Virus record (IMG/VR): IMGVR_UViG_3300035703_000148
Coordinates: 1 to 46,999 of that record
Direction: 5' to 3' (one strand)
From: a virus
Length of the DNA stretch: 46,999 bases
In this document: piece after piece, positions 1-46,999 of the stretch
How positions within the stretch are numbered: the first letter of the stretch is position 1
How the letters are laid out: every line of letters begins with the position of its first letter
Position numbers and translations under genes: made by a program
The notes under the pieces: generated by a model
What the model was told of the DNA's origin: nothing
Database searches by the model: none
What the model saw: only the letters and a program-made list of their open reading frames with translations

Positions 1-298
1 AAGCATTGTTTTGAGTTACCAGAACTTGATTACGGGCAAATACGGTGCAAACGGGGCGGTCGTGGTCAACAAAGAAGTGGGTTATGCCTTGCTGAAAAAG
101 CACTCCATCATCGGCCCCAAGGAGGCAGGGGAAATCAAGAAGATTACCTACGGCTTTGGGGTGAGTCGCAAGGCCAAGAACCCTGCGATGAAGCCAACCG
201 AGATTTACGAGCGCATGACCGGAGCACTGGAACGGTTGCAAAAGCGCGGGGAGGTGTTGGACACACTGCGGTTCTATGGGTTAAAGGCTACGCAATGA
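1..298. repeat. Window-end duplicate (left copy): allele A flank of the lysis locus
   Basis: This stretch matches 46399-46696. The first 126 bases are identical; I then count ten differences, every one synonymous in the solute-binding protein frame. Homology resumes at 595-826, matching 46768-46999, with 127 identical bases at the far end (700-826). Between them the left copy carries 225 extra bases (75 codons). The pattern fits two alleles of one locus joined because the assembly ran round a circular molecule, rather than an ancient duplication. Confidence 0.9.
2..298 (+). CDS. Periplasmic solute-binding protein, 3' fragment (cut by window edge)
   Basis: This is the last ~98 codons of the gene seen complete at 45923-46696; the start lies outside the window. 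The shared protein sequence is identical to the C-terminus of that copy, although the DNA differs at about ten silent sites. It belongs to the family 3 extracellular solute-binding proteins (HisJ/SBP_bac_3 type), periplasmic proteins that bind amino acids or similar small molecules. Its stop codon overlaps the next start codon (ATGA at 295-298), so it is probably translationally coupled to the endolysin reading frame. See the full copy for domain details. Confidence 0.85.
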   Translation, partial: SIVLSYQNLITGKYGANGAVVVNKEVGYALLKKHSIIGPKEAGEIKKITYGFGVSRKAKNPAMKPTEIYERMTGALERLQKRGEVLDTLRFYGLKATQ

Positions 299-1074
299 CT
301 GATGACGAACTCGATAACAAGCCCGTATCAGATGCTGAATTTGCCGAGTTCATGCGGCCAACCTCTTTTACCAATGAAATCCCGATTGAAGAAGTGGAAT
401 GGGGATTGGGATTGACCGAAGAAGAAGCATACACGCTGTTGGATGGGGCGTGCGACCTGAGTTGCGTGTCGTCAGACCTCCCTATCGAACGAGTGGAATT
501 CACCCCTGTTCATTTTGCCGATACCGAACCTCGAACTTTAACAAACCAAGAGATTGACGAGTTGTTCGCAGAACTTAACCCACCGGAGAATACTATGGAC
601 TTTGAAAAAGCGTTTGCAATCCTGCTGAAACACGAAGGTGGATTCAGCAACCACAAGGACGATACGGGTGGCGCAACCATGTGGGGTGTAACCGAGAAGG
701 TGGCGCGTGCCCACGGTTATACGGGCGAGATGCGCAACCTACCCATTGAGTTTGCCAAGCGCGTATACAAGCTAACCTATTGGGATGCGGTGAGGGCTGA
801 TGCGCTACCTGCTGCGGTGCGCTATTCGGTATTTGATGCAGCGGTAAACAGTGGCGTGGGGCGTGCAACCAAGTGGCTGCAAACGGCGGTGGGAACCAAG
901 CCTGACGGAATCATTGGCCCACAAACACTGGCAGCGGTTGGCAAGCAAGACCCTGAAAAACTCAATGCCAAGTACAACGGCGTGCGGTTGACCTTTCTAA
1001 CAGAGTTGCCGAATTGGGGCAGTTTCAGCAAGGGTTGGGCGCGGCGCGTGGCATCGAACTTGGTTGGGGCGTGA
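295..1074 (+). CDS. Endolysin, glycoside hydrolase 108 family, with 100-residue N-terminal extension (allele A)
   Basis: This enzyme cleaves peptidoglycan glycan strands at the end of the lytic cycle. The enzyme proper begins at an internal ATG (595), 6 nt after a GGAG Shine-Dalgarno, and would be 159 aa. Its N-terminus has the GH108 motif KHEGG with the presumed catalytic Glu about 14 residues in, followed by a DDTGGATMWGVT loop and a PG_binding_3-type C-terminal half. The open frame continues upstream to an ATG at 295 that overlaps the previous stop, adding an acidic 100-residue segment of unknown role. The allele at 46693 has only 25 residues there, in the same frame. Either start could be used. 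The conserved internal ribosome site makes 595 the safer start for the active enzyme. Confidence 0.88.
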   Translation: MTDDELDNKPVSDAEFAEFMRPTSFTNEIPIEEVEWGLGLTEEEAYTLLDGACDLSCVSSDLPIERVEFTPVHFADTEPRTLTNQEIDELFAELNPPENTMDFEKAFAILLKHEGGFSNHKDDTGGATMWGVTEKVARAHGYTGEMRNLPIEFAKRVYKLTYWDAVRADALPAAVRYSVFDAAVNSGVGRATKWLQTAVGTKPDGIIGPQTLAAVGKQDPEKLNAKYNGVRLTFLTELPNWGSFSKGWARRVASNLVGA

Positions 1075-1075
1075 T

Positions 1076-1594
1076 ATGGATTTAAGCTGGATTAAAACCG
1101 TCGCCCCGATGATTGGCAGCGCATTGGGTGGCCCTCTTGGGGGCATGGCTGTAGGTATGCTGGCTGAGAAGTTGGGCGTGCAGGAGAAAACGATTGCGGC
1201 GGTGACAACGGCAATATCCGACTCCAAGCTGACACCGGAGCAGGTATCGAGCATCCGGCAAGCGGAAATCGAGTTTCAGAAGTTCCTTGGTCAAAACAAG
1301 ATTGACCTTGAGCGCATCAACATGGAAAACACCAAGTCGGCGCGGGAGATGCAGATTGCCAACCGAAGCTATACCCCACAGGTTCTATCGTTTGTCATTA
1401 CCGTGGGTTTCTTTGGTGTGCTTTACTATATGCTGACGATGGAAGCCAAGCCGACCGAAGCCTTGCTGATTATGCTCGGTTCGTTGGGTACGGCATGGGC
1501 AGCGGTTTGTAATTTCTGGTTCGGCTCAACCGCTGGCAGCGCACGCAAAACCGATTTGTTGGCACAGGCCCCTGCGATTGGCGGCGGCAAATGA
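1076..1594 (+). CDS. Holin, three-TM family (GTA_holin_3TM type)
   Basis: This is a 172-aa inner-membrane protein, expected to form the lesion that lets the endolysin reach the cell wall. The N-terminus is a Gly/Ala-rich hydrophobic stretch. A charged middle region follows, then the family signature NRSYTPQVL leading into a transmembrane segment, and a second segment near residues 130-150 (LLIMLGSLGTAWAAV). I chose ATG 1076 because it lies just after the endolysin stop (1072-1074); the frame also opens at a TTG at 1064. Its own stop overlaps the thermonuclease start (ATGA). Its place directly after the endolysin supports the holin call. Confidence 0.82.
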   Translation: MDLSWIKTVAPMIGSALGGPLGGMAVGMLAEKLGVQEKTIAAVTTAISDSKLTPEQVSSIRQAEIEFQKFLGQNKIDLERINMENTKSAREMQIANRSYTPQVLSFVITVGFFGVLYYMLTMEAKPTEALLIMLGSLGTAWAAVCNFWFGSTAGSARKTDLLAQAPAIGGGK

Positions 1595-2055
1595 AACTGC
1601 TTGCCACCTTATTGCTGGCGCTATCCGTTGGTTGCGCGGCTGAAACCATGCAGGGCTTTGTATCCGATGTGCACGATGGGGATACGGTTAAATTCACGCA
1701 GGGCAAGGAAACTTACAAAATCAGGCTGGCGCATATTGACGCGCCCGAACTTGACCAGCTATACGGATACGCCTCCAGAACATCGCTCATACAACTCACC
1801 CTCTTTAAGCGGGTGGAGGCGCGGTGTACCAATAAAGACCGCTACGGGCGGCATCTATGCACGTTACTGGTTGATGGTATAGACGTTAACGCAGAACAGG
1901 TCAATCGCGGCATGGCGTGGGCGTATCTGCGCTATGCGCCCAAAGGGACACCTCTAAAGGGCATCCAAGCCGAGGCTGTGGAAGGCAAGCGGGGACTTTG
2001 GAGTGACCCGCACCCAGAGGCACCGTGGGAATACAGGCGCACCCCAATGGATTGA
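1591..2055 (+). CDS. Secreted thermonuclease (staphylococcal nuclease homologue)
   Basis: This is a 154-aa nuclease of the SNase family, which hydrolyses DNA and RNA using Ca2+. Residues 1-18 form a Sec signal peptide, so the product is probably exported. Family motifs occur in order: DGDTVKF, IRLAHIDAPE (catalytic Arg, Asp and Glu), DRYGRHL (second catalytic Arg), then VNRGMAWAY and PWEYRR at the end. It is the last gene of the rightward late operon, overlapping the holin stop by 4 nt, and is followed by the candidate att site and a terminator. Possible roles are breakdown of host nucleic acid at lysis or a fitness gene of the lysogen; the sequence does not decide. Confidence 0.88.
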   Translation: MKLLATLLLALSVGCAAETMQGFVSDVHDGDTVKFTQGKETYKIRLAHIDAPELDQLYGYASRTSLIQLTLFKRVEARCTNKDRYGRHLCTLLVDGIDVNAEQVNRGMAWAYLRYAPKGTPLKGIQAEAVEGKRGLWSDPHPEAPWEYRRTPMD

Positions 2056-2153
2056 AGCAGAACTTGACCTGTTAGAATTGCTGCATACTGGAAAATATAG
2101 CTTCCCGCAATATTTCCGTAAATTGCTTCTAAGTTATTGATTTATTTATATTA

Positions 2154-2169
2154 TTGGTGCCCAGGAAGC
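2154..2169 (-). other. Candidate attP core resembling the 3' end of a tRNA
   Basis: Read on the minus strand this is CGCTTCCTGGGCACCA. CCTGGGC-A-CCA has the form of a tRNA acceptor 3' strand, discriminator base and encoded CCA, and the preceding CGCTT fits the 3' strand of a T-stem. A partner gene would start GCCCAGG, as some tRNA-Leu genes do. Beyond the core there is no T-loop or tRNA body, so this is not a tRNA gene. It lies 188 nt upstream of the integrase, where attP is expected for integration into a tRNA 3' end. Confidence 0.6.
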
Positions 2170-2221
2170 GCACCAAACAGCATAAACAGGGTATCCCTAG
2201 CGAGTGCAGGTTAGTACAGAT

Positions 2222-2256
2222 AAAGCCTTGATTTTCAAAAGAAATCAGGGCTTTTT
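2222..2256 (+). terminator. Rho-independent terminator ending the late/lysis operon
   Basis: A 13-bp stem (AAAGCCTTGATTT pairing with AAATCAGGGCTTT, one G-T pair) with a 7-nt loop is followed by a T-run on the plus strand. It separates the thermonuclease from the integrase. It lies inside the 5' extension of the integrase reading frame, which argues for the downstream integrase start at 2357. Confidence 0.88.
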
Positions 2257-2356
2257 GTTTGCGCTTTCGCCTGTTGAGTGCCTGCTAAAATTGGTTAAAA
2301 TGTGCCAGTATTTGTTAGGTGTCCCGCATAATTCCCGCATTGAAAATCACACAACG

Positions 2357-3367
2357 ATGGCATACATTCGCAAGCTAAAAACAGGCTACCGAGCAGAGGT
2401 AGAGCGCAAAGGCATACGCAAGAGCCAAGTATTCCCGACTAAGGCGGCGGCTACCGCATGGGCAGCAGTTGAGGAGGGGAAAATACTTTCTGGCATTGCG
2501 GGCGCGTTTCCTGCTTACAGCCTAAAAGATGCGTTTGAGAGGTATGAGAAGCAGGTTAGCAATGCGAAACGAGGCGGGCGCTCCGAGGGGTTGCGCTTTG
2601 CAGCGTTTGTGCGCGATTTTCCTGAATTGAGTGCAAAAGTATTGCACGCCATTACACCAGAGGATATTGCGAAATGGCGCGATGCTAGGTTAAAAGTGGT
2701 TCAGTCAACATCCGTTGCGCGTGAAGCATCGCAGCTTAGGCACGTCTGGACGGTGGCAGAGAATGAATGGGGCTGGTGCGGTGCTTCGCCTTGGAAAAAG
2801 GTCAAGCTACCATCCAAGGGACACGCACGGACACGGCGCACTAACTGGCGCGAGGTGCGGCTATTGGTACGGCACATGGGGTATGTGACGGGGAAAGCGC
2901 CAGCAACCCCACAGGCGCAGGTTGCATGGGCGTATATGGTGGCGCAGCACACAGCACTTAGGGCTAGTGAGGTGCGGAGCTTGAGTAGGTCTAGCGTGGA
3001 TTTAACCAAGCGGGTGATTACGCTTGAAAGCCATAAAACGCTAGAACGAGAGGGGACGCGCTTTGTGCCATTTACTACCAAGGCGGCTAGGCTGCTGCGG
3101 GTGCTGGACGCTAACGCTGCGGCATTGGGGCGTGATGATTATTTCACGATAAGCGCCCAAAGCCTTGATGTTCTGTTCCGCAAGGTGCGCGATAGGTTGC
3201 TGCTCGACAACCTGCACTTCCACGACAGCAGGGCAGATGCGCTAACCCGCTTGTCTAAGCGCATGGATGTTATGCGGCTGGCTAAAATTAGCGGTCACCG
3301 TGACCTTAACCAGCTATATACAGCCTACTACCGCGAGAGCGCGGCAGATATAGCGGCTACTCTTTAG
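2357..3367 (+). CDS. int: Tyrosine recombinase integrase
   Basis: This 336-aa phage integrase carries out attP x attB recombination. Residues 1-50 form an arm-binding-like domain, about 50-155 a SAM-like core-binding domain, and about 160-336 the catalytic domain. Catalytic residues visible are Arg202 (ALRASE), Lys227 (SHKT), His289 and Arg292 (HDSR), His314 (SGHRD) and the nucleophile Tyr324 or Tyr325 (TAYYRES). The frame is open from 2204, but the start at ATG 2357 (MAYIRKL) fits family length and lies clear of the terminator at 2222-2256. It is transcribed toward the leftward early operon, and its 3' end overlaps the convergent gene at 3357 by 11 bp. Its neighbour is the tRNA-like core at 2154-2169. 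Confidence 0.95.
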   Translation: MAYIRKLKTGYRAEVERKGIRKSQVFPTKAAATAWAAVEEGKILSGIAGAFPAYSLKDAFERYEKQVSNAKRGGRSEGLRFAAFVRDFPELSAKVLHAITPEDIAKWRDARLKVVQSTSVAREASQLRHVWTVAENEWGWCGASPWKKVKLPSKGHARTRRTNWREVRLLVRHMGYVTGKAPATPQAQVAWAYMVAQHTALRASEVRSLSRSSVDLTKRVITLESHKTLEREGTRFVPFTTKAARLLRVLDANAAALGRDDYFTISAQSLDVLFRKVRDRLLLDNLHFHDSRADALTRLSKRMDVMRLAKISGHRDLNQLYTAYYRESAADIAATL

Positions 3368-3557
3368 CTTTCTTGGCGGCTTTTATGCTAACGTCAAGGA
3401 TGCCCTTAAGCCATTTCGCCCCTCCGATGGTGAACCACATATCGCGCTGCTCCTGAGTATCTGGCCGCCAGCTAACGGGTAGGGGGCGCTCCGGTGCTGG
3501 TGGTCGCCCTGCGCCTTCCCGTTTTCCTCCACGTTGTTTCTTTTTTTCATCTTCCAT
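3357..3557 (-). CDS. Small basic phage protein of unknown function (RGGKREGAGRP motif)
   Basis: This is a 66-aa protein and the last gene of the leftward operon. The N-terminus is very polar and contains RGGKREGAGRPP, a motif common in small phage proteins that is often an extended basic tail. I chose ATG 3557 because AAAGGA lies 6-7 nt upstream; an in-frame ATG at 3572 has no ribosome site. It overlaps the integrase 3' end tail to tail. The function is not recognised. A role at the DNA, such as near att or with the integrase, would be a guess from position alone. Confidence 0.65.
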   Translation of the reverse strand: MEDEKKKQRGGKREGAGRPPAPERPLPVSWRPDTQEQRDMWFTIGGAKWLKGILDVSIKAAKKAKE

Positions 3558-3568
3558 TAAATTTCCTT

Positions 3569-3769
3569 TCATGCCGTTCTGCGTTCAAATAGCACGTTTG
3601 CAGCTTCGTGAGTCATTGAAGATTCAACGGAGCGCCAAGTGTAAGCAATCCCACCTTTGCAATGGCTCGCATAATTTTCGCAGAGTTTATACACGGCAAA
3701 GCCAGTTGCTTTAGCAACAAGTGCGTATCTGATACCTCGTTTGTTTACTTTTACTGCTAAGGTTTTCAT
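3569..3769 (-). CDS. Hypothetical protein, 66 aa
   Basis: This small basic protein begins MKTLAVKVNKRG and contains two Cys residues (LCENYASHCKGG). No family is recognised. An AAGG ribosome site precedes ATG 3769, and the stop falls just before the next gene. It is part of the distal leftward operon of small genes. Confidence 0.55.
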   Translation of the reverse strand: MKTLAVKVNKRGIRYALVAKATGFAVYKLCENYASHCKGGIAYTWRSVESSMTHEAANVLFERRTA

Positions 3770-3784
3770 TCTTGCCTTTTATGG

Positions 3785-3949
3785 TTAGCGCGGTGCATAC
3801 ACCACATAAGCGTTATCAACTTTCTCCACCTTGTAGCCCTTGCGTTTTAACGCGCCAGCTACCACTCCGCTACAAAACACCTCCATACTGGCGGCGTTAA
3901 ATACTTCCACCGCAATTTGCAGGTCTTTAATAATTTCTACTGTGTTCAC
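3785..3949 (-). CDS. Small protein, 54 aa, GTG start
   Basis: This reading frame starts at GTG 3949, 7 nt after an AAGGA ribosome site, and reads MNTVEIIKDLQIAVEVFNAA then ...VVYAPR. It fits the gap between neighbours and ends 15 nt before the next gene start. The second half (LKRKGYKVEKVDNAYVVYAP) looks like a compact alpha/beta fold. No family is recognised. The ribosome site and position make it a likely real gene. Confidence 0.55.
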   Translation of the reverse strand: MNTVEIIKDLQIAVEVFNAASMEVFCSGVVAGALKRKGYKVEKVDNAYVVYAPR

Positions 3950-3979
3950 TTTTGATTCCTTTTTGTGCTTTGTTAATGG

Positions 3980-4054
3980 TTATATTGTAGCACAATAATC
4001 ATTGTATATTGAACGAGCTTTCTTGCCTGTTGTTGTGTCAATTTCGTGTGCCAT
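3980..4054 (-). CDS. Possible 24-residue mini-ORF or gene remnant (MAHEID...)
   Basis: ATG 4054 follows AAAGGAAACGAAAA and opens a 24-codon frame, MAHEIDTTTGKKARSIYNDY and four more residues. The start resembles the N-terminus of some larger phage early proteins (MAHEI...), so it may be the stump of a deleted gene. Its last codons overlap the conserved promoter-like block at 3984-4001, so the DNA may matter more than the peptide. Weak evidence only. Confidence 0.25.
   Translation of the reverse strand: MAHEIDTTTGKKARSIYNDYCATI
3984..4001 (-). promoter_or_regulatory. Conserved promoter-like block, copy 1
   Basis: On the minus strand this reads TGATTATTGTGCTACAAT. The same 18-nt block, one base different, occurs at 4347-4364 and 19447-19464, each just upstream of a leftward gene with a good ribosome site. 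TACAAT is a credible -10 box, and ATTGnnnnnCAAT forms a short dyad that might be an operator. The downstream gene is the 54-aa GTG-start gene. Confidence 0.5.
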
Positions 4055-4092
4055 TTTTCGTTTCCTTTTCGTGTTAAAAATTTGATGGGGTG

Positions 4093-4108
4093 GTGGGCTT
4101 TCGCCCAC
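4093..4108 (-). terminator. Hairpin after the 66-aa gene at 4113
   Basis: GTGGGC-gaaa-GCCCAC on the minus strand, a 6-bp stem with a GNRA-type loop, lies 4 nt after the stop of the gene at 4113. A T-run follows only about 11 nt later, so it is a weak terminator or an RNA stability element. Confidence 0.35.
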
Positions 4109-4112
4109 TTAT

Positions 4113-4313
4113 TTAGACTTGCACCTTTTTTGCGAGTAGCCTCAAGGCGAAGTCATCCATTCCTTTTAGTTGACCCAAAAGGTAGGCACGCTCTAATGCA
4201 GACTTTACCTGCCACACCGCGAGGGTGCGAAAATCCAGCCCATCGCTGTGCTGAGTATCCAAACATTGAATATCAAGATACTCTTTAGCTATTTTTTCAA
4301 TTTCGTGCGACAT
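4113..4313 (-). CDS. Small phage protein resembling the DUF6900 family
   Basis: This is a 66-aa protein whose pattern IAKEYLDIQCLDTQHSDGLD then VWQVKSALERAYLLG looks like a family of small, widely distributed phage and plasmid proteins (DUF6900, from memory). Function is unknown. AAGG precedes ATG 4313 by about 8 nt. The conserved promoter-like block at 4347-4364 lies directly upstream, so it may be transcribed separately from the rest of the operon. Confidence 0.55.
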   Translation of the reverse strand: MSHEIEKIAKEYLDIQCLDTQHSDGLDFRTLAVWQVKSALERAYLLGQLKGMDDFALRLLAKKVQV

Positions 4314-4346
4314 TTAATTTACCTTTCGTGCGTTGTTAATGGTTGT

Positions 4347-4364
4347 ATTGTAGCGCAATAATCA
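4347..4364 (-). promoter_or_regulatory. Conserved promoter-like block, copy 2
   Basis: Minus strand TGATTATTGCGCTACAAT, 33 nt upstream of ATG 4313. The similarity to copy 1 continues downstream through ACAACCATTAACAA, further than to copy 3. The candidate -10 is TACAAT; no good -35 box is seen. Confidence 0.5.
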
Positions 4365-4388
4365 AATATTAAAAGGTGTTTTTAATAT

Positions 4389-4571
4389 TTATTTGGATGT
4401 TTTTTTCATCCAGTTAACCACATCTTTTTTGCTCCATTTACGGATACGCTGGCTTAGGTTAATTACGGGCGCGGGGAAGTCGGGGCGCTTGATAATGCTG
4501 CCGACTGCCCATTGGCGGGTGATGCCGAGCATGTTGGCGATGTGGCGGGTATCAATGAGTTCATCGTTCAT
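4389..4571 (-). CDS. AlpA/excisionase-like DNA-binding protein
   Basis: This is a 60-aa protein with a winged-helix (MerR/HTH_17) pattern: LIDTRHIANMLGITRQWAVG then RPDFPAPVINLSQRIRKW and VVNWMKK. AlpA-type regulators and many phage excisionases have this form. ATG 4571 follows GGAG by 6 nt, whereas the longer frame from 4589 has none. It overlaps the upstream DUF3310 gene by 11 bp. Nearness to int and attP makes an excisionase or directionality role plausible, but this is inference. Confidence 0.7.
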   Translation of the reverse strand: MNDELIDTRHIANMLGITRQWAVGSIIKRPDFPAPVINLSQRIRKWSKKDVVNWMKKTSK

Positions 4572-4776
4572 TTTTAAGCTCCAGTTCAATTAGTAAATCA
4601 ATGTAGTGCTTGGCTTTGCGTAGGTCTGCAATCCCGTTTTTGCTGCGCCAGCGTGTTATGTATTTAATAACGTTGCCCTCCATATAGGGCAGGTTGTTGG
4701 CGTGGATAAACTCAACGGGCTGGATAGCCATGTCCTTGTAATGGCTGCCATCAACTTGGGTGTCAAGTGCGCTCAT
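4561..4776 (-). CDS. DUF3310 family protein
   Basis: This 71-aa protein has the DUF3310 signature: HYKDMAIQPVEFIHANNLPY, then GNVIKYITRWRSKNGIADLRKAKHYIDLL. The family is common in phages, and its biochemical role has not been established with confidence. It overlaps the next upstream gene by 4 bp (ATGA). Confidence 0.85.
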   Translation of the reverse strand: MSALDTQVDGSHYKDMAIQPVEFIHANNLPYMEGNVIKYITRWRSKNGIADLRKAKHYIDLLIELELKNER

Positions 4777-5096
4777 GCGGCAACCCTCATTAACTTTGCT
4801 GCTACAAACTTTCGGGGCTTCATCTGGTTACTGGATAGGCATCTGCCATCTTCAAGGTAGAGCGTGCCCGTCACGCAGTCCATGTAATACGTCTGCTTCA
4901 TATCAATGCTCAACCTGTATTGGCGCTGCGTTTCGCTGTCCTGCGGCTTGGCTATCCGCACCTTTACAAAGTAGCGCCCATCGGCTGTGTACAGTTCGTC
5001 ATCCCCTAGCCATCTACGCAACGCCTCATCATTTGCGGCGCAGCACTCGCTCATCTTGGCGCAGGGGGCTTCCGTGTTGATGTAAATTTCCCGCAT
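4773..5096 (-). CDS. Hypothetical protein, 107 aa
   Basis: This cytosolic-looking protein carries a Cys cluster near the start (CAKMSECCA) and another after the middle (YYMDCVTG). The C-terminus is basic. No family is recognised. ATG 5096 overlaps the preceding stop (TGATG), with GGAG about 9 nt upstream. It is part of the tightly coupled leftward operon. Confidence 0.65.
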   Translation of the reverse strand: MREIYINTEAPCAKMSECCAANDEALRRWLGDDELYTADGRYFVKVRIAKPQDSETQRQYRLSIDMKQTYYMDCVTGTLYLEDGRCLSSNQMKPRKFVAAKLMRVAA

Positions 5097-5542
5097 CAGA
5101 TGTACTCCATCAGGTTAGGGGGTTGCCAGCCTTGGGGCTTGCCAATCTTGCCTCCTTCCAATATGACTGGCTTACCATCGACCAGCTTTGCTTCATTGCT
5201 TGCCAGCACTGCCTCATCTGCTGCTGGCTTGTTAAAGCCTGCAAGGTAGGCAACGCCGTTGCCCGTTACCTCGCAGTCGCAAAGCGCGTCCAGCGCATCG
5301 GTTTTGGTGTGCTGCGGTATATACGCAAATTGCTCTCTACGCTTTAGCTTGCCTGCGAACCATTGCAGGTCAAGTGCGGTGCGGTTCAGTAGTAAGTGGC
5401 AACCCTCGCTATCGGTGCGTAGCGCCGCTAAGAACTCTGTAAATTCCTCAAGGTGGCAACCGATTTGCACCGACAGGTTATCCATGTCAGGCTCTTTACC
5501 GCACGCCTTTAGCCATGCTACTGTTCGCTCGTAATTAGTCAT
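5096..5542 (-). CDS. MazG-like all-alpha NTP pyrophosphohydrolase
   Basis: This 148-aa protein has the all-alpha NTP-PPase pattern: an EEFTEFL helix (metal-binding Glu residues) at about 31-37, then DALDALCDCEVTGNGVAYLAG (Asp/Glu) near 85-105. It ends with an extended Pro/Gly tail (GKIGKPQGWQPPN), typical of phage versions. Such enzymes hydrolyse (d)NTPs to monophosphates and may adjust nucleotide pools or signalling nucleotides during infection. ATG 5542 follows GGAGC; the upstream in-frame ATG at 5569 lacks one. Confidence 0.72.
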   Translation of the reverse strand: MTNYERTVAWLKACGKEPDMDNLSVQIGCHLEEFTEFLAALRTDSEGCHLLLNRTALDLQWFAGKLKRREQFAYIPQHTKTDALDALCDCEVTGNGVAYLAGFNKPAADEAVLASNEAKLVDGKPVILEGGKIGKPQGWQPPNLMEYI

Positions 5543-5552
5543 TTCTGCTCCT

Positions 5553-5744
5553 TTATGCGTTTTGTTCAATAAATTCTTTGGCTAGCAATGGCGGCATGGC
5601 GGTTGCTCCGCAGGCGGCTTCAAGCCTCGCCACCACCCCCTCTAGGCACCTTTGCAGCCGTTCATTACGGGCGCGGAGTAGTCGGTTTTCATGCTCTAGT
5701 TCGTCTATCTGGTTGCTTGCTTCGTAGTTTTGGCAATGGCTCAT
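5553..5744 (-). CDS. Small coiled-coil protein, 63 aa
   Basis: Residues 12-45 (IDELEHENRLLRARNERLQR onward) form a heptad-rich helix, so dimerisation is likely. Function is unknown. AAGGA lies 5 nt upstream of ATG 5744. It sits 10 nt ahead of the NTP-PPase start. Confidence 0.65.
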   Translation of the reverse strand: MSHCQNYEASNQIDELEHENRLLRARNERLQRCLEGVVARLEAACGATAMPPLLAKEFIEQNA

Positions 5745-5754
5745 TGCTGTCCTT

Positions 5755-5964
5755 TCACTTCATATCGTCCCTGTTGCGGAGCATAAAATCGAGCACAGTT
5801 ACAGCCATGTTCACATCGTCTGCAATATCGCGGAGTGAATCGTCTTGGTGTAGCCGTGATGTGAGTACTAGGTGGTGGAATCTGAGCCTGTTAATCAAGC
5901 CCAAAACTGCAACATCGTTCTGGTATTCAAGCCCGACTAGGGTTGTGGGTCTGCCATCGTTCAT
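5755..5964 (-). CDS. Hypothetical protein, 69 aa
   Basis: This is a mostly helical small protein (LINRLRFHHLVLTSRLHQDD). No family is recognised. ATG 5964 is preceded by AGGA at 7 nt. It diverges from the DUF1640-like gene at 6006 across only 41 bp. It follows the break in the leftward operon made by that plus-strand gene, so it is read either from upstream or from a promoter in that gap. Confidence 0.55.
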   Translation of the reverse strand: MNDGRPTTLVGLEYQNDVAVLGLINRLRFHHLVLTSRLHQDDSLRDIADDVNMAVTVLDFMLRNRDDMK

Positions 5965-6005
5965 TTGTCAATCCTTTAAATAATTTGTGGTGTAAACTGT
6001 GTGCC

Positions 6006-6263
6006 ATGAGTGCCGTTACTTTTGATACATTGAAATTTGTCCAGCGCCTTGAGAAAGCAGGCGTTGCGCGGGAACACGCAATGGCAGAAGCCGAAGCGTT
6101 GGCCGAGGCATTTGCTTCTAATACTTCCGCACTGGCTACCAAAGGCGATATTGAGCGCCTAGAAAGTAAAATCGAAGCCATCGAACTACGCCTAACCATC
6201 AAGCTAGGTGCGTTCATGGCTGCTTCCGTGGGCACTACCGTTGCACTGGTGAAGTTGCTGTAG
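6006..6263 (+). CDS. DUF1640-like coiled-coil protein with C-terminal TM segment
   Basis: This is an 85-aa protein on the plus strand inside an otherwise leftward operon. Layout: a helical N-terminus (FDTLKFVQRLEKAGV), an Ala/Glu-rich helix, the family-like ALATKGDIERLESKIEAIEL coiled coil, and a C-terminal hydrophobic segment (LGAFMAASVGTTVALVKLL). DUF1640/CCDC90-type proteins are membrane-anchored coiled coils that recur in proteobacterial mobile elements. No Shine-Dalgarno precedes ATG 6006. TAAACT at 5993-5998 would put the transcript start at or next to the ATG, so the message may be leaderless. Separate orientation suggests expression in the lysogen. Confidence 0.75.
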   Translation: MSAVTFDTLKFVQRLEKAGVAREHAMAEAEALAEAFASNTSALATKGDIERLESKIEAIELRLTIKLGAFMAASVGTTVALVKLL

Positions 6264-6264
6264 T

Positions 6265-6510
6265 TCATACACTCCTCGCGCGTATGGCCGTGGCAATTTT
6301 GTCGGCAGTAAGTACTTGCAGACCTATGCCCCACTTCTCGGCGTATTCCATTTCTTTATCACACACCTTCGCACAAGCCTCGCGCTCTTTGGCTGCGACA
6401 AGCTCGGCAAAACTGGTCAATGTCTCTACAATTTCATTGGTTTCTTTGATTTCGTGGCCGTGTTGTGCCGCAGCTTTTTGCGCCATTTGGACAATTTCAT
6501 CGCGTGTCAT
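6265..6510 (-). CDS. Small phage protein with EREACAKVC motif
   Basis: This is an 81-aa helical protein. The pattern AKEREACAKVCDKEM followed by a C-terminal ATAIRAR is common among small early proteins of proteobacterial phages, but the function is unknown. GGGGA lies about 6 nt upstream of ATG 6510. Its 3' end abuts the convergent DUF1640-like gene (1 nt apart). Confidence 0.65.
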   Translation of the reverse strand: MTRDEIVQMAQKAAAQHGHEIKETNEIVETLTSFAELVAAKEREACAKVCDKEMEYAEKWGIGLQVLTADKIATAIRARSV

Positions 6511-6545
6511 TACATTCCCCTAATAATATTTGCAACGTATTGGTA

Positions 6546-6728
6546 TTAGTTGTGCTTTTCTTTGTCACGCTCATGTAACAACATTAGTAAATCCAATACC
6601 TCTTTGCGCTTGGCATTTTGTGACGCTACCCATCCCTCCCACGCCCAAAAAGCAGGGGTGTCTTGTTTAAACGGGTTGTCAGTGGTTAGGTCGTCACCAT
6701 TCCACCAGTCGTTAAATTGCTCGTTCAT
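6546..6728 (-). CDS. Hypothetical protein, 60 aa
   Basis: This short acidic, Trp-rich protein (NDWWNGDD, FWAWEGWVASQNAKRKEV) resembles the helix-turn pattern of small phage proteins with an AWEGW motif. Function is unknown. The start overlaps the upstream stop by 4 bp. Confidence 0.6.
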   Translation of the reverse strand: MNEQFNDWWNGDDLTTDNPFKQDTPAFWAWEGWVASQNAKRKEVLDLLMLLHERDKEKHN

Positions 6729-7051
6729 GCTGTGTCCTTATCGTCCAGCACATAGCATTGCTGCCCTTCATGCACAGCGTTCACGGCCCTGTACTTTTGT
6801 TGTGCTGGCTGTTGAGGACTAGCAAGAATTGCTTGCCAAGTTTCGACTTGCGCATCTTCGAGGTGCAGCCCACGTAGCTTGGCAAACTCTCTTATTGCCT
6901 CTACCGCCGGAACTGCATTGTCTGCGCTTGAAAGTGTTAGCCGCTCTTTGCGGGTAGTTAGCCAGCCAATAAAGTCAAATAGCAATCCTGAGAAGTGCGA
7001 ATGCAGGACGTGCAAATCTATCGGGTCGTACTTTGCTTGTTCTAAGTTCAT
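6725..7051 (-). CDS. Hypothetical protein, 108 aa
   Basis: No family is recognised. An N-terminal helical region (ALLF-type hydrophobic patches around LLFDFIGWLTT) is followed by a polar linker with QQPAQQ and a C-terminal strand region. It overlaps both neighbours by 4 bp (ATGA), so it is a coupled member of the leftward operon. Confidence 0.6.
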   Translation of the reverse strand: MNLEQAKYDPIDLHVLHSHFSGLLFDFIGWLTTRKERLTLSSADNAVPAVEAIREFAKLRGLHLEDAQVETWQAILASPQQPAQQKYRAVNAVHEGQQCYVLDDKDTA

Positions 7052-7350
7052 GTTTTTTCTCCGGTAGCTTTATATCCAGTAGCTTTGGCAATGGCTGCGA
7101 GGGCTTTTTGATAGGCATAGTCCCTTGGGAGAACTGCGCCATTTTGACCAGCGAACAGAAGGTACTTAAGCGCCTCCAGCAAATCAGGCGCAGCGGCGAT
7201 TAACCGAGTATTGGCCGCAAGATTCTTGTGCGCTGTTGAATTTTCAGTCGTCGTTAGTTTGGCAACGGTTGTCCCGTCCGCCTCGACGATAAATGCAACA
7301 GTGCCGCCTTCAAATGAGTATTGCCACGGTGCCGGTGTGTGCTTACCCAT
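7048..7350 (-). CDS. Small phage protein (KHTPAPW ... NTRLIAAAPDLLEALK)
   Basis: This 100-aa protein contains two signatures widespread in proteobacterial phages: an N-terminal HTPAPW and a central NTRLIAAAPDLLEALKYLL. The role is unknown. ATG 7350 follows GGAGA by 7 nt; the in-frame extension upstream has no such site. The N-terminus MGKHTPAP resembles that of the next upstream gene (MNKHTPEP). Confidence 0.75.
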   Translation of the reverse strand: MGKHTPAPWQYSFEGGTVAFIVEADGTTVAKLTTTENSTAHKNLAANTRLIAAAPDLLEALKYLLFAGQNGAVLPRDYAYQKALAAIAKATGYKATGEKT

Positions 7351-7582
7351 GATTTTTCTCCTTGAGTTTTGCTTCGATAGCACGAGCAAACGCAAACCAG
7401 CGCAGTTGCTTCTTGCTGAAATTATCAAAATACAGGCTTTCAATCTCCTCATCAGTCAGCCCAACCCATTCGCGGGGTGGCTGTGGTGCGGGCGTTACAT
7501 CAAACTTGTTGCGCGGGTCTAAGCCGCCGTCAGATACGATGTCGCTGTATTTCGCTACCGGCTCCGGTGTATGCTTATTCAT
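7343..7582 (-). CDS. Hypothetical protein, 79 aa (PPREWVGLTDEEI module)
   Basis: This protein joins an MNKHTPEP start, like the downstream gene, to a PPREWVGLTDEEI...KEKNHG end, like the upstream gene. It therefore looks like a product of shuffling between neighbours. The GLTDEEI module is common in phage early proteins, with unknown function. GGAGA precedes ATG 7582. Confidence 0.65.
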   Translation of the reverse strand: MNKHTPEPVAKYSDIVSDGGLDPRNKFDVTPAPQPPREWVGLTDEEIESLYFDNFSKKQLRWFAFARAIEAKLKEKNHG

Positions 7583-7997
7583 GATTTTTCTCCTTTGATG
7601 CTTGCTTGATAGCTTTGACAAAAGCATGTATTTGTTTTTCTACAGGCCAATGCTCCAGCAATCCATGCTCTAACAATAAGTCGTCAATTTTGCTTTCCGT
7701 CAGGCCAAGCAGCTCGCGCGGTGGCTGTGGTCGGGTGTAGAGTGGTCGGATGTTGTGACACCTCATACTTGGGCTGTGCGCCTCATCGTAGTCCTTTGAC
7801 AACCAATCTTTGACGCTTTCGCCCTCTGCATCCCAGTCATACATCCACGCCACCGGCTCATCGGCGGGCTGCTCAAGTGCTTGCTGTAGAGCGACGATAG
7901 CTTTTCTCGCACTATCGTTTCCACCGCTAATTGTCCCAAGCGTCATGTATTTCAGTTCCTCCAGCGCCTGCCGCGCTGCTTCTTTTAAATCGCTCAT
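7575..7997 (-). CDS. Hypothetical protein, 140 aa (PPRELLGLTESKI module)
   Basis: An N-terminal helix (LKEAARQALEELKYM) and an ALEQPADEPVAWMYDWD segment, typical of phage early proteins, are followed by PPRELLGLTESKI and an ASKEKNHE ending nearly the same as that of the neighbouring 79-aa gene. Start ATG 7997 has GAGGAAG upstream. Function is unknown. Confidence 0.65.
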   Translation of the reverse strand: MSDLKEAARQALEELKYMTLGTISGGNDSARKAIVALQQALEQPADEPVAWMYDWDAEGESVKDWLSKDYDEAHSPSMRCHNIRPLYTRPQPPRELLGLTESKIDDLLLEHGLLEHWPVEKQIHAFVKAIKQASKEKNHE

Positions 7998-8281
7998 TTG
8001 ACCTTCCTCGCTTCCAGCATTGCGTCTGCCAGCCTGTATGCCGATGTTGCTGACACATTGATAGTATTTGGACAAGCCAACAGACCTTGCAATGCCTTTG
8101 CCGCAAAGTAGTCCCGCAGTGTCATGGCACTGGCTAGTACCGGCTCACTGCTTTGGCACTTGTCGCAGTCGTGGTTGACGCAGCCCAATTTAGGCATGTC
8201 GCTCTTAGGTGCTGCTTCCATTTCTGCACAGTAACAATACCCCTGCGCACAACCTTTAAATCCACAACTTGCATCGCTCAC
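7994..8281 (-). CDS. Cys-rich hypothetical protein, 95 aa, GTG start
   Basis: I chose GTG 8281, which overlaps the stop of the 40-aa gene upstream (GTGA) and follows GGGGGTG. The N-terminal third is Cys-rich (CGFKGCAQGYCYC and CVNHDCDKC), suggesting a small zinc-binding unit. The rest is helical (TLRDYFAAKALQGLL...YRLADAMLEARK), a pattern found in many phage early proteins that typically continue to DAML. A shorter ATG start at 8221 is possible. Function is unknown. Confidence 0.6.
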   Translation of the reverse strand: MSDASCGFKGCAQGYCYCAEMEAAPKSDMPKLGCVNHDCDKCQSSEPVLASAMTLRDYFAAKALQGLLACPNTINVSATSAYRLADAMLEARKVK

Positions 8282-8400
8282 AACGTCACCCCCAAGGCAA
8301 TAGCAAACATCGTTAAAGCCCCGACCGTCACGCACAACCCAAAAAACCACTCTTTTGCGGTTTCGGCCAACTCATAAATCTCATCGTTTGCAGGTTTCAC
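8278..8400 (-). CDS. Small membrane protein, 40 aa, GTG start
   Basis: The frame starts at GTG 8400, 7 nt after AAAGG, and reads MKPANDEIYELAETAKEWFF then a hydrophobic segment (GLCVTVGALTMFAIALGVTL) to the stop. That is a polar N-terminus with one TM helix. It overlaps the upstream gene by 23 bp and the downstream one by 4 bp. Phage early membrane peptides of this size can act in superinfection exclusion or host takeover; no function is shown here. Confidence 0.6.
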   Translation of the reverse strand: MKPANDEIYELAETAKEWFFGLCVTVGALTMFAIALGVTL

Positions 8401-8578
8401 TTTTAGACCTTTCAATTTCTCTGAGTGTTTTGTCGGCTATGGCGTAGGCTCGCTCCACAATGTCAAAGTTGAACCGCTTGCAATACTTAGGTAGTAGCTC
8501 AACCACTGCCTCTGCTGCCAATTTGTCGCGCTCGGTGACGCTCAAAGGGTTAATCAATTCCGGTGTTTTGGTGTTCAT
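8381..8578 (-). CDS. Hypothetical protein, 65 aa
   Basis: This is a small helical protein (RDKLAAEAVVELLPKYCKRF ... YAIADKTLREIERSK). It has the DAxL-like ending seen in short phage proteins. No family is recognised. It overlaps the upstream gene by 4 bp. Confidence 0.55.
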   Translation of the reverse strand: MNTKTPELINPLSVTERDKLAAEAVVELLPKYCKRFNFDIVERAYAIADKTLREIERSKSETCKR

Positions 8579-9066
8579 AATGCAACTACTGTTTTGTCAT
8601 GGGGCTGGCTTTGCCCGTTTAATATTCGATGGATGCGCTTCTCGGTCAGGCGGTGGCACGTAACCATCGTCCGGTGGGGTAGGGTGGTTATGAGGTAGGC
8701 AAAGTCCTCAACCACTGCCCTTACTGCTTGTATGCCTGCGCCATCTAGCCGTATGCTTGCGCCAGCAAGGTAACGCTTGCCAGCGAGTGCCATTGCGTTA
8801 ATGCAGTCTTGCAGTAAGCCGCTTCTATCCTCACAAACCCGCATCTCCAGCACCAGCGTTTCAGTCATGTTGATGGCATCGCTGCAAGCCTGCCAATCCT
8901 CTAGCGTTGGCTCCGGCTCTTTTTCAATCGCTGCTAACCCTTGGTACACCTTTGTCAATATGTAGGTGGATGATTTTTCTGGCATCGGCGCGGTGGGTGA
9001 TGCCATCAATTCATCCATGAAGCTATACGTTGCCGATAGGCGGCGGTTGCGTGTACGGCGCGTCAT
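8575..9066 (-). CDS. Hypothetical phage early protein, 163 aa
   Basis: A basic N-terminus (TRRTRNRR) is followed by a mainly helical domain (LEDWQACSDAINMTETLVLE, LLQDCINAMALAGKRY, LDGAGIQAVRAVVEDFAYLI). I have the impression of similar proteins in Burkholderiales phages, but know of no function. It overlaps both neighbours by 4 bp. Confidence 0.6.
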   Translation of the reverse strand: MTRRTRNRRLSATYSFMDELMASPTAPMPEKSSTYILTKVYQGLAAIEKEPEPTLEDWQACSDAINMTETLVLEMRVCEDRSGLLQDCINAMALAGKRYLAGASIRLDGAGIQAVRAVVEDFAYLITTLPHRTMVTCHRLTEKRIHRILNGQSQPHDKTVVAL

Positions 9067-9257
9067 TTCTTGCCCCCCCGTACCTTATTGGGCTTACGAA
9101 TTGACTCAGGGATAACCACGTAGAAATCTGGTATTTCTTCAATGGATGTAAATTTCCATTGACAGGTGTCACATCTTTTGGTGCGGTACGTCTTTTCAGT
9201 GCTTTGAAAAGTGCCCACTGTTCTCAAATTAGGGTGGCTGCAATTCGGGCAGTGCAT
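9063..9257 (-). CDS. Zinc-ribbon protein (NrdR-N/Ogr-like)
   Basis: This 64-aa protein has CPNC at residues 3-6 and CDTC at about 29-32 inside MHCPNCSHPNLRTVGTF...TKRCDTCQWKFTSIE, the zinc-ribbon arrangement of NrdR N-termini and of small phage activators such as Ogr/Delta. The C-terminus is basic (RKPNKVRGGKK), fitting nucleic-acid binding. It is read just after the terminator at 9272-9296, so its expression depends on readthrough or an unseen promoter. It is a candidate regulator, for example of late promoters. That is inference. Confidence 0.72.
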   Translation of the reverse strand: MHCPNCSHPNLRTVGTFQSTEKTYRTKRCDTCQWKFTSIEEIPDFYVVIPESIRKPNKVRGGKK

Positions 9258-9271
9258 TTGTTTTTCTCCAT

Positions 9272-9296
9272 AAAAAAACCCGCACGAAGGCGGGTT
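9272..9296 (-). terminator. Terminator after ssb (PL operon, third)
   Basis: On the minus strand AACCCGC-cttcgt-GCGGGTT is followed by seven T. It lies between ssb and the zinc-ribbon gene, 14 nt upstream of that gene's start. The stem matches those at 11436 and 11804. Confidence 0.85.
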
Positions 9297-9343
9297 AGTT
9301 AATGTGTATTTGTACTAATTTGTATTTTTAGTGCAATTAGCTG

Positions 9344-9805
9344 CTAAAAGGGTATGTCCCCATCCGTGTCATCAAAGCCGTTGTCGTATGCGCTTTGTTG
9401 TCTGGCTGGTTGGCGCTGCTGGCGCTGTGGTTGGCGTGGCTGCTCTTGCTGGCGTTCGCGTTGGTGGCTATCCACCTCTTGCTTGCTGCCGAGCAGTTTC
9501 ATTTCGTTGGCTCTAACTTCTGTGCTGTACTTTTCAACACCGTCTTTGTCGGTGTATTTGCGGGTTTTAACCTTGCCCTCGATATACACTAACGACCCTT
9601 TTTTCACGTACTCCCCGATGATTTCAGCCAGTCGCCCGAACGCGCCGCACTTGTGCCACTCGGTTTCCTCCTTCATTTCCCCGCTTTTGTCTTTCCATTT
9701 GTCGGTTGTCGCTACCGAGAAACTTACAACGGCATCCCCGTTGCTCATGTAGCGCATCTCTGGGTCTGCGCCAACGCGCCCGATTATTTGTAATTTGTTT
9801 AACAT
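9344..9805 (-). CDS. ssb: Single-stranded DNA-binding protein
   Basis: This 153-aa SSB has an OB fold at residues 1-105 ([20 protein letters not shown] ... [11 protein letters not shown] ... [20 protein letters not shown] ... [20 protein letters not shown]). A Gln/Arg-rich linker follows, with the acidic tip DGDIPF at the C-terminus, which recruits replication and repair partners. It is grouped with the exonuclease and annealase, so it probably serves phage replication and recombination. The start is 2 nt after the exonuclease stop. Confidence 0.97.
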
Positions 9806-9806
9806 T

Positions 9807-10424
9807 TCATGCTGCCTTTTTCCAATTTAATAAACCCTCTATTGTCGCGTCCACTTCCGCTAGGAATTGGATAACTGCTGCCTCGTACTCGGCAATCAGC
9901 GCATCATCGCGCTCCACCCGCTTGATGAATAGCTGGTACTCGGCGGGTAGTCGTGGATCGAAGCTCACGAAGTCAACCCACTTCCTGCCAGTACAAGCCA
10001 TTTGCCACTGCATCTGCGGTACGTATTGGCTCGGCACTTTGCCATCCATCAGCGTTTGCAGGTGGGTGGCTGTCTTGGGGCATTTAATCTCCAGTAGCCC
10101 ATCACCATCCACCAACCCATCGGGGCTTGCGCCCGTCATATTGATGGTTGGGTGGTCAATCATGCCAACCTCACTTACGATGCTGCCCGTTTCTGCTTCA
10201 TACGCTGCCCTTGCCTGTGGCTCGGTATCCGTCCCCCACTGCATATCGGGGCTTGTGTAGCCCTGTTCACGCTGCCCCGTTAGGCGCTCTGTTACAAGCT
10301 GGATGCGGTAATCACGCCTTGCGGCGGCTTCCCCCGTTTTTATCTTGGATATTACGTCCTTAATCTTGCTGGCTGTAACCTTGCCTATTCTGGCGGCAAA
10401 CCATTCTTCGCTGCCCTGTATCAT
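9807..10424 (-). CDS. YqaJ-type exonuclease (lambda Exo-like)
   Basis: This is a 205-aa PD-(D/E)XK nuclease that resects duplex DNA to single strands for the partner annealase. Motifs: [16 protein letters not shown] at the N-terminus, Glu68 in [10 protein letters not shown], Asp102 in SPDG and Glu112-x-Lys114 in LEIKCP. ATG 10424 follows GAGG and overlaps the ERF stop (ATGA); the longer frame from 10472 lacks such a site. ERF, exonuclease and SSB form the recombination cassette of the leftward operon. Confidence 0.93.
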
Positions 10425-10999
10425 GCTGCCACCTCGCAAGCTGCCTTGAGGTTTTTCTGGTGTAGTGTCCACATTTTCAACTTGTGGTCACTCTTGGGTA
10501 TCCGTTTGAATGCCTCCTGCAACGCTGCTTGCCCCTGCATTGCTGCCTCGCGCAGTATGGGCAGTTGCTTCGCTTCAAAGGCGGTGTACCCATCATCCTT
10601 GGCTGGCGCTTGGCGCGGCGGGGCAGGGCGGCTGGCGGCGTTGCCATCATCATCCTCTGGCGCGATGCCGCAGGCTGCCATCAGTGAATAGCGTCTGGCG
10701 TATGTTAGGGCGCTGCCGTAGCCTTGCGCGTCCTGCTTGCTGGCTGGTACGTGCAGCTTGCCAGCCGAGAATGTTTCGCCCGATTCGTGGATGAATACGG
10801 TTTCTACTGTAACCCCGCTTTCGCACTCATGCGTTTGCTGTATCAGGGCAATGCCAGCATTGTTTAGCCCGTCAATTACTGCCTCTACGCAGGCGGCAAG
10901 GTCGGCGTAGCGTGATTTGAAATGCGGGTTGGCGCTGGTCTTTAATGCTGGCCCGAACGATTTTTGCGCCTTTACTAAGGCTGCTGCGATTGCTTTCAT
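10421..10999 (-). CDS. ERF-family single-strand annealing protein
   Basis: This is a 192-aa recombinase that anneals complementary single strands in Red-like recombination. The ERF pattern runs KAIAAALVKAQKSFGPALKT, SRYADLAACVEAVIDGLNNA, GIALIQQTHE, then QGYGSALTYARRYSLMAACG and IAPEDDDGNAA. A Pro/Ala linker and a variable C-terminal domain follow. ATG 10999 has a strong AAGGAG 4-5 nt upstream. It is paired with the YqaJ exonuclease. Confidence 0.93.
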   Translation of the reverse strand: MKAIAAALVKAQKSFGPALKTSANPHFKSRYADLAACVEAVIDGLNNAGIALIQQTHECESGVTVETVFIHESGETFSAGKLHVPASKQDAQGYGSALTYARRYSLMAACGIAPEDDDGNAASRPAPPRQAPAKDDGYTAFEAKQLPILREAAMQGQAALQEAFKRIPKSDHKLKMWTLHQKNLKAACEVAA

Positions 11000-11148
11000 A
11001 CTAACTCCTTGGTTTCTGTGCTGTAAATAAAACTGGTATCCGTTACTTCGGGCGGGAATAACAACCCCAACTCTTTGCAAATGCTCTCCATGTGGCGGTA
11101 CACCGTATCGCTCATCATGGCGAGGCTAAATAGGTCTGCCACCGTCAT
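10996..11148 (-). CDS. Small hypothetical protein, 50 aa
   Basis: MTVADLFSLAMMSDTVYRHM and on to ...STETKELV. The start at ATG 11148 overlaps the stop of the 33-aa gene (ATGA), and the stop overlaps the ERF start. The AAGGAG that serves ERF lies in its last codons. No family is recognised. Confidence 0.6.
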   Translation of the reverse strand: MTVADLFSLAMMSDTVYRHMESICKELGLLFPPEVTDTSFIYSTETKELV

Positions 11149-11246
11149 ATTGATACCCTGCGCTTTGCAATTCTGGCGGCAGCGCGAACGCTCCACCCGT
11201 TGCGGCGGTAGAGCCTATATAAGCGAATAAAGTCAAGTACCATCAT
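11145..11246 (-). CDS. Small basic peptide, 33 aa (RRNGWSVRAAARIA motif)
   Basis: MMVLDFIRLYRLYRRNGWSV then RAAARIAKRRVSI. Short phage proteins with LYRRNGWS.RAA followed by a basic helix are frequent in early operons. Both ends overlap neighbours by 4 bp (ATGA). The basic helix suggests nucleic-acid binding; function is unknown. Confidence 0.6.
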   Translation of the reverse strand: MMVLDFIRLYRLYRRNGWSVRAAARIAKRRVSI

Positions 11247-11422
11247 GTTGCTGCCCCTGTCCTGGTGTCGATGTATCGGTAGATTCCTCTGCCTTTCATT
11301 TGGTACTCTTTCAGCACCTTTTGTGCGAAGGTTTTGGTTTCTAGCCAGTCAATCGTCTGCCAAATTCCCAAGTCATTGCGAAAGAGTTGTATTACATGAA
11401 AGTGCGTTCTTTTTCGTGCCAT
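11243..11422 (-). CDS. Small basic protein, 59 aa
   Basis: Begins MARKRTHFHVIQLFRNDLGI and ends IYRYIDTRTGAAT. GGAGcacgaaa precedes ATG 11422. The ribosome site lies directly after the terminator at 11436-11461, within a 30-nt segment repeated exactly at 11787-11816. No family is recognised. Confidence 0.62.
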   Translation of the reverse strand: MARKRTHFHVIQLFRNDLGIWQTIDWLETKTFAQKVLKEYQMKGRGIYRYIDTRTGAAT

Positions 11423-11435
11423 TTTCGTGCTCCAA

Positions 11436-11461
11436 TAAAAAAACCCGCTTGCTAGGCGGGT
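11436..11461 (-). terminator. Terminator in PL operon (second)
   Basis: On the minus strand ACCCGC-ctagcaa-GCGGGT is followed by seven T, then ATTGGAGCACGAAAATG, so the ribosome site of the next gene starts within a few nt of the T-run. It lies between the 106-aa first gene and the 59-aa gene. Confidence 0.85.
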
Positions 11462-11469
11462 CGGGTTGT

Positions 11470-11790
11470 TTATACGTTTCTAAGGTAGGTTGTCTTGATT
11501 GTGGCAACCGCCTTGATTGCTGCGGGTTCGCCCTGCTTGGCGGCTTTTAATAAGGCTTCCACCATTGCCACCGCCACCTGCTCGTTACCGCCTGCCGTAT
11601 CCATTACTAGGTCAAGGACGCTGCCAAAAAACTCAACGTCCGTGGCGGCTTTGCCCTCGTAGAGGGCGCAGTCTATTTCGTCCTCATGCATTGAGGCTCG
11701 CAATGCTTCCTCGTGTTCCAGTTCGATGTCGCGGCGCTCTTGCGCCATGTAGTATTTGTTCAGGTCGTGTGATACAAGGCAATGTTCCAT
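11470..11790 (-). CDS. Hypothetical acidic protein, 106 aa; first gene of the PL operon
   Basis: An acidic helical N-terminus (RRDIELEHEEALRASMHEDE) leads to a C-terminal helical domain (VAVAMVEALLKAAKQGEPAA). No family is recognised. It is the first full-length gene after PL. Its GGAG ribosome site follows the terminator at 11804-11827 immediately, so it can be made only if that terminator is read through. This is the position of lambda N, but the protein is acidic rather than Arg-rich, so I do not call it N. Confidence 0.6.
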   Translation of the reverse strand: MEHCLVSHDLNKYYMAQERRDIELEHEEALRASMHEDEIDCALYEGKAATDVEFFGSVLDLVMDTAGGNEQVAVAMVEALLKAAKQGEPAAIKAVATIKTTYLRNV

Positions 11791-11803
11791 TTTCGTGCTC
11801 CAA

Positions 11804-11827
11804 TAAAAAAACCCGCACTAGGCGGGT
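11804..11827 (-). terminator. Terminator in PL leader (first)
   Basis: On the minus strand ACCCGC-ctagt-GCGGGT is followed by seven T. It lies about 235 nt downstream of the predicted PL start and before the first gene. Confidence 0.85.
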
Positions 11828-12058
11828 CAGGTTTCGTGTTACTTACCAAATAAGCTAACTGTCACTTAGCTTATGTAGTAGCCCTTACTAGGGCTGTGCA
11901 GCATCGCGTGGCTGCTTTATCTGTTCCATTCCAGATCACTGATAATCGTTTGCGCTCGATGGCGCTTGGCTCATTCATCCGTCCTCACCCCTCGCACTCG
12001 TACAACTTGGGTTCGCTGTAGTCCTAGCGGTCATACCGTCTTAGTTTGTTTGCGGTAT
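11828..12058 (-). other. Structured PL leader
   Basis: No long gene is present. Read leftward, the leader can form several hairpins: CATACCG/CGGTATG near 12030-12060, AGCCCT-agta-AGGGCT near 11881-11896, and ATAAGCTAA/TTAGCTTAT near 11849-11875. It also contains a 35-codon ORF (11871-11978). The terminator at 11804 follows. The form suggests an attenuation or antitermination control region, though no clear boxA/boxB (nut) sequence was recognised. Confidence 0.45.
11871..11978 (-). CDS. Possible leader peptide, 35 aa
   Basis: ATG 11978 follows GAGG at about 4 nt and reads MNEPSAIERKRLSVIWNGTD, then KAATRCCTALVRATT. It ends 44 nt before the first terminator and covers two of the leader hairpins. 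Its translation could therefore influence whether they form. It might equally be a chance ORF. Confidence 0.3.
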   Translation of the reverse strand: MNEPSAIERKRLSVIWNGTDKAATRCCTALVRATT

Positions 12059-12064
12059 GGGCGT

Positions 12065-12093
12065 ATTATCACTTAAGTGATTTAGTAAGTAAA
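12065..12093 (-). promoter_or_regulatory. PL-like early leftward promoter
   Basis: On the minus strand TTTACT (12093-12088), a 17-nt spacer and GATAAT (12070-12065). Operator 12068-12081 lies in the spacer and -10 box, and operator 12092-12105 abuts the -35. It drives the whole leftward early operon and is expected to be shut by the cI repressor. Confidence 0.7.
12068..12081. promoter_or_regulatory. Repressor operator OL1
   Basis: ATCACTTAAGTGAT, a perfect palindrome of the CAC-N4-GTG type shared with four other sites. It overlaps the PL spacer and -10. Confidence 0.72.
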
Positions 12094-12105
12094 CACAATA
12101 GTGAT
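12092..12105. promoter_or_regulatory. Repressor operator OL2
   Basis: AACACAATAGTGAT, CAC-N4-GTG type, immediately upstream of the PL -35 box. Its centre is 24 bp from that of OL1. Confidence 0.6.
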
Positions 12106-12177
12106 ATTAAATTAGAGTAATCTCCCTAATTTTTGGGTAATCGTTGCCAATGGCGGGAAAGATGCGGGGATGGTGGG

Positions 12178-12206
12178 TTGTGCTTTGTATCGTGTGGCGT
12201 TACAAT
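12178..12206 (+). promoter_or_regulatory. Promoter of higBA
   Basis: TTGTGC (12178-12183), 17 nt, TACAAT (12201-12206). The expected start is 12212-12213, the A of the higB ATG, and there is no Shine-Dalgarno, so the toxin message is probably leaderless. Confidence 0.65.
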
Positions 12207-12212
12207 TGCAGC

Positions 12213-12491
12213 ATGATCAAGACGTTCAGGCACAAAGGACTGCAAGCATTTTTTGAGCACGGCAGTAAGGCAGGCATCCGGCCAGACCATGCGCCCAAGC
12301 TGTCGCGCATGCTGCGGCGTTTGGATGCGGCAACTGCTGCGCAGGATATGAACTTGCCGGGCTGGGGCTTGCATCCATTGTCAGACGATTTGAAAGGTCA
12401 CTGGGCTGTATCGGTCAATGGCAACTGGCGCATGACGTTTACCTTTGATGGCTTGGACGTTGTGCTGGTCGATTACATGGATTACCACTAG
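12213..12491 (+). CDS. higB: HigB-type toxin (RelE/ParE superfamily)
   Basis: This 92-aa protein begins MIKTFRHKGLQAFFEHG and contains HAPKLSRMLRRLDAATAAQD, LPGWGLHPLSDDLKGHWAVS and VNGNWRMTFTFDGLDVVLVDYMDYH. These are the classic features of HigB toxins, which are mRNA interferases acting at the ribosome. The open frame continues upstream to 12144, but the promoter at 12178-12206 and the family N-terminus fix the start at 12213. It lies between PL and the repressor, where phages often carry lysogeny genes, and probably stabilises the prophage or acts in defence. Confidence 0.93.
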   Translation: MIKTFRHKGLQAFFEHGSKAGIRPDHAPKLSRMLRRLDAATAAQDMNLPGWGLHPLSDDLKGHWAVSVNGNWRMTFTFDGLDVVLVDYMDYH

Positions 12492-12503
12492 GAGGGCAAC
12501 ACC

Positions 12504-12824
12504 ATGAGCCGTATGAACAACCCCCCGCATCCGGGGCTAACATTAAGGGATGATGTATTGCCCGCCTTGGGGCTAAGCGTTACGCAGGCGGCGGCACAGC
12601 TGGGAGTGTCGCGCGTGGCATTGTCCAGGGTGCTGAATGGCCGGGCGGCTATTTCGCCGGATATGGCGCTGCGCTTGGAGGCTTGGTTAGGTGTTGAGCG
12701 GGGCGGTAGTGCTCGCGTGTGGCTGGCAGAGCAAAGCGCTTACGATATGTGGCAGGCAGAGCAGCGGTTTATGATTTCACCGCTACGGGTGCAGCCTGCG
12801 CCGATGGGGGCTTTTGCTGGTTAG
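12504..12824 (+). CDS. higA: HigA-type antitoxin (XRE HTH)
   Basis: This 106-aa antitoxin has the HigA pattern: NPPHPGLTLRDDVLPALGLS, then the helix-turn-helix VTQAAAQLGVSRVALSRVLN, GRAAISPDMALRLEAWLGV and a C-terminal toxin-contacting tail (WLAEQSAYDMWQAE). A strong GGAGG lies about 9 nt upstream of ATG 12504, in contrast to the site-less higB, so antitoxin should be made in excess. It follows higB by 12 nt and ends before a 14-bp hairpin. Confidence 0.94.
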   Translation: MSRMNNPPHPGLTLRDDVLPALGLSVTQAAAQLGVSRVALSRVLNGRAAISPDMALRLEAWLGVERGGSARVWLAEQSAYDMWQAEQRFMISPLRVQPAPMGAFAG

Positions 12825-12833
12825 TTGCGCTGC

Positions 12834-12869
12834 ATTCATTTCGCATCATAATTAAGATGCGAAATGAAT
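12834..12869. terminator. Convergent hairpin between higA and cI
   Basis: A perfect 14-bp stem (ATTCATTTCGCATC/GATGCGAAATGAAT) with an 8-nt loop lies 10 nt after the higA stop and 3 nt after the cI stop. There is no long T-run, so it may be a weak bidirectional terminator or a barrier to antisense readthrough. Confidence 0.65.
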
Positions 12870-12872
12870 TGC

Positions 12873-13571
12873 CTAAATTCTTTCGGACTGCTTGTGTACG
12901 ATTTCTCCAACGATGTAGCACTGATCCGTCATTTGCTTGCGCGGGTATTTGTGCTGATTCGGGTTGTCACTACATAGCCACCATGCACCTGCATCGCGTA
13001 GCAGGCGCTTGATGACAAGCTCACCCTCATAGTTCACAGCAAAAACTGTCCCATCCTTTGGAGTAGTGCTTGCAGTGTTGACTACAACCGTATCTCCATC
13101 ATATAGCCCCGGCTCCATACTGGAGTTAATCACCTTGGTAGCAAATAGTTTGGCTGGTACTAGCCCCTTGCGCTCATACCACTGGCGTTTAAACACCATT
13201 GGCGCAGCATCTTCGTCTGAGTAATCTACACCAAAGCCAGAAGCGCCGGCCGACAACTTGAATTTGACATGCCGAATGGCAGGGTAGTCAGGGTTGTTTT
13301 CGAGGTCTATTTCTTGTGGCTGGCCAGAAGGATTCATTTCACCTTGGCCGCTGACGTCTACTTCATTGGTCTCGCATTGCAAATACTCAGGAGTAACGCC
13401 AAGAATCTTTGCAAATGTAACAACATTTGAGCCGTAGCCTCTTGTCCCAACTTCAATGTTACCTATTGCGCTCTGCACAACTCCAACCTTTGCGGCTAGA
13501 GCAGCTTGAGTAAGGTTCGCTGCTTTTCGCAGTCGACGCAATCTTTCACCGATTGTTTCATTCATAGTCAT
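12873..13571 (-). CDS. CI-like repressor with S24 (LexA-type) autocleavage domain
   Basis: This 232-aa repressor has an N-terminal XRE helix-turn-helix at residues 5-63 (RLRRLRKAANLTQAALAAKV ... AIGNIE) and a C-terminal peptidase S24 domain at about 105-228. The nucleophile is Ser151 (NSSMEPGLYDGD) and the general base Lys188 (VIKRLL), 37 residues apart as in LexA. A cleavage loop with an Ala-Gly bond (SAGASG, 107-112) precedes them, so RecA-triggered self-cleavage and SOS induction are expected. It probably starts at ATG 13571 (or 13565); neither has a Shine-Dalgarno. The PRM-like -10 box ends at 13581, so the message is nearly leaderless. Confidence 0.92.
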   Translation of the reverse strand: MTMNETIGERLRRLRKAANLTQAALAAKVGVVQSAIGNIEVGTRGYGSNVVTFAKILGVTPEYLQCETNEVDVSGQGEMNPSGQPQEIDLENNPDYPAIRHVKFKLSAGASGFGVDYSDEDAAPMVFKRQWYERKGLVPAKLFATKVINSSMEPGLYDGDTVVVNTASTTPKDGTVFAVNYEGELVIKRLLRDAGAWWLCSDNPNQHKYPRKQMTDQCYIVGEIVHKQSERI

Positions 13572-13577
13572 AAGTAA

Positions 13578-13591
13578 ATCACATAAGTGAA
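13578..13591. promoter_or_regulatory. Operator OR-a
   Basis: ATCACATAAGTGAA (CAC-N4-GTG). It overlaps the -10 box of the repressor promoter (13581-13586), so binding should shut cI off; this is the expected Cro or excess-CI site. Confidence 0.65.
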
Positions 13592-13609
13592 CCACTATGG
13601 TGTTGACAA
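13581..13609 (-). promoter_or_regulatory. PRM-like promoter of the repressor
   Basis: On the minus strand TTGTCA (13609-13604), 17 nt, TTATGT (13586-13581). The predicted start near 13574 lies about 3 nt before ATG 13571. The -35 box overlaps that of the divergent PR promoter. Confidence 0.55.
13591..13604. promoter_or_regulatory. Operator OR-b
   Basis: ACCACTATGGTGTT (CAC-N4-GTG), in the spacer of the repressor promoter and touching the -35 of PR. The centre is 13 bp from OR-a and 22 bp from OR-c. Confidence 0.6.
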
Positions 13610-13631
13610 ATAAACACTAAAGTGATAAATT
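13603..13631 (+). promoter_or_regulatory. PR-like early rightward promoter
   Basis: Perfect TTGACA (13603-13608), 17 nt, TAAATT (13626-13631). Operator OR-c occupies the spacer. The predicted start is at about 13638, one base before the cro ATG, so the message is probably leaderless. Confidence 0.75.
13613..13626. promoter_or_regulatory. Operator OR-c
   Basis: AACACTAAAGTGAT (CAC-N4-GTG), inside the PR spacer. Repressor here should block the rightward early operon. Confidence 0.68.
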
Positions 13632-13638
13632 TCGCGGC

Positions 13639-13815
13639 ATGAATATTTTGGAAGTCGCAATCAAAGCAGAAGGAAGCGTTAACGGTCTTGCGAAAACGCT
13701 TGGCGTTAAGCAAAACGTCATAAGCAATTGGCGCAAACGTGGCCTGCCAAAGCCATGGGACATAGCTTTGTCTCTCAAGTATGCGATTCCTAGCAAAACC
13801 AAAGAGGCCGCATAA
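13639..13815 (+). CDS. Cro-like repressor (YdaS/Cro HTH), 58 aa
   Basis: MNILEVAIKAEGSVNGLAKT then LGVKQNVISNWRKRGLPKPW. This is a compact helix-turn-helix protein in which GSVNGLAKTLGVKQNVISNW is the DNA-binding unit and RKRGLPKPW a typical Cro/YdaS continuation. It is divergent from the repressor and the first gene of PR, the position of cro. It should bind the CAC-N4-GTG operators and commit to lytic growth. No ribosome site is present; the ATG lies next to the predicted transcript start. The next gene starts at the base after its stop. Confidence 0.85.
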   Translation: MNILEVAIKAEGSVNGLAKTLGVKQNVISNWRKRGLPKPWDIALSLKYAIPSKTKEAA

Positions 13816-14028
13816 ATGGGAAACCACAACACCACAGAAATCCGCTTTACCGTGGATATAGGCGCTGTAGCTGTATTGGATGGCTACTGCCAAGCAACCG
13901 GCAAAGACCGAACGAATGTCATTCGTGAATTGCTGGAAAAGTGGAGTGCTGAAACTTTGCATGTCTCCACTTTAGTTTGCCGGGTTGCCGGTCGCAATCC
14001 GTTTGCATCGGAGGGTAATGGGAAGTGA
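13816..14028 (+). CDS. Ribbon-helix-helix DNA-binding protein
   Basis: This 70-aa protein has TTEIRFTVDIGAVAVLDGYC (beta strand and helix A) followed by QATGKDRTNVIRELLEKWSA (helix B), an Arc/MetJ-like fold that dimerises on DNA. The last ~25 residues look unstructured. Immediately after cro, it may be a second regulator of the early or replication genes, comparable in position to lambda cII but of another fold. Confidence 0.75.
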   Translation: MGNHNTTEIRFTVDIGAVAVLDGYCQATGKDRTNVIRELLEKWSAETLHVSTLVCRVAGRNPFASEGNGK

Positions 14029-14180
14029 CTCCAGCGCAAACCACAAAAAAGCTGACCGCAGCCGAGCGTATCGCTCGCATCCTGCGCGACAACCGCAATT
14101 CACCATTCTGCCTGCCACTAGGCACAAAGGCAGATGCAGCTAAGACCGCCCGCATTCAGGGCAAACCCCTAAGAGGCTGA
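14025..14180 (+). CDS. Small protein, 51 aa, GTG start
   Basis: GTG 14025 overlaps the upstream stop (GTGA) with GGAGG 10 nt before it. The protein begins MTPAQTTKKLTAAERIARIL and ends QGKPLRG, with a single helix likely in between. No family is recognised. It ends 1 nt before the next gene. Confidence 0.5.
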   Translation: MTPAQTTKKLTAAERIARILRDNRNSPFCLPLGTKADAAKTARIQGKPLRG

Positions 14181-14181
14181 G

Positions 14182-14427
14182 ATGGACTTTAACAAGGACG
14201 CATTGGGCTACTTGATTAGCTTTACTCGCAAAACAGGCGGCAAACCATTTAGCGCGGAGCAAGTAACCCTTGCAGCCGTGAAGGATGGCATTGCACCGCC
14301 TGACCTGCGGCAATGGGGAAAGGTGTTCAGCCAAGCAGCGCGGGATGGATACATCAGACGCGCAGGGGTGGCATTTAGGCGGCAGATGGGCAACGGCACG
14401 CTAACCCTTGGATGGGTTGCGGCATGA
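14182..14427 (+). CDS. Winged-helix-like protein, 81 aa
   Basis: Begins MDFNKDALGYLISFTRKTGG and has FSAEQVTLAAVKDGIAPPDL and WGKVFSQAARDGYIRRAG, followed by a beta hairpin (GNGTLTLGWVAA). This looks like a small winged-helix domain seen near replication genes of several phages; function is unproven. It overlaps the next small gene by 4 bp. Confidence 0.6.
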   Translation: MDFNKDALGYLISFTRKTGGKPFSAEQVTLAAVKDGIAPPDLRQWGKVFSQAARDGYIRRAGVAFRRQMGNGTLTLGWVAA

Positions 14428-14522
14428 GTTTTAACCAGATGGCTATCTCGACGGAGAGAAAAGGCGAATCCCGACCGCCCTGCCAGTCTGTTTTCAGTCG
14501 GGCATTTTCGGGGATGAAATGA
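14424..14522 (+). CDS. Possible 32-aa peptide coupling two genes
   Basis: MSFNQMAISTERKGESRPPC to ...SRAFSGMK. Both ends overlap neighbouring genes by ATGA, so it could act as a translational relay between the 81-aa gene and the DUF1376 gene. No family; the peptide itself may not matter. Confidence 0.4.
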   Translation: MSFNQMAISTERKGESRPPCQSVFSRAFSGMK

Positions 14523-14755
14523 AGTCTTACACACACAACATTAGCGTGTATGCAGCACAAACTCGCCATCTATCAATGATTGAGCACGGCGCATACAGGC
14601 TGCTTTTGGATATGCACTACAAGAATGGTCTGCCATTGGGGTTAGAAGGCATATTCCGCAAAACAGGGGCACGTACAGAGGCAGAGCGCGAAGCAGTGAA
14701 CAACGTACTGCAAGACTATTTTGAGCGCACACAAAATGGGTGGGCGCACAAATGA
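14519..14755 (+). CDS. Stand-alone DUF1376 (YdaU-like) domain, 78 aa
   Basis: SYTHNISVYAAQTRHLSMIE, HGAYRLLLDMHYKNGLPLGL and NNVLQDYFERTQNGWAHK match the N-terminal domain of the next gene (IGDYAAHTSRLSLMEDLAYR, MLDAYYLAERPF, VLNKFFTRTETGY). DUF1376 proteins occupy the replication initiator position in many phages. This copy ends just after the domain, with a normal stop overlapping the next start. It is either a duplicated regulatory half or a decaying copy. Confidence 0.75.
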   Translation: MKSYTHNISVYAAQTRHLSMIEHGAYRLLLDMHYKNGLPLGLEGIFRKTGARTEAEREAVNNVLQDYFERTQNGWAHK

Positions 14756-15561
14756 ACTACTTTTCCTTTCACATTGGGGATTATGCAGCGCACACCAGCA
14801 GGCTGTCGCTGATGGAAGATTTAGCCTACCGCAGAATGTTAGATGCGTACTACCTAGCTGAACGTCCGTTCAACGGGAGTTCAGCGGACGTTGCGCGTGA
14901 GATAGGCATGATGGAGCATATTCAGGCTGTTGAATATGTGCTTAACAAGTTCTTTACCCGCACAGAAACGGGTTACATGAACGCACGTTGTGAGCAGGAA
15001 ATTGCCAAGTTCCGCGACAAGAAAACGAAGGCTTCGAACGCTGGTAAAGCATCCGTTGAACGGCGGCTTGGAAAAAAGTCAACGGACGTTGAAAAAGTTT
15101 TAACAGACGTTCAACTAACCAAGAACCAAGAACCAAGAACCAATAACCAAGAACCAATAAATACAAATACAAAGCCGCGCAAGAGCGCGTTGTGTGTTGC
15201 AAAGCCGGATGAGGTTGACTCAAAAGTTTGGGAGGACTACCTCCAAGTTCGCAAAACCAAGCGCACACCCCTAACCCCAACCGCCTTGGATGGCATCAAG
15301 CGGGAAACGCAACTGGCAGGCATACCACTGGAGGCAGGGCTTCGGATTTGCTGTGAGCGCGGTTGGGTTGGCTTCAAAGCCGATTGGGTAGCAAACCAAC
15401 AACCCAAACGCATCGCACAAGCCGAGAGCTTTGCCGAGCGTGACGCAAGGACACGAGCAAACCGCATGGCTGAGTTTGCACCCTCCGTAGCGGCGCGTAA
15501 TGCCAGCGTATTCACAACCTTTGACTTGGAGGCTAATCATGTTGCCATTGCCTGCCACTGA
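14752..15561 (+). CDS. DUF1376 (YdaU-family) replication initiator-like protein
   Basis: This 269-aa protein has the DUF1376 domain at residues 1-85, then a basic Ser/Lys-rich region. A low-complexity Asn/Gln/Pro linker (about 120-140) is encoded by out-of-phase 7-bp repeats. The C-terminal half (VWEDYLQVRKTKRTPLTPTA ... GWVGFKADWV) resembles the DnaT/O-like C-terminal part of phage replication proteins. It corresponds in position to lambda O, with P-like next. It carries candidate initiator-binding repeats at 14861, 14883, 15081 and 15102. ATG 14752 overlaps the upstream stop. Confidence 0.75.
   Translation: MNYFSFHIGDYAAHTSRLSLMEDLAYRRMLDAYYLAERPFNGSSADVAREIGMMEHIQAVEYVLNKFFTRTETGYMNARCEQEIAKFRDKKTKASNAGKASVERRLGKKSTDVEKVLTDVQLTKNQEPRTNNQEPINTNTKPRKSALCVAKPDEVDSKVWEDYLQVRKTKRTPLTPTALDGIKRETQLAGIPLEAGLRICCERGWVGFKADWVANQQPKRIAQAESFAERDARTRANRMAEFAPSVAARNASVFTTFDLEANHVAIACH
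14861..15111. repeat. Four dispersed AACGGACGTT motifs (candidate initiator-binding sites)
   Basis: AACGGACGTT occurs inverted at 14861-14870 and direct at 15081-15090, with one-mismatch copies at 14883-14892 (AGCGGACGTT) and 15102-15111 (AACAGACGTT). The motif is itself palindromic at its ends. All lie inside the initiator-like gene and upstream of the 7-bp repeats. Confidence 0.45.
15117..15158. repeat. Six tandem 7-bp repeats, AACCAAG/AACCAAT
   Basis: Units run AACCAAG x3, AACCAAT, AACCAAG, AACCAAT with no spacing, followed by an A-rich tract (AAATACAAATAC). A period of 7 is not a codon multiple, so the repetition is not explained by a protein repeat. It is a candidate part of the replication origin. 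Confidence 0.55.
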
Positions 15562-16000
15562 CCGCCTTTTTGAACGCATGGCTTTGACCTACGGCAGCGC
15601 ATGGGTGCGCCAATGGGAGGGGTTGGATGCAAACACCGTGAAGTCCTTTTGGGCGCATGAGCTTTCACAATTTGCGGGTTGCTTGCAGAACATCGCTTGG
15701 GCGCTGGAAAACCTGCCGGAGCGTTGCCCTAACCTTGTGCAGTTCAAGGCGTTATGCCACCAAGCGCCAGCAGCCGTAAAGCCTGCATTGCCTGAGCCAA
15801 AGGCTGACCCTGAGCGCCTAAAGGCTGAACTGGCAAAACTAGCACCGCTGGCGAGCGAAATGAAAGCGCAAAAGCGCAGCACGGACGGGCGCGAATGGGC
15901 GCGGTTAATCATGCAGCGATTCAATGGCGGCGAGAAGGTAAACCCTACCACCTTAGCTATGGCGCGTAATGCCCTGCGCCTTGAAGCGGAGGCAGCATGA
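15539..16000 (+). CDS. Replication protein P-like helicase loader
   Basis: This 153-aa protein begins MLPLPATDRLFERMALTYGS, then WVRQWEGLDANTVKSFWAHE and ENLPERCPNLVQFKALCHQA. These resemble phage P proteins that deliver the host DnaB helicase to the initiator at the origin. A strong GGAGG precedes ATG 15539, within the last codons of the initiator-like gene. The C-terminal part is helical and basic. I assign the family from this pattern and gene order; it is shorter than lambda P (233 aa). Confidence 0.7.
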   Translation: MLPLPATDRLFERMALTYGSAWVRQWEGLDANTVKSFWAHELSQFAGCLQNIAWALENLPERCPNLVQFKALCHQAPAAVKPALPEPKADPERLKAELAKLAPLASEMKAQKRSTDGREWARLIMQRFNGGEKVNPTTLAMARNALRLEAEAA

Positions 16001-16113
16001 TGACCCGCCACCAAGCCAATGAAATCCTCGACCTGTGGAAAGCAGGCGCAGCGCATTACCCGCAGGCAATCATAACCCTTGCGCTCTACATGACAGGGGA
16101 TATTTGCGGATGA
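15997..16113 (+). CDS. Small protein, 38 aa
   Basis: MMTRHQANEILDLWKAGAAH then YPQAIITLALYMTGDICG. ATG 15997 follows GGAGG and overlaps the P-like stop. Short proteins of this form (NEILDLWKAG...I..AL..TGD) recur in phage replication regions, with unknown role. It overlaps the next gene by 4 bp. Confidence 0.6.
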   Translation: MMTRHQANEILDLWKAGAAHYPQAIITLALYMTGDICG

Positions 16114-16286
16114 ACGCATACCAGCAATCCATTCTCAATCACCTGGTAAGCATGGCGCAGCAGGATAAACGCTACGCATGGTGGGCGGCAAAGAATTATG
16201 CACAGCTAGACCCGTACCAACTAGCGGATATGCCAGCACTATTGACCGAGCGCATGAAGCAACTACAAGGGGCAAAGCATGAGTAA
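16110..16286 (+). CDS. Small hypothetical protein, 58 aa
   Basis: MNAYQQSILNHLVSMAQQDK, then YAWWAAKNYAQLDPYQLADM. The start at 16110 overlaps the upstream stop. A helical protein, no family recognised, overlapping the nuclease-like gene by 8 bp. Confidence 0.6.
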   Translation: MNAYQQSILNHLVSMAQQDKRYAWWAAKNYAQLDPYQLADMPALLTERMKQLQGAKHE

Positions 16287-16596
16287 GGCACAAAGAGCCA
16301 AAGGGCGCAGAGGGCAGCAAATGGCAGGTGAAGTCCTGCGCGGTCGTGACTGGAGCGTTGCGGAATTGAACGCAGGAACGAGCGCAGAGGACTTCATTGC
16401 AGTTAGCCCCGATGGGGTGAGCTACAGCGTGGAGGTGAAAAACACGGTCAGCATTACTACCGCACACCGTGAACAGGCTATGCGCCAAGCCAAGGCACGA
16501 AAACTGCCTTGGATGCTGATGAGCCACATTGCAGGCACGAGCGCATGGCTGGTGCAGCGCCAAGGGTGCAAGCCGATTGTATGGGGTGGCGAATGA
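16279..16596 (+). CDS. PD-(D/E)XK nuclease-like protein, 105 aa
   Basis: A basic N-terminus (KAQRAKGRRGQQMAGEVLRG) leads to the nuclease-like core: Glu18 in AGEVL, Asp38 in AEDFIAV and Glu-Val-Lys near residue 52 in YSVEVKNT, followed by two helices and a strand. This matches small Holliday-junction-resolvase-like or archaeal-type PD-(D/E)XK folds found in phage nin-like regions. The substrate cannot be fixed from sequence. It sits next to NinB and the Ref-like nuclease. Confidence 0.65.
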   Translation: MSKAQRAKGRRGQQMAGEVLRGRDWSVAELNAGTSAEDFIAVSPDGVSYSVEVKNTVSITTAHREQAMRQAKARKLPWMLMSHIAGTSAWLVQRQGCKPIVWGGE

Positions 16597-17039
16597 GTGC
16601 ATTAACCATCAACCTATTAAATAGGCAGCAGGCGTGGGAAGCACTACAGGCGCGGGTGTACCCGTACCTAAAGGATGCACTGCAAAACGGTAAGCAGTTG
16701 GTAATGACGCTAAAGCCTGAAACACGGACGCAGGCGCAGAACCGCTTGATGTGGCCGATATTGACAGAGTTCAGCAGGCAGTTGGAGTGGCCTGTTAACG
16801 GGCAGCTAGTAAAGATGGAAGCCGAGGAATGGAAGGACGTTTTAACTGCGGCGTTCAAAGCTGAATCCGTGCGCTTGGCGATGGGGTTAAACGGTGGCGT
16901 AGTGATGCTAGGGCAGCGCACCAGCAAGTTTACAAAAACCGAGTTTGCCGAGTGGGTGGAGTTCCTGTACGCAACGGCAGCGGCGCGGGGCGTGAAGTTG
17001 CCAGCATGGGAAGAAATAGAAGATGGCTACCAAGGCTGA
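16593..17039 (+). CDS. ninB: NinB recombination protein
   Basis: This 148-aa protein shows the NinB pattern: KQLVMTLKPETRTQAQNRLM and WPILTEFSRQLEWPVNG, the WKDVLTAAF segment, then GGVVMLGQRTSKFTKTEFAE and the closing PAWEEI. NinB (lambda Orf) binds single-stranded DNA and replaces RecFOR in recombination. It starts at ATG 16593, overlapping the nuclease stop; the longer upstream frame is not needed. Confidence 0.92.
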   Translation: MSALTINLLNRQQAWEALQARVYPYLKDALQNGKQLVMTLKPETRTQAQNRLMWPILTEFSRQLEWPVNGQLVKMEAEEWKDVLTAAFKAESVRLAMGLNGGVVMLGQRTSKFTKTEFAEWVEFLYATAAARGVKLPAWEEIEDGYQG

Positions 17040-17286
17040 GAAGCGATACCTAGACCGTGTGGCAAGCCTGCAATGCGTACTTTGCGGGGCTTATGGGGTG
17101 CATATCCACCACCTTAGAGAGGGCGAGGGCATGGCGCAAAGGGCGCAGCATTGGTTGGCTATTGCCCTATGCCCCGACTGCCATACGGGAAGCGCGGGGA
17201 TACATGGCAACCGTAACCGCCTGCGGCTGCAAAAGGTGGACGAGATAGACCTACTGGCAAGAACGATTGAGGCATTGAATACATAA
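17023..17286 (+). CDS. Ref-like HNH nuclease (RecA-dependent nuclease family)
   Basis: This 87-aa protein has CVLCG, VHIHHLREGEGMAQRAQHWL and ALCPDCHTGSAGIHG. These zinc-binding Cys pairs and HNH-like histidines match the C-terminal domain of P1 Ref, which cuts displacement loops made by RecA. It overlaps NinB by 17 bp, fitting a recombination module. The length is that of the nuclease domain alone. Confidence 0.82.
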   Translation: MATKAEKRYLDRVASLQCVLCGAYGVHIHHLREGEGMAQRAQHWLAIALCPDCHTGSAGIHGNRNRLRLQKVDEIDLLARTIEALNT

Positions 17287-17297
17287 AGGGGCAGTAA

Positions 17298-17849
17298 ATG
17301 GCAAGGCAAAGTAAGTGCGATGCACTACCAGAACATGAACGGGCAAAGCTAATCGGCTTGATTGCTGAGGGCAGACCGTGGCGCGACCTGAGCGCGATTT
17401 TCAATATACCAACGGCAACGATTCACGAGTGGGCTTCACAAAACGGCTACACCCGCAACCCGACAAGTACCAAGCGGCTGCTGGTTGAGCAGTTGATGGC
17501 GCGACCTGAGCAACCCGTACAAACCGGACAAACCGAACAGGGGCAAACCGAACAAACCGAACAAGCCGAACAAACGGCTGTACACCGTCCAGAGGATATT
17601 GATGCGGCGGCGCGGGAGGATGCGCGGGATATGCGGCTAGGGCTACAGGCGGCACGGTTGGCGTTGCAGGTAAGCGCAATGGGGCTAAATGAAATGCGGA
17701 AGGCGGCAGTACCCGACTACAGGGCGACAAAGGTATGGAGCGAGTGCGTATCTATAAACGTGGCAACCATTCGCAAGATTCGTGGGTTGGATGACACCAA
17801 CACAGCGCCAGTCATAACGATTGAAAGAAGCTATGGAAAACAAAGCTGA
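17298..17849 (+). CDS. HTH protein with TEQ repeats, possible terminase small subunit
   Basis: This 183-aa protein has an N-terminal helix-turn-helix (ERAKLIGLIAEGRPWRDLSA ... TATIHEWA) at about 12-48, then a Gln/Thr/Glu repeat linker (TGQTEQGQTEQTEQAEQ) around 76-92, then a helical C-terminal domain. HTH plus a helical region upstream of the packaging genes is typical of small terminase subunits, but similar proteins can be transcription factors. A 9-bp repeat (CAAACCGAA-like) encodes the linker and could vary in copy number. Evidence for packaging is positional. Confidence 0.5.
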   Translation: MARQSKCDALPEHERAKLIGLIAEGRPWRDLSAIFNIPTATIHEWASQNGYTRNPTSTKRLLVEQLMARPEQPVQTGQTEQGQTEQTEQAEQTAVHRPEDIDAAAREDARDMRLGLQAARLALQVSAMGLNEMRKAAVPDYRATKVWSECVSINVATIRKIRGLDDTNTAPVITIERSYGKQS

Positions 17850-19191
17850 GATTGAATACTTGGGTATTGAGAATTTAATACCCTATGCGCGGAACAGCCG
17901 CACCCATAGCGATGAACAGGTGGCGCAGATAGCGGCATCCATCCGTGAGTTTGGCTTTACCAACCCTGTGCTGGTAGATGGCGAGGGCGGCATTATTGCG
18001 GGGCATGGGCGCGTTATGGCGGCGCGTAGGCTAGGGCTTGGTGAAGTACCGTGCATCCGTTTGGGGCATCTTACCGAGGCGCAGAAGAAGGCTTATGTGA
18101 TAGCGGATAACAAGCTGGCGCTGAATGCAGGTTGGGATGATGAAATGCTGGCGCTGGAGCTAAAAGAGCTAGAGGACATGGGCTATGACCTCGACCTGAC
18201 GGGCTTTAGCGATGAGGAAATAGAGGCGCTGGCGCTTGGCATCGGTGATGATGAAGCCGACATGGAGGGTAACGGTGAGGGCGGGGGTAACTTGTCTGAC
18301 CGCTTTATGTTGCCACCATTTAGCGTATTTAATGCGCGGGAGGGTTGGTGGCAAGACCGCAAACGTGCATGGCTAAATATTGGCATGAAATCGGAGCTTG
18401 GGAGGGATGCAAAGGCATTTGGTAATGCGGGCGCTACCGATGATGTAAGCAAAAAGATTTTATCTCAAAGTGATGGAATTAGCATATTTGACCCCGTACT
18501 TTGCGAGATAGCTTACCGCTGGTTCGCGCCTGTTGGTGGGGTTGTGCTTGACCCGTTTGCGGGGGGTAGTGTGCGCGGTATTGTTGCATCCAAGCTAGGG
18601 CGGCGGTATATAGGGCATGAGTTACGGCAGGAGCAGGTTACAGCCAACCGCGAGCAGGCAGGCGAGATATGCGTGGATGATGACCTACCGCCTGCGTGGA
18701 TATGCGGGGATAGCAGGGGCATTACTAGCACTTGCCATGATGTGCAGGCTGATTTAGTGTTTAGCTGCCCACCGTATGCTGACCTAGAGGTTTACAGCGA
18801 TGACCCCAAGGATTTAAGCACCCTATCCTATGCAGAATTTAAGGATGCGTATTTTGAGATTATCAAGAAATCCTGTTCGCTGCTAAAGGAAAACCGCTTT
18901 GCCTGCTTTGTGGTGGGCGATGTGCGCGATAAGCACGGCAATTACTACGACTTTGTGGGGGATACCGTGCAGGCGTTCCGTGATGCGGGGCTGCACTACT
19001 ACAACGAGGCTATTTTAGTAACCAGCGTTGGGACGTTGCCTATTCGTGCTGGCAGGCAGTTTTCTATAGCGCGGAAGTTAGGCAAAACACACCAAAACAT
19101 CCTTGTCTTTGTTAAGGGGGATGGCAAAAAGGCGGCGCAAGCCTGCGGCGAGGTTGATGTGACCGTACCCGATGAGTTGGAGGTTAGTTAA
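17833..19191 (+). CDS. ParB-like nuclease domain fused to DNA methyltransferase
   Basis: This is a 452-aa fusion. Residues 5-135 are ParB/Srx-like (IPYARNSRTHSDEQVAQIAA, then GGIIAGHGRVMAARRLG). Residues 155-452 are an adenine/cytosine-N-specific methyltransferase with SAM motif I DPFAGGS at 240-246 and catalytic motif IV SCPPY at 311-315. Such proteins modify phage DNA, probably protecting it from host restriction; the recognition site cannot be read off. ATG 17833 follows AAAGAAG; a TTG at 17821 is possible. It overlaps the upstream gene by 17 bp. Confidence 0.88.
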   Translation: MENKAEIEYLGIENLIPYARNSRTHSDEQVAQIAASIREFGFTNPVLVDGEGGIIAGHGRVMAARRLGLGEVPCIRLGHLTEAQKKAYVIADNKLALNAGWDDEMLALELKELEDMGYDLDLTGFSDEEIEALALGIGDDEADMEGNGEGGGNLSDRFMLPPFSVFNAREGWWQDRKRAWLNIGMKSELGRDAKAFGNAGATDDVSKKILSQSDGISIFDPVLCEIAYRWFAPVGGVVLDPFAGGSVRGIVASKLGRRYIGHELRQEQVTANREQAGEICVDDDLPPAWICGDSRGITSTCHDVQADLVFSCPPYADLEVYSDDPKDLSTLSYAEFKDAYFEIIKKSCSLLKENRFACFVVGDVRDKHGNYYDFVGDTVQAFRDAGLHYYNEAILVTSVGTLPIRAGRQFSIARKLGKTHQNILVFVKGDGKKAAQACGEVDVTVPDELEVS

Positions 19192-19420
19192 TGGCGTATT
19201 CCGCTATCAATGCTGCCTGCCCTGCCGCGATTAGCTGCGCGGGGTCTTTACGGATACCAGCGCAAAAGCGGGGATTGGTAAATGCCATGTGTGCATCCAA
19301 TACGGCGGCGCGGATTGAGCCAAGGCGCGGGAACTTTGCGGCAAGGCTGATTGCCTGCTGCCATTCACCCGCTGCCATGTGTGCGCGTAGCTGGTCAATT
19401 TTCTTGGTTGGTTCTGCCAT
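19184..19420 (-). CDS. Leftward small gene inside the late region (moron-like), 78 aa
   Basis: MAEPTKKIDQLRAHMAAGEW, then AISLAAKFPRLGSIRAAVLD and AHMAFTNPRFCAGIRKDPAQ. I know this pattern from small phage proteins of proteobacteria, with unknown role. It is the only minus-strand gene between cI and the right end. It has its own promoter (TTGCTT-N16-TACAAT) and GGAG ribosome site, and overlaps the methyltransferase 3' end by 8 bp. Expression independent of the late operon, perhaps in the lysogen, is inferred. Confidence 0.75.
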   Translation of the reverse strand: MAEPTKKIDQLRAHMAAGEWQQAISLAAKFPRLGSIRAAVLDAHMAFTNPRFCAGIRKDPAQLIAAGQAALIAEYAIN

Positions 19421-19446
19421 TTTTCGCTCCGTTATTCGTTGTGTTA

Positions 19447-19474
19447 ATTGTAGCGCAATAATCAATAAAAGCAA
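19447..19474 (-). promoter_or_regulatory. Promoter of the leftward 78-aa gene; conserved block copy 3
   Basis: On the minus strand TTGCTT (19474-19469), 16 nt, TACAAT (19452-19447), 27 nt before ATG 19420. Positions 19447-19464 match the 18-nt block at 3984 and 4347, linking this gene with the distal leftward operon in regulation. Confidence 0.6.
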
Positions 19475-19532
19475 CGGTTAATGAGTTTTTATTCTGAATA
19501 TTCTTTTTAAAATGTTGTTTGGAGTTTGCAGC

Positions 19533-19922
19533 ATGAACAATGAAATCCATCCCGTAGCGCAGGTCATCGGTAACGCAGCATGGGCGCTATTACAGGCGCA
19601 GTACGGTGGGCGCGAGGTAAGCATACCCAAGACCCGCAACAGCGGCGTGTGGCGCGATTTGTGCGACTGTATGGGGGTTGCTGCGGCTGATGCACTGGTG
19701 GACTACTACGGTGGCGATAGGCTTACCGTACCGATGGGCGCGTATGTGAGCAGGCTCAAGCGTATGCAGCACATCGCCAAGCTACGCGCCGAGGGGATGA
19801 CACCGAACCAGATTGCCGAGATATACAAGGAGGAACGGCGTTTCACCAGCAGGACGGTTAAGCGGTTGCTGGCAGAGGTACGCGATGGCAAGGGCATGAA
19901 TATGGAGCTTTTCCCTGCATGA
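19533..19922 (+). CDS. Mor-family-like HTH protein (late activator or small terminase candidate)
   Basis: This 129-aa protein has an N-terminal helical part (VAQVIGNAAWALLQAQYGGR) and EVSIPKTRNSGVWRDLCDCM, recalling the Mor/C dimerisation region. The C-terminal helix-turn-helix is EGMTPNQIAEIYKEERRFTS with RTVKRLL. In Mu, Mor and C activate middle and late promoters. Here it is immediately upstream of the large terminase (4-bp overlap), so a small terminase role is the main alternative. ATG 19533 with GGAG about 10 nt upstream is preferred over the in-frame ATG 19512. Confidence 0.6.
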   Translation: MNNEIHPVAQVIGNAAWALLQAQYGGREVSIPKTRNSGVWRDLCDCMGVAAADALVDYYGGDRLTVPMGAYVSRLKRMQHIAKLRAEGMTPNQIAEIYKEERRFTSRTVKRLLAEVRDGKGMNMELFPA

Positions 19923-21121
19923 CGCGCATCAAAATACCTCCACTCAACCTGCATGATGGGCAGCGCAGGGTACTCAATAGCCAGGCGCGGTTTCGTGTCG
20001 TATCGGCGGGGCGGCGCTTTGGTAAAACGCTGCTATCAATCGAATGGCTGGCGCTGATGCAGGGCGGGGCGCTGGACGGGCAACCTGTAGCGTTCTTTGC
20101 CCCTACCTACAAGCTGCTGCTGGAGGTGTGGAGCGATATGGAGCGCACCCTGTCGCCCATCATCAAGAAGATGAACAAGAGCGAGATGCGGATTGAGCTA
20201 ATCACTGGCGGGAAGATTGACTTCTGGACGCTGGAGGATGCCGATGCGGGGCGGGGGCGCAAGTACAAGCGCATTGTGGTGGATGAGGCGGCTCATGCGC
20301 GGCTATTAAAGGACGCATGGGAACGGGCTATTGCACCGACATTAACCGACCTGCGGGGCGAGGCGTGGTTTATCAGCACACCCAAGGGGGTAAACTTTTT
20401 CCATGAGCTATACCTACGGGGGCAAAGTGAGGAACACCCCGATTGGGCGAGTTTCCATATGCCGACCAGCACCAACCCGCATATCAACCCCGATGAAATA
20501 GAACGATTCAGGCGGGAAAACCCCGAATTGGTGTTTAGGCAGGAGTATTTGGCAGAGTTTATTACCTTTGGCGCGGGTCTGGTCAAGCCGGAGTACATCG
20601 TCAGCGCACCGTGCCCCGCAGGGCTACCCGTTACCTTGGGCGTGGACTTGGCGATTAGCGAGAAGGAGGGGGCAGACTTTACCGCGATTGCGGCGCTATG
20701 CCGTGACCCTGAAAGTGGGCTGGTGTATATCAAGGAGGTGGAGCGTTTCAGGGGGCAATTTAGCGATGTGCTGAACCGTATCAAGGCGGCGGCGCAGCGG
20801 CATAACCCCAAGATGATTGCCATCGAGCAGACGCAGTACCAAGCGGCGGTGGTGCAGGAGCTAACCCGTACCACCATGCTACCCGTCCACGGTATCCGAC
20901 CTGACCGCGACAAGGTAACGCGCTTTGCACCGCTGCTGACCCGCTACGAGCAAAAGCAGGTACGGCATGACCCTAGTGGTGTGCCTGCATGGTTCCGCGA
21001 TGAGCTTTTAGCGTTCCCTGAATCGCCACACGACGACGGTGTGGATGCCGTGGCGTATGCGTGGGCGGCGCAGGGGCTCAATGCAGGCTATGCAACGGGC
21101 AAGGGTAGCTCATGGCGGTAG
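19919..21121 (+). CDS. terL: Terminase large subunit
   Basis: This is a 400-aa packaging ATPase-nuclease. Walker A SAGRRFGKT is at residues 29-37, Walker B RIVVDEAAH with Asp122 and Glu123, and a coupling-motif-like FISTPKG is near 151. The RNase H-like nuclease half has Asp243 in LGVDLA, Glu303 in AIEQTQYQ and the closing Asp in DDGVDAVAYA (about 372-376). The 53-nt gap after it holds the first copy of the candidate late promoter motif. Confidence 0.96.
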   Translation: MTRIKIPPLNLHDGQRRVLNSQARFRVVSAGRRFGKTLLSIEWLALMQGGALDGQPVAFFAPTYKLLLEVWSDMERTLSPIIKKMNKSEMRIELITGGKIDFWTLEDADAGRGRKYKRIVVDEAAHARLLKDAWERAIAPTLTDLRGEAWFISTPKGVNFFHELYLRGQSEEHPDWASFHMPTSTNPHINPDEIERFRRENPELVFRQEYLAEFITFGAGLVKPEYIVSAPCPAGLPVTLGVDLAISEKEGADFTAIAALCRDPESGLVYIKEVERFRGQFSDVLNRIKAAAQRHNPKMIAIEQTQYQAAVVQELTRTTMLPVHGIRPDRDKVTRFAPLLTRYEQKQVRHDPSGVPAWFRDELLAFPESPHDDGVDAVAYAWAAQGLNAGYATGKGSSWR

Positions 21122-21128
21122 TGTCGCG

Positions 21129-21171
21129 TGTCACGCTTAACAATAACCCACAACCTTTGCAACATGGGCGG
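21129..21171 (+). promoter_or_regulatory. Candidate late promoter motif, copy 1 (before portal)
   Basis: TGTCACGCTT, exactly 24 nt, then CATGGGCGG, ending 2 nt before the portal ATG at 21174. The same two blocks with the same spacing occur at 24583 and 41373. No sigma70-like box is evident between them. GGGCGG may double as the ribosome site. Confidence 0.5.
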
Positions 21172-21173
21172 CT

Positions 21174-22622
21174 ATGAAACCTAAGACTACCCCACCTAAG
21201 CCCGATGCGGCGCAACTAAGCAGAGATAATTTTAGCGATGCGCTGCTTGGCGCATTGGTTCGTGCGCCTGAGATTGACTCTACCCTGCGCCTGGCGGGGA
21301 TTGCGCGACACCAACTGCGGCGGCTATGCGGCGATGATGAAATTAGCGCTGCATTGGAAACCCGCAGGGCGGTAGTCGAGGCAACACCGTGGCGCATTGA
21401 GGGCTACAACGACAGCGCACCGATGCAGCACCTTAACGCTACCCTGGCCAAGCACCTGCCAAGCATGATTGCAGCGCTGTGGGATGCCGTGCCGATGGGC
21501 TTTAGCGTGGCTGAGGTGGTGTGGGCGCAGAACGGCGGCATGGTAGACATTGGGCGCGTGGCATTGGTGCCGATGCAGTATTTCAACCCGCGCAGCGATG
21601 GCACATTGCTGGCTACCCTGCCAAGCGTGGGCTACGAGATACCAGTGGATACCGATTACAAGTTTTTTCATACCGTGCGGGAGCAATCGTTCGAAAGCCC
21701 ACACGGTAATGCGTTACTCTCGCGCCTGTACTGGCCTTGGCACTTTAGGCAGCACGGCTGGCGCTACTGGATGCAGTTCTTGGAGCGATTCGGGATGCCA
21801 ATCATTGCGGGGCAGGTCACAAACCCTGCCGACTTTGTGGATGCAATGGGGCGGCTAGGTATCAATACCGCTATTGGCGTGAATACGCATGACACGGTAA
21901 GCATCGTCACGCAAAACGGCAGCGGTGAGTTTGAACGGCTGGAGCAGGCGCTGAACAAACGCATTCAAAAGCTCATCCTTGGACAGACCCTGACCAGCGA
22001 TACGGGCGGCAGCGGCAGCTATGCGGCGGCAAAGGTGCATGACCAAGTGCGTATGGACAGGAAAATGGCTGACCTGCGCCTTGTAACCAATACCATCCAG
22101 CGCATTGTCCGTGCGTTCTGGCAGCTAAACCGCTACGCAGGCGAGGCTCCGCTATTCACGATGGAGGATGGCAAGGGGCTGGAAATGGAGAGGGCAACCC
22201 GCGATGCGGAGTTGGTCAAGCATGGCATTGTGAAGCTGACCGAGGAATACCTGCTCACACACTACGACTTTGAGGCGGGGGATTTCACGATACCCGAAGC
22301 AGCACCGACACCCGCACCCGCTAACCAAAAGCTATCCGGTCATGCCCTACAGCTTGCAGCAGGCAGGGCGCGGCAATTTACCGAGGGGCAGCAGGTCGTA
22401 GAGGACTTGGTGGACTTGGCGCTGGCTGATGCACCGCCACTATTCGACCCCAAGGCGCTGAGGGCGGCTATTGCCAAGGCAGAAAGCCCCGATGACCTAG
22501 CGGAACGCTTGGGCGCTATCCTATCCTCGCAGTCTGCCAGTGCCTTTGCCGCTGTAATTGATAAGGCGACCTATGCGGCTGAGGTACTAGGCTGGAACAA
22601 TGCCGAGAAGCGCAGGTTTTAA
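21174..22622 (+). CDS. Portal protein, Mu gp29-like (DUF935)
   Basis: This 482-aa protein forms the ring through which DNA enters and leaves the capsid. DUF935 features visible: LLGALVRAPEIDSTLRLAGI, the EISAALETRRAVVEATPWRI segment, VPMGFSVAEVVWAQNG, HGNALLSRLYWPWHFRQHGW and RYWMQFLERFGMPIIAGQV. A C-terminal region after about residue 380 is Ala-rich and helical. It is followed by MuF, the usual Mu-like order. Confidence 0.93.
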   Translation: MKPKTTPPKPDAAQLSRDNFSDALLGALVRAPEIDSTLRLAGIARHQLRRLCGDDEISAALETRRAVVEATPWRIEGYNDSAPMQHLNATLAKHLPSMIAALWDAVPMGFSVAEVVWAQNGGMVDIGRVALVPMQYFNPRSDGTLLATLPSVGYEIPVDTDYKFFHTVREQSFESPHGNALLSRLYWPWHFRQHGWRYWMQFLERFGMPIIAGQVTNPADFVDAMGRLGINTAIGVNTHDTVSIVTQNGSGEFERLEQALNKRIQKLILGQTLTSDTGGSGSYAAAKVHDQVRMDRKMADLRLVTNTIQRIVRAFWQLNRYAGEAPLFTMEDGKGLEMERATRDAELVKHGIVKLTEEYLLTHYDFEAGDFTIPEAAPTPAPANQKLSGHALQLAAGRARQFTEGQQVVEDLVDLALADAPPLFDPKALRAAIAKAESPDDLAERLGAILSSQSASAFAAVIDKATYAAEVLGWNNAEKRRF

Positions 22623-24229
22623 TGAGCGAGGCAGCAAACCTCTATGCCGATGCGCTGGCATGGGCGAAGGCGCAGAAGATAGTTTTACCCGATGAGTATT
22701 ACGGCGCTATAGGCGCGGCAAGCCGTAACCGCAGCTTTAGTGTTGCGGGGCTGGCGCAGTTGGACGCATTGCAGGCGGTACATAAAAGCCTGATAGATGC
22801 GCTGGCAAGCGGCAAGACGCAGCGGGAGTGGGCTAAGGCGCTGCTGGCAGACCCTACGGCAGCGCAAATGCTGGCGATGCCTGCACATAGGCTAGACAAT
22901 ATATTCCGCACCAACCTACAAACGGGCTATATGCGCGGCATAGCGCGGCAGCAGGAAAGCCCTGCCAGCATAAAGCGCAGACCGTTTTTTCAGTACGATG
23001 CCATCAATGACAGCAGGACGCGACCCTCGCACATGGCGATGGATAACTTTATTGCGCCTGCGGATGATGGTATTTGGAAGATATGGACACCGCCAAGCGG
23101 CTACCGTTGCCGTTGCATACGGGTGGCGCTCACGCAGGCAGAGGCTAGGGCGCGGGGCTGGAATGGCAGCACACAACCCGTACCGAGCAACCCCGATGAT
23201 GGATGGGGGCATCATCCCTTGGATGGGGATGCGGATTTTCTGGAAAGCATCAAAGCTGAACGGCTAAAGCAGGCGCACCCTGCCATTGTTAAGGCTATTC
23301 AAAATCAGTACCCTTGGCGCGATAAGCAAAAGGGTGTGATGGAGAAGATGTGGCATGACGCATCGTTTATTGAATCGCCTGATTGGATAAAGGCAGCGGT
23401 TGGCAATAGGAAGGCGCTTAAACAAATAACCAACAAAGAAGATGGGGCTTGGTATAGCGCGTATGGAGATTACATCAATATGCCTCCAAGTGACGATATG
23501 GGTAGCTTATTTGGGCAGGCTGTGTGGAGGCATGAGTTTGGACACGCGCTCGACCATTCATTTAGTGATGGCAGGAAAAAATACAGGTCATCGCAGGCTG
23601 ATTTTCGTGCGGCAATGGCGGCTGATGCTAAGGAGTTAATAGAAAATGCAGCGGCAACACCAAAAAGCTACAAAATCACAAAGGCAAAAGAAGTCGAGCT
23701 AAAAGAAGCCTACGAAAAAGCAGGAAAAGAATTTATTGATGCCGACAATAGGTTAGAGTGGTTAATTAGACGATATGCGGCGCAGGGCATTGATTTTGCA
23801 CAATTCAAGAGCGCAATGGAAAGGCACACCGATTTTGCAACAGTATTGCAAGGCATAGGATTGCAAAAAAGGTATGTAAACCTTATAGTTGCGATTGAAA
23901 AGAAGGATGGTCAATCGCTACTTGATTACATGACGGGTGGCAAAAAAACCGCTGAAAGTCAACTGACATTCAAAAAAGGCAATATTGGTAATTTGTCGGA
24001 TTTGCTTGGTAGCGCCACCCTAAATAAAGTGGCTGGTATGAAAAGTGGATTTGGTCATGTTGACAGTTATTACAAAGGCAAACTGCATGATGGTAGAAGT
24101 GAAACGGAAAGTTTTGCTAACTTAACCGCTTTATATGGTGATGCAAACCCCGTATTCGGGCAGATTGTTGAGATTTTTACGCCAAGAATGGCAAAGTTAT
24201 TTAAGGAAATAGTCAATGGCATGGACTGA
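22622..24229 (+). CDS. MuF minor head protein fused to zincin-like metallopeptidase domain
   Basis: This is a 535-aa protein. Residues 1-200 are a MuF (Mu gpF/SPP1 gp7-like) domain, with RTNLQTGYMRGIARQQ, FQYDAINDSRTRPSHMAM, FIAPADDGIWKIWTPPSGYR and the CRC motif. MuF proteins ride in the capsid near the portal. Residues about 240-535 are different: HEFGH at 304-308, then GFGHVDSYY near 476-484 and ESFANLTALY with Glu496. This is an HExxH zincin with a plausible third ligand. That half is clearly AT-richer than the first. Known MuF proteins can carry C-terminal toxin domains; a maturation protease is the alternative. Confidence 0.85.
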   Translation: MSEAANLYADALAWAKAQKIVLPDEYYGAIGAASRNRSFSVAGLAQLDALQAVHKSLIDALASGKTQREWAKALLADPTAAQMLAMPAHRLDNIFRTNLQTGYMRGIARQQESPASIKRRPFFQYDAINDSRTRPSHMAMDNFIAPADDGIWKIWTPPSGYRCRCIRVALTQAEARARGWNGSTQPVPSNPDDGWGHHPLDGDADFLESIKAERLKQAHPAIVKAIQNQYPWRDKQKGVMEKMWHDASFIESPDWIKAAVGNRKALKQITNKEDGAWYSAYGDYINMPPSDDMGSLFGQAVWRHEFGHALDHSFSDGRKKYRSSQADFRAAMAADAKELIENAAATPKSYKITKAKEVELKEAYEKAGKEFIDADNRLEWLIRRYAAQGIDFAQFKSAMERHTDFATVLQGIGLQKRYVNLIVAIEKKDGQSLLDYMTGGKKTAESQLTFKKGNIGNLSDLLGSATLNKVAGMKSGFGHVDSYYKGKLHDGRSETESFANLTALYGDANPVFGQIVEIFTPRMAKLFKEIVNGMD

Positions 24230-24470
24230 GATTGAGGATATTTACAATACCGAGGAAAGCCGAGCGTTCAACAAGTTAAGCGCGGAATACCTGCAAGCGA
24301 CTGGCGAGGATATGCCTATTGCCGTTCCACTGGATTACGGCTATCGACAGATAAGTATTGAGGATTTAATGAAATATGCCAAGGCTGCTATTGCGGCAGG
24401 TAAGCCTATTGATTGGCGCGAGATATACGGCATCCCTGTGTGCGAGCTTAACCCCGAAATTGTTACCTAA
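24216..24470 (+). CDS. Small acidic protein after MuF-peptidase (candidate immunity protein)
   Basis: This 84-aa protein begins MAWTEIEDIYNTEESRAFNK and contains PLDYGYRQISIEDLMKYAKA and PIDWREIYGIPVCELN. It overlaps the MuF-peptidase gene by 14 bp, shares its AT-rich composition, and is followed by a terminator, so the two form one unit. No family is recognised. Size, acidity and position suggest an inhibitor or immunity partner; a chaperone or head-completion role is not excluded. Confidence 0.6.
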   Translation: MAWTEIEDIYNTEESRAFNKLSAEYLQATGEDMPIAVPLDYGYRQISIEDLMKYAKAAIAAGKPIDWREIYGIPVCELNPEIVT

Positions 24471-24492
24471 CTGTCCCGCATAGCCCACAAAG

Positions 24493-24516
24493 AAGCGCCC
24501 AATGTGGCGCTTTTTT
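24493..24516 (+). terminator. Terminator after the MuF unit
   Basis: AAGCGCC-caatgt-GGCGCTT followed by four more T, 23 nt after the stop of the 84-aa gene. It divides portal/MuF from protease/capsid transcription, so the capsid genes need their own promoter or readthrough. Confidence 0.87.
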
Positions 24517-24582
24517 CGCTTGTATATAAACGCAGCAGCTTATATTGGCATAGTCCTGTAGCTATTTTGCAAGGGTGAAAAC

Positions 24583-24625
24583 AGACACTCTTATTGCAAT
24601 TTACCCATACCCGCATCATGGTGGG
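24583..24625 (+). promoter_or_regulatory. Candidate late promoter motif, copy 2 (before prohead protease)
   Basis: AGACACTCTT, 24 nt, CATGGTGGG, ending 1 nt before ATG 24627. It lies between the terminator at 24493 and the capsid genes, where a promoter is needed. A weak sigma70-like pair (TTGTAT near 24520, TATATT near 24541) is also present. Confidence 0.5.
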
Positions 24626-24626
24626 T

Positions 24627-25511
24627 ATGCAAAATCCACCACTATTTTTAACAGGCAGCGCCAGCTTCACAGCCAACGGCGATGCCTTGCCTAAGCAGTT
24701 TACGGGACAGCTTTATAGCGGCGCTGCCGTGATGGGCAATGTGTATGTTGACCTTGACAGCATGGAGCTAGAGGCGGCAATACCCGTCCTGTTCCAGCAT
24801 GACCAATCTAAGGTTGTGGGCACATTCTCCAAGCTAGACAAAAGCCCCGCTGCGCTGGCGGTGGAGGGCGTTTTGTTTACCGAGTTTGATGCTGACGCGC
24901 AATCCATCGTTAAAAAAGCGCAGTCGGGTATGCAATGGCAGATGAGCATGGGCGTATTCGACTACAGCATTGAGGACATTCCCGCAGGCAAGACGCTAAC
25001 CGTGAACACCCGCGAGGTGAGTGGCCCCGCAATGGTGCTGCGCGGCGCGGTATTGCGTGAGGGTTCGATTGTCGCGCTCGGTGCGGATAAGCACACCAGC
25101 GCATCGTTTTTCAGCAACAGGGCGAGTGCGCCCATTTCTCAAAAGGAGGGCGCACCTATGCCCACACAAGCCGAGTACGACGAACTCAAAACCCAACTGG
25201 CGCAAGCCGAAGCAAAACTAGCAGCCCAAGCGCAGGCATTAGCCGAGCTTGAGCAATCCAAGCGCGAGGGCGAGGTTAAAGCCTTGTTTAGCGACATTGG
25301 GCGTGAATTTAGTGCCGAATCTGCCAAGGTCTATATGGGCTTGAGCGCCGATTCATTCACCGCATTAGCGGCTGACCTACGCGCTAACCATAAACCTGCC
25401 AGCCTGCCTAGCAGCCTGACAAAAAGCACATTTGCAGCCGTTGGCGCACCAGCAGGCGGCAATGAGTCCGTATTGCTTGCATCGGCAAAAGCCATGCACA
25501 ACCTCAAATAA
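24627..25511 (+). CDS. Prohead protease with C-terminal scaffold
   Basis: This 294-aa protein has an N-terminal HK97-type prohead protease domain (about 1-160): PVLFQHDQSKVVGTF with His58, MQWQMSMGVFDYSI with Ser107 and LREGSIVALGADKHTSA with Glu145. That is a plausible His-Ser-Glu set with spacing near that of the HK97 enzyme. The rest is a scaffold: a coiled coil at about 180-225 (YDELKTQLAQAEAKLAAQAQ) and an acidic/Ala-rich tail. It shapes the procapsid and then degrades itself. ATG 24627 follows GGTGGG; ATG 24618 and GTG 24621 are in frame too. Confidence 0.85.
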   Translation: MQNPPLFLTGSASFTANGDALPKQFTGQLYSGAAVMGNVYVDLDSMELEAAIPVLFQHDQSKVVGTFSKLDKSPAALAVEGVLFTEFDADAQSIVKKAQSGMQWQMSMGVFDYSIEDIPAGKTLTVNTREVSGPAMVLRGAVLREGSIVALGADKHTSASFFSNRASAPISQKEGAPMPTQAEYDELKTQLAQAEAKLAAQAQALAELEQSKREGEVKALFSDIGREFSAESAKVYMGLSADSFTALAADLRANHKPASLPSSLTKSTFAAVGAPAGGNESVLLASAKAMHNLK

Positions 25512-25523
25512 TTGGAGTAAATC

Positions 25524-25901
25524 ATGCCAGTACAAACCGAAAAAACCTACTTTGGCGATGTAGTAAAGCGCGAGTTTGACCCGCTTTATACCCGCGAAAC
25601 CGTAACCGTTTCCTCTGGTCAAAACCTCGTTGTCGGCTCCGTAGTCGGCATCGTGACCGCGACCGGCAAGGCAAAGCTGCTGACACCCGCAGCTACCGAT
25701 GGCTCACAAACCGCCGTGGGCGTGTTGGCGGTTGATGTGGACGCTACCAGCGCGGATGCTAAGGGCGTAATCATTGCGCGTGGCCCATGCGTATTGAGCG
25801 ACACCTACTTGACCTTTCCCGCTGCTATCACAGCCCCCCAAAAGGCTACTGCCCTGTCGCAGTTAAAGGCTTTGGGCTTGATTACCCGCCAGACCGTTTA
25901 A
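25524..25901 (+). CDS. Head decoration protein (lambda gpD-like)
   Basis: This 125-aa protein begins MPVQTEKTYFGDVVKREFDP, then LYTRETVTVSSGQNLVVGSV and AVGVLAVDVDATSADAKGVI. This is the HDPD pattern: a short N-terminal arm and a beta-barrel with a helix. It trims and stabilises capsid capsomers. It lies between the protease/scaffold and the major capsid gene, as in lambda-like heads, with GGAG upstream. Confidence 0.9.
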   Translation: MPVQTEKTYFGDVVKREFDPLYTRETVTVSSGQNLVVGSVVGIVTATGKAKLLTPAATDGSQTAVGVLAVDVDATSADAKGVIIARGPCVLSDTYLTFPAAITAPQKATALSQLKALGLITRQTV

Positions 25902-25922
25902 CAGATTAGAGGATTGACTACC

Positions 25923-26927
25923 ATGTTGACCATTGCAAATGCCTTTACACAGACCGAGATTGCAGCCGCAATCAATATCGTGCCCAATACCTATGGGCGT
26001 ATTAACCAGCTTGGCTTGATGCCAGTGCGCGGCGTAATGACCCGCGACATTGCCATTGAGGAGCAAAACGGCTCACTCGCACTGATACCCACCGAGGCTA
26101 TCGGCGGCGCAGGCACAGTAGGGCAGAACGGCAAGCGCCGTATCCGTACCTTCCGTGTACCCCGTTTGATTCAGGAGGAGCACGTAAACCCCGCTGAGGT
26201 TGACGGTATCCGCGCCTTTGGCGGCGATGCGCGTGAATCATTGGCTGCATTGCTGAACCAGAAGCTATCTACCGTCCGTGCCAAGCACGACATTACGCTG
26301 GAATACCTGCGTATGGGCGCATTGAAGGGCATCATTTTGGATGCCGATGGCTCCAGCGTTGTTTACAACCTCTACAACGAGTTCGGCATTACGCAAAAGA
26401 CCATTGACTTCGACTTGTTGCCTGCAAACAAAACCGATGTACGTGCCAAGTGTATGGAGTTAGTACGCTACATGGAGGATAACCTGATGGGTGAATCCAG
26501 CAGCGGTGTACGCGCTCTTGTATCTTCTGAGTTTTTCGATAAATTGGTTGCACACCCTAGCGTTAAGGAAGCATACGCCAACTACCAAGAGGCAGCACAA
26601 CGATTGGGCGGCGATATGCGCGATGGCTTCACCTTTGGCAGCGTAACCTTTGAGGAATATCGCGGCAGAGCAAGCGGTACAGGCGGCACTATCCGCTTTA
26701 TTGCAGCCAATGAGGGGCACGCTTTCCCTGTAGGCACAACCAATACCTTTGCAACATTGGCAGCACCAGCCGACTTCAACGATACCGTTGGTAAGTTGGG
26801 TCAGGTGTATTACGCGAAGGTGCAAGAGGCTAAGATGGGTCGCGGCTACGACATTCACACACAGGCAAACGTATTGCCAATGTGTATGCGTCCTGCCGTG
26901 CTGGTTAAAGTTCACACTAGCACCTGA
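25923..26927 (+). CDS. Major capsid protein E (lambda gpE family)
   Basis: This 334-aa HK97-fold capsid protein matches the gpE family: ANAFTQTEIAAAINIVPNTY, GRINQLGLMPVRGVMTRDIA, RTFRVPRLIQEEHVNPAEVD, LNQKLSTVRAKHDITLEYLR and DFDLLPANKTDVRAKCMELV. ATG 25923 follows GAGGA; a TTG at 25914 in frame is less likely. With the decoration protein it forms the shell. Confidence 0.96.
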   Translation: MLTIANAFTQTEIAAAINIVPNTYGRINQLGLMPVRGVMTRDIAIEEQNGSLALIPTEAIGGAGTVGQNGKRRIRTFRVPRLIQEEHVNPAEVDGIRAFGGDARESLAALLNQKLSTVRAKHDITLEYLRMGALKGIILDADGSSVVYNLYNEFGITQKTIDFDLLPANKTDVRAKCMELVRYMEDNLMGESSSGVRALVSSEFFDKLVAHPSVKEAYANYQEAAQRLGGDMRDGFTFGSVTFEEYRGRASGTGGTIRFIAANEGHAFPVGTTNTFATLAAPADFNDTVGKLGQVYYAKVQEAKMGRGYDIHTQANVLPMCMRPAVLVKVHTST

Positions 26928-26931
26928 GCCC

Positions 26932-27351
26932 ATGTACGCAGACCGCGCAGCATTTGAGCTTGCCTTTGGCGCAGCCGAGGCAGCAGACCTAGAGGGCAGC
27001 GCCTTTGGTCGCTTGGACAAGGCTATTGCCGAAGCCAGTGCCCAAGCGGATAGCTTTCTGGCTGCGCGGTACGCAACACCCGTACCATTTGCGGGGCTTG
27101 CCTTGCAGCAGGCAATACTAGATTTAGCGCGGTTTCGCCTTTGGGACAGCAGAAGCCCCGAAGAAGTGCGTAACCGCCAGCAAGACGCTTTGCGGTGGCT
27201 ACGCGATGTGGCTACCGGCAAGGCGCAATTATTGGATGCAGTAGGTTTACCCGTACCCGTTAACACGGCGGCACATTGCGTAATAGCAGCATCCGTGCGC
27301 CCGATGACCTACGGCGTAGGCTTTGAGTTGCGCTATGGGGGTGAGCTATGA
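26932..27351 (+). CDS. DUF1320 head-tail connector (Mu gp36-like)
   Basis: This 139-aa protein begins MYADRAAFELAFGAAEAADL and has LDKAIAEASAQADSFLAARY and QQAILDLARFRLWDSRSPEE with VRNRQQDALRWLRDVATGKA, the helical adaptor pattern of DUF1320. It probably docks on the portal. It starts 4 nt after the capsid stop and overlaps gpG-like by 4 bp. Confidence 0.9.
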   Translation: MYADRAAFELAFGAAEAADLEGSAFGRLDKAIAEASAQADSFLAARYATPVPFAGLALQQAILDLARFRLWDSRSPEEVRNRQQDALRWLRDVATGKAQLLDAVGLPVPVNTAAHCVIAASVRPMTYGVGFELRYGGEL

Positions 27352-27863
27352 ATGCGCCCGTTAATGTGCAAACCGTAGGGCTGGAGCCTGTTCAATCCTT
27401 GCTGCGGCGTATGCAGGAAAACGCGGGCAATGTGCGCCCTGCGCTAACGCAGATTGGAAGAGACTTTAGCGACCGTATTCGACAGCAATTTAAGCAAGGT
27501 ATAAGCCCCTATGGTGAGCGTTGGGCGGCTTTATCCGCTGTTACACAAAGCCGTAATAAAGGCAAACGTACAGGCGGTAAGCCGTTGCTGGATAGAGGGG
27601 ATTTGCGTAAATCAATTAGCAGTTATGTTAATGGCAATTCCTCCGTATCCATCGGCTCTGGTTTGAAGTATGCGGGGCTACATCAATTCGGCGCACGGCA
27701 GGGGCAATTCGGGCGCACAAGGCGCAATGGCCCGATACCTTGGGGCAATGTACCCGCAAGACCCTATATGCCTATACAGAACGGGCGCACAGTATTACCG
27801 CTGGATTGGAGCAATGCGGCAGAGGAAATCGTGAGCAGCCACATTATCGGGGGCGGCACATGA
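27348..27863 (+). CDS. Phage virion morphogenesis protein (Mu gpG-like)
   Basis: This 171-aa protein has LLRRMQENAGNVRPALTQIG, RDFSDRIRQQFKQGISPYGE and RWAALSAVTQSRNKGKRTGG with KPLLDRGDLRKSI, and ends with the ARPYMPI segment. This is the tail completion/neck family PF05069. It sits between the connector and terminator genes. Confidence 0.9.
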   Translation: MNAPVNVQTVGLEPVQSLLRRMQENAGNVRPALTQIGRDFSDRIRQQFKQGISPYGERWAALSAVTQSRNKGKRTGGKPLLDRGDLRKSISSYVNGNSSVSIGSGLKYAGLHQFGARQGQFGRTRRNGPIPWGNVPARPYMPIQNGRTVLPLDWSNAAEEIVSSHIIGGGT

Positions 27864-28294
27864 ACTTTACCGCTATACAAAATGAGCTTGTCGAGGCGAT
27901 AGGCAGCATCGTACCCAATACCGTGAAGGTGCTGGTATCCGAGGACTTGGCGGCAGTAGAGGAACGCAGCCAATACACCCCGTCCGTCCATGTGGTCTAT
28001 AACGGCTACCGCATTAAAAACAGCACCAGCAATGGCAAGGCGGTGCAGATTATCTATACCTTTGATGTAGTCGCCTGCACCCGTAGCGCAAGGGGCGCGG
28101 GGCAGACTACCGATGCAGCTATTAAGGCTGGCGAGTTGTGCGAGTTGGTGGCAAAAAACCTGATGGGGCGCAGCCTAGCCAGCGCCCGTAGCAATTCCCT
28201 CCAGCTTGTGCAAGCACCGAACCCCGTTTACAGCGCGGGGTTCATCTACCTGCCACTGTCCTTTGAGATAGAGGCTTACTTTTCAGCAACCTAG
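27860..28294 (+). CDS. Mu gp37-like tail terminator (DUF1834)
   Basis: This 144-aa protein begins MNFTAIQNELVEAIGSIVPN, then TVKVLVSEDLAAVEERSQYT and a C-terminal SAGFIYLPLSFEIEAYFSA. Pattern and position match the gp37 family that caps the tail tube. It overlaps gpG-like by 4 bp. Confidence 0.75.
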   Translation: MNFTAIQNELVEAIGSIVPNTVKVLVSEDLAAVEERSQYTPSVHVVYNGYRIKNSTSNGKAVQIIYTFDVVACTRSARGAGQTTDAAIKAGELCELVAKNLMGRSLASARSNSLQLVQAPNPVYSAGFIYLPLSFEIEAYFSAT

Positions 28295-28320
28295 TTTTTA
28301 AACCCAAAGGAAAACACATC

Positions 28321-29061
28321 ATGGCAGAAGTAATTTACTACCCCTACCTTGGCAGCGGCAAAATCTATGCGCGTGTCGCTGGCGCTGCGGCTGGATTGGT
28401 CGAGCTTGGCAATGCAAGCAAGTTGGAGCTATCCGTCAAAGAGGATAAGCAAAAGCTCAAAGACTTTAGCAAAGCAGGCGGTGGTACATATAGCAGCGTT
28501 TCCCGTATTGATGAGGTCACGGTGCAAATGACACTGAACGACCTGAACAAAACCAACGTATCCCGCGCCGTATTCGGTACGGAATCCGCTATTGCAAGCG
28601 GCAGCGTGGTGGATGAAGTGGTCAAAGCCTATAAGGAGGGCATCTCGCCCATTGCACACCCCAACCCCACTAATGTAGTGGTAAAAAACTCCGCAGGCGC
28701 AACAACATACGTTGCAGGCACGGATTACGAAGTACGCGCAGGCGGCATCTACATCATTGATACGGGCGCTATTGCCAACAACACCGATATTAAGGTCAGC
28801 TACAGCTATGCAGCCTATAACAAGGTTGAGGCGATGACCCAAGGCGCGATTGTGCTGGAGTTGCACTTTGAGGGCTTGAACGAAGCCAACAGCGGCAAGC
28901 CCGTTATCTTGGATATATTCCGTGCCCAACTTAGCCCAACCAAGGCATTGAGCTTACTTGGCGACAAGTTTGCCGACTTGGAGATTGAGGCTGAGGTGCT
29001 GAAAGATGGTACTAAAACAGGCATTGGCATTAGCCAGTATTTCCGTGTAAAACTCGCCTGA
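28321..29061 (+). CDS. Major tail tube protein
   Basis: This 246-aa protein has a beta-rich fold: YYPYLGSGKIYARVAGAAAG, SKLELSVKEDKQKLKDFSKA, VSRIDEVTVQMTLNDLN, a central DYEVRAGGIYIIDTGAI strand pair, and a return to the tube fold (IVLELHFEGLNEANSGKP ... ALSLLGDKFADLEIEAEVLK). A good AAGGA precedes ATG 28321. No sheath gene adjoins, so the tail should be non-contractile. No tail assembly chaperone reading frame lies between this and the tape measure. Confidence 0.85.
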   Translation: MAEVIYYPYLGSGKIYARVAGAAAGLVELGNASKLELSVKEDKQKLKDFSKAGGGTYSSVSRIDEVTVQMTLNDLNKTNVSRAVFGTESAIASGSVVDEVVKAYKEGISPIAHPNPTNVVVKNSAGATTYVAGTDYEVRAGGIYIIDTGAIANNTDIKVSYSYAAYNKVEAMTQGAIVLELHFEGLNEANSGKPVILDIFRAQLSPTKALSLLGDKFADLEIEAEVLKDGTKTGIGISQYFRVKLA

Positions 29062-29074
29062 TTGGTTGCCATAA

Positions 29075-32000
29075 ATGGCAGGCAATAACGTCGAGATAAA
29101 AGTCGGTGTTAATGTGGATGGTGCGCCAAGTTTAGGCGCACTTTCTACTTCACTGGAGAAAACAGCGCAAACAGCCAACCGTTTAGGCGATGAAAGCGTA
29201 GAGGCGGCTGGCAGTATAGCCAAGGCGGGCGCGGCAAGTCAAACCGCAGCGGCTAGTACCAGGCAGTTGGGCGCTGGCATGGATAGCGCAGCCGAGCAGA
29301 TTAGCAGGGCAAAGGGTGAATTATTAGCCTTGGTTGGCGTAGGCGCTGGCTTGTCCGGCATCAAAGACCTGAGCGAAGTTGCCGACAGCTTCAAAAACCT
29401 AGAAGCAAAAATCAAGCTGGTAACGGGCGAGGGCAAGGCTTTTGATGATGCGTTTGAGGGCGTGTTTGAGATAGCCAAGCGCACCAACAGCGCGGTAGAG
29501 GAAACGGGCGTTCTATTTACCAAGCTGGCAGAGGCAGGTAAAGGGTTGGGAGTCAGCCAAGCCGAGGCGCTCAAGCTGACTGAAACGATTAACCAAGCTA
29601 TTCAGGTAAGCGGCGCAAGCGCGGGGGCAAGTGGGGCGGCAATTCAGCAGCTTGTCCAAGGGTTGCAGTCGGGCGTGTTGCGCGGGGATGAGTTTAATTC
29701 CGTCATGGAGCAAGCCCCACGGCTGGCAAAGGCGCTGGCTGATGGCTTGGGCGTAGGCACAGGCGAATTACGCAATATGGCAGAGCAGGGGCGGTTGACG
29801 AGCGAAACCGTCATCAAGTCACTGCAAGGTCAAAGTGATGCAGTGCAAGCAGAGTTCGGCAAGCTACCTGCTACGGTTGGCAGGGCGATGCAAAACCTGT
29901 CCACCGAATTTACCCGCTACATTGGCGAAGCAGACAAGGCGGGGGGCTACAGCGCAAAGCTGGCAGGCATCATTGATTCGCTGGCAGGCAACCTAAGCAC
30001 CGTGGCTACCGTGATGATTAAGGTCGGGCAGTCGGTGGCGGCGTTGAAGCTGTTAAGCATGGCGCAGGACTGGCTATCGGCGGGTGCGGCTATCAGGGCG
30101 ACCACGGTAGCCACCGAACAGCACACTATAAGCACGGCAAAGAATACAGCGGCTAAAGGGCAGAATACGGCGGCGGTAATAGCAAATACGCAGGCGCAGA
30201 TAGCCAATGCGCAAGGCATCAATACGGCAAGCAGTGCAGCAGAGAAGGCCAGTGGCGTATTCGGGATGTTTGGCAAAACACTTGGTACATTGTTCCTTGT
30301 CGATTTTGCACTGAACTTCAAGCAATACGGCACGGCTATAGGCGAGTGGGCTGCAAAGATGATGGGCGCAAAAGACCGCACGCAGGAGCTTGCCGACGCT
30401 GAGAAACGCGCCACGGCGCAGGCTGAGGAAGCAGCCGCAATGCGTAAGCGGCAGGCGGTAGCACTCGAAGAAGCGCGGGAGAAAACCTTTGAGCTATCCA
30501 AGCAGGCAAAGGACTTGACCGCAAAGTTTGATGAACTGCGGAGCAAGGGCGATAGCGCGGCAGACGCGATTCGTAGCATCGGCAAGGACTTTGACCTGTC
30601 GAATGTAGAGGGCGTGCGCAATGCTGGCGCTGTGCTGGATACGCTGCAAGCCAAGGGCAAGCTCACGGCTGATGAATTTGCTACGGCATGGACGGATGCG
30701 TTAAAAGGGATTGACTTGGGTACGCTGGAGGTGCAGGCGCGAGCAGCCTTTGCAGGTACGGCACGCGAGGCGGAGCGCATGGCACAGGTGCTAGACGCCT
30801 CGGCACGCGAGGCTATACGGCGCACAGGGTTAGACTTTGAGTTGATAAGCGGCGGCATGGGTAAGGCATCCCGCATGGCAATCAACGACACGCAGGCAAT
30901 CATTGATGGCTTAGACCGCTTAAAAGGGCAAGGCGTTGACGTAGGGCAGGCGCTAACTGCCAGCCTTGGCAAAAGCATCAAGGAAGCGCAAACGGACAAG
31001 GCGCTTGCCGAGGTACGCCAGCAGATTGAGCAAGTACGGAGTACCCTAGGTCAACAAGTAGCGGATGGGCTGCTACAGCAGGCAGAGAAAAAAGCGCGTG
31101 ACCTAAAAACCGCGTTGGAAGATATAACCCCAAGCATACAAAGCGCCAAGGAAGCCATGCGTTTGTTAGGCGTTACCAGCGATGAATCGCTGCGCGAAAC
31201 CGCCAACAAAGCGCGGGAAGCCTACCAAGCCATGAAAGAAAGCGGGACGGCATCTGCGCGTGAACTGCGCGATGGCTTTACGGCATATGCCGAGGCTGCT
31301 ATCAAAGCAAACAACGGAGTGGCTGATGGCGTACTGATAGGTGAGGCGGCGGTGCGTGGGTTGCGGATAGAAGCTGGCGAGGCGGGAGCTACTATTACAT
31401 CTGCAATGTCATCGGGCGCTGCTGCTACTGATGGCTTGACGGGCAGTGTACAAAGTTCAACCCAAGCGTTTAGAGAGCAGGGGGCAGCGGCTAGTAGAAC
31501 CGCTGAGGAAATAGGGCGCATGGTTGCGGCTAAGGCTGGTTTTGGCGTTGTAAGTAAAGAGCAAACTGACAAGGCAAATAAAGACTATCAAGCTATGCTT
31601 GATAGGTATTCGGGCAAAGGTAATGAAAAATCGCAGGGTGATAGGCTAATGGAAGGCACACCCATTGTAGGTTCAGACAACAGTCTGCCATTCATAATGC
31701 GCGACAAATTGCAAAAAGGAACCTTAACCGAAGATGACATTAAGAATATGGATTTGGTTGCGAAAATAACACGCAGTAATGTCGCATCAATGCAAAGTCT
31801 TGGGGCGTTTAGAAGTTTAGCTGGAACGATGGATGACTATGCGTGGCTAAATACTGCGCGGCAACTAGAAGAACAATCAGAAAAGTTCAAGCAGCAAATA
31901 GCACTTAGGGAAGCGAAACAGTCCCTTGGAATTACATCGCAAGAACAAACCGACAAAAAGAATAGTGCAGCATCGTATTTGATGGCATATAAATCTACGC

Positions 32001-32407
32001 TTTCCGAAGCTGAAAGAAAGCAGTTAGAAGAAAAAACCAAAGGCATGAATTTAAAGCCTTACCAAAACTTCAATGGAAAAATACCCAAGTTCGCAAGCGG
32101 CGGCTACCACAAGGGCGGCATACGGCTGGTGGGGGAGGATGGGCCAGAATTGGAGGTGACAGGGGCAAGCCGAATCATCAATGCAAGCGACACGAGAAGC
32201 CTGCTGAAAGAAGCGGCAGCACCTATGACAATTGCCCCGCTTATGCAAAGCACAGCAGCGGCACAAAATGCGAATAGCAGCGGTAAAACATACACCGTAC
32301 ATATCAACCTCAACGGCAAAACCACAACTGTAAACACCAGCACCGATGATGACGCGCAGCGGCTTATTGACGTATTGCGAAGCGCGAAGATGGCGGCGGG
32401 GGGCTAA
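29075..32407 (+). CDS. Tail tape measure protein
   Basis: This 1110-aa protein has an N-terminal TMP domain (LSEVADSFKNLEAKIKLVTG, GLGVSQAEALKLTETINQAI, LVQGLQSGVLRGDEFNSVME, QAPRLAKALADGLGV), hydrophobic segments near 310-420 and long helices. The C-terminus has FASGGYHKGGIRLVGEDGPE, common at the end of TMPs. It sets tail length; at about 1.5 A per residue that is roughly 165 nm. The section at about 31540-32075 is AT-richer and repeats a SKEQTDK/SQEQTDK motif, suggesting a recent exchange. Confidence 0.95.
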   Translation: MAGNNVEIKVGVNVDGAPSLGALSTSLEKTAQTANRLGDESVEAAGSIAKAGAASQTAAASTRQLGAGMDSAAEQISRAKGELLALVGVGAGLSGIKDLSEVADSFKNLEAKIKLVTGEGKAFDDAFEGVFEIAKRTNSAVEETGVLFTKLAEAGKGLGVSQAEALKLTETINQAIQVSGASAGASGAAIQQLVQGLQSGVLRGDEFNSVMEQAPRLAKALADGLGVGTGELRNMAEQGRLTSETVIKSLQGQSDAVQAEFGKLPATVGRAMQNLSTEFTRYIGEADKAGGYSAKLAGIIDSLAGNLSTVATVMIKVGQSVAALKLLSMAQDWLSAGAAIRATTVATEQHTISTAKNTAAKGQNTAAVIANTQAQIANAQGINTASSAAEKASGVFGMFGKTLGTLFLVDFALNFKQYGTAIGEWAAKMMGAKDRTQELADAEKRATAQAEEAAAMRKRQAVALEEAREKTFELSKQAKDLTAKFDELRSKGDSAADAIRSIGKDFDLSNVEGVRNAGAVLDTLQAKGKLTADEFATAWTDALKGIDLGTLEVQARAAFAGTAREAERMAQVLDASAREAIRRTGLDFELISGGMGKASRMAINDTQAIIDGLDRLKGQGVDVGQALTASLGKSIKEAQTDKALAEVRQQIEQVRSTLGQQVADGLLQQAEKKARDLKTALEDITPSIQSAKEAMRLLGVTSDESLRETANKAREAYQAMKESGTASARELRDGFTAYAEAAIKANNGVADGVLIGEAAVRGLRIEAGEAGATITSAMSSGAAATDGLTGSVQSSTQAFREQGAAASRTAEEIGRMVAAKAGFGVVSKEQTDKANKDYQAMLDRYSGKGNEKSQGDRLMEGTPIVGSDNSLPFIMRDKLQKGTLTEDDIKNMDLVAKITRSNVASMQSLGAFRSLAGTMDDYAWLNTARQLEEQSEKFKQQIALREAKQSLGITSQEQTDKKNSAASYLMAYKSTLSEAERKQLEEKTKGMNLKPYQNFNGKIPKFASGGYHKGGIRLVGEDGPELEVTGASRIINASDTRSLLKEAAAPMTIAPLMQSTAAAQNANSSGKTYTVHINLNGKTTTVNTSTDDDAQRLIDVLRSAKMAAGG

Positions 32408-32806
32408 ATGGCAATCACACTGAGCAACAACACCACTACGCTAACTTTGCCTGATGCACTGAACTGGACGGATGAATACTCATGGTCGCCCGTTGAGCAG
32501 ACCAAAACCTACACGGTAACGGGGGCGCTGCTGATTGAAGAAGGCATCAAGCAATCGGGCAGACCGATAACGCTTGAGGGCGCGATAGATAAAACATGGT
32601 GTACCCGCAGCGTGGTTGACCAGCTTCGCGCTTGGGCGGCAACTATCAACATACGGCTGACCTTGACCCTGCGCGGTGTAACCCGCAGCGTCACATTCAA
32701 CCATGAGGGCGGCGCTTTAGAGGGCTTGCCAGTGCAGTTTTACGAGGATGGCTCCATCCAGAGCAGCGACTTTTACGTGCCAACCATACGGTTGATTGAG
32801 CTTTAA
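32408..32806 (+). CDS. Tail protein, 132 aa (distal tail region)
   Basis: This beta-rich protein begins MAITLSNNTTTLTLPDALNW and contains IEEGIKQSGRPITLEGAIDK and LRAWAATINIRLTLTLRGVT. It follows the tape measure without a gap, where distal tail or tail-tip proteins are found. The exact role is not recognised. Confidence 0.7.
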   Translation: MAITLSNNTTTLTLPDALNWTDEYSWSPVEQTKTYTVTGALLIEEGIKQSGRPITLEGAIDKTWCTRSVVDQLRAWAATINIRLTLTLRGVTRSVTFNHEGGALEGLPVQFYEDGSIQSSDFYVPTIRLIEL

Positions 32807-32817
32807 CGAGGTAACCA

Positions 32818-35800
32818 ATGGCAATCCTGACCCAAGACATCAAAATCCTGAAATCGGCGGTTATGAATGACTCGACCGATGGTGGCGGTCGCATGACGGG
32901 CGTGCCAGTGGTGGACGGTCAAAGCAATAGCTTGTTTCCCGACACCTCCGCAATGGATAGAGCCTTTGGGCGGGTGCAGTTGCGCAAAGTATTCGGGGTG
33001 GCACACACCAACGACACCGATACCTTGATGGGTGCGCACGCCATTATTACCGACACACCGGATGACCCGAATGTGCATTGCACGCTGATGAAAACCCCGA
33101 ATTGGGGCGACCAGCGCAACACAGCCAAGGAGCAAATTGAGCGTTACTTGGTCAAAGGGCCGCGTATGTCGTGGCGCATTTACGACACGCATTACGAGGG
33201 GTCTGCCAAGCTGCGGCTGTATGCGTTTGCTGACCTGCGCACACCGACCAGTGGGGAGTCGCTTTGCCTGATTAACCCGAACGGTGATGAGTTGTTCGTG
33301 CGCATTATGCGGGTTAAAGCGTTTGCGGAAAAAGTGTTCATGCAAGAGGGCAGCGGTACGGTAGAGGCAACCGCAAACTTTTTAGAGTGCGATTTATCAC
33401 AAACGCTGGCAATGGATATATATGGCCCACCTATCACGCGGGTTGGCTTGAACGAGCAGCAATACGCCATGATTTTCTCGACCACGCTGGCTAGTGGGTT
33501 GAAGTTTTATGGTGCAAAGCCATTGGGCGTAGAGGGTCGGGTTGGTGATTTGAATGTGACCACCGAGGGCGGGATTTTCACCCCACTGGTTCCTGCTGCT
33601 ACATCAGAGGTGTCGGTCGTAGACCAATACCCGCTGCGCAGTCGTATTGGCGTATCCAAAACGGGGTTTGCAAAATGGACATCCTCGCAGGGCTTGTCAT
33701 TTACAGGCACCCAAAAAATCGTAACCCCGACACCGATTGAGCCACTATCGTTTGAATTTTTAGGCGGGGTTGCGTGTACCGACGATGGGGCGGGCAACCT
33801 CATGTCGGCGGGCGTGAATCGAGGCTCGATAAACTACAAAACTGGCGAGGTGGTTCTGAACTTTGGTTCAGGGTTTAATGGGCGTTACGCTTACACCCCT
33901 GCGTCATTAACCGGAGCATCGACTTGCAGCGCGGTCATCCTCATATCCAGCGTCAATCAAGGCTTGGCGTTCACCGAGAATTTGTTTCCACCACCTGCCC
34001 CCACAACCGTATCGGTAAGCTATCTGGCACAAGGGCGCTGGTACGAACTGACCGATAACGGGTTTGGTAAGTTATCCGGTGTGGACACCACATACGGGTC
34101 GGGCAGTGTTAACTACGATACCGGCTCAATCAGCTTGACATTGGGCGCATTGCCTGACGTTGAAAGTGGCGTGATTATCGAGTGGGGCAAACTCGGTTCT
34201 GCCACGCAAATTGGCTCCGCATCCTTGCCGAATAAACTAAGTTGCTTTTTGCCCTTAGTGGGTGACATATCGCAACAGTCCGTCAAATTTGATATTGGCA
34301 ACGGCATATTGATAGAGCGCAATGCAAACGGAACGTCCTACAACCAAGCAGGGTTTGAGGCTGAATATGTGAAAGGGGGCTTTATTGTCAAGCCCCATAC
34401 CATTACCAATCAGATTGTCATGCACTACCAGCTTTACGGGGCGGGGCTAAAGGGTTATGAGGTTGGTGGTGACAACGTACTCCAATTTGTATTAACCAAT
34501 ACGCCTGTTTTGAAGGGTACGGTTAAGTTCGATGTAAATTTTGTTGGCACCGACAACAGCGACGCGCCATTGGTGGTTAATGAACCAAGGGTCGATGTGA
34601 TTGGCGAAGTGCGAATAGCAGCTTGCTACGACTTGAACGGCAAAATCTATGCGGTTTCAGACAACGGGCAAATTGGTATTGCCCCGCGCACGCATCAAGA
34701 GATTGGCACCATCGACTATCAGACAGGCGAAGTCAGATTGACCAAGAAATATTCGGTACGGGCGAAAATTCAGACGTTAAAGGAAGCATGGACGGGTTCG
34801 TATGTAATCGCTGAGGACGGCTTTACGGGGGACTTATATGATAAAAACTTGAATACAGGCACTTTCAGTTTAAGAACTGACTGGACTTTCATAGACGCGT
34901 GGGGTAATAGAAGAACCATTGCCAGAACCCGATACAGAAAACAAATGTCACAACATACTACCTCGACCATTGGTAGTAAGGAATTGGACATTTCACCTGC
35001 TTTTGAAACGCTCGTGTACGGTGGCGAGGCGGGTGAAGTACAAACCGCAACCTTTACTCCTGAGTGGAGTATGCAACTACCCGCGCCACTGCTAATCAAT
35101 GGGCTGGCTGCGATTATTGCTAACGACCCTTACTTTGGGCGCAATGGTGTTTTGTACGGTGACTGGAACGCGGTGGCGGGGACGGGGATTGAGCGCGGTT
35201 CAATCAATGAAAACGGCAAAATAACCCTGAACATGACACCATCCCTAAACGGTAAATCCAATCAGGTGACGTGGCTTAATGCCGCTACCAGTACGATTAG
35301 TGGACAGGTTGACGCTGGAATTTTTAGAGTGACACACACCCCACTCAAGCAAAATTCCTTGCAGTTAGCCGTGGGCGTATCCGAGGAATTGACCAGGGCG
35401 TTAAAGTTTGAGGTGGACTATGCACGCGGTATTGTGACATGGGCATCCCCAACTCCTATTAACGCAACTGACCTGCGCTACAACACAGTCTATCTGGAAT
35501 ACTTACCGCTGGAGTCGAGCATCCTTGGGCTGAATACTGCGCGGCTACCACTGGACGGTAAGGTGCCCGTTTACCGTTCGGGCGACCTGTGCGTAGTGCA
35601 TAACACCCTGACGCTCACGCTACCGAACCCACTGGTAAAAGGCACAGCCTATGCTATGCGGGAACGGCTGGCATCGGTGCGCGTCAAGGATGCGCTTGGC
35701 GTGGTGGTGCCAGACAACAAGTACGACCTTGACCTGAACGAAGGTACGATACTCTTTCCAACGGGCACATCCATTACCGAGTACGCACAGCCATTTACGG

Positions 35801-36381
35801 TGGAACATCGTATTGAGGACTTGCTGCTGTGTAGCGAAGCGGATATTAGCGGCAGATTACGCTTTACCCGTAGCCTGACGCACAACTTCCCGCCTGAAAC
35901 CTCGTATGTTTCCAGTGCATTGCCCTTTGGCGACTTGTTTGCGCGGTTCTACAACGTTTTCGAGCAGCAAACATGGACGAACCAGTGGAGTGATGTACGC
36001 ATTGGCGGCTCGATGACTGCCAACTTTAACGAAACCGATTACCCAATACAGGTGACGAACCGAGGCACGATTAAGGAGCGATGGGCAGTGATATTCACCG
36101 GCTCCACAGCCTTTCGGGTGGTGGGCGAGTCGGTGGGCGAGATTTCGTATGGCAACACCTCGGCTGACTGCGCACCGACCAACAATGCCACCTCCGCACC
36201 GTACTTCGTCATTCCTGCCCTTGGGTGGGGCTCGGGTTGGGCTGCGGGGAATGTGCTGCGCTTTAACACCGATGCGTGCGGTGCGGCGTTCTGGATTGTG
36301 CGCACCATCCTGCAAGGCCCCGCATCGGTGGAGAGCGACAAGTTTGCGCTTGCCTTCCGTGGTGACGTTGACCGTCCCTAA
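32818..36381 (+). CDS. Large tail-tip protein, 1187 aa
   Basis: The N-terminal 250 residues (LTQDIKILKSAVMNDSTDGG ... RVQLRKVFGVAHTNDTDTLM) look like a conserved tail-tip domain of non-lambda siphoviruses. The rest shows repeated units with GSINYKTGEV, GSVNYDTGSI and GTIDYQTGEVRL, each about 100-300 residues apart, so a series of beta modules is likely. I assign structural tail function from position and composition; hub or fibre cannot be separated. GAGG precedes ATG 32818. Confidence 0.75.
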   Translation: MAILTQDIKILKSAVMNDSTDGGGRMTGVPVVDGQSNSLFPDTSAMDRAFGRVQLRKVFGVAHTNDTDTLMGAHAIITDTPDDPNVHCTLMKTPNWGDQRNTAKEQIERYLVKGPRMSWRIYDTHYEGSAKLRLYAFADLRTPTSGESLCLINPNGDELFVRIMRVKAFAEKVFMQEGSGTVEATANFLECDLSQTLAMDIYGPPITRVGLNEQQYAMIFSTTLASGLKFYGAKPLGVEGRVGDLNVTTEGGIFTPLVPAATSEVSVVDQYPLRSRIGVSKTGFAKWTSSQGLSFTGTQKIVTPTPIEPLSFEFLGGVACTDDGAGNLMSAGVNRGSINYKTGEVVLNFGSGFNGRYAYTPASLTGASTCSAVILISSVNQGLAFTENLFPPPAPTTVSVSYLAQGRWYELTDNGFGKLSGVDTTYGSGSVNYDTGSISLTLGALPDVESGVIIEWGKLGSATQIGSASLPNKLSCFLPLVGDISQQSVKFDIGNGILIERNANGTSYNQAGFEAEYVKGGFIVKPHTITNQIVMHYQLYGAGLKGYEVGGDNVLQFVLTNTPVLKGTVKFDVNFVGTDNSDAPLVVNEPRVDVIGEVRIAACYDLNGKIYAVSDNGQIGIAPRTHQEIGTIDYQTGEVRLTKKYSVRAKIQTLKEAWTGSYVIAEDGFTGDLYDKNLNTGTFSLRTDWTFIDAWGNRRTIARTRYRKQMSQHTTSTIGSKELDISPAFETLVYGGEAGEVQTATFTPEWSMQLPAPLLINGLAAIIANDPYFGRNGVLYGDWNAVAGTGIERGSINENGKITLNMTPSLNGKSNQVTWLNAATSTISGQVDAGIFRVTHTPLKQNSLQLAVGVSEELTRALKFEVDYARGIVTWASPTPINATDLRYNTVYLEYLPLESSILGLNTARLPLDGKVPVYRSGDLCVVHNTLTLTLPNPLVKGTAYAMRERLASVRVKDALGVVVPDNKYDLDLNEGTILFPTGTSITEYAQPFTVEHRIEDLLLCSEADISGRLRFTRSLTHNFPPETSYVSSALPFGDLFARFYNVFEQQTWTNQWSDVRIGGSMTANFNETDYPIQVTNRGTIKERWAVIFTGSTAFRVVGESVGEISYGNTSADCAPTNNATSAPYFVIPALGWGSGWAAGNVLRFNTDACGAAFWIVRTILQGPASVESDKFALAFRGDVDRP

Positions 36382-36404
36382 TCAATCAAAAAGGAACCTG
36401 AAAA

Positions 36405-37676
36405 ATGACTGCTGTTAAATACTTTACCAACTTCATGGAAGGTGCGCCCCAACTGACAAACGATTGGGGCTGCATGGTGGACTTGCTCGATGCGTGTCTG
36501 GTCAATGGTTTTAACCTCAAACCCATTACCAGCATAACCAGTGCGGAGGGTGTTGCCACCGTAACGATTGATGCGGGGCACTTGTACCAAGTCAATCAGG
36601 TAGTGCTCATCGCAGGTGCTGACCAAGCCGAGTACAACGGGGAAAAGCGGGTGCTGAGTGTGACCAGTACCACATTCACCTATGCGGTAACGGGTACACC
36701 CGCAACACCCGCAACGGGCGACACTTTGACGGTAAAGGTTGCACCCTTGGGCTTTGAAAAGGTGTTCAGCGGCACGAACAAGGGTGTGTACCGGAGCAAG
36801 AACATCCTCAGCAACCGACCCTACCTGCGCGTGGATAACTCATGTGACCCTGCGTACAACACGGAGTATGCCAAAAAAGCCAAGGTCGGTATGGCACAAG
36901 GTATGACTGACATAGATACCGTGGTGGGCGCACAGGCACCGTTTGACCCAACGGCACCAGATAAAAACTGGAAGGCTACGGGGACAGGTGATAGTGTTGT
37001 TGACGGGTGGTATAAGTGGTATTACGCGAGGTATGTTGGCGTTGGTTGGTCATCCAACGTAACCAACCCTAACGAAGCTAATGCTAGCAATCGTTCTTGG
37101 GTTTTGGTCGGTGATGACCGAGGGTTTTACTTGTTCAACCAACACCATGCTAATTTCGGGCGCACTGGATACTGCTTTACGGATTTTGATAGTTTCCGTC
37201 AAGCTGACCCATTCAATACGATTTTGGTTGCTAACGACCAGCATACTACCGCTAACGCAGCGTGGCAGCATGTGACCACTGGAAATAACTTCAATCGGAG
37301 TTTGGACTTTTTAGGCAAAGTTCTCATGCGCGACCACACCCTCATGGGCGGTAATCAGCGCGTGGGTTTTACCTCGCTCAATACCAACAATGGGCAAACT
37401 ATTAGCGGCAGGACAACAGGAATACTGTTTCCCAACCCTTCGGACTTCTCTTTAATCCTGCACCCCACATTTTTAATGCAAGAGAGTGGTAAAGGGCTGC
37501 GCGGCAAAATGCCAGGTCTCATGTGGGTACATAACGACAATCCGCTACAAGACTTGGATATTGTGGAAAACGTAGTCGGTTACTCTGGGCGCAAATTCCT
37601 GATGGTGAAGTTGGGGTTTGATAGCGAACCTGCTACTTCTACAATCGCGCTGGATATAACCGGCCCGTGGTGGTGA
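36405..37676 (+). CDS. Tail protein, 423 aa
   Basis: Begins MTAVKYFTNFMEGAPQLTND and has a small beta domain (VATVTIDAGHLYQVNQVVLI), then an aromatic-rich region with NRSWVLVGDDRGFYLF and a C-terminal ALDITGPWW. Known tail-tip genes of several siphoviruses share this beginning, with no function assigned that I can recall. AAGGAAC is upstream. It is a probable virion component. Confidence 0.65.
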   Translation: MTAVKYFTNFMEGAPQLTNDWGCMVDLLDACLVNGFNLKPITSITSAEGVATVTIDAGHLYQVNQVVLIAGADQAEYNGEKRVLSVTSTTFTYAVTGTPATPATGDTLTVKVAPLGFEKVFSGTNKGVYRSKNILSNRPYLRVDNSCDPAYNTEYAKKAKVGMAQGMTDIDTVVGAQAPFDPTAPDKNWKATGTGDSVVDGWYKWYYARYVGVGWSSNVTNPNEANASNRSWVLVGDDRGFYLFNQHHANFGRTGYCFTDFDSFRQADPFNTILVANDQHTTANAAWQHVTTGNNFNRSLDFLGKVLMRDHTLMGGNQRVGFTSLNTNNGQTISGRTTGILFPNPSDFSLILHPTFLMQESGKGLRGKMPGLMWVHNDNPLQDLDIVENVVGYSGRKFLMVKLGFDSEPATSTIALDITGPWW

Positions 37677-37680
37677 AATC

Positions 37681-38715
37681 ATGGCTGATGAATACATTAG
37701 CGGCGTGGTATCCCTGCTGCACTTCAATGGTGCAAACGGGTCTAAAACGTTCAAAGACTCGGCAACTCCGTTTAATTGGACAGCTTTGGGTGATGCGGTA
37801 ATCAGTACTGACCAGAGCAAGTTTGGCGGTTCGGCTTATTTCAAACCCGCAGGCAACCACTATCTGAGCACCCCAAGTACGCTCGATTTGAACATGAGAA
37901 CCCTTGACTTTACTGTGGAGTTGTGGGTTTATCCGTTATCGATGGCGCAATATAACTTCCCTATTGCGAAGGTCGAGGCTAGCAACCACAACAATTTCCG
38001 CATGGGGTTTGAAGGCAACGGTGCGCTTTATGTGCATTGTTCTGGTGCTGGTAACGCTGCATCAACACCCGCAAATACCATTGTTGTCAACCAATGGCAA
38101 CACATGGCGCTAACCCGTATGGGTACAACGGCGCGGGTTTTTATTGATGGTGCACTGAAAGGAACATGGACAGATACAGCGGATATTTACAACGACACAC
38201 CTGTATTGATTGGCACAGATGGTAGTGGCTGGAATGGATTTACGGGTTACATTGATGAGGTGCGAATCACAAAGGGGTATTGCCGATACACTGAAGATTT
38301 CACCCCTCCGACTGAGGCTTTTGATGACCCGCCTGAAAAAATACTGCTGATAAGAGCCTTCACCCCTAACCTTGGGCGTACCGATAGCAACCTGCCACAG
38401 CTAACCCTACCGCACCCCGCGCCACCAATGGGCTTTGGCAACAACCTTGGGCGGCGGGATATATCCTTTGGCGGTTCGGGGCGCATTGCGGGAACCGTCA
38501 AGGAAAAGGGCACGCCCGACCAACCCCTCCAGCGGCGGGTGCAACTGTTCGACGAAACCCGAAGCCTACTGGTTGCGCAAACGTGGAGCAACCCGACTAC
38601 GGGCGCATACCTTTTTGAGAACATCGACCCGACACTGACCTACACCATTATCAGCTACGACCACACCGGCACCTATCGAGCCGTGATAGCCAACGGGCAA
38701 AAAGCAACCACTTAA
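37681..38715 (+). CDS. LamG-like (concanavalin fold) tail protein
   Basis: This 344-aa protein has a LamG-like jelly roll at 1-215: VVSLLHFNGANGSKTFKDSA, FTVELWVYPLSM, QWQHMALTRMGTTARVFIDG and YIDEVRITKGYCRYTEDFTP. A Pro-rich linker follows, then a C-terminal carboxypeptidase-regulatory-like beta sandwich (GRIAGTVKEKGTPDQPLQRR). LamG domains bind sugars, so host surface glycan binding is likely. It starts 4 nt after the preceding stop. Confidence 0.8.
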   Translation: MADEYISGVVSLLHFNGANGSKTFKDSATPFNWTALGDAVISTDQSKFGGSAYFKPAGNHYLSTPSTLDLNMRTLDFTVELWVYPLSMAQYNFPIAKVEASNHNNFRMGFEGNGALYVHCSGAGNAASTPANTIVVNQWQHMALTRMGTTARVFIDGALKGTWTDTADIYNDTPVLIGTDGSGWNGFTGYIDEVRITKGYCRYTEDFTPPTEAFDDPPEKILLIRAFTPNLGRTDSNLPQLTLPHPAPPMGFGNNLGRRDISFGGSGRIAGTVKEKGTPDQPLQRRVQLFDETRSLLVAQTWSNPTTGAYLFENIDPTLTYTIISYDHTGTYRAVIANGQKATT

Positions 38716-38728
38716 AAGGAGCGTAACC

Positions 38729-39133
38729 ATGTTCAGTGTATTGTCAATGGCAGCGCGGCAAGCGCGTTTATCGGCATTGCTGGAGTTGATTGGCACTGGC
38801 AAGCGGATTGACTTCTACACTGGCACGCCACCCGCAAAGCCTGAATTGCCCACAACAGAAACACTGCTGGCGGCTATTCCACTATTAACCCCTGCGGGGG
38901 TGGTGGGCGTGGTGGACGGGGTAGCAACGCTTACCATTACCACACCAAGGGGGGCGCAATGCCTACAGTCGGGCGTGGTCGGGTGGGCGCGTTTCTTTGA
39001 TGGTGCAGAGGGCGGCATCATGGACTTGGCAGTGGGCACCGTGGGCAGTAGTAGTCCTGTGGTGCTATCCGACACAAAACTGTACGGTGGTGGTGAGTTG
39101 CAACTTTTGTCCTGTTCCATTGCCGAGCAGTAA
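38729..39133 (+). CDS. Hypothetical tail-region protein, 134 aa
   Basis: Begins MFSVLSMAARQARLSALLEL with IDFYTGTPPAKPELPTTETL, then LLAAIPLLTPAGVVGVVDGV and ARFFDGAEGGIMDLAVG. Short beta-rich proteins with FYTG.P.P and WARF.D signatures are common between tail fibre genes. Unknown role. AAGGAG precedes the start, and the stop is adjacent to the next start. Confidence 0.65.
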   Translation: MFSVLSMAARQARLSALLELIGTGKRIDFYTGTPPAKPELPTTETLLAAIPLLTPAGVVGVVDGVATLTITTPRGAQCLQSGVVGWARFFDGAEGGIMDLAVGTVGSSSPVVLSDTKLYGGGELQLLSCSIAEQ

Positions 39134-41128
39134 ATGACCGAGATTGACCCCAACCTGATATTTCAGGAGCCACCAGCGGAAACACCCGATTTGCGCTTTG
39201 GCTTTGCGAATCAGGCTGCGCCCAACGATGCGAACCTGATATTTCAGGATTCACCTGCAACCAGTCCCGACTTGGTGTTTGGTGGCGGCTCGTTTACCGC
39301 ACCACGGCGGCAGGTGAACATCGCGGCTACGGTGCGTGGAGGGGTTACGGTCAATGCGCTATGCTCACAGCCGATACGCGCCTATGCTGCGGTGCTGGTG
39401 GGTGGGGTTACGGTAAGGGCAGGGGCGTATTACGACATTCGCGTCACGCCGTATTTGGATGCGCGGTATTTGTCGGGGCAGCAAGCGGCTATTTCCCGCA
39501 CCAGCGATAACGGTGGTGATTGGGGTGTGAGCAAGGCTTCGGAGGTAAAAGCTGACCCCGCATGGCAACTTGCCAAGTTTAACGCATTGGAGAATGGTGA
39601 ATCGACCAAGGCATCCCTTCCCATTGTCAGTGAAACCGATGTGCGACACACACTTGGCGATGGGCGCACTGCGGCAACCGATACAAGCATGGATATTGCC
39701 AAGTTTGTTGATACGGGTCGCTCCAGCAAATACACCACGGCTGACCCGCAACGGGCGTTTACGTCATCTGGTATGCAAGCGGGTATCTTTAAGGTGCAGT
39801 CGCGGGAGGATGACTGGCAGGGCGGTGTGCCACGGCAAACTATCCGAAGCGGCAGCATCGGCAAGGGTGTTACCAACCAAGGCTTTAACGGGCTGGTGTC
39901 GGGCTGGATACTGGCGGGGCGCGGTAAGGCGGGTGCAAGCAAGCCACCGGAGCCACCCAAGCCGCCTGTGCCCATTAAGTTGCCGGAGGTGGTGACTACG
40001 CATCTGTTATTCCAGCATCCAGCGCCAGCCAATGCACGGCTTTTATTTGGTGGTGTTTACATAGACACCAGCAAACCGCAATCAACCCTTTACATACTAC
40101 CCGCGAGGTTTTACATGACCAGCCACACCATTGTCGCGCAGCGCCTGCCTGACTTGGCAGAGTTGCCAATCTTTGATGCCACCGTATCCGCAGATTCAGG
40201 GAGCTTTTGCTGGAGCTTATCGGCAAACGGTCACGCCAGCTTGTTTGATTTGCTTGCACCCGTCAACGGCTTGCCTGCGCGGGTGAAGCTAACGCTGGAT
40301 GGCATACCGTGGGTGTTTGCCGTGGATAGCCTGAGCCGTAATAGCGGCTTTGGTAAGACAGGCGTGAGCCTATCGGGGCGCAGCGTTACCTCGCTCATCA
40401 GTGCACCCTATATGCGTGTAGCAACGCGCAGCAATGCAGGCGGGGCGAGGACAGCGCAGCAATTAGCGGCTGAGGCATTGAGCCTGACGGGGGTGGCTAT
40501 TGATTGGGGCATTACCGATTGGCTGGTGCCAACAAACGCATGGAATCATCAAGGCACACCACTGGATGCGGTGCAAACGATTGTGCAGGCGGCAGGCGGG
40601 TATGTGCAGAGCCACAGGAGCGATGCAAAGCTGCTGGCGCGGCACCCCTACGGCGCGAGGGCGGGCGATGCGGCGGGCGCACCGTGGGGCTGGATGCAGG
40701 GCGCGGCTGATGTGGAGCTTGCCCCCGATGCCATCATTACCGACAGTGTAGAGCGCAAGGACGGGGCAGACATTAACGCAGTCTATGTAAGCGGCACAAC
40801 GCAGGGCGTATTGGGGCTGGTCAAGCGAACGGGCACGGCAGCGGATAAGCTGGCGGCGATGGTTACTGACCCGCTGATAACCGATGTGGTGGCGGCGCGG
40901 CAGCGTGGCTTATCCATCCTCGGCGCGGCAGGCGCGAAGTATAACGTCCGGCTTGATTTGCCGGTGCTTACGGGTGCAAACCAGCCTGCGGTGTTGGAGG
41001 TGGGGCAGTTGGTACAGGTAAACACCGCTACACCGTGGCGCGGCAGGGTTCGTGCGGTGAGCGTATCTGCCAAGCGCCCATCCCTGCGGCAATCGGTGAC
41101 ATTAGAGCGACACTTGGAGGCGGTATGA
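39134..41128 (+). CDS. Baseplate hub-like tail protein, 664 aa
   Basis: The N-terminus repeats an LIFQ..PA..PDL.FG motif: LIFQEPPAETPDLRFG, LIFQDSPATSPDLVFG and, at about 290, LLFQHPAPANARLLFGG. This suggests short docking elements. The C-terminal half (after 310) resembles hub proteins: VVAQRLPDLAELPIFDATVS, GSFCWSLSANGHASLFDLLA and GIPWVFAVDSLSRN, then a late-control-D-like WMQGAADVELAPDAIITDSV. It probably forms the tip of the tail tube. Confidence 0.7.
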   Translation: MTEIDPNLIFQEPPAETPDLRFGFANQAAPNDANLIFQDSPATSPDLVFGGGSFTAPRRQVNIAATVRGGVTVNALCSQPIRAYAAVLVGGVTVRAGAYYDIRVTPYLDARYLSGQQAAISRTSDNGGDWGVSKASEVKADPAWQLAKFNALENGESTKASLPIVSETDVRHTLGDGRTAATDTSMDIAKFVDTGRSSKYTTADPQRAFTSSGMQAGIFKVQSREDDWQGGVPRQTIRSGSIGKGVTNQGFNGLVSGWILAGRGKAGASKPPEPPKPPVPIKLPEVVTTHLLFQHPAPANARLLFGGVYIDTSKPQSTLYILPARFYMTSHTIVAQRLPDLAELPIFDATVSADSGSFCWSLSANGHASLFDLLAPVNGLPARVKLTLDGIPWVFAVDSLSRNSGFGKTGVSLSGRSVTSLISAPYMRVATRSNAGGARTAQQLAAEALSLTGVAIDWGITDWLVPTNAWNHQGTPLDAVQTIVQAAGGYVQSHRSDAKLLARHPYGARAGDAAGAPWGWMQGAADVELAPDAIITDSVERKDGADINAVYVSGTTQGVLGLVKRTGTAADKLAAMVTDPLITDVVAARQRGLSILGAAGAKYNVRLDLPVLTGANQPAVLEVGQLVQVNTATPWRGRVRAVSVSAKRPSLRQSVTLERHLEAV

Positions 41129-41355
41129 GCAATTTATACAGGGCATTGTTGGAGCTTTTACCGCAAGCGCCATTGCAGGTTGCAACCGTACAATTCGTGC
41201 ATACGGCAACGGGCGAGAGTACCGTGCAGTGGATTGGCGGCAACCAGCAGCGGGTGCGCGGCACAACCGTGGCGGCAGGCAAACGGGCATTTGTGCGCGA
41301 TGGCGTGATTGAGGGCGAAGCGCCAATGCTGACATTTGAAACTATCGAAGTTTAA
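41125..41355 (+). CDS. Small tail-region protein, 76 aa
   Basis: MSNLYRALLELLPQAPLQVA, then a beta-rich piece (TATGESTVQWIGGNQQRVRG). I know this form from short proteins next to hub genes in proteobacterial phages, without an assigned role. It overlaps the hub-like stop by 4 bp. A 78-nt gap with the third late motif follows. Confidence 0.7.
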   Translation: MSNLYRALLELLPQAPLQVATVQFVHTATGESTVQWIGGNQQRVRGTTVAAGKRAFVRDGVIEGEAPMLTFETIEV

Positions 41356-41372
41356 GCGCATGGAGTGGCGCG

Positions 41373-41416
41373 TGTCACTCTTTGCATGATGGTTTCATAA
41401 ATTTAGTATGGGTGGG
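41373..41416 (+). promoter_or_regulatory. Candidate late promoter motif, copy 3 (before fibre genes)
   Basis: TGTCACTCTT, 24 nt, TATGGGTGGG in the gap before the fibre-side gene at 41434. The similarity with copy 1 extends upstream (CGCGTGTCAC in both). Downstream lies GGGT...ACCC symmetry (41410-41431) without a clear ribosome site. Confidence 0.5.
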
Positions 41417-41433
41417 ATTACACAACCCATCCC

Positions 41434-41793
41434 ATGCCAGCAGCAAACCTTTACCTTACGATTGAGCAAGGCGCAACCTTTCGCCATAGTCTAGCCCTAA
41501 AAGCTGGAAATGGCGCAACTGCCCCTGCGCTCAACCTTACGGGCTACAGCGCCCGTATGCAGCTACGCGCTGACTATGCGGCAACCGATGTATTGCTGGA
41601 GCTTACATCTACCAATGGGCGCATCATCATTTCACCACTGGCGGGGATGTTAGAACTGTCGATAAGCGCGGCAGATACGAGTCTGCTTGAATTTTCCAAA
41701 GCGATATATGACTTGGAGATTGAAAGCGCCAGCGGGGAAGTGACCCGCATAGTGCAGGGCGTTGTTACCCTAAGCAAAGAGGTGACACGGTGA
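41434..41793 (+). CDS. Baseplate/fibre-associated protein, 119 aa
   Basis: Begins MPAANLYLTIEQGATFRHSL with LNLTGYSARMQLRADYAATD and LLEFSKAIYDLEIESASGEV. Beta-sandwich proteins with IEQGATF...Y.A.MQ.R are common upstream of fibre genes, probably as fibre connectors. No ribosome site is visible before ATG 41434. It overlaps the next gene by 4 bp. Confidence 0.7.
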   Translation: MPAANLYLTIEQGATFRHSLALKAGNGATAPALNLTGYSARMQLRADYAATDVLLELTSTNGRIIISPLAGMLELSISAADTSLLEFSKAIYDLEIESASGEVTRIVQGVVTLSKEVTR

Positions 41794-42110
41794 GCGTTAC
41801 CGTAACACACCTCAACCCAACCGCCATAACCGTCATATCTGCTGGCTACGGCTTGCAGGGCATTCAAGGCTTGCAGGGCGAAAAAGGTTTAGATGGCGTT
41901 AATGGCTTGGATGGTGACAAGCATTTAGCGCACACCCAAGCGGTTGCTAGTGCGGAGTGGGCGATTACCCACAACCTGAACAAATACCCTGCTGTCACGA
42001 TTACCGATAGCGCAGGCGACCAAGTAGAGGGCGAGGTGCATTACGACAGCCTCAACGCGCTCACGGTCAAATTTTCTGCCCCATTCGCGGGGAAAGCCTA
42101 CCTTAATTAA
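41790..42110 (+). CDS. Short collagen-like tail fibre protein
   Basis: This 106-aa protein has eight Gly-X-Y triplets at about residues 22-45 (GLQGIQGLQGEKGLDG then VNGLDGDK), able to form a trimeric stalk. A small C-terminal domain follows (ASAEWAITHNLNKYPAVTIT), as seen at the ends of phage fibres. It is a likely virion surface component. It overlaps the 119-aa gene by 4 bp. Confidence 0.8.
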   Translation: MSVTVTHLNPTAITVISAGYGLQGIQGLQGEKGLDGVNGLDGDKHLAHTQAVASAEWAITHNLNKYPAVTITDSAGDQVEGEVHYDSLNALTVKFSAPFAGKAYLN

Positions 42111-42121
42111 CCGGAGCTACC

Positions 42122-43099
42122 ATGCCAAAGAAAATCCTTGTTTCCTACGACTTCTCGCAAAATGAAATCCAGAATGCAAGAGCGCAAAACCTGGCCGCTG
42201 ACCCGAGCACGCCTGCTGCGGGGCAGTTTTGGTACAACACCACTACTGGCAAAATGATGTGGCGCGGGGCTACTGCGAACATTGACCCAACAGCGAGAGC
42301 CAACCACACAGGTACACAAACTGCGGCAACGATTAGCGACTTCAATACCGCTGTACGAGCCAATAACTTGAATTTACTGGCTGCGCCCACCGCTGCGGTG
42401 GTGATGAATAACCAGCGCATTACTGGCTTGGCTGCACCGACCGCAGATACCGATGCCGCGACCAAAGGGTATGTTGATGCTGCGGTAAACGGAACTGACT
42501 GGAAGCAATCGGTACGCGCTGCGACAACTGTAAACATTACCTTATCCGGCTTGCAAACCGTTGACGGTATCACTTTGGTCGCTGGTGAGCGCGTATTGGT
42601 TAAGAACCAGACTACTGCTACTGAAAATGGCTTGTATAACGCCGCATCGGGGGCTTGGACACGGACAACTGATTGTGATGCAAACGCAGAAGTTCATGCT
42701 GGCTTAACCGTTATGGTCGAGGAAGGCGCAACCCAAGCGGATAGCCAATGGCGGCTTACTACTGATGGAGCTATTACTCTTGGCTCTACAGCATTAACCT
42801 TTGCTCAAATTGGCGCGGGTACTGCCTACACACAGGGTACGGGTATCACCATTGCTGGCAATACGGTTGCCATTGATACCGCTGTGGTGGTTCGCAAGTT
42901 TGCGGCTACCGTGGGCGGTGCCACCACTTCGGCGGTAACGCATAACCTTGGCACACTAGATGTTGCGGTAGATGCTTACCTTGTGGCAACGGGCGAGAGC
43001 ATAGAGTGTGACATCGTGCGTACCAACACCAACACTGTAACCCTTGGCTTTGCGGTAGCCCCTGCTGCTAACTCTATCCGCGTGGTTGTGCAAGGGTAA
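42122..43099 (+). CDS. Tail fibre protein, 325 aa
   Basis: The N-terminus (LVSYDFSQNEIQNARAQNLA) and PAAGQFWYNTTTGKMMWRG are standard for phage fibres. AATKGYVDAAVNG leads to a repeat domain (ERVLVKNQTTATENGLYNAA), and the C-terminus has ATTSAVTHNLGTLDVAVDAY, as in the collagen-like protein. Host recognition is expected. Confidence 0.88.
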   Translation: MPKKILVSYDFSQNEIQNARAQNLAADPSTPAAGQFWYNTTTGKMMWRGATANIDPTARANHTGTQTAATISDFNTAVRANNLNLLAAPTAAVVMNNQRITGLAAPTADTDAATKGYVDAAVNGTDWKQSVRAATTVNITLSGLQTVDGITLVAGERVLVKNQTTATENGLYNAASGAWTRTTDCDANAEVHAGLTVMVEEGATQADSQWRLTTDGAITLGSTALTFAQIGAGTAYTQGTGITIAGNTVAIDTAVVVRKFAATVGGATTSAVTHNLGTLDVAVDAYLVATGESIECDIVRTNTNTVTLGFAVAPAANSIRVVVQG

Positions 43100-43101
43100 G
43101 C

Positions 43102-44121
43102 ATGACGACTAAGCAGCTAACCTTTAAGTCGTTACCCGCATTGCCACTGACTGAGGGGGCTACTTCGCCCAACCTTGGGGCAGCGGGTAAGGGTGCGTGG
43201 GCGTGGAGCGAAAGCCTTTCCAAGCCTGTGTACTGGACGGGGACAAATTGGACTGCGGGGAGTTCAGGCGGTGGCGGGGCGACCGACCCATTGGAGTTGA
43301 CCGCATCAAACCCAACTGCACCTGCGGCAAATAAAGTTCGCGTCTTTGCGCGTAATGTAGGTGGACGCATCATGCCTGCTTTTGTTGGGCCGAGTGGTTT
43401 GGATACCAGTTTGCAGGCTTCTTTGGCACGTAACAATGTGTCGTTTGTTCGCCCCCAAGGTAACGGCACTGTAATAGCTGGCGTGGGCTTAACCCTCACT
43501 GCGGCGGGTACTGCCACCGCTGCTAACGTAGCCACAACCAACCTTCACACGGCTATGCGGAGAATTGAGTACCTTGTAACCACGGCTGCAACCACTGCGG
43601 TGGCGGGTTTTCGTCATGCAGCGGCGCAATGGTTTATGGGTAGCGGTGCACTAGGCGGCTTTCATTTTGTTTGCAGGTTTGGCCCTGCTACGGGAAGCGC
43701 GGCAAACACAGCGCGGCGTGGTTTTGTTGGTTTGTCTGCATCCGTGGCTGCACCCACCGACGTTAACCCTTCCACTTTGGCAAACATCATTGGTGTTGGG
43801 TGCGACAGTACCGATGCCAATTATTTCATTATGCACAAAACGGGTACGGCTACGGCCACGCGGGTGGATACGGGTATTGCCAAGTCTGCAACCGACAGAA
43901 CCAAAGTCTTTGAACTTGCGATGTTCTGCCCTCCTGGGGGCACGTCCGTACAGTTTGAATTTACCGACCTGACAACAGGGGTGGTTTTCAGGCACACGGC
44001 AACCACTAATTTACCAGCGGCAACCACATTGCTTGCCCCGTCCGGTTACTACTCCGTGGGGGGTGTTTCCAGCGTCATCGGCATGGCTTTAATGAGCCTC
44101 TACATTGAAACGGACTACTAA
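43102..44121 (+). CDS. Tail fibre/receptor-binding protein, 339 aa
   Basis: An N-terminal fibre-like domain (LTFKSLPALPLTEGATSPNL, then AWSESLSKPVYWTGTNWT) is followed by a beta-rich C-terminal domain (YLVTTAATTAVAGFRHAAAQ ... GRRGFVGLS-type strands with GGTSVQFEFTDLTTG). It is probably the receptor-binding end of the fibre set. The start is 2 nt after the previous stop. Confidence 0.75.
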   Translation: MTTKQLTFKSLPALPLTEGATSPNLGAAGKGAWAWSESLSKPVYWTGTNWTAGSSGGGGATDPLELTASNPTAPAANKVRVFARNVGGRIMPAFVGPSGLDTSLQASLARNNVSFVRPQGNGTVIAGVGLTLTAAGTATAANVATTNLHTAMRRIEYLVTTAATTAVAGFRHAAAQWFMGSGALGGFHFVCRFGPATGSAANTARRGFVGLSASVAAPTDVNPSTLANIIGVGCDSTDANYFIMHKTGTATATRVDTGIAKSATDRTKVFELAMFCPPGGTSVQFEFTDLTTGVVFRHTATTNLPAATTLLAPSGYYSVGGVSSVIGMALMSLYIETDY

Positions 44122-44122
44122 A

Positions 44123-44947
44123 ATGCTACTGCGCGACTTATACCTTGTGACCAAGCATAGCCCGTACTTGCCGCGTGTTCTGGCAAGCTCAACACCTACC
44201 GATGCGGAGTTTCGTGCCGAACATTCGGAGATGAACTACATCAAGGATGAGCGCGTGACGGTAAAGGGGCTGCTGCGGGAGGCAACGTTCGGGGCGGGGT
44301 GGGACAAATCAACCCGTCCAGAAGTGTTCACCGTGGGGGCTGACGAGCATCTTGACGAAGAATGGTTTTTCGTCAACGGTGTGACGACCAGCAAAGACAT
44401 GGCAATACGCAATGCGCGGTGCCTATCCACGTTATTTCAACGGGCAATTCGGGTGGTGCATAACCCGACGCATGGGCTTATCCCCGACCTTGCAGAATGC
44501 GTGTTTGCCCGTACCTTTGATATGGACTGCGCGGTAACAAAAGACCTGCACGCTGCGGTTTACACGGCACTGGTTAAGGGCAAAAAGGTCAAGGTGATTG
44601 GCCACTCGCAAGGCGGCATCATTGTTAGCCGACTGCTGCGCTTGCTCAAAGCGGTGGAGCCCATCGCGGTGCCGGACTTTTTTACCACTCTCGAAGTCTA
44701 CACCTTCGGTTCGGCTGCTGATGAGGACGTGCGCGTTGCGGGAGCCTACCAAGAGCATTTTGCCAATACCGATGACTTTGTGGCGCGTATCGGCATGATT
44801 AACGTCCAGCCCAAGTCCGGCACGCTATACCTGCGCAACGAAATCGGGCATTTACTGAACCGCGATTATTTGGAGCATTTCGCTGGCGGCTATTTCTGCG
44901 GCAAGAAAAGCAAGCTATACCGGATGCTAGGGGGCGGTCATGCGTAA
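44123..44947 (+). CDS. Lipase-like alpha/beta hydrolase
   Basis: This 274-aa protein has the nucleophile elbow VIGHSQGG near residue 160, a later Asp (NTDDFVARIG) and His (IGHLLNRDYLEHF), so a complete Ser-Asp-His triad is possible. No signal peptide is seen. Such hydrolases cleave esters or phospholipids. Placed after the fibres and before the lysis genes, it could be a virion part that acts on the host envelope, or an intracellular effector. ATG 44123 starts just after the fibre stop. It overlaps the next gene by 8 bp. Confidence 0.72.
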   Translation: MLLRDLYLVTKHSPYLPRVLASSTPTDAEFRAEHSEMNYIKDERVTVKGLLREATFGAGWDKSTRPEVFTVGADEHLDEEWFFVNGVTTSKDMAIRNARCLSTLFQRAIRVVHNPTHGLIPDLAECVFARTFDMDCAVTKDLHAAVYTALVKGKKVKVIGHSQGGIIVSRLLRLLKAVEPIAVPDFFTTLEVYTFGSAADEDVRVAGAYQEHFANTDDFVARIGMINVQPKSGTLYLRNEIGHLLNRDYLEHFAGGYFCGKKSKLYRMLGGGHA

Positions 44948-45047
44948 GGAACTCTACTACATGAAGGCTATCGTATGCGGGGCGTTTGCTATCTGGCTGC
45001 TGCTGATGGGCATTTTCTTTGACGTTTTTCGGAGTGTGCTGACATGA
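44940..45047 (+). CDS. Single-TM small membrane protein, 35 aa
   Basis: MRKELYYMKAIVCGAFAIWL then LLMGIFFDVFRSVLT: a short basic N-terminus and one TM helix. A GGGGG-type ribosome site precedes ATG 44940. It overlaps both neighbours. It could be a regulatory holin/antiholin-type peptide or part of the accessory chain. Confidence 0.65.
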   Translation: MRKELYYMKAIVCGAFAIWLLLMGIFFDVFRSVLT

Positions 45048-45487
45048 ATACCCAACCCGTTCGACCGGAAACGGAAACGCTCGACCCGTTCGACCGACGG
45101 GCGGGAAACCGTGAAGCTACCAAGTGGGTGCGCGATGCGCTCAATGAGCAGTCTGAAAAGATTGATGAAATTGCCAAGGACGTGCGCGGCATAAACGCTG
45201 CGCTGCAACGTAGCTGGCAGGACGCTGACCCTGTGAATCATTGGAAAGAACACGAGTTATTCAAGGAGCGCGAGTTAGAACGGCAGCGGCTAGAAGCCAA
45301 GCGAATTGAGGAGGAAGAAAAGCGTCGCGCCTTTTGGGAAAAAATCAAGGCTGATATTTTCTCGTATGCGCTCAAGGCGGTGGGGCTTTTTATCGTCGGG
45401 GTTTTTATCCTTGGTGGGCAAGCCAAGTTCAAGGAGTGGGTGCAGTTGGCGGTAGCGGATAACACCAAGCAGGAGGCAGCAAAATGA
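45044..45487 (+). CDS. Coiled-coil membrane protein, 147 aa
   Basis: A polar N-terminus is followed by a long charged helix at about 55-95 (WKEHELFKERELERQRLEAK, RIEEEEKRRAFWEKIK) and a TM segment at about 110-128 (LKAVGLFIVGVFILGGQ) near the end. The helix probably lies in the cytosol. XhlA-like holin partners have a comparable plan, but no direct match is recognised. It overlaps both neighbours by 4 bp. Confidence 0.65.
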   Translation: MNTQPVRPETETLDPFDRRAGNREATKWVRDALNEQSEKIDEIAKDVRGINAALQRSWQDADPVNHWKEHELFKERELERQRLEAKRIEEEEKRRAFWEKIKADIFSYALKAVGLFIVGVFILGGQAKFKEWVQLAVADNTKQEAAK

Positions 45488-45930
45488 GCCTTCGTTCGAG
45501 CATCATCATCAAACTGTGGGGCTGGCTGAGTTTTGTCTGTACATTGTTCCTTGGTGGAATGTTTTATGTCACTTTTGACAGTGCACCACCATTCGCCACA
45601 ACTGACAGTATCACAACCGTTACCCGTCAAGATGGGGCAAATGTACTGGTGGAGAGCCGTGGCTTTGTTGGCACCGACACCCAAGAATTAACCGTTTACC
45701 GCACGTTCTACCACCAAGGCAGTGCTACACAGCATAAGGTGGCAGTCGAGGGTGGGGTGGTCATTAACCAAAAAGGCGAGTATGTGGTGCTGCGCTCGTT
45801 TGTTCTACCTCCGCATATCAGCGGTGCATGGTGTAGCAGTGCCGAGGTTTACTGGCGACCTGCGCTATCCCTGAAACACCACAGCGCAAAGCTAACTGAC
45901 CTGTGCTTTGAGGTGCCCGTCAATGATTAA
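45484..45930 (+). CDS. Membrane-anchored periplasmic protein, 148 aa
   Basis: A TM anchor lies at about 10-30 (LWGWLSFVCTLFLGGMFYV), followed by a beta-rich domain expected in the periplasm (SITTVTRQDGANVLVESRGF, ELTVYRTFYHQGSATQHKVA) with two late Cys residues that may pair (WCSSAEV, LCFEVP). No family is recognised. It overlaps the solute-binding protein gene by 8 bp, so the two are likely made together in the same compartment. Confidence 0.65.
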   Translation: MSLRSSIIIKLWGWLSFVCTLFLGGMFYVTFDSAPPFATTDSITTVTRQDGANVLVESRGFVGTDTQELTVYRTFYHQGSATQHKVAVEGGVVINQKGEYVVLRSFVLPPHISGAWCSSAEVYWRPALSLKHHSAKLTDLCFEVPVND

Positions 45931-46696
45931 GTACCTATTACCCCTGATGCTGGCGTTACCCGTCGCTGCGCAACCCGTTCGCGTGGTGACGGAGGATTTC
46001 CCGCCATTCCAGAACCTCTACAACGGCACGATTCAAGGCCCGATGTACTCCATCATGCGGCAGATTTGCAAGGAAGCAAAGTTGCAATGCACCTTTGAAC
46101 TGCTGGCATGGAAAGACGCTTACAAGCAAGCGGTCGATGGGGATGCTGATGTGGTGTTTTCAATCCTGCTGGAAGTGCCGGAACGAGCCGACCTGTTCTA
46201 CTTGTCGCCAAGCATAGTCAATACCAGCTACTCGTTTTTCGTTACGTCCCGCAACCCTTGGAAGTATGGCGGCGTGTCTACGCTCGATGGTATGACTATT
46301 GGGGCGTATGGCCCAAGCGGTACGTCGATTGTCGCGGAGGAGGTGGTTGCCAAGCGTGCGGCAATGGGATTTAAGCCGACACCGCTAATTATTGAGCCAA
46401 GCATTGTTTTGAGTTACCAGAACTTGATTACGGGCAAATACGGTGCAAACGGGGCGGTCGTGGTCAACAAAGAAGTGGGTTATGCCTTGCTGAAAAAGCA
46501 CTCCATCATCGGCCCCAAGGAGGCGGGGGAAATCAAGAAGATTACCTATGGCTTTGGGGTGAGTCGCAAGGCCAAGAACCCTGCAATGAAGCCAACCGAG
46601 ATTTACGAGCGCATGACAGGCGCACTGGAACGGTTGCAAAAGCGCGGCGAGGTGTTGGATACGCTGCGGTTCTACGGGCTAAAGGCTACGCAATGA
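45923..46696 (+). CDS. Periplasmic solute-binding protein (SBP_bac_3 type)
   Basis: This 257-aa protein has a Sec signal peptide at 1-17 (MIKYLLPLMLALPVAAQ) and the family 3 fold: VRVVTEDFPPFQNLYNG, GPMYSIMRQICKEAKLQCTF, AVDGDADVVFSILLEVPERA, then LDGMTIGAYGPSGTSI and the C-terminal lobe. Family members bind amino acids or related ligands in the periplasm. I chose ATG 45923, which gives a clean signal peptide. No ABC transporter is encoded, so it might use a host transporter, compete for a ligand or sense one. It is coupled by ATGA to the endolysin frame. Confidence 0.85.
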   Translation: MIKYLLPLMLALPVAAQPVRVVTEDFPPFQNLYNGTIQGPMYSIMRQICKEAKLQCTFELLAWKDAYKQAVDGDADVVFSILLEVPERADLFYLSPSIVNTSYSFFVTSRNPWKYGGVSTLDGMTIGAYGPSGTSIVAEEVVAKRAAMGFKPTPLIIEPSIVLSYQNLITGKYGANGAVVVNKEVGYALLKKHSIIGPKEAGEIKKITYGFGVSRKAKNPAMKPTEIYERMTGALERLQKRGEVLDTLRFYGLKATQ

Positions 46697-46999
46697 ACAA
46701 CACTATCCCGCTGACTCATGCTGAGTTGAAGGAATTACTCGCAGAAATAAACCCACCGGAGAACACTATGGACTTTGAAAAAGCGTTTGCAATTTTGCTG
46801 AAACACGAAGGCGGTTACAGCAACCACAAAGACGACACAGGTGGCGCAACCATGTGGGGTGTTACTGAGGCAGTGGCGCGTGCCCACGGTTATACGGGCG
46901 AGATGCGCAACCTACCCATTGAGTTTGCCAAGCGCGTATACAAGCTAACCTATTGGGATGCGGTGAGGGCTGATGCGCTACCTGCTGCGGTGCGCTATT
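46399..46999. repeat. Window-end duplicate (right copy): allele B of the lysis locus
   Basis: 46399-46696 matches 1-298 and 46768-46999 matches 595-826. The first 126 and last 127 bases are identical to the left copy. Allele B lacks 225 bases present in allele A at the start of the endolysin frame. Confidence 0.9.
46693..46999 (+). CDS. Endolysin (GH108), allele B, 5' part cut by window edge
   Basis: The frame opens at ATG 46693 overlapping the previous stop, as in allele A, but the extension before the GGAG-preceded internal ATG (46768) has 25 residues rather than 100. The last part of the extension is alike in both (EINPPENT here, ELNPPENT in allele A). The enzyme start carries KHEGG. Two replacements are seen against allele A: Phe to Tyr after HEGG, and Lys to Ala in the TEKVARA/TEAVARA segment. 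The rest lies outside the window. Confidence 0.88.
   Translation, partial: MNNTIPLTHAELKELLAEINPPENTMDFEKAFAILLKHEGGYSNHKDDTGGATMWGVTEAVARAHGYTGEMRNLPIEFAKRVYKLTYWDAVRADALPAAVRY

Follow-up and report, generated by a model that had tools for sequence, protein, structure and literature searches.

A probable phage replication origin of 11-bp and 7-bp repeats within the gene for a DUF1376 initiator

The window (the whole analysed stretch of 46,999 bases, positions 1-46,999 of the virus record IMGVR_UViG_3300035703_000148) carries at 14755-15561 (+) a gene for a putative replication initiator with an N-terminal DUF1376 domain, a disordered linker and a lambda-O-like C-domain, as assigned by Pfam, PHROG and AlphaFold2. 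The DUF1376 domain (PF07120) spans residues 1-84 (approximately 14755-15006), scores 75.3 bits against a curated cut-off of 30.1 and is the only Pfam match of the N-domain, which does not score as a member of the lambda O N-domain family. PHROG profiles match the protein as primosomal (phrog_6451) and as O-like (phrog_678), the latter over residues 89-222. The AlphaFold2 model includes confident helical domains and a low-confidence linker (approximately residues 110-150); this linker is the segment coded by the repeats described below, with the heptamer array predicted to fall at approximately residues 121-135, between the N- and C-domains. Compared with solved winged helices (ORC2, MarR-like, RuvB and Z-DNA-binding proteins), the DUF1376 model gives weak matches (Z 4.3-5.8, residues 5-100), and Foldseek returns no match to the N-domain model at E <= 0.001; the model weakly suggests a winged-helix-like fold. 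Solved structures for the initiator were not found by sequence search, and the origin region had no match in a DNA-level search of phage records.

Downstream of the initiator gene lies a P-like helicase-loader gene (15536-16000, +; possible alternative start codon at 15500), recognized by its similarity to 'replication protein P' of MW202520.1 in a tblastn search (E 2e-12); its product has no match of its own in Pfam or PHROG profiles. A NinB gene (Pfam) follows, and the gene order is cI-O-P-nin. In named phages the gene downstream of the DUF1376 gene codes for P, DnaB, DnaC or a helicase loader. In 89 relatives the families most often met downstream are P-like loaders (24), DnaC-like loaders (about 11) and DnaB-like proteins (5-6). 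Ahead of the initiator is a short DUF1376-only paralogue (14519-14754, +; PF07120, 69.3 bits), the stop codon of which overlaps the initiator ATG (ATGA); the same arrangement of short gene and full initiator is noted in two relatives (L004 and L096), and the short protein could act as a copy-number brake by competing for the 11-mers. Directly 5' of the DUF1376 genes is an int-alpA RNA (RF02996), both in the window (14436-14502, +; 44.9 bits) and in its closest relative (L001, 2912-2977; 41.9 bits), and a leader RNA of the replication operon is a possible identity for it. Other features of the window include a HigB-like toxin gene and, after it, an HTH antitoxin-like gene (12171-12824), a DNA methylase domain fused to a ParB-like N-terminus (17836-19191), and a 33-bp repeat of about 2 copies with a 9-bp sub-repeat CAAACCGAA (17510-17575), which codes for a Q/T/E-rich stretch inside an HTH_23 ORF (17298-17849).

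Within the initiator gene, six contiguous heptamers occupy 15117-15158 (+) and read as three AACCAAG units followed by AACCAAT, AACCAAG and AACCAAT. The first-pass annotation had reported these six units from the bare sequence, and both direct reading and Tandem Repeats Finder (period 7, 5.9 copies, 94% matches) agree with it. The array is conserved in relatives, has no second copy in the 46,999-base record and has a period-7 score of 28, compared to a best score of 8 elsewhere in the window; when the gene is shuffled among synonymous codons, none of 5000 shuffles reaches 28 (maximum 26). The A+T content of the array is 62%, and the A-rich tract that had been noticed on its 3' side is present as a 17-base tail with 76% A+T (15159-15175, +). 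The heptamers are a candidate unwinding or loading element.

The heptamers are directly adjoined on their 5' side by a palindromic block of 11-mers of class I (15052-15116, +), which includes CCGTTGAACGG, AACGGACGTT, AACAGACGTT and GTTCAAC and is a candidate set of initiator-binding iterons based on the 11-bp periodicity and fixed distance seen in relatives. Three 11-bp repeats (AACGTCCGTTC, AACGGGAGTTC and AGCGGACGTTG) form a distal cluster in DUF1376-coding DNA at 14861-14893 (+); the copies at 14861, 14872 and 14883 are spaced exactly 11 bp apart, and relatives have class-matched clusters in the corresponding position. An isolated exact palindrome, AACGCACGTT (14980-14989, +), is of uncertain membership. 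AACGnnCGTT palindromes are exact at 14861, 14980 and 15081 and have one mismatch at 14872, 14883 and 15102; the four palindromic motifs previously listed between 14861 and 15111 are all present, together with two that had been passed over. The six copies in the gene compare to 1.8 expected, and none of 1000 synonymous shuffles reaches six. Two further elements are additions to the earlier description: the 11-bp register, and an inverted repeat, CGCGC-AAGA-GCGCG, that may form a hairpin (15176-15189, +), at a place where hairpins are enriched in relatives.

Relatives of the initiator were collected by protein similarity as a non-redundant set of 118 DUF1376 initiators from viral contigs and bacterial genomes. 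Close relatives with 33-52% amino-acid identity carry the array at the same place. Period-7 scores of at least 12 occur in the linker of 77 of the 118 and in the DUF1376 region of none, and 92 of the 118 exceed their synonymous shuffles at p <= 0.02. At least three A[ACT]CA units spaced exactly 7 bases apart, mostly five or six units, are found in 81, while a further 31 have a related 6- or 7-base array (e.g., ACCAAC, AACCAG, CCCAATA and CCAGACA). Loss of the repeats from relatives that keep the protein, named beforehand as evidence against an origin, was not seen, as 112 of the 118 keep a short-period (6- or 7-bp) array and six are without a significant one. Among cultured phages, such arrays occur, for example, in phiAC-1, AbP2, BA3, Mcat18 and psageK9, with a 6-bp form in Bordetella phage IFTN2.

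A scan of IMG/VR by DNA pattern alone, (AACCAAK)3AACCA, finds at least 120 arrays. Among the 120 listed, 112 are in the sense orientation within a DUF1376 gene. By reading of the listed proteins, five of the other eight are in initiator-like genes (one cut, two divergent DUF1376-like and two without a recognised N-domain) and three are not. The AACCAAG arrays outside recognisable initiator genes (L238, L256 and L323, the last joined to an AACCGCG array) are possibly unrelated microsatellites. CACCAGA arrays are less exclusive, with 36 of 50 in DUF1376 genes and the remainder partly long non-coding microsatellites. An exact-pattern search for GATTA/GATAA arrays gave no matches.

The 11-mers are likewise recurrent. 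In the 66 bases 5' of the heptamers of relatives, autocorrelation peaks at lag 11 (z 21) and lag 22 (z 16), and 4+2+4 palindromes number 97 versus 27 expected. The 11-mers fall into six classes: GTTCAACGnnC, ATGCGAACGCA, GGAACCCAGTC, ATAGCCCCCC, TCTGAAATCAG and CCTGCAACGGC. Their distance to the first heptamer is fixed in 30 of 35 loci of class I, 12 of 12 of class II and 12 of 12 of class IV. A second cluster of the same class as the proximal one lies about 200 bp upstream in DUF1376-coding DNA; there, class I motifs average 1.89 per class I locus versus 0-0.2 in other classes, and class II motifs 1.17 per class II locus versus 0. The nearest neighbour by N-domain has the same 11-mer class in 60 of 71 cases and that by C-domain in 28 of 71, with 21 expected. 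A tracking of N-domain by class that is independent of descent was not upheld, as agreement is 15 of 71 when the N-domains are at most 50% identical; because the link is gone among distant N-domains, it may reflect descent and physical linkage, and the match of class to N-domain is a hint from sequence comparison. Mutual information between DUF1376 residues and class is spread over the whole domain and is uninterpretable.

The 11-mers vary and are specific to a class, and the heptamers are what the loci share; thus, the heptamers need not be the primary binding sites of the initiator. The converse assignment, in which DUF1376 binds the heptamers as iterons and the 11-mers act as operators, either of a repressor or in an autoregulated replication operon, draws on the heptamers being shared more widely across the family than any other element and on the operator-like position of the distal 11-mers, which lie within coding sequence some 200 bp away from the array. 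This assignment is nevertheless unlikely, as the proximal 11-mers adjoin the heptamers at fixed spacing and vary by class as the recognition sites of diverging proteins do, whereas identical heptamers accompany initiators without a recognisable DUF1376 domain (L292 and L327). The 7-bp units, moreover, do not lie on one helix face, and 6-bp versions also exist.

Selection on the DNA itself, which the first-pass annotation considered likely from a period that is not a codon multiple, is shown by the synonymous shuffles of the 118 relatives and by codon use, conservation by codon position and avoidance of TAA. With the peptide N[QH][EK]P[IRLT] as the only criterion (NQEP/NHKP motifs), the residues of the motif are written almost always in a single codon: AAC 80/80, CAT 37/37, CAA 43/43, GAA 42/42, AAA 38/38, CCA 79/80 and, for isoleucine, ATA 49/55. 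Conservation of unit positions 1 and 2 does not depend on which of the three codon positions they occupy; a version of this test with unit positions 3 and 4 free is uninformative, as the pattern slips register. In the preferred unit ACCAATA, a T fills the sixth place in 56-73% of the units in which it does no harm and in 1% of those in which it would create TAA. The alternation of G and T is therefore read as a DNA signal bent around stop codons. A role at the protein level, as a linker, flexible and hydrophilic (NQEPITN..), that slippage has lengthened, or as a recombination joint for swaps of N- and C-domains, would fit the predicted disorder of the linker and the reshuffling of the domains, in which C-domain neighbours share an 11-mer class only near chance. 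Such a role is highly improbable given the near-single codon per residue, the period of 7 and the near confinement of arrays of exactly this type to initiator genes; furthermore, the peptides vary (NQEPITN, HQTPDTR and TNTN) while the CCA-spaced DNA is constant.

On the 3' side of the array, an inverted repeat with a stem of at least 5 lies within 60 bases in 49 of 81 genes, compared to 22 in synonymous shuffles and to 10-14 genes for repeats of the same size farther downstream. Frequent loops in the relatives are TGAC, TGTC and TGAA, none of which is used by the hairpin of the window. Where the peptide defines an xPxGV motif, complementary wobble bases occur in 23 of 34 cases versus 10.4 expected (p 5e-5). 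Across the 81 relatives, the array and the next 12 nt form a local A+T maximum (0.66 versus 0.44-0.55 around it), and the base composition of the array has a strong strand bias (A 56%, C 29%, G 5%, T 10%). A+T richness as the sole explanation is rejected on account of arrays with 43-50% A+T, as is a G-quadruplex on the TTGG strand, since AATCAT and AAACAAT arrays are without GG. GC skew as a marker of the origin turns near 12-13 kb in the window, where it is confounded by a turn in gene direction.

The strand bias and the hairpin often found 3' of the array may also be read at the level of RNA, as an unstructured A/C-rich mRNA tract and hairpin that control transcription (in a rut-like manner or by a pause or R-loop) or translation of the initiator. 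The arrays are in the sense strand of the DUF1376 gene in 112 of 112 cases among the matches listed, and the lambda origin is activated by transcription through it (PMC5043065). Sense orientation, however, is hardly distinguishable from a by-product of coding once an array is fixed in a gene, the 11-bp phasing and palindromes indicate binding to duplex DNA, and AAACAAT arrays are without the YC steps expected of rut sites; a primary role in RNA is, thus, quite improbable.

Repeats hidden in the linker-coding DNA reach beyond the DUF1376 initiators. Two initiators without a Pfam N-domain have 11-bp repeats just 5' of their heptamers (lag-11 z 3.4 and 4.2). Initiators with a Lin1244_N domain have GATAAGATTAG in place of heptamers, and AGATAC-type repeats take this place in Pseudomonas phage AH02 and in Rac. 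A group of loci (L021-L024 and L028-L031) combines a window-like C-domain and a different N-domain (Lin1244_N, tested on L028) with AGATAAGATTAG arrays in the same linker. Another initiator, with an HTH_36 N-domain (L025, 1450-1734), has four long GTAGCCGA..GGCTAC palindromes in its linker that are reminiscent of lambda iterons. Because the heptamers are common to initiators with different N-domains, and because the AGATAC-type (AH02, Rac) or GATAAGATTAG (Lin1244_N) repeats replace them, comparison of the sequences suggests that a common factor reads the array or that it is read in single-stranded form.

Among known systems, phage lambda is close in layout. Its O protein binds the iterons and opens the A+T tract beside them, 40 bp in which nearly all purines are on one strand; both O and P bind single strands, and O binds single-stranded A+T DNA (PMC5043065, PMC7466680). 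Like lambda and its Stx-phage versions, the window has the repeats inside the initiator gene, at the DNA that codes for the linker between the DNA-binding and C-terminal domains; repeated candidate initiator sites precede an A+T tract that is about 40 bp long and differs between the strands, the C-domain is O-like and a P-type loader gene is next. By contrast, the iterons of lambda are four inverted repeats of 18-19 bp and its N-domain is different, while here there are 11-bp palindromic classes in two clusters, a shared array of 7-bp units and a DUF1376 N-domain. The parallel to lambda drawn in the first-pass annotation agrees with this order of iterons and then unwinding tract inside gene O, as seen in a lambda-type locus (L225). 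An intragenic phage origin is, in this respect, of a known kind, and the predicted working is lambda-like without the lambda type of iteron or N-domain.

The Rac prophage of E. coli, which has an active origin, oriJ (PMC3945230), offers a second comparison. Its YdaU is annotated DUF1376 and precedes the ATP-binding YdaV (DnaC-like in phage 683R6); similarly to the window, ydaU has 11-bp repeats of the GTGTTCAAACA type (lag-11 z 3.0), but AGATA-type repeats instead of CCA heptamers. In E. coli K-12 (L226, 5120-5977), the 11-bp repeats and the AGATA array are inside ydaU, and these repeats are a candidate site of oriJ. Bacterial oriC, with DnaA boxes and DnaA-trios and the B. subtilis DnaD recognition element, likewise sets duplex sites beside a strand-specific element that can be read as a single strand (PMC10201434); the period there is 3 rather than 7 or 6 and the proteins are different, so the analogy is functional only. 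In Francisella phage KIRK, a lambda-like origin is predicted from repeats within a replication gene (fhv_0043; PMC7924643), and both the protein family (Phg_2220_C) and the repeats differ from those described here.

Taken together, the region at 14861-15190 is probably (at roughly 0.8) a phage replication origin placed, as in lambda, within the gene of its own initiator, in which the 11-mers would be bound by DUF1376 and the heptamers would serve as a sequence-specific element for unwinding or loading. The intragenic origin proposed at first pass finds support in the O-like gene, the cI-O-P-nin order and the loader or helicase genes downstream in relatives. The parts are ordered as distal 11-mers, proximal 11-mers, heptamers at the A+T peak and, often, a hairpin. 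From these directly observed elements, with their order, spacing, selection at the DNA level and genomic company, a course of initiation may be proposed. The winged-helix-like DUF1376 domain would bind the 11-bp palindromes, which lie one helical turn apart, and build an initiator complex. This complex would strain and open the adjacent 35-42-bp heptamer array and its A-rich tail, and the regular CCA-bearing strand may be kept single-stranded by the initiator or the loader. The O-like C-domain would then recruit the P-like loader together with host DnaB, and the downstream hairpin may position them. The distal 11-mer cluster is probably part of a looped complex or of autoregulation.

A broader reading is put forward tentatively, as a possibility with the odds against it: the CCA-spaced array may be a sequence-specific origin element shared by a very large phage group and read single-stranded, as the helicase is loaded, by a component that otherwise different initiators have in common, as a phage counterpart of the DnaA-trio/DnaD element, in which case the 11-mers would be an evolving specificity code and the hairpin a third signal. 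The open-licence literature gave no prior description of these repeats or this architecture (ydaU/oriJ, heptamer iterons and intragenic origins), and one phage paper in it that names DUF1376 lists this only as a domain of unknown function. A common phage family of unknown function would gain a concrete job, as a putative origin initiator, and the DNA signature would let origins be read in many uncultured phages. The six 11-mer classes and interchangeable 6- or 7-bp arrays provide a natural set in which to study how initiators recognize and open an origin and to ask whether an unwinding element can be sequence-specific, with repeated signals that are common to very many distantly related phages.
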